This document shows, one piece after another, positions 1 through 40,925 of a stretch of DNA of 40,925 nt (positions within the stretch are counted from its first letter, which is position 1; each line of letters starts with the position of its first letter). The notes under the pieces are model-generated. The model ran no database searches, was not told where the DNA came from, and saw only the letters and a program-made list of their open reading frames with translations. Source of the DNA: Betaproteobacteria bacterium (GTDB lineage: Bacteria; Pseudomonadota; Gammaproteobacteria; Burkholderiales; Burkholderiaceae_C); contig JAHECB010000006.1 of the NCBI GenBank assembly GCA_024641925.1, positions 1-40,925 of the forward strand, written 5' to 3'. The translations under genes were made by a program, and so were the position numbers.

Positions 1-32
1 TGCGTGCGAAGGTCAGCAAAAGGGAGGAACAG

Positions 33-1826
33 ATGCTCAGTGTTTATCGGTCTTCATGGTGCCGGGTGGTGTGGATTGCATCGCTGCTGGTCGGCTGTGG
101 CGGCGGCGGCGGCGGTGTCGTTAGTGATCCCTTGGTGCGTGATCCGCTGCCTGTATTGGTGCAGGACATCCTGCCCACCGGCGAGCGGCTGGACTTGCGT
201 GATCGCCAATACTTTCCAGTGGCCCAGGCCGGCGACATCTGGATCTATGACGTGGTGCGCAACAACAGCACCAGCCCCCGAGGTGCAAGCTTGGCGGTGA
301 CGTCTGCCAGCGGCAATGATGCCTGGCTGACCGAGACCGTTCTGGGCGAAGCCACCAACGTGCATTTGCGCCGCACCGCGGCGGGCATCGTCTCGGTCGC
401 CACGCTGGATGGCTCGGCACCCGCGGCGGTGGTTGCATTCGTGGGCGATCTGCTGGAATTCCCCGAGCCCTTTTACGCTGTGGGTGCGGAACGCCGGATC
501 ATCCGACAGGGTTCCTGGGGCGAGGATCTGGATGGCGACAGCCGCGCCGAGAGCTTTCGGCTGGAGATCACGCAGGTGCTGGTCGGCTTCGAGACGGTCG
601 CGTTGCCGCGGGGCAGCGCCGAGGCGGCGCATTTCCGGTCGACGGTGCGGCTCACCATCACGCCGTCTCTGGTTGCCAATGCAGCCGTCATGGCCGTGAC
701 CACCGAGGACAGCTGGTGGGCACCGGGTATCGGGCGCGTGCGCTCCGACACGACGGCGGTCGACGTTGCCGGCCAGGAACTCATGCCGGCCACATCGCTG
801 CGCATCGTGGAGGCCACGCTGGGCGGCGTGCTTCAGTTTCAGGCACAGCCGGACGGCACGGTCATGAAGCTGCAGATGGTCACGGGCGGCCTGGTCTTTG
901 ATCGCAGCCGCGGCGTTTATTACGCCTCGGTGCCCGCAGCGTCCCCCAGCCAAGGCAACAGCATCGCCACGATCGACGCGTCCACCGGTGAGGTGCGGTA
1001 TTCGGCAGCGGTCGGCTCCAATCCTGCCGCCCTGGCCGTGTCCGCAGATGGTGCGGCGCTGTACGTCGGGCTTGATGGCAGCGGCGAAGTGCTGCGCCTG
1101 GCTTTGCCGTCGATGCAGGAGGTCTCGCGCACACGGCTGCCGGCACCCGCGTTCTGGGGGCAGTTTCTGACCGAAACGCTTGCTGTGTCGCCGCTGGATG
1201 CCGGCGTCGTGGCGGTGTCGATGCGCCGCGTGGGCTCGTCGCCTCGGCATGGCGGCGTGGCACTCATCCGAGACGGTGTGCTCCAGCCGCAGATGACACA
1301 AGACCACACCGGCAGCAACCTGATCGCCTTTGCCGCAGATGGCCAGTGGCTGTTCGGCTACAACAACGAGACCACCGAGTTCGGCTTGCGCCGCATCGAG
1401 GTGCTGGCCGACGGTCTGGCAGAGCGCACGGTGGTGGCCACGAATGGCACATTCGACATCCGGTCGCTGGACGTGTCGGCCTTCGGGCCGGTGTTGGGTG
1501 ATGCGCAGTACCGCGGCAGCGACCTGGCGCTGCTGGGCCGTGCGAATGCGCCGGGCCGCGGGTGCAAGGTGCCCCTGGCAGCCCAGCGGCTGGTGTGTCT
1601 GCAGGAATCGCCGAACAGTGGTGCCACCGCCGGGCATCTGATGGTGGTTGATGGCCTGAGCTTTGTCACGCTGGCCACACCGGCCTATGTGCAGAGCGGT
1701 GTACCCAACAGCGCCATCGAGATCGTGCCGGGCCCGGCCGGGCAGGCGGCATTGCGCATCGGCGCGACCTATGTCACTCAGCCGGCGCAAGAGGTCTGGT
1801 TGTTCAACAGCCCCTTGTTGCCCTGA
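33..1826 (+). CDS. Putative outer lipoprotein of unknown function
   Basis: A 597-residue protein with a lipoprotein signal peptide. A short hydrophobic stretch (WIASLLVGC) ends in a lipobox whose Cys is residue 22, followed by a run of Gly typical of lipoprotein linkers. The start ATG has a good ribosome site (AGGGAGGA) a few bases upstream. The N-terminal half is rich in beta-type sequence. The C-terminal half (about residues 290-590) has recurring motifs such as TIDASTGEVRYSAAVGSNPAALAV in part, which resemble YVTN/beta-propeller surface proteins. I do not recognise a specific family. It converges on the ATPase subunit D gene with only about 50 bp between them, so it is not part of that operon. 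A cell-surface or periplasmic binding role is only a guess. Confidence 0.8.
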   Translation: MLSVYRSSWCRVVWIASLLVGCGGGGGGVVSDPLVRDPLPVLVQDILPTGERLDLRDRQYFPVAQAGDIWIYDVVRNNSTSPRGASLAVTSASGNDAWLTETVLGEATNVHLRRTAAGIVSVATLDGSAPAAVVAFVGDLLEFPEPFYAVGAERRIIRQGSWGEDLDGDSRAESFRLEITQVLVGFETVALPRGSAEAAHFRSTVRLTITPSLVANAAVMAVTTEDSWWAPGIGRVRSDTTAVDVAGQELMPATSLRIVEATLGGVLQFQAQPDGTVMKLQMVTGGLVFDRSRGVYYASVPAASPSQGNSIATIDASTGEVRYSAAVGSNPAALAVSADGAALYVGLDGSGEVLRLALPSMQEVSRTRLPAPAFWGQFLTETLAVSPLDAGVVAVSMRRVGSSPRHGGVALIRDGVLQPQMTQDHTGSNLIAFAADGQWLFGYNNETTEFGLRRIEVLADGLAERTVVATNGTFDIRSLDVSAFGPVLGDAQYRGSDLALLGRANAPGRGCKVPLAAQRLVCLQESPNSGATAGHLMVVDGLSFVTLATPAYVQSGVPNSAIEIVPGPAGQAALRIGATYVTQPAQEVWLFNSPLLP

Positions 1827-1877
1827 TCAGCCCGTGCTCGGTCGACGACGGTTTCGAGGCGGGTACCGGCCGGTGAA

Positions 1878-2486
1878 TCAACGCTGCCGGCCGGCCAGCC
1901 GGATGCGCACGCCTTCCTCCTGGTCGGCCAGTTCGAGGTGTTCGTTGATATGCCGCAGGGCGGTTTCGATTTCCGGCAGCAGCACGTTCTCCAGCGCGCG
2001 GGCCCGCCGCTCGGTTCGCTTGTAATCGGCGCCCAAGCGTTCGAGGTTGCCGCTCAAGGCGGCCAGCTGCAGCACGGGGTCCAGCAGGTCGGCGAAGGCC
2101 AGTAGACAGGCCCGCGCTTGCGGCGAAGCGTCGATGGCGTCGTCGCTGGCGAGGGCCGCTGGCGGCTCGAGGCCGGTGGCCAGTTGCGGCACGCCCATGA
2201 ACAGGCTGCGCACGGGCTGCAGCAGCGCTGGTGTGGCCTGCGTCGGCGGATAGGCCTGCAAGCCTTCGAGCCCGTGCCGCTGCAATGCGCGGCGCAGCGC
2301 GGCCTGGGCGGCCTGCTGCCGATCGCGCAGGCGCGCCTCGGTGTCGCGGTACTGATCGAGCAGGCGCAGCATCTCGGCCGCGAGCACCATGCGCTTCTCG
2401 TCGAGAAACTGGTAGCCCTGGTTCATCAGCGCACGCTCGTCGGCGAGTGCCAACGCAGCGCTCTTGGTGACGGCCGTCTCAGCCAT
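1878..2486 (-). CDS. atpD/ntpD: V/A-type ATPase subunit D (central stalk)
   Basis: Central rotor-shaft subunit that couples rotation of the membrane ring to the A3B3 head on the cytoplasmic side. The 202-residue protein is predicted to be largely helical. It has an N-terminal coiled-coil segment (about 5-60, LMNQGYQFLDEKR, matching the family's KLLKDKRDEL pattern) and a second long helix at about 150-190 (LGADYKRTERRARALENVLLP, the family's C-terminal signature). It is the last gene of the ATPase operon. Its ATG overlaps the end of subunit B by 8 bp, which suggests translational coupling. Length is normal for the family. Assignment rests on the signature and on its position after A and B. Confidence 0.93.
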   Translation of the reverse strand: MAETAVTKSAALALADERALMNQGYQFLDEKRMVLAAEMLRLLDQYRDTEARLRDRQQAAQAALRRALQRHGLEGLQAYPPTQATPALLQPVRSLFMGVPQLATGLEPPAALASDDAIDASPQARACLLAFADLLDPVLQLAALSGNLERLGADYKRTERRARALENVLLPEIETALRHINEHLELADQEEGVRIRLAGRQR

Positions 2487-3894
2487 CTTGCGGCGTCTGC
2501 GTTTCGGCCGCGGCGTCGATGTGTCGCGCGATCTGCGCGTCGGACAGCCGTGTCAATTCGTGCGCCGGCAGCGTCCGCAACAGGCGCCAGGCAATGGCCA
2601 TGCTCTCGTCGAGCTGGCGTGGACCGTTCTGCGCGACGAGTTCCTGCTCGAAACCTTCGGCGAAGGCCAGGTGGTTGCGATCGACCTCGGTCAAGCCGTC
2701 CTGGCCCACCACGCTGGCCAGCACCCGGACACGCGTCGATCGTGCATAAGACGCGAACAGCTGGTGCGCCAATGCCGGATGGTCGGCCTCCGTGAAGCCT
2801 TCGCCCGTGCCCTGGTCGAACAATCGCGACAGGCTGGGCAGCACGTTGATCGGCGGGTAGATGCCGCGGTGGTCCAGCGCGTGGTCGAGCACGATCTGGC
2901 CTTCGGTGATGTAGCCGGTCAGGTCGGGGATCGGGTGGCTGATATCGTCGGCCGGCATGGTCAGGATCGGCAGTTGCGTCACCGTGCCGCGTGAGCCCTG
3001 TGCCGAGCCGGCACGTTCGTAGATCGTCGCCAGGTCGGAGTACATGTAGCCGGGATAGCCCTTGCGGCTGGGGATCTCGCCGTGACTGGCCGATACCTCG
3101 CGCAGCGCCTCGCAGTAGTTCGTCATGTCGGTCATGATCACCAGCACATGCCGGCCTTCGTCGAAGGCCAGGTATTCGGCGGCGGTCAGCGCAACGCGTG
3201 GTGTCAGCAGCCGCTGCGGGCTGGAATCGCTGGCCAGGTTGAGGAACATCGCGGTGTGGCCGAGTGCGCCGGAATCCTCCATCGCGCGGCGGAAATTTTC
3301 GGCCGCGTCAAAAGGCAGGCCGATGCCGACGAAGACGATCGCGAACTCGCCGGCGGCCGCATCGCGCAGCCGCGCATGGCGCGCGATCTCGATCGCCAGC
3401 CGGTCGTGCGGCAGGCCGCCGGACGAGAAGATCGGCAGCTTTTGGCCGCGGATCAGGCTGTTCGTGAGGTCGATCGCCGAGATGCCGGTCTCGATGAAGT
3501 CGCGCGGCAGCGCACGCCGCGCCGGGTTCATCGCGCGTGCGTCGATGCGCCGCCATTCGACGGCCGCCACCGGTGGGCCGCCGTCGGTCGGCTGCCCCAT
3601 GCCGTTGAAGACGCGGCCCAGCAGTCCGGGGCCGACACCGAAGCGCTGCGGCTGGCCGCGAAAGCGCACCCGCAGGCCGGCCAGACTCAGGCCCTGCGTG
3701 CTTTCGAGGACCTCGATGATGATGGTCTGCTCGTCAAGCCCGGTGACACGGCCGACGCGTGGCTTCGGGTCGTCATCGAGCAGCACTTCGACCGCCTCGC
3801 CCAGGCCAACTTCGATATTGCGGCGCAGGAACAGCAGCGGCCCGTCGATGCGGGTGGCGGTGTTGTGCACGCTGAGTTCGGCCCACATCGTCAT
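2479..3894 (-). CDS. atpB/ntpB: V/A-type ATPase subunit B
   Basis: Non-catalytic nucleotide-site subunit of the A3B3 hexamer. The 471-residue protein has an N-terminal beta barrel (about 1-75), a RecA-like core with family motifs (IFSSGGLPHDRLA near 145, where the catalytic Walker A is degenerate as expected for B) and ALREVSASHGEIPSRKGYPGYMYSDLATIYERAG near 270-300 (read in part). It also has the downstream GSVTQ-like TVTQLPILTMPADDISHPIPDLTGYITEGQ segment in the expected place. The start is the ATG that overlaps the stop of subunit A as ATGA. Extending upstream to position 3960 would add 22 unrelated residues encoded within A. It sits between A and D, the usual A-B-D order. Confidence 0.95.
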   Translation of the reverse strand: MTMWAELSVHNTATRIDGPLLFLRRNIEVGLGEAVEVLLDDDPKPRVGRVTGLDEQTIIIEVLESTQGLSLAGLRVRFRGQPQRFGVGPGLLGRVFNGMGQPTDGGPPVAAVEWRRIDARAMNPARRALPRDFIETGISAIDLTNSLIRGQKLPIFSSGGLPHDRLAIEIARHARLRDAAAGEFAIVFVGIGLPFDAAENFRRAMEDSGALGHTAMFLNLASDSSPQRLLTPRVALTAAEYLAFDEGRHVLVIMTDMTNYCEALREVSASHGEIPSRKGYPGYMYSDLATIYERAGSAQGSRGTVTQLPILTMPADDISHPIPDLTGYITEGQIVLDHALDHRGIYPPINVLPSLSRLFDQGTGEGFTEADHPALAHQLFASYARSTRVRVLASVVGQDGLTEVDRNHLAFAEGFEQELVAQNGPRQLDESMAIAWRLLRTLPAHELTRLSDAQIARHIDAAAETQTPQDG

Positions 3895-5630
3895 GCACCC
3901 TCGACCGATTTTGCGGCCGGCGCGCCGAGGGCCGCGAACTCCCGTTCGAGCTGCGACCACAGCTCGGCAAAACGCGCGATCTCGCCTTCACCGATGTCCT
4001 CGCCCATGCGCTGCAGGCTTCGATGTACCGGCAGCGCAGCGATCTCGACCGGGCGGGCGCCGCGTGCCACCGCTTCGCGCGCGACCACGATGAATCGCAT
4101 CACCAGACGCAGCATCTCGCTTTGCCGTTCGGCCGAGCAATAGCGGTCGGTGACCGAAAATGCCGACTGGCGCAGCAGCGCCTCGTTGACGAGCTCGGCG
4201 GCCAGCAGCGTGAGCTGCTGCTCGGCGGGCAGCGCGTCCTTGCCGACGATGCGGGCCATGCGCTCGAGTTGCGCCTGCTCCTCGAGCAGGGCCAGCAGCT
4301 TCTCGCGCTGGCGCAGCCAGTTGTCGTTGCCATGGGCGGCCCACCAGGTCGCAAAACGAGCGGCATCGACGGCATACGATTGCAGCGGGTGAATCGCGGG
4401 GTAGAAACGCGCCTGTGCGCGCTCGCGGTCGAGGCCCCAGAAGCAGCCGACATACCGCTTGGTGTGGCTGGTGACGGGTTCCGAGAAGTCGCCGCCGGGC
4501 GGGCTGACGGCGCCGATGATGGTCAGCGAGCCTTCCGCGCCGCCCAGCGTCTTCACGCGCGCCGCGCGCTCGTAGAAGTCGGCCAACCGCGAACTCAGGT
4601 AGGCCGGGTAGCCGGCCTCGCCCGGCAACTCGCCCAGCCGGCCCGAGACCTCGCGCAGCGCCTCGGCCCAGCGGCTGGTCGAATCGGCCATCAGCGCAAC
4701 ATGCAGGCCCTGGTCGCGGAAGTATTCGGCCACCGTGACGGCGGTGTAGATGCTGGCCTCTCGTGCGGCCACCGGCATGTTCGACGCATTGGCGATGATC
4801 ACCGTGCGCTGCATCAGCGTGCCGCCGCTGCGCGGGTCGGTGAGTTGCGGGAACTCGTGCAAGACCTCGGCCATCTCATTGCCACGCTCGCCGCAGCCAA
4901 CGTAGACGATGATGTCCGCATGGCACCATTTGGCCAGGGTTTCCTGCAGCACCGTCTTGCCGGTGCCGAAGCCGCCCGGAATCGCCGCGCGGCCGCCGAG
5001 TGCCACCGGAAACAGTGTGTCGAGGATGCGTTGGCCGGTGATCAGGGGCTCGTCGGCAGCCAGCCGCTGCGCCACCGGGCGCGCACGGCGCACTGGCCAG
5101 CGATGGAACAGCGACACCCCATGCTCGTGGCCTTGGCTGTCGCGCACGACCGCAATGCGGGCATCGGCTTCGACCTCGCCGCGTTCGGCGATCTGCACGA
5201 TGTGGCCTTCGATGCCGGACGGCACCAGGCAGCGATTCGCCGGACCGGCATCTTCGACCTCGCCGAGCGCCTGCCCCGGGGAAACGTGATCGCCCGGACC
5301 AACGTGGGGCACAAACGCGAAACGCACGGGGCCGGCGGGTGTGGTCTCCTCGATGTCCAGCCGGCGCAGCAGGCCGTCGTAGATCTTGCCTGCCAGCCCC
5401 GGACCGAGCGTGATCGACAGCGGCTGCCCGGTGCCGAGCACCGGGTCCCCCGGCTTCAGGCCCGTCGTGTCTTCATAGACCTGGGCAACGAAGCGTTCGC
5501 CGTCGAGACGGATGATCTCTCCCGGCAGCCGGTCCGCGCCGACCTCGACCGCCTCGCCGATGTGGAACCGTCCCCGGGCCACGGCGTGCAGTACCGGCCC
5601 GCTGATCGATGCGATGCGTGCTTCACTCAT
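3891..5630 (-). CDS. atpA/ntpA: V/A-type ATPase catalytic subunit A
   Basis: Catalytic subunit that hydrolyses or makes ATP. The 579-residue protein has a beta-barrel start (SISGPVLHAVARG), the extra non-homologous bulge region specific to V/A-type A subunits (about 110-190), Walker A GGFGTGKT near residue 220, and the strongly conserved YVGCGERGNEMAEVL shortly after. The catalytic region DSTSRWAEALREVSGRLGELP is near 320. Length matches bacterial and archaeal A subunits and is clearly longer than F1-beta. The chosen ATG overlaps the end of subunit E by 8 bp. Upstream residues in the same frame lie inside E and are Arg/Cys-rich, so they are not coding. Confidence 0.97.
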   Translation of the reverse strand: MSEARIASISGPVLHAVARGRFHIGEAVEVGADRLPGEIIRLDGERFVAQVYEDTTGLKPGDPVLGTGQPLSITLGPGLAGKIYDGLLRRLDIEETTPAGPVRFAFVPHVGPGDHVSPGQALGEVEDAGPANRCLVPSGIEGHIVQIAERGEVEADARIAVVRDSQGHEHGVSLFHRWPVRRARPVAQRLAADEPLITGQRILDTLFPVALGGRAAIPGGFGTGKTVLQETLAKWCHADIIVYVGCGERGNEMAEVLHEFPQLTDPRSGGTLMQRTVIIANASNMPVAAREASIYTAVTVAEYFRDQGLHVALMADSTSRWAEALREVSGRLGELPGEAGYPAYLSSRLADFYERAARVKTLGGAEGSLTIIGAVSPPGGDFSEPVTSHTKRYVGCFWGLDRERAQARFYPAIHPLQSYAVDAARFATWWAAHGNDNWLRQREKLLALLEEQAQLERMARIVGKDALPAEQQLTLLAAELVNEALLRQSAFSVTDRYCSAERQSEMLRLVMRFIVVAREAVARGARPVEIAALPVHRSLQRMGEDIGEGEIARFAELWSQLEREFAALGAPAAKSVEGA

Positions 5631-6270
5631 GGCCTGGCGCCTTTTCCGCCTTCTGGGTGATCGCCGCCAGCAGCAGTGCCTGCACCGCCGGGCGGTCGGC
5701 CAGCAGCGCGGCTGGCGAGCTGTCAAGGCGCGCGCCGTCCACTTCGATGACCAGGCCGACGGCTGGCGCGCCGTCGGGCTTCAGCTCGGCCGCAGTGACG
5801 CCGCGCCGGGCCAAGGCCGCGCGCAAGGCCTGGACATCGTCAGCGGGCCATGTGGCGGGGTGGCGGATGATCCAGGGCCGGCTGCCGAAGCGCCTGGTTG
5901 CCAGGTCGACTTGGGCCGTTATCCAGGCTTGGCGGTGTGTGGTGTTGCCCCAGCGCCGGGCGATGGCTTCAGCGAGCGCTGGCCAGGTGTCATCCAGCAC
6001 CTGCAGGGCCAGCTCGGCCCGACGCCGCCCGCGTTGGGTTTCCTGTTCGGCGCTCAGTTGTGCGTGGCGGCGTTGACCGGTGGCGCGCATCTCGGCCACG
6101 GCGCGCTGCAACTGGCGACGCGCCTTTTCGCGAGCGCGCAGGCGGGCTGCTTCGCCTTCGCGGTGGGCGTCAGCCAGGATCGCGGCGCAGGTCGCATCGA
6201 CCTTGCCCGAGATGTCGTTGAGCAGCACGTCGGCTTGCGCCTGGGCTGCACGCTCGCCGTGCCGGTTCAT
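5623..6270 (-). CDS. atpE/ntpE: V/A-type ATPase subunit E (peripheral stalk)
   Basis: Peripheral-stalk subunit that, with the G-type subunit, holds the A3B3 head against rotation. The 215-residue protein has a long, charged, Ala/Arg-rich helical N-terminal half (about 1-105, coiled coil) and a mixed alpha/beta C-terminal half, the standard E layout. Sequence identity to well-known E proteins is low, so the call leans on the architecture, size and position directly before A. Its start overlaps the end of subunit F as ATGA, and its end overlaps A. Confidence 0.82.
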   Translation of the reverse strand: MNRHGERAAQAQADVLLNDISGKVDATCAAILADAHREGEAARLRAREKARRQLQRAVAEMRATGQRRHAQLSAEQETQRGRRRAELALQVLDDTWPALAEAIARRWGNTTHRQAWITAQVDLATRRFGSRPWIIRHPATWPADDVQALRAALARRGVTAAELKPDGAPAVGLVIEVDGARLDSSPAALLADRPAVQALLLAAITQKAEKAPGHE

Positions 6271-6566
6271 GATTCGATGCCCAGCACGGCACGCATCCTG
6301 CGTGCCAGGTCCGGGCCTGCATCGAGGTCGGTGATCGCCGGGATCACCACGACCAGTGGCCGCTCGCGCGCCAGCGCCCGGCGCAGCCGGTCGGGTTCGA
6401 TCTTCATGGCGCTGCCCTGCGTCAACACGACCAGTTGCGCGTGCTCGACAGCCTGCGCAAACGCCGCTTCCGTCGTGCCGCGGGCAGGCGTATGCGTCGA
6501 GACGCCGGCCAGTCGAAACCCGCAGCAGGTGGCTTCATCGCCAATGACGACGATCGGATGATTCAC
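6267..6566 (-). CDS. atpF/ntpG: V/A-type ATPase subunit F
   Basis: Small soluble rotor subunit that binds subunit D. At 99 residues it has the normal size. It starts with VVIGDEATCCGFRLAGV, matching the family's opening IGDxxTxxGFRLAG, and continues with VLTQGSAMKIEPDRLRRAL and PLVVVIPAITD, which fit the Rossmann-like fold of F. The start is a GTG (9-residue-upstream alternatives do not exist), one base after the stop of the K gene. The two Cys at positions 14-15 are unusual but not informative by themselves. Confidence 0.9.
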   Translation of the reverse strand: MNHPIVVIGDEATCCGFRLAGVSTHTPARGTTEAAFAQAVEHAQLVVLTQGSAMKIEPDRLRRALARERPLVVVIPAITDLDAGPDLARRMRAVLGIES

Positions 6567-6567
6567 G

Positions 6568-6927
6568 TCAGGTCCGGTTGAGGATCAGGATGGCGACGAT
6601 CAGGCCATAGATCGCGATGCCCTCGGCCAGCCCGACCAGGATCAGCACGCGACCCAGCAGTTCGGGTTTCTCGGCCAGCGCCCCGACTGCCGCACTGCCG
6701 ACCACGGCCACCGCATAGCCGGCTGCGAGCGTGCTCAGGCCCGCGGCCAGGGCTGCGGAAATGAAGGCCCAGCGCAGCACGTCGGGATCGGTGGCAGCCG
6801 CCGCCGCAGCGGCCTGGGCATGCGCCGGCATGGTGCTGATCAGGAACAGCGCCGCCGCGGCGACGAGCAGCGCCACCAGCAGCAGGATCAGGGGGGCCGC
6901 TTTGCGGCCGGCAGGGATGGCTTTCAT
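6568..6927 (-). CDS. atpK/ntpK: V/A-type ATPase membrane rotor subunit K (c subunit)
   Basis: Proteolipid that forms the ion-carrying rotor ring. The 119-residue protein has an N-terminal hydrophobic segment ending in an AHAQA-like signal-peptidase site (about 15-40), a poly-Ala linker, then one two-helix hairpin (about 52-117). The Gly/Ala-rich first helix has GALAEKPELLGR in the loop. The second helix contains the ion-binding Glu in GLAEGIAIYGLIVAILIL. The Thermus L subunit has the same signal-plus-hairpin layout. The PETQ-type pattern seen in several sodium rings is not present, so proton use seems more likely, but this is inference. ATG overlaps the stop of subunit I (ATGA). Confidence 0.93.
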   Translation of the reverse strand: MKAIPAGRKAAPLILLLVALLVAAAALFLISTMPAHAQAAAAAAATDPDVLRWAFISAALAAGLSTLAAGYAVAVVGSAAVGALAEKPELLGRVLILVGLAEGIAIYGLIVAILILNRT

Positions 6928-8792
6928 GGGACTTGGGACTCCGGGTTGGTCAGGGTGTGGCCGACAGGCATGGGCAGGGGCCGGAATACCCGACCGCTGC
7001 CTTGCAGGAAACGCACGAAGAACTCGAACAACAACAGCCGCGTGGTCTGGATACCGACCACCAGGCCTTCGAGGAGCAGGATCAGGGCGTTGCCCAACAG
7101 CAGCACGATCCAGTAGCCGACACCCCCGGCGGCCTCGGCGACGCCCGTCACCGCCGTCGACAGTCCGGCGTGGGCGAGCGCGAAGGCGCCGACACGCGCG
7201 AACGACACGGTATTGACCAGCAGTTGCAGCGCCAGTTCAGCAAACTTGGCGACGCCGCTGCCCAGCGCCGACAGCCGGCTGGCCGCTCCAGGCGTCGCGG
7301 CGAACATCGAGCCGAGCATGAACCACCCGGCGCCGACGGCCGCGAGCCACAACATCTCAGGCCAGGCCAGGGCCGCCAGCAGCGACACATAGGCCAGCAC
7401 CAGACCCGCGTCGCGCTGCCACCAAGGCCGCGCTGCCAGCTGCCAATGCGTCTGCAGTGCGTTCAGCACCAGTCCGCAAAGAAGGATGACGGCGCCCAGC
7501 CCGACGCTGGCGACGAGCAGTGTCATCGGCTGGTCGAGCGGGTGCAACCACAGGGCCGGGATCAGATCCTCGCGCGCGAACACGGTCCCGAACAACAGGC
7601 CGAAGACCATCGCCATCGCACCACCCGGGATGAGCAGGACCAGCATCGGCGCGCGACGGCGCAGCAGCCAGCCCGCGACGCACAACACGGCGCCCTGGCC
7701 GAGATCGCCGAACATGAATCCGAACAGCAGCGGCGCAAAGAGGGCCACCACCAGGCTCGGGTCGGCTTCGTCGCTGCCGGGCTGGCCAAGCATGCGAGCA
7801 AAGGGCTCGAAGGCGCGGATCCAGGGCGGATTGACCAGCACCGCTGGCGGCACCGCAAGGGGTGGCGGCGCAGGGAAATCGACCACGCAGCGCAGGCCCT
7901 GTTGTTCCAGCGGCGCGCAGAAAGCCGTCTCGTCGGCAGCGGTTGTCCAGCCTGTGACCCAGACCAGGTGTTCGCCCGCCGCCAGGTCAGCGCCGTGGCG
8001 CATCAGCCACGTGACAACCCCGATGTCGGACAAGGCGTCGGCGACGGCGTGTTGTTTGTTCAGCGCCTGCAGGTCTTGTGTGAGCTCGTCGCCGCGTGCC
8101 GACAGCTGCTGGCGCTGCGTCTGCACCTGCTCTGCCGCCTGTGCGAGGCTGCCGCTCAGGCCGGCCGGCCAGACGATGCGCCGGGCCCCGAGCGTCTGCA
8201 GCGTGGTGTCGGCCAAGGCGATGTCATCCGCCCGCCCGACGAGTAGCAGGAATGCCTTGCCGGTGGCCGCGTCTGGATCGGCCATCACGCGCTGCAGCAA
8301 ACCGGCCGGCAGCGCTGCCGCGGCCGGCGTCTTGTCGGTCAGCGCGTACAGCCGCATTTCGATCATGAAGCGACCGGCTGCGGCGAGCAGGCGGGGCTCC
8401 GGCAACTGATCCGCGCCCACCGCCAACAGCTTTGCCAGGTCGGCCAGATCCTGCGCCTGCCGAATGCTGCATTCGTGCTCGGCGATCACCGGCTCGGCGC
8501 CGTGGCGCCAGGCTTCGAGACGGGCCAGGCTTGCGGCCAGCGTGGCCCCAGGGTCGGCAACGCGCGGGGTCACCCGGTGGCGCGGTGCTGGCCAGTGGCT
8601 GCGAAAGGTCTTGTCGAGTTCACCAAAGCGTTCCAGCAACTGCTCGGCACCCTCGATGAACAGCGGCGCGGCGCGCCGCTCATGGGTCTGCAGTTCAACC
8701 GCGCCCGTGCGCGCCAGCGCATGCAGCAGGGGGGTGAGTTCGTCACGCGAGCCGGCGAGTTCGAACCATCGGCAGGGCTGTGCGCGAAACAT
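6924..8792 (-). CDS. atpI/ntpI: V/A-type ATPase subunit I (membrane stator, a-type)
   Basis: Membrane stator that provides the ion half-channels against the K ring. The 622-residue protein has a soluble N-terminal arm (about 1-330) with coiled-coil stretches and a C-terminal membrane half with about seven to eight helices. The signatures FGFMFGDLGQGAVL (near 360) and SFARVGAFALAHAGLS (near 530) match the family; the Arg in SFARVGA is the expected channel arginine. The start overlaps the stop of subunit C by one base (TGATG), and the end overlaps K by 4 bp. Size is typical of the family. Confidence 0.95.
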   Translation of the reverse strand: MFRAQPCRWFELAGSRDELTPLLHALARTGAVELQTHERRAAPLFIEGAEQLLERFGELDKTFRSHWPAPRHRVTPRVADPGATLAASLARLEAWRHGAEPVIAEHECSIRQAQDLADLAKLLAVGADQLPEPRLLAAAGRFMIEMRLYALTDKTPAAAALPAGLLQRVMADPDAATGKAFLLLVGRADDIALADTTLQTLGARRIVWPAGLSGSLAQAAEQVQTQRQQLSARGDELTQDLQALNKQHAVADALSDIGVVTWLMRHGADLAAGEHLVWVTGWTTAADETAFCAPLEQQGLRCVVDFPAPPPLAVPPAVLVNPPWIRAFEPFARMLGQPGSDEADPSLVVALFAPLLFGFMFGDLGQGAVLCVAGWLLRRRAPMLVLLIPGGAMAMVFGLLFGTVFAREDLIPALWLHPLDQPMTLLVASVGLGAVILLCGLVLNALQTHWQLAARPWWQRDAGLVLAYVSLLAALAWPEMLWLAAVGAGWFMLGSMFAATPGAASRLSALGSGVAKFAELALQLLVNTVSFARVGAFALAHAGLSTAVTGVAEAAGGVGYWIVLLLGNALILLLEGLVVGIQTTRLLLFEFFVRFLQGSGRVFRPLPMPVGHTLTNPESQVP

Positions 8793-9559
8793 CAGCGGGC
8801 CCCCACGGCCGCACCCCTTGGCTCAAACAGGATGCGTTCGACGAGCCCGCCGCGCAGGCGTTCGAGATCGAGCGCGACCATGGCCAGGTGCGCGGTCACG
8901 GTCACCGCACTGCCGGCATGGCGGCGGAACAGCCGCTGTAGCGCCTGCCGCACCGGCCCATCGGCGGCAGCGCGCGAACGCCCCGCGCCGAGCAGTCGTG
9001 GCAGCAGCAGTTCGGCGGGTCGCAGCGCAACGCTGGCCTTGCCATCGTTGCTCGGCGCCCGTCGCCGCCACTCGGCCAACCAGGCTGCAGCCGCAGCTTC
9101 AGCCCCTTCGCCCGCCACCGCGGACAGGGTGGCCAGGCCTGCTTCGTGCAGGGCCTGGGTGCTTTCGACAGGGGCTGGTTCCGCCAAGGCTGCCCCACGT
9201 GCCTCGGCCGGCCACCCGTGTGAGCGTTCCTGGTCTGGCGGCAGGGCAGCGATCCACGGCAGGTCGGCCAGGGTGGCGAACCAACGCACAGCCGGCTGCC
9301 AGCATGCCGGCTGCCAGCTGGCAAGCTCGTCGACACAGCGGCGCCAGTGGGCTCGCAACCCGCGTTCGATGGCATGCGTCTCCAGCGGCTCGCCCAGACC
9401 TTCCAGCCACCCGCCGAGCGGCCCCGCACGAGCGGCAGCCAGGTAATGCGCTGCGGTGCGGCTGGCCTCGAGTGCCTGCCAGGCGGCGGCGTCGGGCAAT
9501 CGGCTGTGGCGTGCCTGCACGCGTGCCTGGGCGTAGGCGAAGTCCGTCGATCGCGTCAC
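8792..9559 (-). CDS. atpC/ntpC: V/A-type ATPase subunit C (d-type, short form)
   Basis: Connector between the central stalk and the K ring. It opens with TDFAYAQARVQARHSRLPDAAAW, close to the family's YAYARVRARRSRLL start, and is predicted all-helical with repeated Trp/Leu helices. At 255 residues it is clearly shorter than the usual 320-350, so one helical bundle may be reduced. The start is GTG and overlaps the stop of the preceding gene as GTGA. It lies before subunit I, which differs from the I-K-E-C-F order common in Clostridia and Thermus. Confidence 0.83.
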   Translation of the reverse strand: MTRSTDFAYAQARVQARHSRLPDAAAWQALEASRTAAHYLAAARAGPLGGWLEGLGEPLETHAIERGLRAHWRRCVDELASWQPACWQPAVRWFATLADLPWIAALPPDQERSHGWPAEARGAALAEPAPVESTQALHEAGLATLSAVAGEGAEAAAAAWLAEWRRRAPSNDGKASVALRPAELLLPRLLGAGRSRAAADGPVRQALQRLFRRHAGSAVTVTAHLAMVALDLERLRGGLVERILFEPRGAAVGAR

Positions 9560-9909
9560 GGCGCGCTTTCACCAGCGACCAACTGGGCGGCAACCCGGTC
9601 CACTGCGGCTGCCAGCGCCGCGGCGGCCGGCGGGCCCTGGCGTTCGGCCGCTGCGCGGTCTTCGCTGCGAAGCGCCTGCAGCCGACCTTCCAGCAGGTCC
9701 GCATGGGCCTGCTGCCAGCGCGCCCCGCGTTCCAGGGCGTGGTTGACGATGGCCAGCGCTTCGATTCGTGCGCGCTCCAGCGTGGCCGCGGCCTCCATCC
9801 GCGCCTGCGCGATGCGAACCCCGGCGTCACGCTCGGCCTGCAGCACGCGCTCGATCGCGCGCGGTTCAGCGGCCGGCACCTGGCTCCGGGCCTGGTTGCC
9901 GTGCTTCAC
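9556..9909 (-). CDS. V/A-type ATPase subunit G/H-like (peripheral stalk)
   Basis: Short Ala/Arg/Glu-rich helical protein of the type that pairs with E to form the peripheral stalk. Its start is uncertain. A GTG at 9909 has a good ribosome site (AAGAAGG, 5-6 bases before it) and gives 117 residues. A GTG at 9948 gives 130 residues but has no clear ribosome site. The sequence RVLQAERDAGVRIAQARMEA matches the family's early pattern of Glu/Arg/Ala heptads. It is the first ATPase gene, 90 bp (or 51 bp) after the Fe-S protein gene, and its stop overlaps subunit C. Low-complexity helices make family calls weak; position carries much of the weight. Confidence 0.72.
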   Translation of the reverse strand: MKHGNQARSQVPAAEPRAIERVLQAERDAGVRIAQARMEAAATLERARIEALAIVNHALERGARWQQAHADLLEGRLQALRSEDRAAAERQGPPAAAALAAAVDRVAAQLVAGESAP

Positions 9910-9999
9910 CGGCCCTTCTTTCGCGCGTGGATGCACGGCGCTCTGCACCCGCTTTTTGCCCGAAGGTCGGAGACAAGACCGCGGTTCATGGGCAGGCGC

Positions 10000-11304
10000 T
10001 CAATCGGCCATGTTGTCGGCCACCAGTTCGAGCAGGCTTTCCACCGGCTTGTCCCACTTGGCGTGTCGGGCGCCTTGTTCGAGCGTGATGCGGCATTGGC
10101 CGCAACTGGTCACCAGGTGCTGGGCGCCCGTGGCTTCGATTTGTTCGCGCTTCATCGCAAAAACCTTGTGTCGAAGCGGCGTTGCGCGCTGGTTGGACAC
10201 CACGCCGCCACCGCCGCCGCAACAAAACCCGGTGAGTCCGCTGTCCTGCAACTCGGTCAACTCGAAACCCAAGGCAGCCACCACGCGCCGGGCAGCGGCT
10301 TCAAGGCCGCCTCGGCGCACGATCTGGCAGGGGTCATGAAAGGTTGCGCTTTCGCCGATCTTGTTGACCCGGATTCGACCATCCGCGATCACCTCGTCGA
10401 GGAATTCGGTCATGTGGATGATGCGCACGGGCAATTCCTTTCCGTACCACTTGGCCGCTTCCCAGCGGGCTGCGCCGTAAGCGTGGCCGCATTCGGGCAG
10501 GAGAACGGTCTTGGCGCCGATCTTCACCGCGGTATCGATGATCGATCGCGTCAAGCGCTCCTGCAATGCCTGGTCGCCGTTGTTGAAACCGATGTTGGAG
10601 GCGTCGAAGCCCTCCTGGTGCATCGTCCACTTGACGCCGACGCGGTTGAGGATCTTGGCCGCCGCCGCCAGCGCCGTGCTGTGCTCGCCGAGTTCGGCCG
10701 GTGCGGCGGTGACCAGCATGTCGGCCTGAGCCAGATCACAGGGAATCGAAACACCATGGGCCTCGGCAGCTTCTTTCAGGATGTCGGGCAGATCCTCGCC
10801 CGGCGTTGCCGTGCTGCCCCACTGCTGTGCGGCACGATCCATCAGAGCCAGCCGTTCGGGCATCAAACCGGCCTTGAACATGCCATGCCTGGCTTCCTTG
10901 ACCAGCTCGGCGATGTCGATGCCCATCGGGCAGATCAAGGTGCAGCGCCCGCACATGTTGCAGGAGTCATAGATCAGCTCCTGCCATTGCTCGAGCTCTT
11001 CGACGGTCAGTTTTTTCACCAGCCCGAGCCCACGCACCAGGGGCGCAAAGGGCCCGGCTTCACGCGAATAGGCGCGGCTGAAAGGCTCAAGCTTGAAGAT
11101 CGGCGTGTATTTCGCCTCGCCGGTGGCGATGTGGAAGTGGCAGGCGTCGGCACACCGGCCGCAACGCACGCAGCTTTCCATGTGCAGCGAGGCCGTGCGG
11201 CCGAACTCATGCACAAAACTGTGCATGGCGGCGTCAACGCGGGCTTCGTCGCTGAGCGTGCCTTGTTTGTCGAAGCCAGGCTTGGCGATGGTTGCGCCGC
11301 TCAT
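10000..11304 (-). CDS. HdrD/DsrK-like iron-sulfur oxidoreductase
   Basis: A 434-residue cytoplasmic Fe-S protein. Two ferredoxin-type [4Fe-4S] motifs lie in the N-terminal third: CVRCGRCADAC (about 43-53) and CNMCGRCTLICP (about 98-109). Two Cys-rich CCG domains follow. The second is clear (DPCQIVRRGG, then GFCCGGGGGVVSN, then SCGQCR) and the first is degenerate (LLPECGHAYGAARW). This is the layout of HdrD, DsrK and related quinone-linked disulfide or thiol oxidoreductases. Its ATG overlaps the stop of the membrane protein gene (ATGA), so the pair is an electron-transfer complex of HdrDE/DsrMK type. The true substrate cannot be read from sequence. No DsrAB, DsrC or soluble HdrABC genes are nearby. 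Confidence 0.88.
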   Translation of the reverse strand: MSGATIAKPGFDKQGTLSDEARVDAAMHSFVHEFGRTASLHMESCVRCGRCADACHFHIATGEAKYTPIFKLEPFSRAYSREAGPFAPLVRGLGLVKKLTVEELEQWQELIYDSCNMCGRCTLICPMGIDIAELVKEARHGMFKAGLMPERLALMDRAAQQWGSTATPGEDLPDILKEAAEAHGVSIPCDLAQADMLVTAAPAELGEHSTALAAAAKILNRVGVKWTMHQEGFDASNIGFNNGDQALQERLTRSIIDTAVKIGAKTVLLPECGHAYGAARWEAAKWYGKELPVRIIHMTEFLDEVIADGRIRVNKIGESATFHDPCQIVRRGGLEAAARRVVAALGFELTELQDSGLTGFCCGGGGGVVSNQRATPLRHKVFAMKREQIEATGAQHLVTSCGQCRITLEQGARHAKWDKPVESLLELVADNMAD

Positions 11305-11984
11305 ACGTTGACTCCCCGGTGATTGAAGCGCACGCCGGTAGCACCTCGCGAGAATGCAAACAAGAACGCGTGCATCAGTTTGCCGAACGGAAACCACACC
11401 AGCAACAACTCGAGCGACAGCAGGTGCAGCGCCAGGGGCGCGCCGTAGATCACATGGTTGCGGGTGACGACGCTCGCCGAGGGTTCGGCAATCACCGCCA
11501 TGCCGGTGATCACCGGCAACATGACCACCACCCAGGTGATCCAGTCATCGGCCCTGGAGATCAGGCGCAGCACCGGGTCGGTCATGCGGGCCAGCAGGGC
11601 CATCAGCATCGACAGGATGGTTGCGGCTGTGGCGAAATAGACCACGGTATCGGGCAAGGCAGGCCACGACAAGCCGATCAGGCGGTGCACAAACGCGATG
11701 TGTGGTGCGTAGCCGAAAACAAGCAGCGCCAGTCCGATATGCAAGACATAACCGTTGACGGTGGCCAGGCTCGAACTCGGGCGGAATTCCTTGCGCGGCC
11801 ACATGCCACGTGCAATGGCACGCAAGGCACCCACCCAGTCGGGTGGGGTTCCGACGCGAGGCGGCGAAAGGTCGGGCAAGCCGGGCCGGGTCATCACGCG
11901 GACCAGGCGCCACAGGGTGCCGACCACGAAGATCGTCAGCGCGACCGTGAGTGCGGGGCCGCGGGCGAATTCAAGCAGATCCAT
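11301..11984 (-). CDS. NarI/DsrM-like membrane cytochrome b subunit
   Basis: A 227-residue integral membrane protein with about five helices. It resembles the gamma subunit of respiratory nitrate reductase and HdrE/DsrM proteins, which bind b haems and exchange electrons with quinones. Candidate haem His residues are in HIGLALLVFGYAPHIAFVH (about 80-100) and in NHVIYGAPLALHLLSLELLLVWFPFGKLMH (C-terminal; read in part). ATG has a ribosome site AAGGAC with 6-base spacing. It is the first gene after an FNR-type promoter and overlaps the Fe-S partner gene. No nitrate reductase catalytic genes are present, so a nitrate role is not supported. Confidence 0.85.
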   Translation of the reverse strand: MDLLEFARGPALTVALTIFVVGTLWRLVRVMTRPGLPDLSPPRVGTPPDWVGALRAIARGMWPRKEFRPSSSLATVNGYVLHIGLALLVFGYAPHIAFVHRLIGLSWPALPDTVVYFATAATILSMLMALLARMTDPVLRLISRADDWITWVVVMLPVITGMAVIAEPSASVVTRNHVIYGAPLALHLLSLELLLVWFPFGKLMHAFLFAFSRGATGVRFNHRGVNV

Positions 11985-12054
11985 GTTGGGTCCTTGGCTT
12001 GGAGGGTCGTCAAAAAAACGGCCAGATATTGAGCCCGCGGTTTGACGCCACGGG

Positions 12055-12103
12055 CCAAAACATCCTAGGCCGGCGGCTCCCGCCGAGGGTTGACCCAGGT
12101 CAA
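12055..12103 (-). promoter_or_regulatory. FNR/CRP-family box with class II promoter spacing
   Basis: A perfect inverted repeat TTGACCCAGGTCAA at 12090-12103 fits the FNR-family consensus TTGAT-N4-ATCAA with one symmetric change (TTGAC/GTCAA), as also used by related Dnr/Anr-type regulators. On the minus strand a -10 element TAGGAT (12067-12062, 4 of 6 matches to TATAAT) follows. A start near 12055 would put the box centre at -41.5, the classic class II activator position. The start codon of the cytochrome b-like gene is about 70 bp further on. The regulator itself is not in the window. Confidence 0.62.
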
Positions 12104-12225
12104 CAAGCCCAAGGGAGCGGCCAGATCGATCGTCAAGCTGGATACCGAATCGCCAGACGGGATGATTCGTTACAGACCCGCGCGCGTTTGGGAAGACCGC
12201 AATGGACGGGCCGTCACGTCTGGTG

Positions 12226-12501
12226 TTACTTGTCCCGCTCGAAGACCGCGCCGAGCACCTGTTCGAGCTGCAGGCCCACGGACTCCAGCAGTCCCTTCAG
12301 GCCCTCGCTGCGCTTGACGATATCCGAGCCTTCACCGCGGGGCAGACGTCGGATCACATCCCGTTCACCCGCCAGCTTGTTGCGATCAGATTCGATCTGC
12401 ATGAGCAGCGCTTCGGTCCGCGTTGCCGCCTCTGCCTTCAAGGGTGCCGTGCGCGCCTTGGCCACCGCAACCGATGCGAACTGATCTGATGGATGCATCA
12501 T
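12226..12501 (-). CDS. Small predicted helical protein, unknown function
   Basis: A 91-residue reading frame starting at a double ATG (MMHPSDQF). The body is amphipathic and charged (TEALLMQIESDRNKLAGERDVIRRL), then a second helix (LKGLLESVGLQLEQVL), consistent with a short coiled-coil cytoplasmic protein. A frame extension to 12570 is Cys/Arg-rich and looks non-coding. The ribosome site is weak (AGGCGG, somewhat distant). It is separated from the FNR-controlled genes by the promoter region and from the anti-sigma gene by two hairpins, so it may be its own unit. I do not recognise a family. Confidence 0.5.
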   Translation of the reverse strand: MMHPSDQFASVAVAKARTAPLKAEAATRTEALLMQIESDRNKLAGERDVIRRLPRGEGSDIVKRSEGLKGLLESVGLQLEQVLGAVFERDK

Positions 12502-12577
12502 CGATGCAGACCGCCTACCGGCGCACGCATCCGATGTAATCGTGTCCCGAGGCCTGCATGTGAACGCCATTGCGCAC

Positions 12578-12610
12578 CTTCCTCAGTCGGGCATTCGCCG
12601 ACTGAGGAAG
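12578..12610. repeat. Perfect 13-bp inverted repeat (hairpin)
   Basis: CTTCCTCAGTCGG and its exact complement are separated by the 7-base loop GCATTCG. It lies between the end of the anti-sigma gene and the start of the small gene at 12501. There is no T-run on either side, so it is not a standard intrinsic terminator. It could be a transcript-stability element, a protein-binding palindrome or a leader structure of the small gene. Confidence 0.6.
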
Positions 12611-12614
12611 CTGT

Positions 12615-12630
12615 CCACCCGTTGGGGTGG
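12615..12630. repeat. Second short hairpin next to the 13-bp repeat
   Basis: CCACCC-GTTG-GGGTGG, a 6-bp GC-rich stem with a 4-base loop, only 4 bp from the larger hairpin. The two could form a tandem stem-loop structure downstream of the anti-sigma gene. There is no T-run. Confidence 0.4.
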
Positions 12631-12701
12631 TCTCAAAGAGCGGGTTTTGCGCCGTTCAGTCGGCATGACCTTAAGCCGCCGGCGCTCCTACGCGTCGGGT
12701 G

Positions 12702-13496
12702 TCACAAGCGCACCGTGCGGCCCACAAACAGGATCGGCCCGGTGGGCTTGCCGATGGGCGAACCCTCACGCGGCTCGAGCGTGATTTCGAACAACTGCTG
12801 TGCGCCGACGCCGGGCAATGCCGATACCGGCAGCACCACCGTCTGACCGGCGCGCACAAGGCCCAGTGATGTCGGCCCCGCTGCGCCTTGTGGCTTGGTC
12901 CAGAACTGCAACGAGCGGTCTTCGGCCACCGCGGCCATCTCGGACACCGGCACCAGCCGCACCTGGCGGCCGGCCTCGATCTCGACGACCCAGCCTGTCT
13001 TTTGCTGGTCAGGGCTTTGCAGCACCGCCAGGTAGCGCTCACCGGCTGGGGCAGGCGCCTGCAGGCGCTGCACCAGCAACACGCTCAAGGCCAGGGACGC
13101 TGCCACGGCCAGGCCGCTGAGGCCTTGCCACAAGCCCAGGCGCTGCCACCACGGTGGCGCTGCCTCGCGTGCTGGCTGAGCCGGGACGCGTGGTCTGGCC
13201 TGCGGCATTGCTGGCGCTGAAGCGCTTGCAGTTGCAGCAGCGGCTGCAGGCGGCAGCGCCGCCACACTGGCCTGGATGCGCCGCCACAGGCCGGCGGTGG
13301 TGGGGGCGGGTGGCGCCAGTGCGCTCAAGCCCAGCAATTGGTCCTGCCAGGCGTAAACCCGAGCCTGCAGGTCGGTGTCGGCTTTCAGTGCCTGCTCGAA
13401 AGTCAGGCGGTCGTCAGCGTCGAGTGTGCCCAGCACGTATTCGCCAGCGGCAGCGTCACGTTCGGCGGCGTCGTCAAGGTCGATCACGCCATGCAC
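12702..13496 (-). CDS. RskA-family anti-sigma factor
   Basis: Membrane-anchored inhibitor of the ECF sigma factor encoded just before it. The 264-residue protein has an N-terminal cytoplasmic anti-sigma domain (about 1-65, AAGEYVLGTLDADDRLTFEQAL), a Pro/Ala-rich linker, one transmembrane helix (about 125-147, GLAVAASLALSVLLVQRL), and a periplasmic RskA domain with YLAVLQSPDQQKTGWVVEIEAGRQ and ending near EPREGSPIGKPTGPILFVG, which is typical of the family. The start ATG overlaps the sigma gene by 13 bp, so the two are co-translated. The signal is unknown. Confidence 0.92.
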   Translation of the reverse strand: MHGVIDLDDAAERDAAAGEYVLGTLDADDRLTFEQALKADTDLQARVYAWQDQLLGLSALAPPAPTTAGLWRRIQASVAALPPAAAAATASASAPAMPQARPRVPAQPAREAAPPWWQRLGLWQGLSGLAVAASLALSVLLVQRLQAPAPAGERYLAVLQSPDQQKTGWVVEIEAGRQVRLVPVSEMAAVAEDRSLQFWTKPQGAAGPTSLGLVRAGQTVVLPVSALPGVGAQQLFEITLEPREGSPIGKPTGPILFVGRTVRL

Positions 13497-14038
13497 TCCT
13501 TCAAGCTGGTCAGGCTGCGCTTGATCCAGGACTTCACCGTGCCCAGTGGTGTTTCCAGTTGCTCGGCAATCTGCTCGTGGGTCAGGCCGTCAACAAAGGC
13601 GTGAACGACGCAGGCCCGTCGGCTGGCTTCCAGGCGGCCCAGGCAGCGTTCCAGCGCCTGGGTGTCCAGGCCCCGGTCGTCGTCGCGGTTTTCAGTGGCC
13701 TGCAGGCGGTCGGACAGGGTGGTCAGTTCTTCGCTGTCGACCCGTTCTTCGCGCCCCGATTTGCGCAACACGCTCAAAGCCTGGTGGCGCACGATGGTGT
13801 AGATCCAACCGCGCGCCGAGCCCAGGCTGGGCTGAAAGGTGGTGGCATGTTTCCAGACTTGCAGGAAGGCGTCGTGCAGCACGTCTTGCGCCAGCTCGTG
13901 GTCACGCACGATGCGCTTGGCCACCCCCAGCAGCCACCGCCCTTCACGCTCGTACAACATGCGCAGCGCAAAGTGCTCGCCGCGCGCGCAGGCGGCCAGG
14001 GCTGCTTCATAGTCGAAATCGGAGGTCAGCGTCTGCAT
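13484..14038 (-). CDS. ECF RNA polymerase sigma factor
   Basis: A 184-residue sigma-70 family regulator. Region 2 is at about 25-85 (LYEREGRWLLGVAKRIVRDHELAQDVLHD in part, then ARGWIYTIVRHQALSVLRK). Region 4 is at about 125-180 (VVHAFVDGLTHEQIAEQLETPLGTVKSWIKRSLTSLKECM in part), with the helix-turn-helix. The start MQTLTSDFDYEAALAA fits the family; the longer frame to 14122 adds 28 non-conserved residues. It pairs with the RskA anti-sigma gene. RskA-linked sigma factors of this type often answer oxidative or envelope stress, but the regulon cannot be read here. Confidence 0.93.
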   Translation of the reverse strand: MQTLTSDFDYEAALAACARGEHFALRMLYEREGRWLLGVAKRIVRDHELAQDVLHDAFLQVWKHATTFQPSLGSARGWIYTIVRHQALSVLRKSGREERVDSEELTTLSDRLQATENRDDDRGLDTQALERCLGRLEASRRACVVHAFVDGLTHEQIAEQLETPLGTVKSWIKRSLTSLKECMA

Positions 14039-14376
14039 GTGTGCTGTGGGCTGCGCAGGTGCAGTGCACGATAGCAGGCTGACACCGCGGTGGGGGTGGG
14101 TCGAACGTGGTGCCGATGGCATCGCAGGGTCATGGCCGGATCATGGGGTTGCTGAGTGGCTGGGTGGTGCCCGACTGCGGCACGTGGCCCGTGTTGCAAT
14201 TACGCTGGCACTGGCCCGTTGGATGCAATGGATTGCGACTGTTTGTTGATGACCGCCTGCTGCCGCCGTAGGTGGAGGCCTACAAAACGGCGTGCCAGAC
14301 GCTGACAGTCTGCCGCGCCGGTTGTGTGTCCAATCGACGTCATGCCCGCCTTTGCGGGCGGGTCAGGAGAACGGAT
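14039..14376. other. Intergenic region between divergent sigma and secreted-protein genes
   Basis: About 340 bp with no convincing gene. It must hold the promoters of both neighbours, but I could not identify clear -35/-10 pairs. A small hairpin GCCCGC-CTTT-GCGGGC at 14344-14359 lies just before the ribosome site of the downstream gene. A weak inverted repeat GTAGG/CCTAC is at 14268-14283. Confidence 0.6.
14344..14359. repeat. REP-like GC hairpin before the secreted-protein gene
   Basis: GCCCGC-CTTT-GCGGGC forms a 6-bp stem with a 4-base loop inside the context GTCATGCCCGCCTTTGCGGG, which resembles one half of common proteobacterial extragenic palindromes. It ends about 5 bp before the AGGAGA ribosome site of the next gene, so it could affect its translation. 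Only this one copy was noticed in the window. Confidence 0.35.
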
Positions 14377-14829
14377 ATGAAGATGCAAGGCAAAAAATGG
14401 ATGGCAGCGCTGGCCGCAGTCCTTGTGGCGGCGAGCGCGCCCGCCCTGGCTGCGGACATTGGCGTGTCGATCGGCATCAGCCAGCCCGGTGTTTATGGCC
14501 GGATCGACATTGGCCGATTTCCCCAGCCCCAGGTGGTGGTGCAACAACCGGTGGTCATTCAGCAGCGGCCCCATGCGCGCCCGGTTCAGCCGGTTTACCT
14601 CTGGGTGCCGCCTGGGCACCAGAAGAACTGGCGAAAGCACTGCGGTCGCTACAACGCCTGCGGCGTCCCGGTTTATTTCGTGCAAGAGCGCTGGTACCGC
14701 GATCAGGGGCCCGGTCGACGTTGGGAAGACGGCCGCCGCAATGACCGCGAAGCCTATCCCGGGAGCCGGCGAGACAACGGCAAAGGCCATCGCCAGAAGG
14801 ACCGAGGCCACGGTCACGGTCGAGGCTGA
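14377..14829 (+). CDS. Exported basic protein of unknown function
   Basis: A 150-residue protein with a clear Sec signal peptide (KKWMAALAAVLVAASAPALAA, cleavage after about residue 25). The mature part begins DIGVSIGISQPGVYGRIDIG, then a Pro/Gln/Val-rich segment, then YLWVPPGHQKNWRKHCGRYNACG with two Cys that may pair, and an Arg/His/Gly-rich tail. This arrangement is common in uncharacterised Burkholderiales periplasmic proteins, but I know no function. ATG at 14377 has an AGGAGA ribosome site 7 bases upstream; the longer frame from 14272 lacks one and would bury the signal peptide. Confidence 0.85.
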   Translation: MKMQGKKWMAALAAVLVAASAPALAADIGVSIGISQPGVYGRIDIGRFPQPQVVVQQPVVIQQRPHARPVQPVYLWVPPGHQKNWRKHCGRYNACGVPVYFVQERWYRDQGPGRRWEDGRRNDREAYPGSRRDNGKGHRQKDRGHGHGRG

Positions 14830-14982
14830 TAGCGCGGCTTTGCGGTTGACCTGAGCCCATGGCGGGTGAGCAGCCCTCATCCACCCCAAGCTGGTGCGCG
14901 CCGGCAGACGCACGCTGTGTTTTCCGATGGAATGTTTTTTGCGTATCCCCGGCCATAGCCATGGCGCCAGGAGGGCCGCAAC

Positions 14983-15402
14983 ATGTTGGACACCACCACC
15001 CGTTTTTCTCATGTCAAGCCTGCGGACACACCCTGGCGCAGTGACGGGCTGCGCGACTTTTTCCTGTACAAGGATCTGGGCGTGGCCGATGCCACGGCGG
15101 GGCGCGTGATTGCGCACCTGGTGAAGGCGAATTCAGCACCGGACAAGGGCACGGGATGGCACCGACATGAGGCGGACTTCCAGATCGTCTTCATGACCAA
15201 GGGCTGGGCCAAGTTCATGTACGAAGACCAGATCACCCTGGTCGAGGCCGGCGACTGCGTGCACCAGCGCCCGGGTATCCGGCACTACCTGTTCGACTAT
15301 TCGCCCGACATGGAATACCTGGAGATCGTGGGCCCGGCTGATTTCAAGTCCGTCGACGTGCCCGCAGTGTGCGACGTGCCCATTGCCGCGCCCTGGAAAT
15401 AG
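14983..15402 (+). CDS. Small cupin-domain protein
   Basis: A 139-residue single-domain cupin. The two cupin motifs are visible: GTGWHRHEADFQIVFMTKG (about 50-68; His and Glu are candidate metal ligands) and the later GDCVHQRPGIRHYLF (about 87-101; His ligand). The ribosome site AGGAGG precedes the ATG. Such stand-alone cupins may be dioxygenase-like enzymes, isomerases or ligand sensors; substrate unknown. It converges with the glutathione-transferase-like gene. Confidence 0.88.
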   Translation: MLDTTTRFSHVKPADTPWRSDGLRDFFLYKDLGVADATAGRVIAHLVKANSAPDKGTGWHRHEADFQIVFMTKGWAKFMYEDQITLVEAGDCVHQRPGIRHYLFDYSPDMEYLEIVGPADFKSVDVPAVCDVPIAAPWK

Positions 15403-15447
15403 GGTTTGGGGGCGCGCTGCTGGCGTCGCCCCGGCCCCTGCACCCGG

Positions 15448-16212
15448 CTAGAAATCCATGTCCAGTTCTTCGATTTCGGCCTTTTCCAGCTTGGCAGCCG
15501 CCACCCATTCCTTCATCTCGGGCATGTCCATGATGGTGCGGCAGTAGGCCTTGCAGGCGGCGGGCAGTGTCACGTCATAAGTCAGAAAGCGGGTCGCTAC
15601 CGGGGCGTACATGGCGTCGGCCATCGTCCGTTGGGCGCCGAACAGGAAAGGGCCGCCATATCGGGCCAGGCAGTCGGTCCAGATTTCAATGACCCGTTCG
15701 ATGTCGGGTTTGGCGCCGCCCCAGACCTTGTGCTTGGGGAAGCTGCCGCGCAGGTTCATCGGCAGCGACGCGCGCAGGTTGGCAAAGCCCGAGTTCATTT
15801 CGCCACTGACCGAGTGGCAATGTGCGCGTGCGATACGGTCGGTCGGCATCAAACCGGCAGCGGGTGCCACTTCGTTCAGGTATTGCGCAATGGCCAGTGT
15901 GTTCCACACCTTGGCGCCGTCGTGTTTGAGGCAAGGCACCCGGATGGACGGCGCCAGCAGCAGCAGTTCCCGGCGGGCGTCGGCGTCTTCCGTGTCGACC
16001 ATGATCTCTTCGAATGGCAGCCCGGCAAACCGCACCAGCAGCCAGCCACGCAGCGACCAGCTTGAATAGTTCTTGCTGCTCAAGGTCAGCGTGGCCAGAT
16101 CCTTCTTTGATCTGGACACCGCTTGAAGCTTGGGCACAGCGGGCTTTCGGGCTCGGCTGACGGATGGGGTTTTTGCTTCGGCGGGCGCCTTGCGTCGGGG
16201 GGCGGCTGGCAT
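15448..16212 (-). CDS. Glutathione S-transferase family protein
   Basis: A 254-residue protein. The N-terminal thioredoxin-like domain begins at about residue 40 with LTLSSKNYSSWSLRGWLLVRF, a pattern known from a Ser-containing GST subgroup. It includes IRVPCLKHDGAKVWNTLAIAQYL, the glutathione-site VP and acidic/Asn turn. The helical C-terminal domain follows. The first roughly 38 residues (Lys/Ala/Pro-rich) are an unusual basic extension. A later Met-start is not available before the GST fold, so the extension is likely real or the start is a non-ATG codon near 16100. Confidence 0.88.
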   Translation of the reverse strand: MPAAPRRKAPAEAKTPSVSRARKPAVPKLQAVSRSKKDLATLTLSSKNYSSWSLRGWLLVRFAGLPFEEIMVDTEDADARRELLLLAPSIRVPCLKHDGAKVWNTLAIAQYLNEVAPAAGLMPTDRIARAHCHSVSGEMNSGFANLRASLPMNLRGSFPKHKVWGGAKPDIERVIEIWTDCLARYGGPFLFGAQRTMADAMYAPVATRFLTYDVTLPAACKAYCRTIMDMPEMKEWVAAAKLEKAEIEELDMDF

Positions 16213-16347
16213 GGGGTCTCTCCTGGGGGTCCATCAGCCAGACGCAATTGGCGTGCCAGGGCTGGGCGCCGGGCCCTTCTGGCAGCGGGGTCTGGCTCGA
16301 ATATTGCATGCGCTGGCGGCAAGTTTGAATACCACTTGAGAGGCTGC

Positions 16348-17565
16348 ATGATGTATCACGCTTACCAGACCCACTCGGATCTGATGGGGCCGTTTCGCGC
16401 CATGGCGCGCATGATGGCGCCGGCCTTTCTGGACCCCGCTTTCCCCACCTCACACAGCCCCACGCTGCGACGGCAGGCTGCGGCCTGCAAGGTCCTGGAA
16501 CTGGCCGAGGTAACCCACCGACGTCCGGCCTGGCGCATCGACAGCGTGAAGGTGGCAGGCCAGCCCACGCCGGTGACGGAACAGGTGGTGTGCCGCACAC
16601 CGTTTGCCACCTTGTTGCGGTTTGCCAAACCTGGCGTGGCGACCCAGCCCAAAGTGCTGGTGGTGGCGCCGATGTCGGGCCACTTCGCCACGCTGCTGCG
16701 TGACACGGTGCAGACGGTGCTGCAGGACCACGACGTCTACGTCACCGACTGGCACAACGTGCGCGACGTGCCGCTGTCGGCAGGCCGCTTCGGGCTGGAC
16801 GAGTACACACAGCACATCATCGACTTTCTGGCGGTGCTGGGCCCGGGCGCCAACGTGATTGCGGTATGCCAGCCCTGTGTGTCCGCGCTGGCGGCGGTGG
16901 CCCTGATGTCCGAAGACCAGCACCCGGCCACACCGGCCAGCCTGACGCTGATGGCCGGCCCCATCGACACCCGCATCAGCCCGACGTCGGTGAACGAACT
17001 GGCCATGTCCAAACCCATCGCGTGGTTCGAGCAGAACCTGATCAGCCGCGTGCCCTGGGCCCACGCCGGCCGCGGGCGCCGCGTGTACCCAGGGTTTGTG
17101 CAACTGTCGGCCTTCATCAGCATGAACCGCCAGCGCCATGTGGACGCCTTCAAGAGTTACTACCACCACGTGGTGGCTGACGAGATGGATGCCGCTGAAG
17201 TCACGCGCACGTTCTACGGCGAGTACATGGCTGTGGCCGACCTGGCGGCCGAGTTCTACCTGGAAACGGTGCAGCAGGTGTTCCAGGAGCACCTGCTGCC
17301 CAAGGGTGAACTGCGGATAGCCGGCCGCCTGGTGAACCCGGCGGCCATCCGCCGCACGGCACTGCTGACCGTGGAAGGTGAACGTGACGACATCTGTGCG
17401 CTGGGCCAGACGCTGGCTGCACAAGACCTGGCCAGCAGCCTGCGGCCCTACATGCGTACGCACTATGTGCAGCCGAACGTCGGCCACTACGGCGTTTTCA
17501 GTGGCCGGCGCTGGCAGCAGTACATCTACCCCTTGGTGCGCAACACCATTCACGTGTCGCAGTAG
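16348..17565 (+). CDS. phaZ: Intracellular polyhydroxyalkanoate depolymerase
   Basis: Degrades stored PHB granules to hydroxybutyrate oligomers. The 405-residue protein has the standard opening MYHAYQTHSDLMGPFRAMA. The nucleophile-elbow segment VIAVCQPCVSALAAVALMS (about 165-183) carries the Cys that replaces Ser in this depolymerase family. VEGERDDICALGQT (acid) and NVGHYGVFSGRRW (His) complete the triad region near the C terminus. Two ATGs lie in tandem (16348 and 16351). Its presence implies PHB storage; no phaC, phaA or phaB is nearby. Confidence 0.95.
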   Translation: MMYHAYQTHSDLMGPFRAMARMMAPAFLDPAFPTSHSPTLRRQAAACKVLELAEVTHRRPAWRIDSVKVAGQPTPVTEQVVCRTPFATLLRFAKPGVATQPKVLVVAPMSGHFATLLRDTVQTVLQDHDVYVTDWHNVRDVPLSAGRFGLDEYTQHIIDFLAVLGPGANVIAVCQPCVSALAAVALMSEDQHPATPASLTLMAGPIDTRISPTSVNELAMSKPIAWFEQNLISRVPWAHAGRGRRVYPGFVQLSAFISMNRQRHVDAFKSYYHHVVADEMDAAEVTRTFYGEYMAVADLAAEFYLETVQQVFQEHLLPKGELRIAGRLVNPAAIRRTALLTVEGERDDICALGQTLAAQDLASSLRPYMRTHYVQPNVGHYGVFSGRRWQQYIYPLVRNTIHVSQ

Positions 17566-17866
17566 CGGCCTCAGGGCGCGAAGTAGGGGTTGCCCGTTTG
17601 CGGTCGAGCAACCGCGCCTGTTTGGGCCGTGCGCATTCGCCGGCAACACACGCGGCCGCCTGCGGTGGGGCCGGCCTGCCGTCTCACCCAGCGCGGTTTT
17701 CGGCAGCGGCGCGCGACCACCTGTTCAGGTGTGGCCGCCGCCCGACAGGACCGCCTGCAAACGGCGAGAATCAGTCCACGGCAGCAAGCCTTTCACGCAG
17801 CGTCCAAGGGCGGTCAGGGTTGTACCGGTTTTCAACCCAAAAGATCATCAACTGAGGATTTGCATC
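17566..17866. other. Intergenic region, phaZ to rlpA-like
   Basis: About 300 bp without a convincing gene. It contains a 6-bp inverted repeat GGTTGC/GCAACC at 17588-17613, perhaps part of the phaZ transcript end. It also has arms CACCTG-TT-CAGGTG at 17718-17731 that could be an operator. No terminator with a T-run was seen. Confidence 0.5.
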
Positions 17867-18400
17867 ATGCGTCGTTTTCCTGCCCTGGCCTGCGCCAGTC
17901 TATTCGGCCTGGCCTTGCTGGCCACAGCCCATGCACAAACCGCGGCTGCGCCACCGGCTGCCCCCGCTGCGCCAGCGGCCGACATCGCAGCGCCGGCCCC
18001 TGCAGCTGCACCCGCTGCAGCGATGGCTCCCGCGAACAGCGCCGCTTCGGTGGGTGACGTTTCTGAAGGCAAGCTGGCCTACTACGGCAAGAAGTTTGCC
18101 GGCCGCAAGACGGCCAGTGGCGAGCGTTTCAACCCGGGTGCCATGACCATGGCCCACACCAGCCTGCCTTTTGGCACGCGCGTGAAGGTCACCAACCTGG
18201 CCAACAAGCGCAGTGTGGTGGTGCGGGTCAACGACCGCGGGCCGTCCACTCCGGGTCGTGTGGGTGATCTGTCGCTGGCGGCTGCCCAGAAACTGCGTGC
18301 GGTGCGTGCCGGCATCATCGACGCCAAGCTGGAGGTGGTGGGCCTCGCCAAAAAACACGGTGGCCGAAGCGCTGATCATCAGGCCAAGCCCAAGGTCTGA
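17867..18400 (+). CDS. RlpA-like septal ring lytic transglycosylase (no SPOR domain)
   Basis: A 177-residue exported protein. It has a signal peptide (about 1-24, ending AHAQ), an Ala/Pro-rich linker (about 25-65), then a double-psi beta-barrel domain. The RlpA signatures are GKLAYYGKKFAGRKTASGERFNP, TMAHTSLPFGTRVKVTNLANKRSVVVRVNDRGP and DLSLAAAQKL (each read in part). This fold cleaves naked glycan strands in some species. The C-terminal SPOR domain of full RlpA is absent, as in many short family members, so septal targeting is not assured. ATG at 17867 has an AGGA site nearby. Confidence 0.92.
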   Translation: MRRFPALACASLFGLALLATAHAQTAAAPPAAPAAPAADIAAPAPAAAPAAAMAPANSAASVGDVSEGKLAYYGKKFAGRKTASGERFNPGAMTMAHTSLPFGTRVKVTNLANKRSVVVRVNDRGPSTPGRVGDLSLAAAQKLRAVRAGIIDAKLEVVGLAKKHGGRSADHQAKPKV

Positions 18401-18562
18401 ATGCGGCGGGTTTGACGGCGGCATCGCCAGCGCGCGGGGCGATCCTGCCCGTGCGGGCCCTCCATTTTCAGGAGCGGCGTCATTTTTCTGCTAGAAGTGA
18501 CTGCAGCAGGCAGCACGACCCGTGTTGCCTGCTGTCTTTGCAGCTGTCAGAAGGAGACCGCC

Positions 18563-19426
18563 ATGAACAAGACCGTACAGATGGCCATCGGAGGCCTGGT
18601 GCTGGCCGCATTGCTGTGGCTGGGTTATGGCTACTGGCAATCGGCGAAAGCACCCGCGCCCGCGTCGGCGCCCGTGGTGGTCGAGGCGCCGCCACCGGCA
18701 CCCGCGCCTGCGGCTTCTGCCGACATGACACCGGCCGTCCGGTTCCCGATCAGCAACGTCGAGGGGGCGGATGCTGCAGCGTCGGGCGTGCAGACCGGTA
18801 CTGTGCCGGCGAGCGACGATGCGGTGATGACGTCAGCGCTGAACGACCTGCTGGGCAACCGCGTGGTGTTGGCCTTGCTGCAGACCGATGGTTTTGCCGC
18901 GCGCGTGGCAGCCACCGTCGACAACCTGGGCCGGCAGCACGCTGCACCACGTTTGTGGCCGGTGAACCCGGCGCCGGGGCGCTTCACCGTGACCGGGGAC
19001 GGCGAAGCACCCACCAGCGGCACGTTGGGCCCCGCCAACCATGCCCGCTACGACAGTTTTGTCTCCCTGGTGGATGGTCTTGATGCCGCCAAGGTGGTGG
19101 CGCTGTATGTTCGGCTGTACCCGCAGTTCCAGCGGGCCTTTGAGGAGCTCGGTTATTCCAAGCAGCACTTCAATGACCGGCTGGTGGACGTTGTTGACCA
19201 ACTGCTGGCCACGCCAGAACCCGTCGGGCCCGTGGCCGTGCAACTCACACCCGTGAAGGGCCCCATGAAGCCGACCCGCCCTTGGGTCTTGTATGCCTAC
19301 GCCGACCCGGCCTTTCGTGACCTGCAAGCCGGCCAGAAGATCCTGCTGCGCATGAGTGTCGACCAGCGGCAGCGGCTGAAGGCCAAGCTGCAGGCCATCC
19401 GTACACGGCTGGTGACACGCCGGTAG
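18563..19426 (+). CDS. DUF3014 family membrane-anchored protein
   Basis: A 287-residue protein with one N-terminal transmembrane anchor (about 7-25, MAIGGLVLAALLWLGYGYW), a Pro/Ala-rich spacer, and a periplasmic DUF3014 domain. Recognisable parts are DDAVMTSALNDLLG, RYDSFVSLVDGLDAAKVVALYVRLYPQFQRAFEELGY and ADPAFRDLQAGQKILLRM (read in part). The start has the ribosome site AAGGAG. The function of the family is unknown. Confidence 0.9.
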   Translation: MNKTVQMAIGGLVLAALLWLGYGYWQSAKAPAPASAPVVVEAPPPAPAPAASADMTPAVRFPISNVEGADAAASGVQTGTVPASDDAVMTSALNDLLGNRVVLALLQTDGFAARVAATVDNLGRQHAAPRLWPVNPAPGRFTVTGDGEAPTSGTLGPANHARYDSFVSLVDGLDAAKVVALYVRLYPQFQRAFEELGYSKQHFNDRLVDVVDQLLATPEPVGPVAVQLTPVKGPMKPTRPWVLYAYADPAFRDLQAGQKILLRMSVDQRQRLKAKLQAIRTRLVTRR

Positions 19427-19465
19427 CGCGTTTGCGCGGCGCGGGCTGGCCTGTGCGCTTGCGCG

Positions 19466-20023
19466 TCAGTGGCCGTCTCGACTGGTTTTGACTTCGGGTG
19501 CGGGCAGGGATTCTGGTCCTTGTTCAGGCTCCGGCGTGGCATCGATAGCCTGTGCCAGCAGTTCCAGCGCCGCCAGGGCAAACGCCAGCATGTTGGCCGC
19601 GCGGTCGTCACGGCCGGTTTGCAGGCTGCGCTGCAGCGGCACCGGGCCGTCCACCGCCAGGCAGGCGTGGCCAGCAGGGTCGCCATAGATGTTGCCTTTC
19701 GGGCCCGTGGCACCGGTCTCGGCCAGACCCCAGTCGGCGTGGAAGCGCTGGCGCTGGTGTTGCGCCAGCAGCCGTGCCCAGGGCGGACTGGACGACCGCA
19801 TGCCCTCGGTGTCTTGTGCGGTCAGCGTGGTGAGCAAGCGGCGTGAACGCCGGGTGTACAGCACCGCACCACCCAAGTAGTAAGCCGAAGCGCCGGCTCG
19901 CGACAGCAGGGCCGCTGACAGCAGGCCGCCCGCCGAAGATTCGGCCACCGCAATGGTCTCGCGGCGTGCCACCAGGCGGTCGCCAACCTGGGCGCCCCGC
20001 AAAAACAAGGTCGTGATGTCCAT
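19466..20023 (-). CDS. CinA C-terminal domain amidohydrolase (PncC-like)
   Basis: Likely nicotinamide-mononucleotide deamidase that recycles NMN to nicotinate mononucleotide. The 185-residue stand-alone CinA domain shows ETIAVAESSAGGLLSAAL (about 21-38, the catalytic Ser region), then YYLGGAVLYTRRSRRLL and ADWGLAETGATGPKGNIYGDPAGHACLAV, all family hallmarks. The N-terminal molybdopterin-like domain of full CinA is absent, as in PncC. The acidic Pro-rich tail after residue 160 is variable. It is divergent from the permease gene, with about 190 bp between. Confidence 0.92.
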   Translation of the reverse strand: MDITTLFLRGAQVGDRLVARRETIAVAESSAGGLLSAALLSRAGASAYYLGGAVLYTRRSRRLLTTLTAQDTEGMRSSSPPWARLLAQHQRQRFHADWGLAETGATGPKGNIYGDPAGHACLAVDGPVPLQRSLQTGRDDRAANMLAFALAALELLAQAIDATPEPEQGPESLPAPEVKTSRDGH

Positions 20024-20213
20024 GCCGTGCTGCTGTTCCGGGTTGGGCTGTTGAACGTGTCAAGCGCCAAACGTGTCCGTCGGCGCGTTGCACAAAAGAG
20101 TCTGGGCATGCTAACGAACACCGCAGACCGGCCCGACAAGCCTGGGGTTTGCGGGCGCCGCGATGGCGGCTGGTCGCCGAAGCGCAAGCGCCTCGGCGTG
20201 GCAGACTGCCGCC

Positions 20214-21422
20214 ATGGACCCTGGCCTTGCCCGCAATGCACTGGTGCTGTGCGGCGGCGTGCTGGCCGGCGTGTTGATGCTGCAGCCCGGGCTGCGTGGC
20301 AGTGCCAGCTGGCGCGCCACCATCACGCCGCTGGCCTCCATCATCGGCAGTGGTTTCCTGGTGCTGGCGCCCCTGTTGCTGCGGCATTTTGGCCACCGGG
20401 CGGTGTGGGTGATGTTGGCGCTGTGTGCGGTGGCTTATGCCGTGGGCCACGCCATCCGCTGCAACATCCGCACGCTGGACCAGCTTCCGGATGGCGACTC
20501 GGCGGCGCTGAAGGGCCTTGAAACCCTGGCGTCGTGGGCGCTGAGTTTTGCCTATGTGGTGTCGGTAGCCTATTACCTGAACCTGCTGGGTGCGTTTGCG
20601 CTGGCCGGCACGCCCTGGGCCGGGCCTTGGCTGTCGCGGCTGTTGACCACCGCTGTGCTGGTGGCCATTGCGGCGCTGGGTGCCTGGCGCGGTCTGCGGG
20701 GGCTGGAGCGGGTGGAGTCGATCAGCGTGGGCATCAAGCTGGCGGTCATTGCCGGCTTGTTGGCGGGCATGCTGGCGGCCTGGTTGGCGCCGGACCATGC
20801 TTTGCCCAACAGCCCGCCGGCGGACCCGCTGGGTGCACAGGACGGGCTGCGTGTGGTCTTCGGCATGATCGTCACCGTTCAGGGTTTTGAGACCTCGCGC
20901 TACCTGCGGGGCGCCTACGACGCCCACACGCGCATCCGCACCATGCGCTGGGCACAGTGGCTGGCCAGCGCCATCTACGTGGCCTACATCGGCCTGGCGG
21001 CCATGCTGTTCGACGCCGGCACGGTGCCGGCCAGCGAAACGGCCATCATCGGCATGACGGCCGTGGTGGCCAGTGTCTTGCCGGCGCTGCTGGTGCTGGC
21101 CGCGCTGGCGGCGCAGTTCAGCGCGGCGGTAGCCGACACCGGGGGCTGCGGCGGCCTGGTGCACGAGTTGTCCAAGGGGCGCATCCCGCCGCGCTGGGTC
21201 TACATCGGCCTGGCCTTGCTCGGCGTGGGCTTGACCTGGTGGGCCGACATCTTCGAGATCATCGGCCACGCCTCGCGCGCCTTTGCCTTGTACTACGCGC
21301 TGCAATGCACGCTGGCGGCGCTGCGGGGCTGGCGTGACGGTGCGCGCAGCCGCGCTGTGGGCCATGCCGCCTTGACGGTGTTGATGGCCGCGGCCGTGGT
21401 TCTTGGCATCTCGCCAGAGTGA
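20214..21422 (+). CDS. APC-superfamily-like membrane permease
   Basis: A 402-residue integral membrane protein with about 10-11 helices. The first helix pair includes TPLASIIGSGFLVLAPLL, which resembles the substrate-site kink of amino acid permeases (IGSGIF type). A second signature is GFETSRYLRGAYDAHTRIRTMRWAQWL in the middle, and the later helices contain FSAAVADTGGCGG. The substrate is not readable from the sequence. ATG at 20214 is chosen because the residues before it are Arg/Ser-rich and non-hydrophobic. It converges with the TPR gene, leaving only 17 bp. Confidence 0.75.
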   Translation: MDPGLARNALVLCGGVLAGVLMLQPGLRGSASWRATITPLASIIGSGFLVLAPLLLRHFGHRAVWVMLALCAVAYAVGHAIRCNIRTLDQLPDGDSAALKGLETLASWALSFAYVVSVAYYLNLLGAFALAGTPWAGPWLSRLLTTAVLVAIAALGAWRGLRGLERVESISVGIKLAVIAGLLAGMLAAWLAPDHALPNSPPADPLGAQDGLRVVFGMIVTVQGFETSRYLRGAYDAHTRIRTMRWAQWLASAIYVAYIGLAAMLFDAGTVPASETAIIGMTAVVASVLPALLVLAALAAQFSAAVADTGGCGGLVHELSKGRIPPRWVYIGLALLGVGLTWWADIFEIIGHASRAFALYYALQCTLAALRGWRDGARSRAVGHAALTVLMAAAVVLGISPE

Positions 21423-21439
21423 GCGCCATGCCGCGTCGT

Positions 21440-22087
21440 TCAGGTCTTGTTCTTCTCCAGGTCCTGCAGGTGTTTTTCGAGCAGCGGAATCATCTGCGCC
21501 GGCCCTTCCAGGTTGGGGTTCACTGCCAAGGCCAGCCGAAAGTAATTCAAGGCCAGATCGGGGCGCCCCAGGCGCAGTTGAATCTGCCCGGCGCCTGCCA
21601 GCGCGCCAAAGTGACGCGGGTTGCGCTTGAAAACTTCTTCGCAGTCCTGCATCGACTGCGCCCAATCGCCCATCAGGTAGCGCAGCGTGGCGCGTTTGTT
21701 CCAGCCTTCTGCAAAGGCCGGGCGGCGTTGCACCACTTCGTTGAAGGTGGTCAGCGCGTCGGCCGTGGCACCGGCCTGCATCTGCATCACGCCCTGCGTC
21801 AGCAGTTCGTCGATGGCGGTGTCGCCCGATCGGCTCCAGATCTGCCAGATGGCATTGCCCGCAGACAGCCGAACACGCGGGTCGGTGTCGGCCAGGCGTT
21901 GCAGCACGGCGTCGGCGTCGGCCATGTCGCCCAGTTCGGCCAGGCGTTCGACAGCCACAAAGCGGTCCATGGCATCGGTTGCGGCCAGGCCCGCGCGGGC
22001 CTGGTCATGAGACAAGGTGGCTGCGCTGACCAGCGTGGCCGCCCAGAAACCAAACAGGGCCAAGGTCGACTTCAGCGTTGGTGTCAT
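21440..22087 (-). CDS. Exported HEAT/TPR-repeat protein
   Basis: A 215-residue protein with a signal peptide (about 1-23, ending VSAATLS). Next is a HEAT-like segment (about 35-75, RLAELGDMADADAVLQRLADTDPRVRLSAGNAIW), then at least three TPR units (about 80-200, including ALTTFNEVVQRRPAFAEGWNKRATLRYLMGDW and HFGALAGAGQIQLRLGRPDLALNYFRLALAVNPN; read in part). A periplasmic scaffold role is inferred. It is divergent from the TIR-domain gene, with about 185 bp between. Confidence 0.85.
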   Translation of the reverse strand: MTPTLKSTLALFGFWAATLVSAATLSHDQARAGLAATDAMDRFVAVERLAELGDMADADAVLQRLADTDPRVRLSAGNAIWQIWSRSGDTAIDELLTQGVMQMQAGATADALTTFNEVVQRRPAFAEGWNKRATLRYLMGDWAQSMQDCEEVFKRNPRHFGALAGAGQIQLRLGRPDLALNYFRLALAVNPNLEGPAQMIPLLEKHLQDLEKNKT

Positions 22088-22272
22088 GGCACATCCCGGG
22101 TTTGAGGTCAGGTTCGCAGGCACTTTAGCGGCTGCTGGCAAACTGCGCTGGTGCTGCTCGGGTTTGGTCGCGGGCGTTGAAGTCGTCGTTGCCATGCGCG
22201 CCGTACCGGGGCAATGGGTCCTGCCGTGATGGCTGCTTTTGCGCGCTGCGCAGGGCTTTTATAGTCAGCCGC

Positions 22273-23328
22273 ATGTCTGCTGCCGCCCGCGTCTTCATCA
22301 GCTACCGCACCTCGGACGGCATGGACAAGGCCACCGCGCTGGCGCGCGACCTGGGGCGCGTGTTTGGCGACGATGCGGTGTTCCTGGACAAGGACGACCT
22401 GATGGGGGGCTCGGCTTGGCGCCAGGAACTCGGCCGTGCCATCAGTGCCCGCCCGGTGCTGCTGCTGCTGATGACACCGGGCATGACCCAGGCGCTGGAC
22501 CCTGCGGGCCAGCCGCGCATCCAGCATGCCGACGATCCGGTGCGGCGTGAACTGGCGGCCGCGTTTGAAGCCGGTGCCCACGTGATCCCGGTGCTGTGCG
22601 ACGGCTGGTCGGCCGATCCCGACACCCGCATGCTCCCTGCACCCTTTGACCGCATCGGCGAACTCACCTGGCGCAAGCTGCGTGCCTACGACTGGGCGCA
22701 CGACATCCAGCGTCTGGTGGACGATCTGCTGGCGCTGGGTGTGCCTGGTGTGCGGGGCAGCGCGGTGGATGAACCGGCTGCGGCGAGCGCCAGTCCGGCA
22801 CGGTCATCGCCCCCAAACCTGCCAGCAGCGTCGCCGCGCACCACGCTGAAAACGCGCTGGCTGCTGACGGGTCTGGTGGTCGCCGTGCTGGCTGCTTGTG
22901 GCTGGTGGTTGACGCACACCACACCCGCCACTGTGGCCGGCCGCTGGACAGGCACCCTGTGGCAGGGTGAGCCCGTGACGCTGCTGCTGCAACTGGACGG
23001 CAGACAGGTCCGCCTGGTCAGTGAGCCCATACCGGTGGCGCAGCGCAGCGACTGGGCGGCATACCGCGAGTTCTGGCAGCAGACCCACGGCCAGCCGCTG
23101 CAGGCGGTGATGTACCGCGCTGAAGGCCAGTTCATCACCGACCCCGGCGAGCCCCCGCGGCTGGACCTGGCGTTGAAGGTTTATGCCGCGCCGGACAACG
23201 GCCAGCTTGTTGATTCAGGCAACTTCAGTGGCAGCCTGGAGCCCGACGGCCAGCACATCAACGGCAGGCTGTGGATGAACAGCGCGCAGGGCGAACGGCC
23301 GTTCAGGCTGCAACGCGTGCGCCGTTAG
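22273..23328 (+). CDS. TIR-domain protein with transmembrane helix and C-terminal domain
   Basis: A 351-residue protein. The N-terminal TIR-like domain (about 5-150) shows RVFISYRTSDGMDKA, the acidic FLDKDDLMGGSAWRQEL box with Glu52 in the position of the catalytic Glu of NAD-cleaving TIR domains, and VIPVLCDGW. A single transmembrane helix is at about 195-215, followed by a C-terminal domain (about 218-351) of beta type, likely periplasmic. NADase activity is possible but unproven. There is no companion sensor or effector next to it, so an immune role is not established. The start is a clean ATG after a weak purine-rich site. Confidence 0.8.
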   Translation: MSAAARVFISYRTSDGMDKATALARDLGRVFGDDAVFLDKDDLMGGSAWRQELGRAISARPVLLLLMTPGMTQALDPAGQPRIQHADDPVRRELAAAFEAGAHVIPVLCDGWSADPDTRMLPAPFDRIGELTWRKLRAYDWAHDIQRLVDDLLALGVPGVRGSAVDEPAAASASPARSSPPNLPAASPRTTLKTRWLLTGLVVAVLAACGWWLTHTTPATVAGRWTGTLWQGEPVTLLLQLDGRQVRLVSEPIPVAQRSDWAAYREFWQQTHGQPLQAVMYRAEGQFITDPGEPPRLDLALKVYAAPDNGQLVDSGNFSGSLEPDGQHINGRLWMNSAQGERPFRLQRVRR

Positions 23329-23335
23329 GCAGGCT

Positions 23336-23905
23336 TCAAGCCTCCAGCCGCAGCGCCCGCCGCGCCTGGAATTCGCGGTCCAGCAGGCTCATCACCACCA
23401 GCGAGTCGTAGCCGTCGGCCAGACCGTGGATGCGCACACTCTCGCGCAGCCGGCCTTCTTCGACAAAGCCTTCGGTGGCATACAGGTGCAAGGCGCGGGC
23501 GTTCAGCAGCTTGATGTCCAGCCAGAAGCGGTGAGCACCCAGGTCGTCAAAAGCCATGGCCTTCAGCGTGCGCACGCAGCGCCGGCCCAGGCCCTGGCCT
23601 TGCGCGGCGGAAGCCAGCACCAGCCGTTTCAGCTCCACGCTGCGGTGCTGGTTGCGGCAGCCCTGGAAGATGACAAAACCCATGCGCTGTTCATCGTCGG
23701 CCGCCGCCATGCCCCCTTCCACGATGAAGTGCCTGAAGTCTGGAATGCGCACCGCACCTTCGTGCTGCGTGCGCTCCCAGGGTGTGATGAAGGGCAGGTT
23801 GTGAGGGTCGGTTTCCACCGACACCACCCAGTCCAGATCGGACAGCATGGTGGGCCGCAGGCTCAAGGGCATGGCGGCCTTGGCCGGCGCGGCGGGGTCA
23901 GACAT
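23336..23905 (-). CDS. GNAT-family N-acetyltransferase
   Basis: Transfers an acetyl group from acetyl-CoA to an amine. The 189-residue protein has the acetyl-CoA loop RLVLASAAQGQGLGRRCVRTLKAMAF (about 93-118; Q/G-x-x-G pattern), LDIKLLNARALHLYATEGFVEEG (about 128-150) and the typical tail. It belongs to the RimJ/RimL-like branch by look, though the substrate is unknown. Its ATG overlaps the last 8 bp of parE, which may make it co-translated with ParE. It converges with the TIR gene, 7 bp apart. Confidence 0.9.
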   Translation of the reverse strand: MSDPAAPAKAAMPLSLRPTMLSDLDWVVSVETDPHNLPFITPWERTQHEGAVRIPDFRHFIVEGGMAAADDEQRMGFVIFQGCRNQHRSVELKRLVLASAAQGQGLGRRCVRTLKAMAFDDLGAHRFWLDIKLLNARALHLYATEGFVEEGRLRESVRIHGLADGYDSLVVMSLLDREFQARRALRLEA

Positions 23906-25883
23906 CCACTTCCACCTCGTCGCCGTGCAGTTCCATCAGCTCGCGCCGCGATGCTGCTTCGCCCTTGCCCATCAGCTTGGTGAAGGCGCCGGCCGTTTCT
24001 GCAAAACCCAGCACACCCCAGCTGACCGGCAGCAGGCGGCGGGTTTCGGGGTTCAGCGTGGTTTCCCACAGCTGCTCGGCGTTCATCTCGCCCAGGCCCT
24101 TGAAGCGGCTGATGGTCCACTGCGACTCGCGCGCGCCTTCCTTGCGCAGCTTGTCCAGCGCGGCCTCCAGCTCGCCCTGGTCCAGTGCATACAGCTTGGC
24201 AGGGGGGCGTTTGCCACGCGCAGGTGCATCGATGCGAAACAGCGGCGGCCGAGCAATGTAGACATGGCCGGTTTCCACCAGCTTGGGGAAATGTCGGAAA
24301 AACAGCGTCAGCAGCAGCACCTGGATGTGGGAGCCGTCCACGTCGGCGTCGCTCAGGATGCACACTTTGCCGTAACGCAGGCCACTCAGGTCGGGGCTGT
24401 CGTTGGGGCCGTGCGGGTCCACACCCAGCGCCACGGCGATGTCGTGGATCTCGTTGTTGGCAAACAGGCGGTCGCGTTCCACCTCCCAGGTGTTCAGCAC
24501 CTTGCCCCGCAAGGGCAACACGGCCTGGGTTTCCTTGTTGCGACCCATCTTGGCGCTGCCGCCGGCACTGTCGCCTTCCACCAGGAACACTTCGTTGAAG
24601 TTGAGGTCGCGGCTTTCGCAGTCGGTCAGCTTGCCGGGCAAAACGGCCACGCCGCTGCCCTTGCGTTTTTCAACTTTCTGGCTGGCGCGCTGGCGCGTCT
24701 GTGCCTGGCGGATCACCAGCTCGGCCAGCTTCTTGCCCCATTCCACGTGCTGGTTCAGCCACAGCTCCAGCGCCGGGCGCACATAGCTGCTGACCAGGCG
24801 CAGCGCGTCGCGGCTGTTCAGGCGTTCCTTGATCTGGCCCTGGAACTGCGGGTCCAGCACCTTGGCCGACAGCACAAAGCTGGCGCGAGAAAACACGTCT
24901 TCGGGCATCAGCTTCACGCCCTTGGGCAGCAGGCTGTGCAGGTCGATGAAGCCTTTCACGGCGGTGAACAAGCCGTCTTTCAAACCTGATTCGTGCGTGC
25001 CGCCGGCCACCGTGGGAATCAGGTTGACGTAACTTTCGCGCAGCAGGTTGCCGTCGTCGGTGAAGGCCACGCACCAGGTCGCGCCTTCACCTTCGGCAAA
25101 GTTTTCGGTTTCCTGGGCGCTGGCAAACTGCTCTCCTTCAAACAGCGGGATCAGCGGGTCGCTGGCCAGGCTTTGCATCAGGTAGTCGCGCAGGCCTTTT
25201 TCGTATTGCCAGGTCTGCGTGTCGCCGGTTTTTTCAGCCGTCAGCGTCACCGTCACACCGGGCATCAGCACCGCTTTGCTGCGCAGCAGGTGCATCAGTT
25301 CGGCACGCGGCAGCTCGGCGCTTTCAAAGTACTTGGCGTCGGGCCAGACGCGGACGCTGCTGCCGTGTCGGCGTTCGCTGCCCGTGGCTTTGCGCACGGC
25401 CAGGCGTTCACACACGTCGCCGCCCGCAAAGGCCAGCTGCGCCGCCTGGCCTTCGCGCCACACGGTCACTTGCAGGCGGCGCGACAGCGCGTTGGTCACG
25501 CTCACGCCCACGCCGTGCAGGCCGCCGCTGAAGCTGTAGGCACCGCCAGCGCCCTTGTCGAACTTGCCACCGGCGTGCAGGCGGGTGAACACGATTTCCA
25601 CCACCGGCACCTGCTCTTCAGGGTGCAGGCCAAAGGGGATGCCGCGGCCGTCGTCGTCCACCGTGACGCTGCCGTCGATGTGCAGCGTCACGGCGATGCG
25701 GGTGCCAAAACCGGCCAGCGCTTCGTCGGCGGCGTTGTCGATGACCTCTTGCACGATGTGCAGCGGGTTGTCGGTGCGGGTGTACATGCCCGGCCGCTGC
25801 TTGACGGGCTCCAGGCCCTTGAGCACGCGGATCGAGGCTTCGCCGTAATGGGTGTTTTGTTTGACAGAGGGCATGGCGGGCAT
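23898..25883 (-). CDS. parE: DNA topoisomerase IV subunit B
   Basis: ATPase subunit of topoisomerase IV, which decatenates sister chromosomes. The 661-residue protein has the GHKL ATPase (EVIDNAADEALAG near 48, DDGRGIPFGLHPEEQ near 76, HGVGVSVTNALS near 115). The transducer follows, then the TOPRIM domain (FLVEGDSAGGSAKMGRNKE near 428 and LSDADVDGSHIQVLL near 510) and the PRFKGLGEMN-type SRFKGLGEMNAEQLWETTLNP near 605. Two in-frame ATGs (25883 and 25874) give nearly identical proteins. parC is not in this window. It abuts the 5'-truncated carbonic anhydrase gene. Confidence 0.97.
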   Translation of the reverse strand: MPAMPSVKQNTHYGEASIRVLKGLEPVKQRPGMYTRTDNPLHIVQEVIDNAADEALAGFGTRIAVTLHIDGSVTVDDDGRGIPFGLHPEEQVPVVEIVFTRLHAGGKFDKGAGGAYSFSGGLHGVGVSVTNALSRRLQVTVWREGQAAQLAFAGGDVCERLAVRKATGSERRHGSSVRVWPDAKYFESAELPRAELMHLLRSKAVLMPGVTVTLTAEKTGDTQTWQYEKGLRDYLMQSLASDPLIPLFEGEQFASAQETENFAEGEGATWCVAFTDDGNLLRESYVNLIPTVAGGTHESGLKDGLFTAVKGFIDLHSLLPKGVKLMPEDVFSRASFVLSAKVLDPQFQGQIKERLNSRDALRLVSSYVRPALELWLNQHVEWGKKLAELVIRQAQTRQRASQKVEKRKGSGVAVLPGKLTDCESRDLNFNEVFLVEGDSAGGSAKMGRNKETQAVLPLRGKVLNTWEVERDRLFANNEIHDIAVALGVDPHGPNDSPDLSGLRYGKVCILSDADVDGSHIQVLLLTLFFRHFPKLVETGHVYIARPPLFRIDAPARGKRPPAKLYALDQGELEAALDKLRKEGARESQWTISRFKGLGEMNAEQLWETTLNPETRRLLPVSWGVLGFAETAGAFTKLMGKGEAASRRELMELHGDEVEVDV

Positions 25884-25888
25884 TCTAG

Positions 25889-26593
25889 GCAGCGGCCGGG
25901 TTCGCCCACAGCCTGCATCGCCCGGTTGGGACCAACCCGCGGCTGATCACGCTGGCGCCGTCCGCGGCCAGCATGAACCTGTGCAACATCCGCACCCACA
26001 CCCATGCCGAGCACAAGGGCCCGGGTTTTTCGGTCTCGGCGGGTGGCGGCGCGCACGGCGGCTGGAAGTGCAATGAGACGGTCGACCTGAGCAAGGCCGA
26101 GCTGGAAGACCCCAGCCATGGCCATGGCGCCATGCATGGTGTCAAGCCTGGCGACAGGATCGAGGTGCATTGGGTCTACAGCAGCTGTGACGTGGCGCCG
26201 GGCAAGGGGCTGGGCGCCTGTTACAGCGCCGCCTGCGCCAACCCGCAACTGCGGGTCGAGGCCCAGGTCTTCCTGGTCGTCAATGACCCGAAGGCGCTGA
26301 ACTTTGCAGATTTCGATTACAGCGGCAAGGCCTCCGCCGGCCTGCACCAGCCCAGGATGCTGCCCGCCGGAACCGGAACGCCGGTGGTGTTCGCCGGCTC
26401 GACCACCGGCGAGAGTTACTCCCGGGCCAAGTGCTCACCATTGCAGGTGACCTGGAGCGTGCGACCGATGTGCGCCAGAGTCGACATCGGGTCGCTGCAC
26501 AAGTGGGCTGCCGGCAACGCCTTCAAGGAAGACCCTTCGCAGGGTGTGCGGGCGCTGGTGGTGACGCCTGAACTGCTGTCGCCGATCAAGTGA
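25889..26593 (+). pseudogene. Delta-class carbonic anhydrase, 5'-truncated
   Basis: Reads as a delta-class carbonic anhydrase (CO2 hydration, usually exported). Signatures are MNLCNI..THTHAEHKGPGFSV, DRIEVHWVYSSC, ANPQLRVEAQVFLVVND and AGSTTGESYSR with PLQVTWSVRP. An ATG occurs at 25973 (206 residues), but homologous-looking residues (GTNPRLITLAPSAAS) continue upstream in the same frame to a TAG at 25886. No signal peptide or usual start is left, and the parE start codon lies right there. So the gene looks cut at its 5' end. A shortened cytosolic enzyme from 25973 cannot be excluded. One expected metal-site His appears as Arg (CNIR). Confidence 0.72.
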
Positions 26594-26654
26594 TGCCGCT
26601 GCCGCGCCGCTGCCGTACGCCGACGGCTCGGTGCAGGCGGTCGACGGCGCGTTT

Positions 26655-27857
26655 TCAGCGCGCTGCCGCTTCGCTGTCGATGGCCGCCTGCACTGCCTGG
26701 TAGAACGCCTCGCGTGCATCGCTGGCCACGCGGTCGGTGGCGCCGCCGCCCCAGTTGGCATTCGAGGCAATGACGAGCTGGCGCTTGGGGTCGATGAAGA
26801 TGCCCTGGCCGAAGATGCCGCGTGCGGCGAAGCTGCCGTCGTCGTAGGTCCACCATTGGTAGCCGTAGCCGCGCCCGGGCTTGTCGATACCGGTTTGCCG
26901 GCTGGTGGCCTCGCTGAGCCAGCCCTCGGGCACCAGGCTTTGATCGCCCGTCATGGCGCCGTTGAGGATGAACTGACCGAAGCGGGCGAAGTCGCGCGTG
27001 GCGGCCTGGATGCAGCAGCCGCTGATCTCCTGTCCGGTGCGGCTCAGGATCCAGGTTGCCGGCGACGCCATGCCGGCGGGCCGCCAGATCTTCTCGGACA
27101 GGTACTCGGCCAGCGGTTTGCCGGTCGCCCGGTTGATCAGGATGCCCACCAGGTTGGTCTCGCCGGTGCTGTAGTGCCAGCGTGTGCCCGGTGGTACTTC
27201 GCGCGGCAGGCGGCGCAGATAACTGACCAGTGCGTCAACCCCTTCTTCGGGCTGGTGATTGTTGAAGAGCGCCACGTCCGACTGGGGATCGGCATAGTCC
27301 TCGTTCCAGCGCACGCCCGAGGTCATGGTCAGCAACTGGCGGATGCTGACCTCGTCGTAGGCCGAGCCTTTCATCTGCGGAATGTAGGTGCTGACCTTGT
27401 CGTCCATGCTGCGGATGTGGCCGTCGCGGATCGCCGCGCCGACCAGGGTGGAGGTCAACGACTTGGCGACCGAGAAGCTGGTCCAGCGGCCGTCGGCATC
27501 GAAGTCCAGGCCATAACGCTCCAGGCGCAGACGGCCGCCGTGCAGCACCAGCAGGGCGGCGCTGCGCTGGCCGGCCATGTAGGCGTCCAGGTCCAGCGAC
27601 AGCTTCAGCGGCGGCCCCGGCGGCAGCGGCATGGGCGTGCCGCCGGCCGGTATGACGCGCGACTTCGCCAGTACGGGCAGCCGGTCGAGCGCGCGGAATG
27701 CAGCATCGCGCTGGCGCTGGCTCCAGAACAGCAGATCACGGTTGGTGGGCAGTGCCGCCAGCACGCCGCGGGTCTCCTTGTCCAGGCTGAACCAGGTGGC
27801 CGCAGTACCCACCAGCATCACGGCCAGCAGGCCCAGGGCCAACTTTCTGATCATCAT
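26655..27857 (-). CDS. Membrane-anchored serine hydrolase (class C beta-lactamase fold)
   Basis: A 400-residue protein with one N-terminal transmembrane helix (about 5-22, LALGLLAVMLVGTAATW). The catalytic SxxK is in FSVAKSLTSTLVG (about 139-151). Other motifs are Tyr-type HYSTGETNLVG (near 230) and the C-terminal GYGYQWWTYDDGSFAARGIFGQ with the active-site Gly. Family members include esterases, D-aminopeptidases and beta-lactamase relatives; the substrate is not predictable. ATG at 27857 has the strong site AAGGAG with 7-base spacing. A long in-frame upstream extension is Arg/Pro-rich and not coding. It converges with the carbonic anhydrase remnant. Confidence 0.9.
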   Translation of the reverse strand: MMIRKLALGLLAVMLVGTAATWFSLDKETRGVLAALPTNRDLLFWSQRQRDAAFRALDRLPVLAKSRVIPAGGTPMPLPPGPPLKLSLDLDAYMAGQRSAALLVLHGGRLRLERYGLDFDADGRWTSFSVAKSLTSTLVGAAIRDGHIRSMDDKVSTYIPQMKGSAYDEVSIRQLLTMTSGVRWNEDYADPQSDVALFNNHQPEEGVDALVSYLRRLPREVPPGTRWHYSTGETNLVGILINRATGKPLAEYLSEKIWRPAGMASPATWILSRTGQEISGCCIQAATRDFARFGQFILNGAMTGDQSLVPEGWLSEATSRQTGIDKPGRGYGYQWWTYDDGSFAARGIFGQGIFIDPKRQLVIASNANWGGGATDRVASDAREAFYQAVQAAIDSEAAAR

Positions 27858-28370
27858 TGAGAGGCTCCTTGATCCTGCGCTTGCGGCCATCGCCAGACGC
27901 AGGCCACATGATGCACGCAACCGCAGTCGTGGCCGTCGCGATCGACGCATCGGGTCCTGGTGCAGATGCTCGAGCCGATAGACCGGGGCGATGCATGGCT
28001 CCTTCAACATCACCAGCGCGGCGTTGATGCTGACGCTGGATTGGTGCCGGGCGTACCGGCTTGATGTTCGCTTTTGCGCCCGTTGTAGGCGCCGCGTGGA
28101 CGGCGGCGGGGGGTGATCGCGGCCTGAACGGCCCGCTGGTCTGTGGCGCCGGATGGATGGTGGCCGGTGTGCTGCTGCACCGGGCCGAGCTGCATGACCA
28201 TCTGCACAGCCAGGAGGCGATGGCGCACGAACAGACCCTACGCCGTGCGGTTTGGGCCTCACTCCATCTGGCACGCGGGCCCTTGTGCGGCCGGATATTG
28301 ATCTAGATCAGGTCGTTTCCGCGCCGGACCGCCACAGTGTGCGCTGGATTCCGCCAAACGCTCCTGACCC
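27858..28370. other. Intergenic region upstream of the hydrogenase operon
   Basis: About 510 bp. The divergent serine hydrolase ribosome site is at its left end. An FNR-like box (28298-28311) marks the hox promoter area at its right end. A short open frame on the plus strand (28061/28064-28306, about 80 codons) has no ribosome site or family match, and I do not call it a gene. The rest shows nothing I can identify. Confidence 0.6.
28298..28311 (+). promoter_or_regulatory. FNR-like box upstream of hoxF
   Basis: TTGATCTAGATCAG matches TTGAT-N4-ATCAA at 9 of 10 defined positions and lies 60 bp before the hoxF TTG codon. If it acts from -41.5, transcription would start near 28346; the -10 region there (CACAGT, 28333-28338) is poor. 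The box is close in form to the one before the cytochrome b/Fe-S/ATPase genes. Confidence 0.5.
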
Positions 28371-30188
28371 TTGCAACCGCCACCCCCCCAACACCTGCCG
28401 CAGACGCTTTCCGCCGATATGGCCGCGGCCCTGGCCCGCCACCAGGCGGATCCGCATGCATTGGTGCAACTGCTGCGCGAACTGCAGGCGCTGTGGGGCT
28501 GGCTACCGCGCGAAGCGCTGGCCTGGTTGGCGACAGCACTGGGCCTGACACTGGCCCGCGTGGAAGGCGTGGCGGGCTTCTACCGCTTTTTCCACACCCG
28601 CCCCGTGGGGGCATACCGCGTGCTGTTCAGCGACAACGTCACCGACCGGCTGCTGGGCAGCGAGGCCCTGATGGCCGACCTGTGCCGCCGCCTGGGTGTG
28701 GCGCCGGGCGAGGTGGACGGCGACGGCCTGGTCAGCGTCGACCGCACGTCCTGCACCGGCCTGTGCGACCAGGGGCCGGCGCTGCTGATCAACCACCACC
28801 AGGTGATCACAAGGCTGGACGCCGATCGTGTCGTGGAGATGGCCGACCTGATCCGTGCGCGCACGCCGGTTGCGCAATGGCCTGCGGCCTGGTTCGAGGT
28901 GCAACACAACATCCGGCGCGCCGATGTGCTGCTGGCCGACAGCAGCGCACCGGGCGAGGCCCTGGCGGCGGCGTTGGCGTTGGGCCCCGAGGCCTTGCTG
29001 GAAGAGATCAAGCTGTCCAAGCTGCGCGGCCGCGGCGGGGCAGGTTTTGGCACCGGCCTGAAGTGGGCGCTGTGCCGCAAGGCGACTGGTGCCGAGCATG
29101 TGGTGGTGTGCAATGCCGACGAGGGCGAACCCGGCACCTTCAAGGACCGGGTGCTGCTGGCGCGCCATGCCGATGCGGTGTTCGAGGGCATGACGATCGC
29201 AGCACTGGCCATCGGCGCCCGGCGCGGCCTGGTCTACCTGCGGGGCGAGTACCGCTTCTTGCTGGAGTTACTGCACGCCGTGCTGGATCGCCGGCGCGCC
29301 GCCGGTTTGCTGGGCGGGGCGATCCTGGGCGAATCGGGTTTCGAGTTCGACATCGGCATCCACGTGGGCGCCGGGGCGTACGTCTGCGGCGAGGAATCGT
29401 CGCTGATCGAATCGCTCGAAGGCAAGCGCGGTACGCCCCGCATCCGCCCGCCGTTCCCGGTCGAAAGCGGTTACCTGGGCCAGCCGACCATCGTCAACAA
29501 CGTCGAGACCTTCTGCGCCGTCAACCCCATCGCGCGCCGAGGGGGTGGCTGGTGGGCCGCCATCGGCACGCCGCAGTCCACCGGCACCAAGATCCACTCG
29601 GTGTCGGGCGACTGCGCGCGCCCGGGTCTGTACGAATACCCGTTCGGCACCCGCATCGGCCGCATCCTGGAGGATTGCGGCGCCCGCGATACGCAGGCGG
29701 TGCAGGTGGGCGGGCCCTCGGGCGTGTGCCTGTCGGCATTCGAATTCGGTCGCCGCATCGCCTTCGAGGATGTGCCCACGGCCGGCGCCTTCATGGTGTT
29801 CGACCGCAGCCGCGACATGTTCGAGGTCGCGCGCGGCTTTGCGCACTTCTTCGCCCACGAGAGCTGTGGCTTCTGCACCCCGTGCCGCGTCGGTACCGCG
29901 CTGGTGGTCAAGCGTCTGGACAAGCTGGCCGCGGGACAAGGCTCTCGGCACGACATCGACGTGCTGGTCGAACTCGACAAGCTGATGCACACGGCCACGC
30001 ACTGCGGGCTGGGCGCCACCGCCTGCAACCCGCTGCGGGACACCATCGTGAAGTTCCGCCCGGCCTACGAACGGCACCTGAAGTCGCTGCACTTCGAGCC
30101 GGGCTTCGACCTTGATGCCGAACTGTCGATCGCGCGCCACATGACCGGTCGCGACGACGCCGGCGCCCACCTGGAGAACCTGTCGTGA
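28371..30188 (+). CDS. hoxF: NAD-reducing hydrogenase diaphorase subunit HoxF
   Basis: FMN- and NAD-binding subunit of the soluble bidirectional hydrogenase; passes electrons between HoxU and NAD(P). The 605-residue protein has an N-terminal NuoE-like domain (about 20-150; only part of its Cys set, SCTGLC, is present). The NuoF-like part has NAD site RGRGGAGFGTGLKW (about 219-232), FMN site NADEGEPGTFKDR (about 247), GAYVCGEESSLIESLEGKRGTPR, and [4Fe-4S] ESCGFCTPCRVG (about 497) plus THCGLG (about 543). The start is uncertain: TTG at 28371 or ATG at 28419; neither has a good ribosome site. It is the first gene of the operon. Confidence 0.94.
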   Translation: MQPPPPQHLPQTLSADMAAALARHQADPHALVQLLRELQALWGWLPREALAWLATALGLTLARVEGVAGFYRFFHTRPVGAYRVLFSDNVTDRLLGSEALMADLCRRLGVAPGEVDGDGLVSVDRTSCTGLCDQGPALLINHHQVITRLDADRVVEMADLIRARTPVAQWPAAWFEVQHNIRRADVLLADSSAPGEALAAALALGPEALLEEIKLSKLRGRGGAGFGTGLKWALCRKATGAEHVVVCNADEGEPGTFKDRVLLARHADAVFEGMTIAALAIGARRGLVYLRGEYRFLLELLHAVLDRRRAAGLLGGAILGESGFEFDIGIHVGAGAYVCGEESSLIESLEGKRGTPRIRPPFPVESGYLGQPTIVNNVETFCAVNPIARRGGGWWAAIGTPQSTGTKIHSVSGDCARPGLYEYPFGTRIGRILEDCGARDTQAVQVGGPSGVCLSAFEFGRRIAFEDVPTAGAFMVFDRSRDMFEVARGFAHFFAHESCGFCTPCRVGTALVVKRLDKLAAGQGSRHDIDVLVELDKLMHTATHCGLGATACNPLRDTIVKFRPAYERHLKSLHFEPGFDLDAELSIARHMTGRDDAGAHLENLS

Positions 30189-30907
30189 CCGAGCCCGAAG
30201 GCCCCGCAGACACGTTCTCGCTGGACAGCCAGGAGCTGCCGTTCGAGCCGGGCCAGACCGTCCTTCAGGCGGCGGTGCAGGCCGGTCGCTACATCCCGCA
30301 CCTGTGCTGGCATCCGGACTTCGCGCCGCACGGATCGTGCCGGGTCTGCAGCGTGCTGGTCAATGGCCGCCCTGGCGCCGCCTGTACCGTGAAGGCGGCG
30401 GCCGGCATCGATGTCCAGAGCAACACCGAGCCCTTGAATGCACACCGCAAGACCTTGCTGCAGATGCTGTTTGTCGAGGGCAATCACTTCTGCCCCAGTT
30501 GTGAGAAAAGCGGCAACTGCCTGCTTCAGGCCACCGCCTACGAAATGGGCATGGAAGGGCCGCACTTCGACGAGGTCTATCCCGACCGCCCGGTGGACGC
30601 CAGCCACCCCGAGCTGTTGCTGGACTTCAACCGCTGCATCCTGTGCGAGTTGTGTGTGCGCGCCAGCCACGAAGTCGATCACAAGGACGTGTTCGCAATC
30701 GGGGGGCATGGCATGGCCACCCACCTGCTGGTCAACAGCCCCAGCGGGCGGCTGGCCGACACCAACATGGCCGCCACCGACCGCGCCGCCCAGGTCTGTC
30801 CGGTGGGCGTGATCCTGCCCAAGCGGCGAGGCTTCCAGGTGCCGATCGGCGCGCGGCGCTTCGATGCGCACCCGGTGTCCGAGCAGGTCGACAAGGAGCA
30901 GCGGTGA
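30185..30907 (+). CDS. hoxU: Hydrogenase diaphorase small subunit HoxU
   Basis: Ferredoxin-like subunit linking HoxF to HoxYH. The 240-residue protein has a [2Fe-2S] domain (Cys in PHLCWHPDFAPHGSCRVCSV and AACTV, about 38-68), a His/Cys [4Fe-4S] segment (NHFCPSCEKSGNCLLQ, about 99-114) and a further cluster region with RCILCELCVRAS (about 148) and AQVCPVG. This matches HoxU and the N-terminal part of NuoG. The GTG start overlaps the hoxF stop (GTGA), and the end overlaps hoxY in the same way. Confidence 0.95.
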   Translation: MTEPEGPADTFSLDSQELPFEPGQTVLQAAVQAGRYIPHLCWHPDFAPHGSCRVCSVLVNGRPGAACTVKAAAGIDVQSNTEPLNAHRKTLLQMLFVEGNHFCPSCEKSGNCLLQATAYEMGMEGPHFDEVYPDRPVDASHPELLLDFNRCILCELCVRASHEVDHKDVFAIGGHGMATHLLVNSPSGRLADTNMAATDRAAQVCPVGVILPKRRGFQVPIGARRFDAHPVSEQVDKEQR

Positions 30908-31476
30908 CAAGCCCCGTGCCGCCCCCGGCGCACGAGCCGCGCAAGCTGAAGGTGGGCACGGTGTCGCTGGCCGGCTGCTTTGGCTGCCACATGTCGTTTC
31001 TCGACATCGACGAGCGCCTGTTCGAACTGATCGAGCACATCGAGTTCGACCGTTCGCCGCTGACCGACATCAAGACCGTCGGCCCCTGCGACATCGGCCT
31101 GATCGAAGGCGGGCTGTGCAACGCCGAGAACGTCGTGGTGCTGCGCGAGTTCCGCGCCCATTGCAAGACGCTGGTGGCCGTCGGCGCCTGCGCGATCAAC
31201 GGCGGCCTGCCGGCGCAGCGCAACCACCTGGATCTGGCCGTGGTGCTGACCGAGGTCTACCGCAGCCGAAAGGGCCTGAGCGCAGGCAGCGCCTTCCCCA
31301 ACGACCCCGAACTGCCCTTGCCGCTGAACAAGGTGCACCCGATTCACGAGGTGGTGCATGTGGACTACTTTCTGCCGGGCTGCCCACCTTCGGCCGACGC
31401 TTTCTGGCAATTTCTCAACGACCTGATGGCGGGCCGCACACCGCACCTGGGGCATGGCCTCATCCACTATGACTGA
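30904..31476 (+). CDS. hoxY: [NiFe]-hydrogenase small subunit HoxY
   Basis: Electron-transfer half of the hydrogenase module. The 190-residue protein holds the single proximal [4Fe-4S] cluster: CFGC (about 26-29), GACAINGG (Cys about 97) and PGCPPSAD (Cys about 159). The small size, lack of Tat signal and lack of extra clusters fit the soluble group 3 type. An additional Cys in EGGLCNAEN stands where Ralstonia HoxY has Ser. GTG start in a GTGA overlap with hoxU. Its end overlaps a 19-codon frame leading to hoxH. Confidence 0.95.
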   Translation: MTSPVPPPAHEPRKLKVGTVSLAGCFGCHMSFLDIDERLFELIEHIEFDRSPLTDIKTVGPCDIGLIEGGLCNAENVVVLREFRAHCKTLVAVGACAINGGLPAQRNHLDLAVVLTEVYRSRKGLSAGSAFPNDPELPLPLNKVHPIHEVVHVDYFLPGCPPSADAFWQFLNDLMAGRTPHLGHGLIHYD

Positions 31477-31528
31477 CGCACGTTCACTGAGGCTCGATGA
31501 CAGGTACTCGATGAAAAACGCACGATGA
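31469..31528 (+). CDS. Tiny ORF 1 between hoxY and hoxH
   Basis: A 19-codon frame, MTDARSLRLDDRYSMKNAR, beginning inside the last codons of hoxY (8-bp overlap) and ending in an ATGA junction with the next tiny frame. An internal ATG at 31511 could also start it. No family match is possible at this length. It may serve translational coupling rather than make a working peptide. Confidence 0.35.
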   Translation: MTDARSLRLDDRYSMKNAR

Positions 31529-31537
31529 AACACGCCC
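31496..31537 (+). repeat. Three 14-nt imperfect tandem units in the hoxY-hoxH gap
   Basis: Units GATGACAGGTACTC, GATGAAAAACGCAC and GATGAAACACGCCC follow each other without gap. Units 2 and 3 agree at 12 of 14 positions; unit 1 is more divergent. Each unit contains ATGA, so each offers a start codon. The 14-nt period shifts frame, which is why the stop of one small frame falls on the start of the next. Confidence 0.55.
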
Positions 31538-31566
31538 TTGAACCGAGACCCCGTGAGCTGCCATGA
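31525..31566 (+). CDS. Tiny ORF 2, stop overlaps hoxH start
   Basis: A 13-codon frame, MKHALEPRPRELP, whose ATG overlaps the stop of tiny ORF 1 and whose TGA overlaps the hoxH ATG (ATGA at 31563-31566). This makes a chain of coupled starts from hoxY to hoxH. The ribosome site of hoxH alone is weak (GTGAG). Existence of a stable peptide is unproven. Confidence 0.35.
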   Translation: MKHALEPRPRELP

Positions 31567-33074
31567 CACGACCGCTTGAGACCGCCTCCGACGCCGCCGT
31601 GGCCCAGGGCCTGCGGCGCGTTGCCATCGACCCGGTGTCGCGTGTCGAGGGTCACGGCAAGGTCACGATCCTGCTGGACGCCGACAACCACGTACAGCAG
31701 GTGCGGCTGCACATCGTCGAATTCCGCGGCTTCGAGAAGTTCATCGAGGGCCGGCCCTACTGGGAGGTGCCGGTGATGGTGCAGCGGCTGTGCGGCATCT
31801 GCCCGGTGTCGCACCATCTGGCGGCGTCGAAGGCGCTGGACCATGTGGTCGGCGCACAGCCGGTCACGCCATCGGCCGACAAGATCCGCCGGCTGATGCA
31901 CTATGGCCAGGTGATGCAGTCCAATGCGTTGCACTTCTTCCACCTGGCCTCGCCCGACCTGCTGTTTGGCTTCGACTCCGAGCTCACCCGCCGCAACATC
32001 ATGGGTGTGGCTGCCGCCCACCCCGACATTGCCCGCAAGGGCGTGCTGCTGCGCAAGTTCGGTCAGGAGGTGATTCGCGCCACCGCGGGCAAACGCATCC
32101 ACGGCACCGGCTCGGTGCCGGGCGGCATGAACAAGCATGTGAGCCCTGAAGACCGCGACCTGCTGCAGCGCGACGTGACGCAGATGACCGACTGGGCGCA
32201 GGATGCGGTGGACATCGCCAGAAGCCTGCACGCGCAGAACCCGGCGCTGTACGACGGCTTCGGCTACAGCCCCGCGAACATGCTGTCGCTGGTGCGAGCC
32301 GACGGCGCCCTCGACCTCTACGACGGTGTGATCCGGGCCCGTGACCCCGACGGCACGATCCTGTTCGACGGCGCCAACGACCAGGGCTATCTCGAACTGA
32401 TCGAGGAAGACGTCAAGCCCTGGACCTATATGAAGTTCCCTTTCCTGAAGAGCCTGGGCCGCGAGAACGGCTGGTACCGGGTGGGACCGCTGGCGCGGCT
32501 GCAGAACTGCGACTTCATCCCCAGCCCGCTGGCCGAGACGCAGCGGCAGGAATTCCTGGCCTGGGGCAAGGGCGCCCCCATCCACGCCCCGCTGGCCTAC
32601 CACTGGGCCCGGATGATCGAGGTGCTGCACTGCATGGAGGTGATGGCCGAACTGCTGGACGACCCCGATATCCTGCGCGGCGAGCTGATGGCCAGCGGGC
32701 CGCGGCGGCGCAGTGGCGTGGGCGTGATCGAGGCACCGCGCGGCACGCTGATCCATCACTACGAAGTGGGCGACGACGACCTGGTCACGATGTGCAACCT
32801 GATCGTCTCGACCACCCACAACAACCAGGCCATGAACGAAGCCGTGCGCGTGGTCGCGCGCGAGCACCTGGACGGCCGCGAGTTGACCGAGGGCCTGCTC
32901 AACCACATCGAGGTGGCGATCCGCGCCTACGACCCGTGCCTGTCCTGTGCCACCCATGCCCTGGGGCAGATGCCGCTGGACGTGGTCTTGCTGGGGCCCG
33001 AGGGCGAGCCGATCGACCGCATCGTCAGGTCGGCCGAGGGTGAGCTGGTGCAGGGCTGGGACAGCGCGTCATGA
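31563..33074 (+). CDS. hoxH: [NiFe]-hydrogenase large subunit HoxH
   Basis: Catalytic subunit carrying the NiFe(CN)2CO site. The 503-residue protein has the L1 motif RLCGICPVSHH (about 77-87) and the L2 motif DPCLSCATH (about 458-466), which together supply the four Ni/Fe Cys ligands. The entry EGHGKVTILLD and VVEFRGFEKF-like HIVEFRGFEKFIEG match HoxH. The segment after CATH (about 37 residues, starting ALGQMPL) is the peptide expected to be removed by HoxW. A roughly 15-residue extension precedes the conserved VAIDPVSRVEGHG. It follows two tiny coupled frames, and its stop overlaps hoxW (ATGA). Confidence 0.97.
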   Translation: MTRPLETASDAAVAQGLRRVAIDPVSRVEGHGKVTILLDADNHVQQVRLHIVEFRGFEKFIEGRPYWEVPVMVQRLCGICPVSHHLAASKALDHVVGAQPVTPSADKIRRLMHYGQVMQSNALHFFHLASPDLLFGFDSELTRRNIMGVAAAHPDIARKGVLLRKFGQEVIRATAGKRIHGTGSVPGGMNKHVSPEDRDLLQRDVTQMTDWAQDAVDIARSLHAQNPALYDGFGYSPANMLSLVRADGALDLYDGVIRARDPDGTILFDGANDQGYLELIEEDVKPWTYMKFPFLKSLGRENGWYRVGPLARLQNCDFIPSPLAETQRQEFLAWGKGAPIHAPLAYHWARMIEVLHCMEVMAELLDDPDILRGELMASGPRRRSGVGVIEAPRGTLIHHYEVGDDDLVTMCNLIVSTTHNNQAMNEAVRVVAREHLDGRELTEGLLNHIEVAIRAYDPCLSCATHALGQMPLDVVLLGPEGEPIDRIVRSAEGELVQGWDSAS

Positions 33075-33574
33075 ACACAACACCGCCGCTGCTGGTCTTC
33101 GGCTGGGGCAACTTGAGCCGCGGCGACGATGCGCTGGGGCCGCTGTGTCTGCAGCAGTTGCGCGACGCCGGCCTGTGCGCGGAAGTGGTGGAGTTGCTCG
33201 ACGACTATCAGTTGCAGGTGGAGCATGCGCTGGACCTGGTTGGCCGCCAGCGTGTGCTGTTTGTCGACGCCAGCCTGAACGGCCCGGCGCCGTTCGAGGT
33301 GACGCGGGTGCAGGCTGCGCGGGACGCCAGTTTCAGTACCCATGCGATGTCGCCGCAGGCTTTGTTGCGGGTCTATGGTCAGTTGCAGGGTGAACCGCCA
33401 CCCGACTGCACGTTGCTGGCGATCCGCGGCGAGCGATTCGGGCTGGGCGAGCCGCCCAGCGCCGCTGCGCTGACGCATCTGGCGGCGGCCGTGCCCTGGG
33501 CGCTGGCGTGGCTCGCTGGCACCCCGGTCGACGCGCCGATCGAGGCTGCGGTTCAGGCCCCATCCCATGCATGA
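33071..33574 (+). CDS. hoxW: HoxH-specific maturation endopeptidase
   Basis: Cleaves the C-terminal tail of HoxH after nickel insertion. The 167-residue protein begins LLVFGWGNLSRGDDALGP (the HupD/HybD family start, with the acidic Ni-sensing residue). It has LLDDYQLQVEHALDL and VDASLNG in the middle and FSTHAMSPQALL (conserved His). The sequence style matches the HoxW branch rather than HupD. It is located directly after its target gene. Confidence 0.92.
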   Translation: MNTTPPLLVFGWGNLSRGDDALGPLCLQQLRDAGLCAEVVELLDDYQLQVEHALDLVGRQRVLFVDASLNGPAPFEVTRVQAARDASFSTHAMSPQALLRVYGQLQGEPPPDCTLLAIRGERFGLGEPPSAAALTHLAAAVPWALAWLAGTPVDAPIEAAVQAPSHA

Positions 33575-33914
33575 GCTGATCCTGGCCAGCGACATCCTGC
33601 AGATCGTGCAGGCATCGGCAGCGCGTGAGCATTTCCGTCGAGTGGCCACGCTGCGCCTGGAGGCCGGGGCGTTGGCGGGCGTGGAGGTGCCGGCGCTGCG
33701 TTTTGCCCTCGAGGCCCTGCAGCCCGGCACCTGCCTGGACGGCGCCGAGATCCAGATCGACGAGCCGCCGGGCCGCGCCTGGTGTGCCAGCTGCGCGGCC
33801 GAGGTCGAGATCGAGAACCGCATCGACCCGTGCCCGCGCTGTAGCGGCTACCCTGTCAGGCCCACCGGTGGATTGCGCTTGCGCGTGATCGAACTGCTGG
33901 TGCGCAACGATTGA
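33567..33914 (+). CDS. hypA: Nickel metallochaperone HypA
   Basis: Delivers Ni to the large subunit together with HypB. The 115-residue protein has N-terminal MHE (Ni-binding His2/Glu3) and a zinc site with two CxxC pairs, WCASC (about 73) and CPRC (about 91). Size is normal. It overlaps hoxW by 8 bp. The start ATG lies inside the end of hoxW. Confidence 0.95.
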
Positions 33915-33925
33915 AGGACCAGCTG

Positions 33926-34780
33926 ATGTGCGTCATTTGTGGCTGCAGCAACACCGGGACGGCGCCAGTGCAGGGCGCCACGGCCACCACCATGGCAGCA
34001 ACGGGCTCAGGCGCCGACCTGCTTTACGGCGCTGGCCCCAGCCACGCCAGCGTGCCTGGCCTGAGCGCCACGCGCGCCATCCAGATCGAGACCGATGTGC
34101 TGGGTGCCAACCAGCAATTGGCCGATCGCAACCGGGCGCACTTCGCGGCGCATGGCGTCACGGCCTTCAATCTTGTGTCCAGCCCCGGGTCGGGCAAGAC
34201 CACGCTGCTGTGCGCCACCATCGCCGCGCTGCGCACGCAGAGACCGGGTCTGCCGCTGGCCGTGATCGAAGGTGACCAGCAGACTCGCCTGGACGCCGAC
34301 CGCATCCGCGCCGCTGGTGCGGCGTCGATCCAGGTCAACACCGGCCGGGGCTGCCATCTGGACGCGCAGATGGTGGCCGATGCGTTTGCCCGGCTCGACT
34401 TGCACGCGCAGGCTCACAGCCCTGCGCACGACCATGCGCATCCGCACGACCCCGCCGGTGCCCAGGCGCTGCTGTTCATCGAAAACGTCGGCAACCTGGT
34501 CTGCCCGGCGCTGTGGGACCTGGGAGAGGCGGCCAAGGTGGTCGTGTTGTCGGTGACCGAAGGCGACGACAAGCCGCTGAAGTACCCGGACATGTTTGCC
34601 GCCGCACAGCTGATGGTCATCAACAAGATCGACCTGTTGCCACATGTGGACTTCGACGTCGCGCGTTGTGTCGCCATGGCGCGCCGGGTCAACCCCGAGA
34701 TCGAGGTGCTGGAGCTCTCGAGCACGCGGGGCCAGGGCCTGTCGGCGTGGCTGGACTGGTTGCTGAAGCCGCGCGCATGA
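33926..34780 (+). CDS. hypB: HypB GTPase with internal His-rich insert
   Basis: GTPase needed for Ni insertion. The 284-residue protein starts MCVICGCS (high-affinity CxxCGC Ni site), continues through a linker without the usual His-rich stretch, then the G domain: [14 protein letters not shown] (Walker A, about 87-97), [39 protein letters not shown] and NKIDLLPH. Between [15 protein letters not shown] and LLFIENVG is a segment with six His in 15 residues (about 160-174, [15 protein letters not shown]), where other HypB have only a few residues. ATG at 33926 has a good site GAAGGA; an earlier in-frame TTG at 33911 is less likely. Confidence 0.96.
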
Positions 34781-35952
34781 ACCCGCTGGCCCACACCGCC
34801 CACCTGCCGCGCGCTGCGCCTGCGCGGGTGCTGGCCTGCGGGGCGCACCTGAAAAACCGCGCCTGCCTGATCGAAGGCCGGCGGGTGCATTGGTCGGCAG
34901 CCCACGGTGACCTGGACGACCCCGGCAGCCGCCAGGCCCTGCTGCAGTCGGTGGACTTGCTGCTGGCCCGCGCCGGCGGCCCGGTGCAGGCCTGGGCCCA
35001 TGACCTGCACCCCGACTTCTTCAGCACGCAGCTTGCCCTGCAGCGGGCGCAGCAGCTGGGCGTGCCGGCCCTGAGCGTGCAGCACCACCACGCGCACATC
35101 GCCGTGGTGCTGGCCGAACATGGCCTGGCCGGCCCGGTGATCGGCCTGGCGCTGGACGGCATGGGCCTGGGCACCGACGGCCTGGCCTGGGGCGGCGAGG
35201 TGCTGCGCGTGGGCGACGGGGCCGGCGCACAACACTGGCAGCGTCTGGATCACCTGCCGCCATTGGCGCAGCCCGGTGGTGACAAGGCCGCGCGCGAGCC
35301 CTGGCGATTGGCTGCTGCGGTGCTGTTTGCGCTGCAGCGCGGCGATGAGATCGAAGCCCGCTTTGCCCCCGTGGTGGGTGCGCCGGCCGCGCAGCTGCTG
35401 CACCGCATGCTGCAGCAGGGCCTGAACTGCCCGCTCAGCAGCAGCGCCGGGCGCTGGTTCGACGCGGCGGCAGGTGCATTGGGACTGTGCGTGCGGCAAG
35501 CACACGAGGTCGAGGCGGCGACGGCGCTGGAAGCCCTGGCCAACGATTGGTTGACCACGCATCCCGGATGGATCGCCGTCCCGGGCTCGCTGGCGCTTTA
35601 CCCGCTGGTCGGTGCGCTACTGGCCATGCCCGCACAAGGTGGCGACGCGGTGGCGCGTGGTGCGGCCTGGTTCCATGGGGCGCTGGCTGCCGGGTTGGTG
35701 CAGCGGGTCGAGGTGGCCGCGGCCGCACAGCGTACGCGGCAGGTGGTGCTGGCCGGCGGCTGCATGGCCAACCGCGTGTTGCGTGGCTTGCTGCTCACCG
35801 GGCTGCAGCGCGCAGGGCTCGAGGCGTTTGAACCGCAGGCTGCCGGTTGCGGCGATGCGGGACTGGCCCTGGGCCAGGCCTGGGTGGCCGCCTGCCGTTT
35901 ATCGGCCCAAGGGCTGGCGCATGCCATGCCCGAAATTGCAGGCGTGCACTGA
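34777..35952 (+). CDS. hypF: Short HypF (Kae1-like carbamoyltransferase domain only)
   Basis: Transfers the carbamoyl group to HypE for CN ligand synthesis. The 391-residue protein covers only the C-terminal Kae1-like half of Hyp[14 protein letters not shown] (about 75), [15 protein letters not shown] (about 98, metal His), [17 protein letters not shown] and [16 protein letters not shown] (about 318). The acylphosphatase, zinc-finger and YrdC-type domains of full HypF (about 750 residues) are absent. A similarly short HypF1 is known in Ralstonia eutropha, so truncation does not imply loss of function. ATGA overlap with hypB. Confidence 0.92.
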
Positions 35953-35954
35953 CC

Positions 35955-36200
35955 ATGTGCCTGGCCCTGCCTGCCCGTGTGATCGCCTTGCTGGACAACG
36001 AGCAGGCCCTGGTCGACCTGGGCGGTGTGCGCAAGCAGATCTCGGTGGCGCTGGTGACCGAGGCGCAGGTGGGCGACTACGTGGTCGTGCATGTGGGCCA
36101 CGCGCTGGCGGTGCTCGACGAAGCCGAAGCGCTGGCCACGCTGGCTTTGTTTGCCGAACTGGCACGCAGCAGCAGCGCGTCGGGCGCGTCCGGCGCATGA
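35955..36200 (+). CDS. hypC: Hydrogenase maturation chaperone HypC
   Basis: Small HypD partner that carries the Fe(CN)2CO unit to the large subunit. The 81-residue protein starts MCLALPARVIALLD, with the essential Cys2. It continues with an OB-fold pattern (ALVDLGGVRKQISVALV, then VGDYVVVHVGHALAVLDEAEA) as in the family. It lies 2 bp after hypF, and its end overlaps hypD (ATGA). Confidence 0.95.
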   Translation: MCLALPARVIALLDNEQALVDLGGVRKQISVALVTEAQVGDYVVVHVGHALAVLDEAEALATLALFAELARSSSASGASGA

Positions 36201-37420
36201 AGTACGTCACCGAATTTCGCGACGCGGCGCTGGCCCACAACCTGGCGGCCAGCCTGCAGGCCGAGGTGGACCCGGCGCGCCATTACAGCTTCATGGAATT
36301 CTGTGGCGGCCACACGCACGCGCTGGCGCGCTACGGCGTGGTCGACCTGCTGCCAACCCAGGTGCGCATGATCCACGGCCCCGGCTGCCCCGTGTGCGTG
36401 CTGCCGATCGGGCGCATCGACATGGCCATCGAACTGGCGCTGGTGCGCGGTGTGATGCTGTGCACTTATGGCGATGTGATGCGGGTGCCGGCCTCTGCCG
36501 TGACCGATCGAACCCCAGCGGGCGAGCGTGTCGATGCCGATGCCGCCACGCCTGCGCGGCCGTCGGGCAACACGGCGGTTGTCGGCCTGTCGCTGCAACG
36601 CGCCAAGGCCCGTGGCGCCGATGTGCGCATGGTCTATTCGCCGGCTGACGCGCTGCAACTGGCGCGCGACCACCCGGGGCGCGAGGTGGTGTTCCTGGCC
36701 ATCGGTTTCGAGACCACCACACCGCCCAGCGCCCTGACGATCCGCCAGGCTGCGCGCGAAGGCCTGAAGAACTTCAGCGTGCTGTGCTGTCACGTGCTCA
36801 CGCCGGCCGCCATCACCCACATCCTGCGGTCGCCCGAGGTGGCGCGATATGGCAGCTTGCCGCTGGACGGTTTTGTCGGCCCGGCGCACGTCAGCATCGT
36901 CATCGGGTCGGCACCGTACGAACCCTTTGCCAGCGCCTATCGCAAGCCGGTGGTGATCTCAGGTTTCGAGCCGCTGGACCTGATGCAGTCCATCCTGATG
37001 CTGGTGCGCCAGGTCAACGAAGGCCGGGCCGAGGTCGAGAACCAGTTCACCCGCGCCGTCAACCGCGAGGGCAACCGCGCCGCGCAGGCGGTCACGGCCG
37101 AGGTTTTCGAACGGCGCGACAGCTTTGAATGGCGCGGCCTGGGGGAGGTGCGCGACAGCGCCCTGCAGATCCGACCGGCCTTTGCCGCGTTCGACGCCGA
37201 GCGCCGCTTTGCGCTGCACTACCGCGCGGTGCCCGACCACAAGCAGTGCGACTGCGGCGCCATCCTGCGCGGTGTCAAGCGCCCCACCGACTGCAAGCTT
37301 TTCGCCACCGTGTGCACGCCCGACAACCCGATGGGATCGTGCATGGTGTCCAGCGAAGGCTCGTGCGCAGCGCACTACACCTATGGCCGCTGGCGTGACA
37401 GCGTGCCGGCCGCTTCATGA
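36197..37420 (+). CDS. hypD: Hydrogenase maturation protein HypD
   Basis: Scaffold for assembly of the Fe(CN)2CO group, with a [4Fe-4S] cluster. The 407-residue protein has the motifs MEFCGGHTHALARYG (about 35-49), HGPGCPVCVLP (about 63-73), AIGFETTTPPSAL, GFEPLDLMQSI, and the cluster region CDCGAILRGVKRPTDCKLF with MGSCMVSSEGSCAAHY (C-terminal). Length is slightly above the 370-390 norm, with extra Ala/Pro residues at about 105-130. Confidence 0.96.
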   Translation: MKYVTEFRDAALAHNLAASLQAEVDPARHYSFMEFCGGHTHALARYGVVDLLPTQVRMIHGPGCPVCVLPIGRIDMAIELALVRGVMLCTYGDVMRVPASAVTDRTPAGERVDADAATPARPSGNTAVVGLSLQRAKARGADVRMVYSPADALQLARDHPGREVVFLAIGFETTTPPSALTIRQAAREGLKNFSVLCCHVLTPAAITHILRSPEVARYGSLPLDGFVGPAHVSIVIGSAPYEPFASAYRKPVVISGFEPLDLMQSILMLVRQVNEGRAEVENQFTRAVNREGNRAAQAVTAEVFERRDSFEWRGLGEVRDSALQIRPAFAAFDAERRFALHYRAVPDHKQCDCGAILRGVKRPTDCKLFATVCTPDNPMGSCMVSSEGSCAAHYTYGRWRDSVPAAS

Positions 37421-38484
37421 GCCCGCCGGTCCGCGCCAAGGGCGCTTACCTTTGTCCCCTGGACTTCAAGCGCGGCTGCATCGACATGAACCATGGCGGT
37501 GGTGGCCGCCTGGGCAAGCAGCTGGTCGATGAGTTGTTCGCGCCGGCCTTCGACAACCCCTACCTGCAGCAAGGCAACGACGGCGCGCTGCTGCCAGTGC
37601 CGGCAGGCCAGCGGTTGGTGATGGCCACCGACGGCCACGTCATCTCGCCACTGTTTTTTCCGGGTGGCGACATTGGCAGTCTGTCGGTGCATGGCACGGT
37701 CAACGACGTGGCCATGCTGGGCGCCATACCGCTGTACCTGAGCGCGAGTTTCATCCTCGAAGAAGGCCTGCCGCTGGCGCAGCTGCAGCGCATCGTGCGG
37801 TCCATGGCGGCCGCGTCGCATGCCTGCGGCGTACCCGTGGTCACCGGCGACACCAAGGTGGTGGAGCGCGGCAAAGGTGATGGTGTGTTCATCTGCACCA
37901 CCGGCCTGGGGGTGCTGCCGCCTGAACGCGAGATCGGCGGTGCGCGGGCCCGGCCGGGCGACTTGATCCTGCTGTCGGGCAGCATCGGCGAGCATGGGGT
38001 GGCGGTGATGTCGCAGCGCCAGTCGCTGCAGTTCGAGACCACCACCCTGTCCGACAGCGCCGCCCTGCACACCCTGGTGGCCGCCATGCTGGCGGCAGCG
38101 CCCGAAGGTGCGGTGCATGTGCTGCGCGATCCTACACGCGGCGGGCTGGCCACGGCTCTGAACGAGATCGCGCAGCAGTCGGCGGTGGGCATGCACCTGC
38201 AGGAGGTGGCCATACCGGTACTGCCGCAGGTGGCCGGCGCCTGCGAACTGCTGGGGCTGGACCCGCTGTACGTGGCCAACGAAGGCAAGCTGGTGGCCAT
38301 CGTGGCACCCGAGGCTGCGCCGGCGGTGCTGGCGGCGATGCAGGCCCATGCCCAGGGCCGCCAGGCGGCGGTGATCGGTCAGGTGGTCGACGATCCGAAC
38401 GGCTTTGTGCAGATGACCACGGCCTTTGGCGGCCGTCGGGTGGTCGACTGGCTCAGCGGCGAGCCGCTGCCGCGCATCTGCTGA
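37417..38484 (+). CDS. hypE: Hydrogenase maturation protein HypE
   Basis: Dehydrates the carbamoyl group carried on its C-terminal Cys to give the cyanide ligand. The 355-residue protein belongs to the PurM/AIR-synthase fold family. Visible are MNHGGGGRLGKQLVDELF, GDIGSLSVHGTVNDVAMLGA, VTGDTKVVERGKGDGVFI, DPTRGGLATALNEIA and the essential C terminus ending PRIC. ATGA overlap with hypD. It is the last gene of the operon seen; hypX is not present. Confidence 0.96.
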   Translation: MSPPVRAKGAYLCPLDFKRGCIDMNHGGGGRLGKQLVDELFAPAFDNPYLQQGNDGALLPVPAGQRLVMATDGHVISPLFFPGGDIGSLSVHGTVNDVAMLGAIPLYLSASFILEEGLPLAQLQRIVRSMAAASHACGVPVVTGDTKVVERGKGDGVFICTTGLGVLPPEREIGGARARPGDLILLSGSIGEHGVAVMSQRQSLQFETTTLSDSAALHTLVAAMLAAAPEGAVHVLRDPTRGGLATALNEIAQQSAVGMHLQEVAIPVLPQVAGACELLGLDPLYVANEGKLVAIVAPEAAPAVLAAMQAHAQGRQAAVIGQVVDDPNGFVQMTTAFGGRRVVDWLSGEPLPRIC

Positions 38485-38513
38485 GTGCTGTTTCGAAAAT
38501 GGTTCGCCGAGGC

Positions 38514-38535
38514 CCACTGGCAACAGCGCCAGTGG
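38514..38535. terminator. Candidate hairpin terminator after hypE
   Basis: CCACTGGC-AACAGC-GCCAGTGG, an 8-bp perfect stem with a 6-base loop, 30 bp after the hypE stop and in the gap between convergent genes. There is no T-run, so it may act as a transcript end-stabiliser or a bidirectional, Rho-assisted stop. Confidence 0.45.
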
Positions 38536-38598
38536 CCGCGACCGGCGCCGGTTCATGCGCCAGGCTGTCGCGACACCAGTTGATCCTGGCCTGGCCCA

Positions 38599-39792
38599 TC
38601 ACCGACGTCGGCCGGTAACCGCAAACGGCGCCGCCAGCGGCTCGCCGATGAACAGCGACTGCTGCGGCCAGGCCACGCTCTTCCAGTAGGCCTCCAGCGC
38701 CGTGGCGCCTTGCAGGTAGTGCAGCAACAGCAGCTGCGGGTGTGGAAATTTCTGCAAGTGGTTGCAGGGCTCGCTGACCGTGCCGTGGCTGGCGGTGGCG
38801 CCGGAAGCAATCCAGTCCAGCGCGGTGCTGTGGTTGTGCTGACCGTTCAGTGCGCCACCCACGGAGGTCAGGTGATCGCCCAGACCGCCGGGCACCCAGT
38901 CAGGCCGCTGGCTGAAGTCCACCCGCACAGCGCCGATGGTCACCAGCAGCACACGCGGGGTGGTGGCCAGCGCCGAAGCGGGTTCAACCTGCACCCACAC
39001 GCCGCCCGCCGTGCCGGGCACTGGGCCCGGCGGCGGATACAGAACGGTGCGCACGCGGCGCGCCGTGTCGCTGGTGAGCAGCTGCAGCACGTTGACCGGC
39101 GCGTGCCGATGCCTTGCCAGCGTGCCGTCGGCGCGCACGCCGCGGGCGATCAAGGCTTTCGCCTGGCCGATGTCGGGCGCAGCCAGCAACATCGCGGGCC
39201 GCAGGCCCAAGTCGGTGTAGGGACGCCCGGTGGCCGTGTTGAAGTAGGGCGATGGACGTGACGCGCTGCAGCCATGCTTGCAGAGTTCAAGGTCAAGGCC
39301 CAGCGCCAGTGCGCCGGTGATGCTGTTGCAGGACACCGCATAGGGTGCCTTCCAGGCCAGCGCCAGCGCTTGGGTCGAGGGCCCGAAATGGTCGTTGATC
39401 TGGTCGCGCAACAGCTCAAACGCCGCTGGCGTCAGGGCCGATGTGACGGGGAGCACCACACGCAGCACCTGGCCGGGTTTCAGGCGACGTCGTCGGATGT
39501 ATTCCCGGCCCACGGCCACCGAATAGGGGTCGGCGGTGTTGATGACCAGGCCGATGTCGGTGGCCTGCAGCCGGCCCCTGGCGCTGGGCACGCGTGTCCA
39601 GGCGGGTTCGGGTGTGCTGGGCTGCAGGATCAAGCCTGGAATGGGCTTGAAGGCCGGGGCCGGCGCGCTGGCTGCCTGCGCTTGTGCAATCGCCGGGGAC
39701 AGCCACAACAGCGCACAGGCCAAACCCCGTGCCAGGCCCGGGCCCAGGGCCGCGGTGTGCACGGCAAGCGGGGGGCATACGCGCCGTTGCAC
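38599..39792 (-). CDS. Exported TIGR03790-family protein
   Basis: A 397-residue protein with an N-terminal signal peptide (GLACALLWLSPAIAQAQA, within the first 45 residues). The family pattern is visible: IGLVINTADPYSVAVGREYIRRR, ALAWKAPYAVSCNSITGAL, the late ASGATASHGTVSEPCNHLQKFPHPQL and ALEAYWKSVAWPQQSLFIGEPLA (read in part). Function unknown. The start is uncertain: GTG at 39792 or a later GTG 10 codons on; neither has a strong ribosome site. It follows the dadA gene by 11 bp. Confidence 0.87.
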   Translation of the reverse strand: MQRRVCPPLAVHTAALGPGLARGLACALLWLSPAIAQAQAASAPAPAFKPIPGLILQPSTPEPAWTRVPSARGRLQATDIGLVINTADPYSVAVGREYIRRRRLKPGQVLRVVLPVTSALTPAAFELLRDQINDHFGPSTQALALAWKAPYAVSCNSITGALALGLDLELCKHGCSASRPSPYFNTATGRPYTDLGLRPAMLLAAPDIGQAKALIARGVRADGTLARHRHAPVNVLQLLTSDTARRVRTVLYPPPGPVPGTAGGVWVQVEPASALATTPRVLLVTIGAVRVDFSQRPDWVPGGLGDHLTSVGGALNGQHNHSTALDWIASGATASHGTVSEPCNHLQKFPHPQLLLLHYLQGATALEAYWKSVAWPQQSLFIGEPLAAPFAVTGRRR

Positions 39793-39803
39793 CCGGGGTT
39801 CAG

Positions 39804-40925
39804 CTACGCGCTGCGGGCATATCGAGCCATGCCCAAGCCACTGATGTCGATGTCGGGCTGCTTGCCACTGACCAGATCGGCGATCACGCGGCCGGTGCCG
39901 GCGGCCATGGTCCAGCCCAAGGTGCCGTGGCCGGTGGCCAGCAGCAGGTGTTCGATGGCGGTTTCACCCACGATGGGGGTGCCGTCCGGCGTCATGGGCC
40001 GCAGGCCGCACCAGAAGCTGGCCTTGCTGACGTCGCCACCGTTGGGGAACAGGTCGTTCACCACATGGTTCAGTGTGGCGCGGCGGGGTTCACGCAGGTT
40101 CAGGCTGTAGCCCGCCAGTTCCGCCGTGCCGCCCACACGAATGCGGTCACCCAGCCGGGTGACGGCCACCTTGTGTGTTTCGTCCATGATCGTGCTTTCC
40201 GGGGCACCACTGGCGTCGGTGATGGGCACGGTGATGCTGTAGCCCTTGACCGGGTAAACCGGTATGCGCAGCCCCACAGGCTCGAGCAGTTTCGGGCTGT
40301 GGCTGCCCAGCGCCAGCACCACGCGGTCGGCCTGGAGCAGGCCGGCGTCGGTGTGCACGCCGGTGATGGTGACACCGCCCACCTGCAGCGCCTCGATGCG
40401 CGTGTTCCAACGAAAGTGCACGCCCAAGGCTTTGCCCATTTCAACCAGGCGGTTGCTGAACTTGAAACAGTCGCCGGTTTCGTCGCCGGGCAAACGCAAG
40501 GCGCCGACAAACTTGTGCTGGGTCAGCCTCAGCGCGGGCTCGACCTGGCAGAAGCCGTCGCGGTCCAGTACCTCAAAAGGCACGCCGTACTGTTTCAGCA
40601 CCGCCACGTCGCCACCGATGTCGTCCAACTGCTTCTGCGTGCGAAACAGTTGCAGCGTGCCCTGGGCCCGTTCGTCATACTGAATGCCGGTTTCCGCGCG
40701 CAAGGCTTTCAGGCAGTCGCGGCTGTATTCGGCCAGCGGCACCATGCGGCTCTTGTTCAGCGCGTAGGCCTTTTCATTGCAGTTGGCCAGCATCTGCAGG
40801 CCCCAGCGCCACATGGCGGGGTCCAGCAGCGGCCAGATCACCAGCGGACTGTTGTGCATCAGCATCCACTTGATGGCCTTCAACGGCACACCCGGCCCGG
40901 CCCAGGGGCTGCTGTAACCTGGGGA
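39804..40925 (-). CDS. dadA: D-amino acid dehydrogenase small subunit, 5' part cut by window edge
   Basis: FAD enzyme that oxidises D-amino acids to 2-oxo acids and passes electrons to the respiratory chain. The visible 373 residues begin SPGYSSPWAGPGVPLKAIKW, a conserved DadA region normally about residue 48 onward; the FAD-binding N terminus lies beyond 40925. Later signatures are LVLALGSHSP-like VVLALGSHSPKLLEPVG, PVYPVKGYSITVPI and GHGTLGWTMAAGTGRVIADLV (read in part). No break was seen in the part shown. The codon at 40889 is an internal GTG, not the start. alr is not visible. Confidence 0.94.
   Translation of the reverse strand, partial: SPGYSSPWAGPGVPLKAIKWMLMHNSPLVIWPLLDPAMWRWGLQMLANCNEKAYALNKSRMVPLAEYSRDCLKALRAETGIQYDERAQGTLQLFRTQKQLDDIGGDVAVLKQYGVPFEVLDRDGFCQVEPALRLTQHKFVGALRLPGDETGDCFKFSNRLVEMGKALGVHFRWNTRIEALQVGGVTITGVHTDAGLLQADRVVLALGSHSPKLLEPVGLRIPVYPVKGYSITVPITDASGAPESTIMDETHKVAVTRLGDRIRVGGTAELAGYSLNLREPRRATLNHVVNDLFPNGGDVSKASFWCGLRPMTPDGTPIVGETAIEHLLLATGHGTLGWTMAAGTGRVIADLVSGKQPDIDISGLGMARYARSA

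Follow-up and report, generated by a model that had tools for sequence, protein, structure and literature searches.

Degenerate 14-nt tandem repeats and overlapping micro-ORFs in the hoxY-hoxH spacer of a betaproteobacterial hydrogenase operon

The hoxY-hoxH junction and its operon

HoxY and HoxH are subunits of one complex. In the operon described here, 86 nt lie between the hoxY stop (31476) and the hoxH ATG (31563), and short overlapping reading frames cross them from end to end. The question raised by this locus is whether such a spacer is a device that hands ribosomes from one subunit gene to the next, or a by-product of the way in which the junction has grown. The stretch analyzed, called the window below, comprises 40,925 nt of the forward strand of contig JAHECB010000006.1 from a Betaproteobacteria bacterium (assembly GCA_024641925.1).

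The gene order in the operon is hoxF-U-Y-H, a maturation protease (hoxW, judging by its position after hoxH) and hypA-B-F-C-D-E. With starts taken from the ORF calls, overlaps of 4 nt join hoxF/U, U/Y, H/W, hypA/B, B/F, C/D and D/E; hoxW and hypA overlap by 8 nt, and hypF and hypC are separated by 2 nt. The 86-bp gap had been singled out in the earlier note as exceptional, and it is: all other junctions from hoxF to hypE overlap or leave no more than 2 nt between the genes. The hoxH start at 31563 agrees with the N-terminus of relatives, typically M..SLETA...QGLRRVAIDP. No promoter-like site was found in 31350-31650.

Anti-SD pairing was scored over 20 nt upstream, with 1000 random 20-mers of the window as background. 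The best pairing of hoxH is -3.0 kcal/mol and the random median is -3.1 kcal/mol, so that the ribosome site of hoxH, previously described as weak, is at background level. Other genes of the operon are no better than hoxH in this respect (hypE -2.3, hypA -3.4 kcal/mol). The hypF gene (34777-35952, forward strand), whose start overlaps hypB, apparently contains only the C-terminal Kae1-like part (PF17788, PF22521). A short HypF1 of a similar sort is known from Ralstonia eutropha.

The tandem array and its reading frames

Table 1. Features at the hoxY-hoxH junction, with positions in the window
Feature	Position	Strand	Remarks
hoxY, NAD-reducing hydrogenase small subunit, GTG start	30904..31476	+	Pfam PF01058, E 4.5e-28; HYD* end as in most relatives
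Tandem array of five degenerate 14-nt units, the first (31465-31478) being the hoxY tail	31465..31534	+	score 21, 0/2000 shuffles; unit 1 rank 6/81,822 14-mers
Micro-ORF 1, MTDARSLRLDDRYSMKNAR, 19 codons	31469..31528	+	25/184 relatives have their picked hoxH start at this ATG position
Extra micro-ORF, MTGTR	31497..31514	+	closes on next ATGA
Extra micro-ORF, MKNAR, in the frame of micro-ORF 1	31511..31528	+	closes on next ATGA
Micro-ORF 2, MKHALEPRPRELP, 13 codons	31525..31566	+	start slightly hoxH-start-like (rank 4/1075 ATG sites)
28 nt holding the 14-nt phase, weakly unit-like, possible units 6 and 7	31535..31562	+	shuffle P 0.023
hoxH, hydrogenase large subunit	31563..33074	+	Pfam PF00374, E 8.8e-29; N-terminus common to relatives

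The spacer is periodic. When 31465-31562 is compared with itself, 47 of 84 positions match at a lag of 14 and 33 of 70 at the double lag of 28; the best lag from 8 to 30 that is not a multiple of 14 is 10, with 30 matches in 88. The top tandem run of period 14 covers 31465-31535, and its score compares with an average of 6.8 for dinucleotide shuffles, none of which reached 21. This is the highest array score in 2917 98-nt slides of the window, where coding stretches score up to 19. TRF also detects a period of 14, at 31509-31535. Repeats of 14 nt carrying ATGA, as claimed earlier for the gap, are thus present, yet the array is larger than had been supposed, with five units of which the first lies at the end of hoxY.

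The units, about 63% alike, are CACTATGACTGACG (31465), CACGTTCACTGAGG, CTCGATGACAGGTA, CTCGATGAAAAACG and CACGATGAAACACG (31521). Unit 1 consists of the final four hoxY codons, counting the stop, and two further bases. In a profile made from units 2-5 only and run over the 14-mers of both strands, the sites ranked above the hoxY tail are those four units and one other (4086). The ATGA core is kept in 18/20 cases and the remaining unit positions in 37/50, a difference that is not significant (P 0.20). The likeness of the ATG at 31525 to the hoxH start falls to rank 6/1075 when the first four bases are removed; because of this slight resemblance, part of the spacer may instead have been copied from the hoxH start. 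So far the array has been seen in a single genome bin. It also contains, on the minus strand at 31520-31535, a terminator-like hairpin with a T run (1 found, 0.1 expected), which is probably incidental.

The account of two frames, of 19 and 13 codons, that bridge the whole gap and open inside hoxY proved exact in its coordinates, and the ATGA joins that it placed between micro-ORFs 1 and 2 and between micro-ORF 2 and hoxH are both there. Micro-ORF 1 starts within hoxY at TATGACTGA. Along the chain the overlaps are 8 nt (hoxY and micro-ORF 1), 4 nt (micro-ORFs 1 and 2) and 4 nt (micro-ORF 2 and hoxH). All three links show the spacing of coupled junctions, in which a start overlaps the upstream stop or lies within about 10 nt of it; the direct step of 86 nt from hoxY to hoxH does not. 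A second chain, absent from the earlier note, runs from ATG 31497 to ATG 31511, ATG 31525 and hoxH at 31563.

Much of this arrangement is a property of the repeat. The unit length of 14 is 2 mod 3, so that a frame opened at one ATG closes at the ATGA of the next unit, 15 nt on. The links 31497-31511-31525 exist because the 14-nt repeat carries ATGA, and micro-ORF 1 is longer because unit 2 has lost it. The link from micro-ORF 2 to hoxH is not automatic, being absent from perfect arrays of 2 to 8 units. A full chain was obtained in 111-171 of 3000 simulated decayed arrays at 10-50% change, in 362 of 5000 shuffled versions of the gap (7%) when overlapping ATG frames were required, and in 1085 of 5000 when GTG and TTG were also allowed. 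The full chain, which was chosen after the fact, is mildly unusual against chance.

The junction in relatives

HoxH was searched at three levels. In the genus, a match of some kind was obtained in 43 of 81 genomes, and in 22 of these, the own genome among them, at E <=2.2e-48; in the family, 46 of 399 genomes gave matches; from the GTDB contigs, the best 80 of 556 were used. These searches yielded 104 distinct junctions, including that of the window. The first set held 131 loci with a HoxH match of at least 400 bits, among which hoxY is lacking in six (L035, L050, L079, L099, L117, L127). For an enlarged set, loci were fetched for 27 of 36 and 19 of 20 matches that had none, and 248 of 275 loci were parsed; L213 was left out on account of a short hoxY match, and the other 26 had no usable hoxH or hoxY match.

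In kin, hoxY usually ends in CAC/CGC TAT/TAC GAC and a stop, with hoxH following within about 20 bases. The median gap is 9 nt in 103 relatives, with 19 overlaps, 37 gaps of 0-10 nt, 28 of 11-30, 11 of 31-85 and 8 of at least 86 (the gap of L120, put at 110 nt in later counts, being taken as 80). In 184 relatives the median is 12 nt, and the same classes contain 32, 56, 51, 20 and 25 junctions. An ATG within the hoxY end can itself be picked as the hoxH start, with an overlap of 8 nt, and L006, L038 and L045 are examples of the relatives counted for this in Table 1.

No array comparable to that of the window was found in the 30-300-nt gaps of relatives, where the best score is 15. The nearest kin, L062 (88% HoxH), has a gap of 107 nt that is unrelated in sequence and carries no chain, and L065, its partner in the tree, has a gap of 2 nt; the tree covers 37 of the 104 rows, and the placement of the window's own junction is not settled by it. 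Among the DNA matches listed for 398 genomes, those above chance fall either in hoxY, at query positions 1 to about 180, or in hoxH, from position 261 or so onward, and only G017 (71%) and G016 (67%) of those listed align across the spacer. The earlier note had looked to close relatives for conserved frames and ATGA junctions, and this comparison goes against a conserved device. A conserved micro-ORF or regulatory peptide was rejected as a candidate, the gap being absent or unrelated in the relatives compared.

Related palindrome-bearing inserts (ggataccgggtcgagcccggtatgaca) of 100, 176 and 133 nt occupy the gap in L090, L094 and L100, and about 1.9 kb of inserted DNA lies between hoxY and hoxH in L135, beginning with a long reading frame directly behind hoxY. 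The hoxY-hoxH junction takes up insertions repeatedly. One TGA is listed inside the HoxH match of L053, L157, L164, L166, L167, L170 and L174, which may reflect readthrough, an error or an alignment edge.

Origin of the spacer and its possible roles

The 86-nt spacer is probably a lineage-specific expansion of the junction in which the micro-ORFs are incidental. The ancestral junction would have been short, with the hoxY tail followed closely by hoxH as in most kin. A 14-nt stretch beginning at the CAC codon of hoxY and carrying ATGA would then have been copied head to tail, by slippage or unequal exchange; the copies would have pushed hoxH 86 nt off and later decayed. The hoxH start lies exactly 7 x 14 nt past the start of unit 1, and in kin with a 2-nt gap (L033, L064, L065, L084) it lies 14 nt past the corresponding codon, so that the excess length is 84 nt, or 6 x 14, if such a gap is ancestral. 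The number of copies is uncertain because the units are only about 63% alike and units 6 and 7 match weakly. The duplication events, like any translation of the micro-ORFs, are deduced from the sequence. The micro-ORFs probably arose as a by-product of the repeat, and their last link to hoxH may be luck. Some of the ribosomes that finish hoxY would most likely reinitiate at the ATG inside it and then be handed onward, which would give an incidental and imperfect coupling of HoxH and not a dedicated regulation. An intact chain is mildly unusual under this expansion, because its last link is not given by the arrays and full chains are as scarce in the decayed arrays as stated above.

A ribosome relay that sets HoxH output relative to HoxY had been proposed in the earlier note. 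It stands as geometrically possible, and some signals lean toward it; as a conserved device it does not stand. In its selected form, the chain, whatever its origin, would have been kept for termination-reinitiation coupling between HoxY and HoxH across a gap that otherwise uncouples them; this is possible, though clearly the less likely account. In the available part of Huber et al. (PMC10666635), little coupling is left in the tested pairs once the distance reaches about 20-40 nt, and 15 nt of the upstream gene suffices for it; other, older studies, quoted second-hand in the available text, found coupling over longer gaps, and a relay is perhaps unneeded. Most relatives have a short, coupled spacing, and some have the ATG of micro-ORF 1 as their picked hoxH start. 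The median pairing at the hoxH site of relatives is -5.1 kcal/mol at gaps above 8 nt (n=55) and +0.2 at gaps of 8 nt or less (n=48), which makes a site at background level behind 86 nt suggestive of a relay; against this, the site is equally weak or weaker in 7 of 19 relatives with gaps of at least 31 nt. When gaps above 300 nt (L135, L175, L275) are excluded, 13 of the 23 long-gap relatives that have the embedded ATG carry complete chains (7.6 expected, P 0.003, kinship ignored), or by set 6/10 (P 0.017) and 7/13 (P 0.070). As a control, the ATG was pretended in relatives that lack it, and chains occurred in 2 of 19 (4.0 expected; Fisher 0.003 for the contrast with 13/23). One relative, L216, has an independent chain through two frames. 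Before kinship is considered, this excess points to selection, and against expansion alone. However, once similar gaps are collapsed the excess is gone (4.4/9, with 3.7 expected, P 0.45), and only the contrast with the control remains near 0.05; the collapsing, a loose single linkage by gap similarity that merged 17 gaps into one group, may be too strict. Single bridging frames across gaps of 5-300 nt are found in 16 of 23 cases (13.1 expected, P 0.027), with the window's own outside the 16. Gap lengths that are multiples of 3 were more common with the embedded ATG (14/26) than without it (14/59, P 0.011) in the first set, but this signal was not repeated in 81 further junctions (8/16 and 21/51, P 0.57). 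The relay is also opposed by the 10 of 23 long-gap relatives that have the ATG and no chain, by the missing chain of the nearest kin, L062, by inner links that follow from the tandem repeat, and by ATGA cores whose preservation does not significantly exceed that of the other unit positions. A broader conjecture, that a tandem-copied stop/start junction forms a self-coupling spacer, kept by selection and setting HoxH relative to HoxY, with long-gap kin converging on the same end by a bridging frame from the ATG of hoxY, is doubtful.

It is quite unlikely that the spacer simply uncouples the two genes and that translation of HoxH relies on its own weak site, at a reduced or independent rate. The length of the gap and the background-level site fit such a reading, and gaps above 30 nt in 45 of 184 relatives imply that a junction can do without tight spacing; HoxH should nevertheless be costly to lose, HoxY and HoxH forming one complex, and the embedded ATG and ATGA joints offer ribosomes a route. 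Very improbable is a spacer that holds a small regulatory peptide, an RNA element or a mobile or dispersed repeat, although the frames exist and the inserts of L090, L094 and L100 show that insertions do occur at this junction. The peptide, also suggested in the earlier note, finds no counterpart, as none of the chain peptides of relatives resembles those of the window. A known RNA family or special fold was rejected, since Rfam gave no match at E up to 1 and the fold is no better than that of shuffles (z +1.05). A dispersed or mobile element was rejected as well: the spacer has no match, its pattern core (at most 1 mismatch) occurs weakly at 10 places in its own genome, two of which are the array itself, and the longest word that the gap has in common with the remainder of the window measures 12 nt.

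Should ribosomes be passed on by the spacer, it would be a natural test of whether tiny overlapping frames carry coupling beyond the range of about 20-40 nt given in the available part of PMC10666635, as well as a simple means by which an operon could tolerate insertions between the subunits of one enzyme. Were the self-coupling conjecture true, a 2-mod-3 unit with ATGA would let an operon lengthen a gap and retain the hand-over of ribosomes. If no ribosomes pass, the locus is a caution that ATGA-bearing repeats yield tidy micro-ORF chains without function.

The literature search, in the titles and partial texts it returned, brought up neither such a spacer nor any bacterial stop/start junction copied in tandem; the related titles listed concern mitochondrial genomes. 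The overlaps of 8, 4 and 4 nt are of common kinds, those of 8 and 4 nt being listed among the commonest in the available part of PMC10666635, but here three of them are strung together through two frames too short for ordinary genes and known from sequence alone. The closest precedent is the mycobacterial interspersed repetitive unit (MIRU) at start codons, in which, according to the part of PMC12548453 available, a short repeat-borne ORF shares 4 nt with the start of the gene behind it and may spare that gene from the insertion; similarly, micro-ORF 2, which opens in unit 5, shares an ATGA with hoxH. MIRU are dispersed and apparently mobile, whereas the present array is local, made from the hoxY tail and found nowhere else in the genome. 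In the minigene mg2, as the accessible text of PMC8708949 describes it, an ORF of two codons, whose end lies 15 nt upstream of txe, raises txe translation in cis, which is experimentally proven. It resembles the spacer in having a tiny ORF upstream of the next gene; the frames of the spacer are longer, overlap hoxH and have been seen at the level of DNA only. Among the relatives, a frame from the ATG of hoxY likewise reaches the hoxH start in L106, L119, L130, L132 and, by two frames, L216, with other spacer sequences that lack the 14-nt array; in L106, L130 and L132 the hoxH site is stronger than here, at -5.0 to -6.2 kcal/mol.
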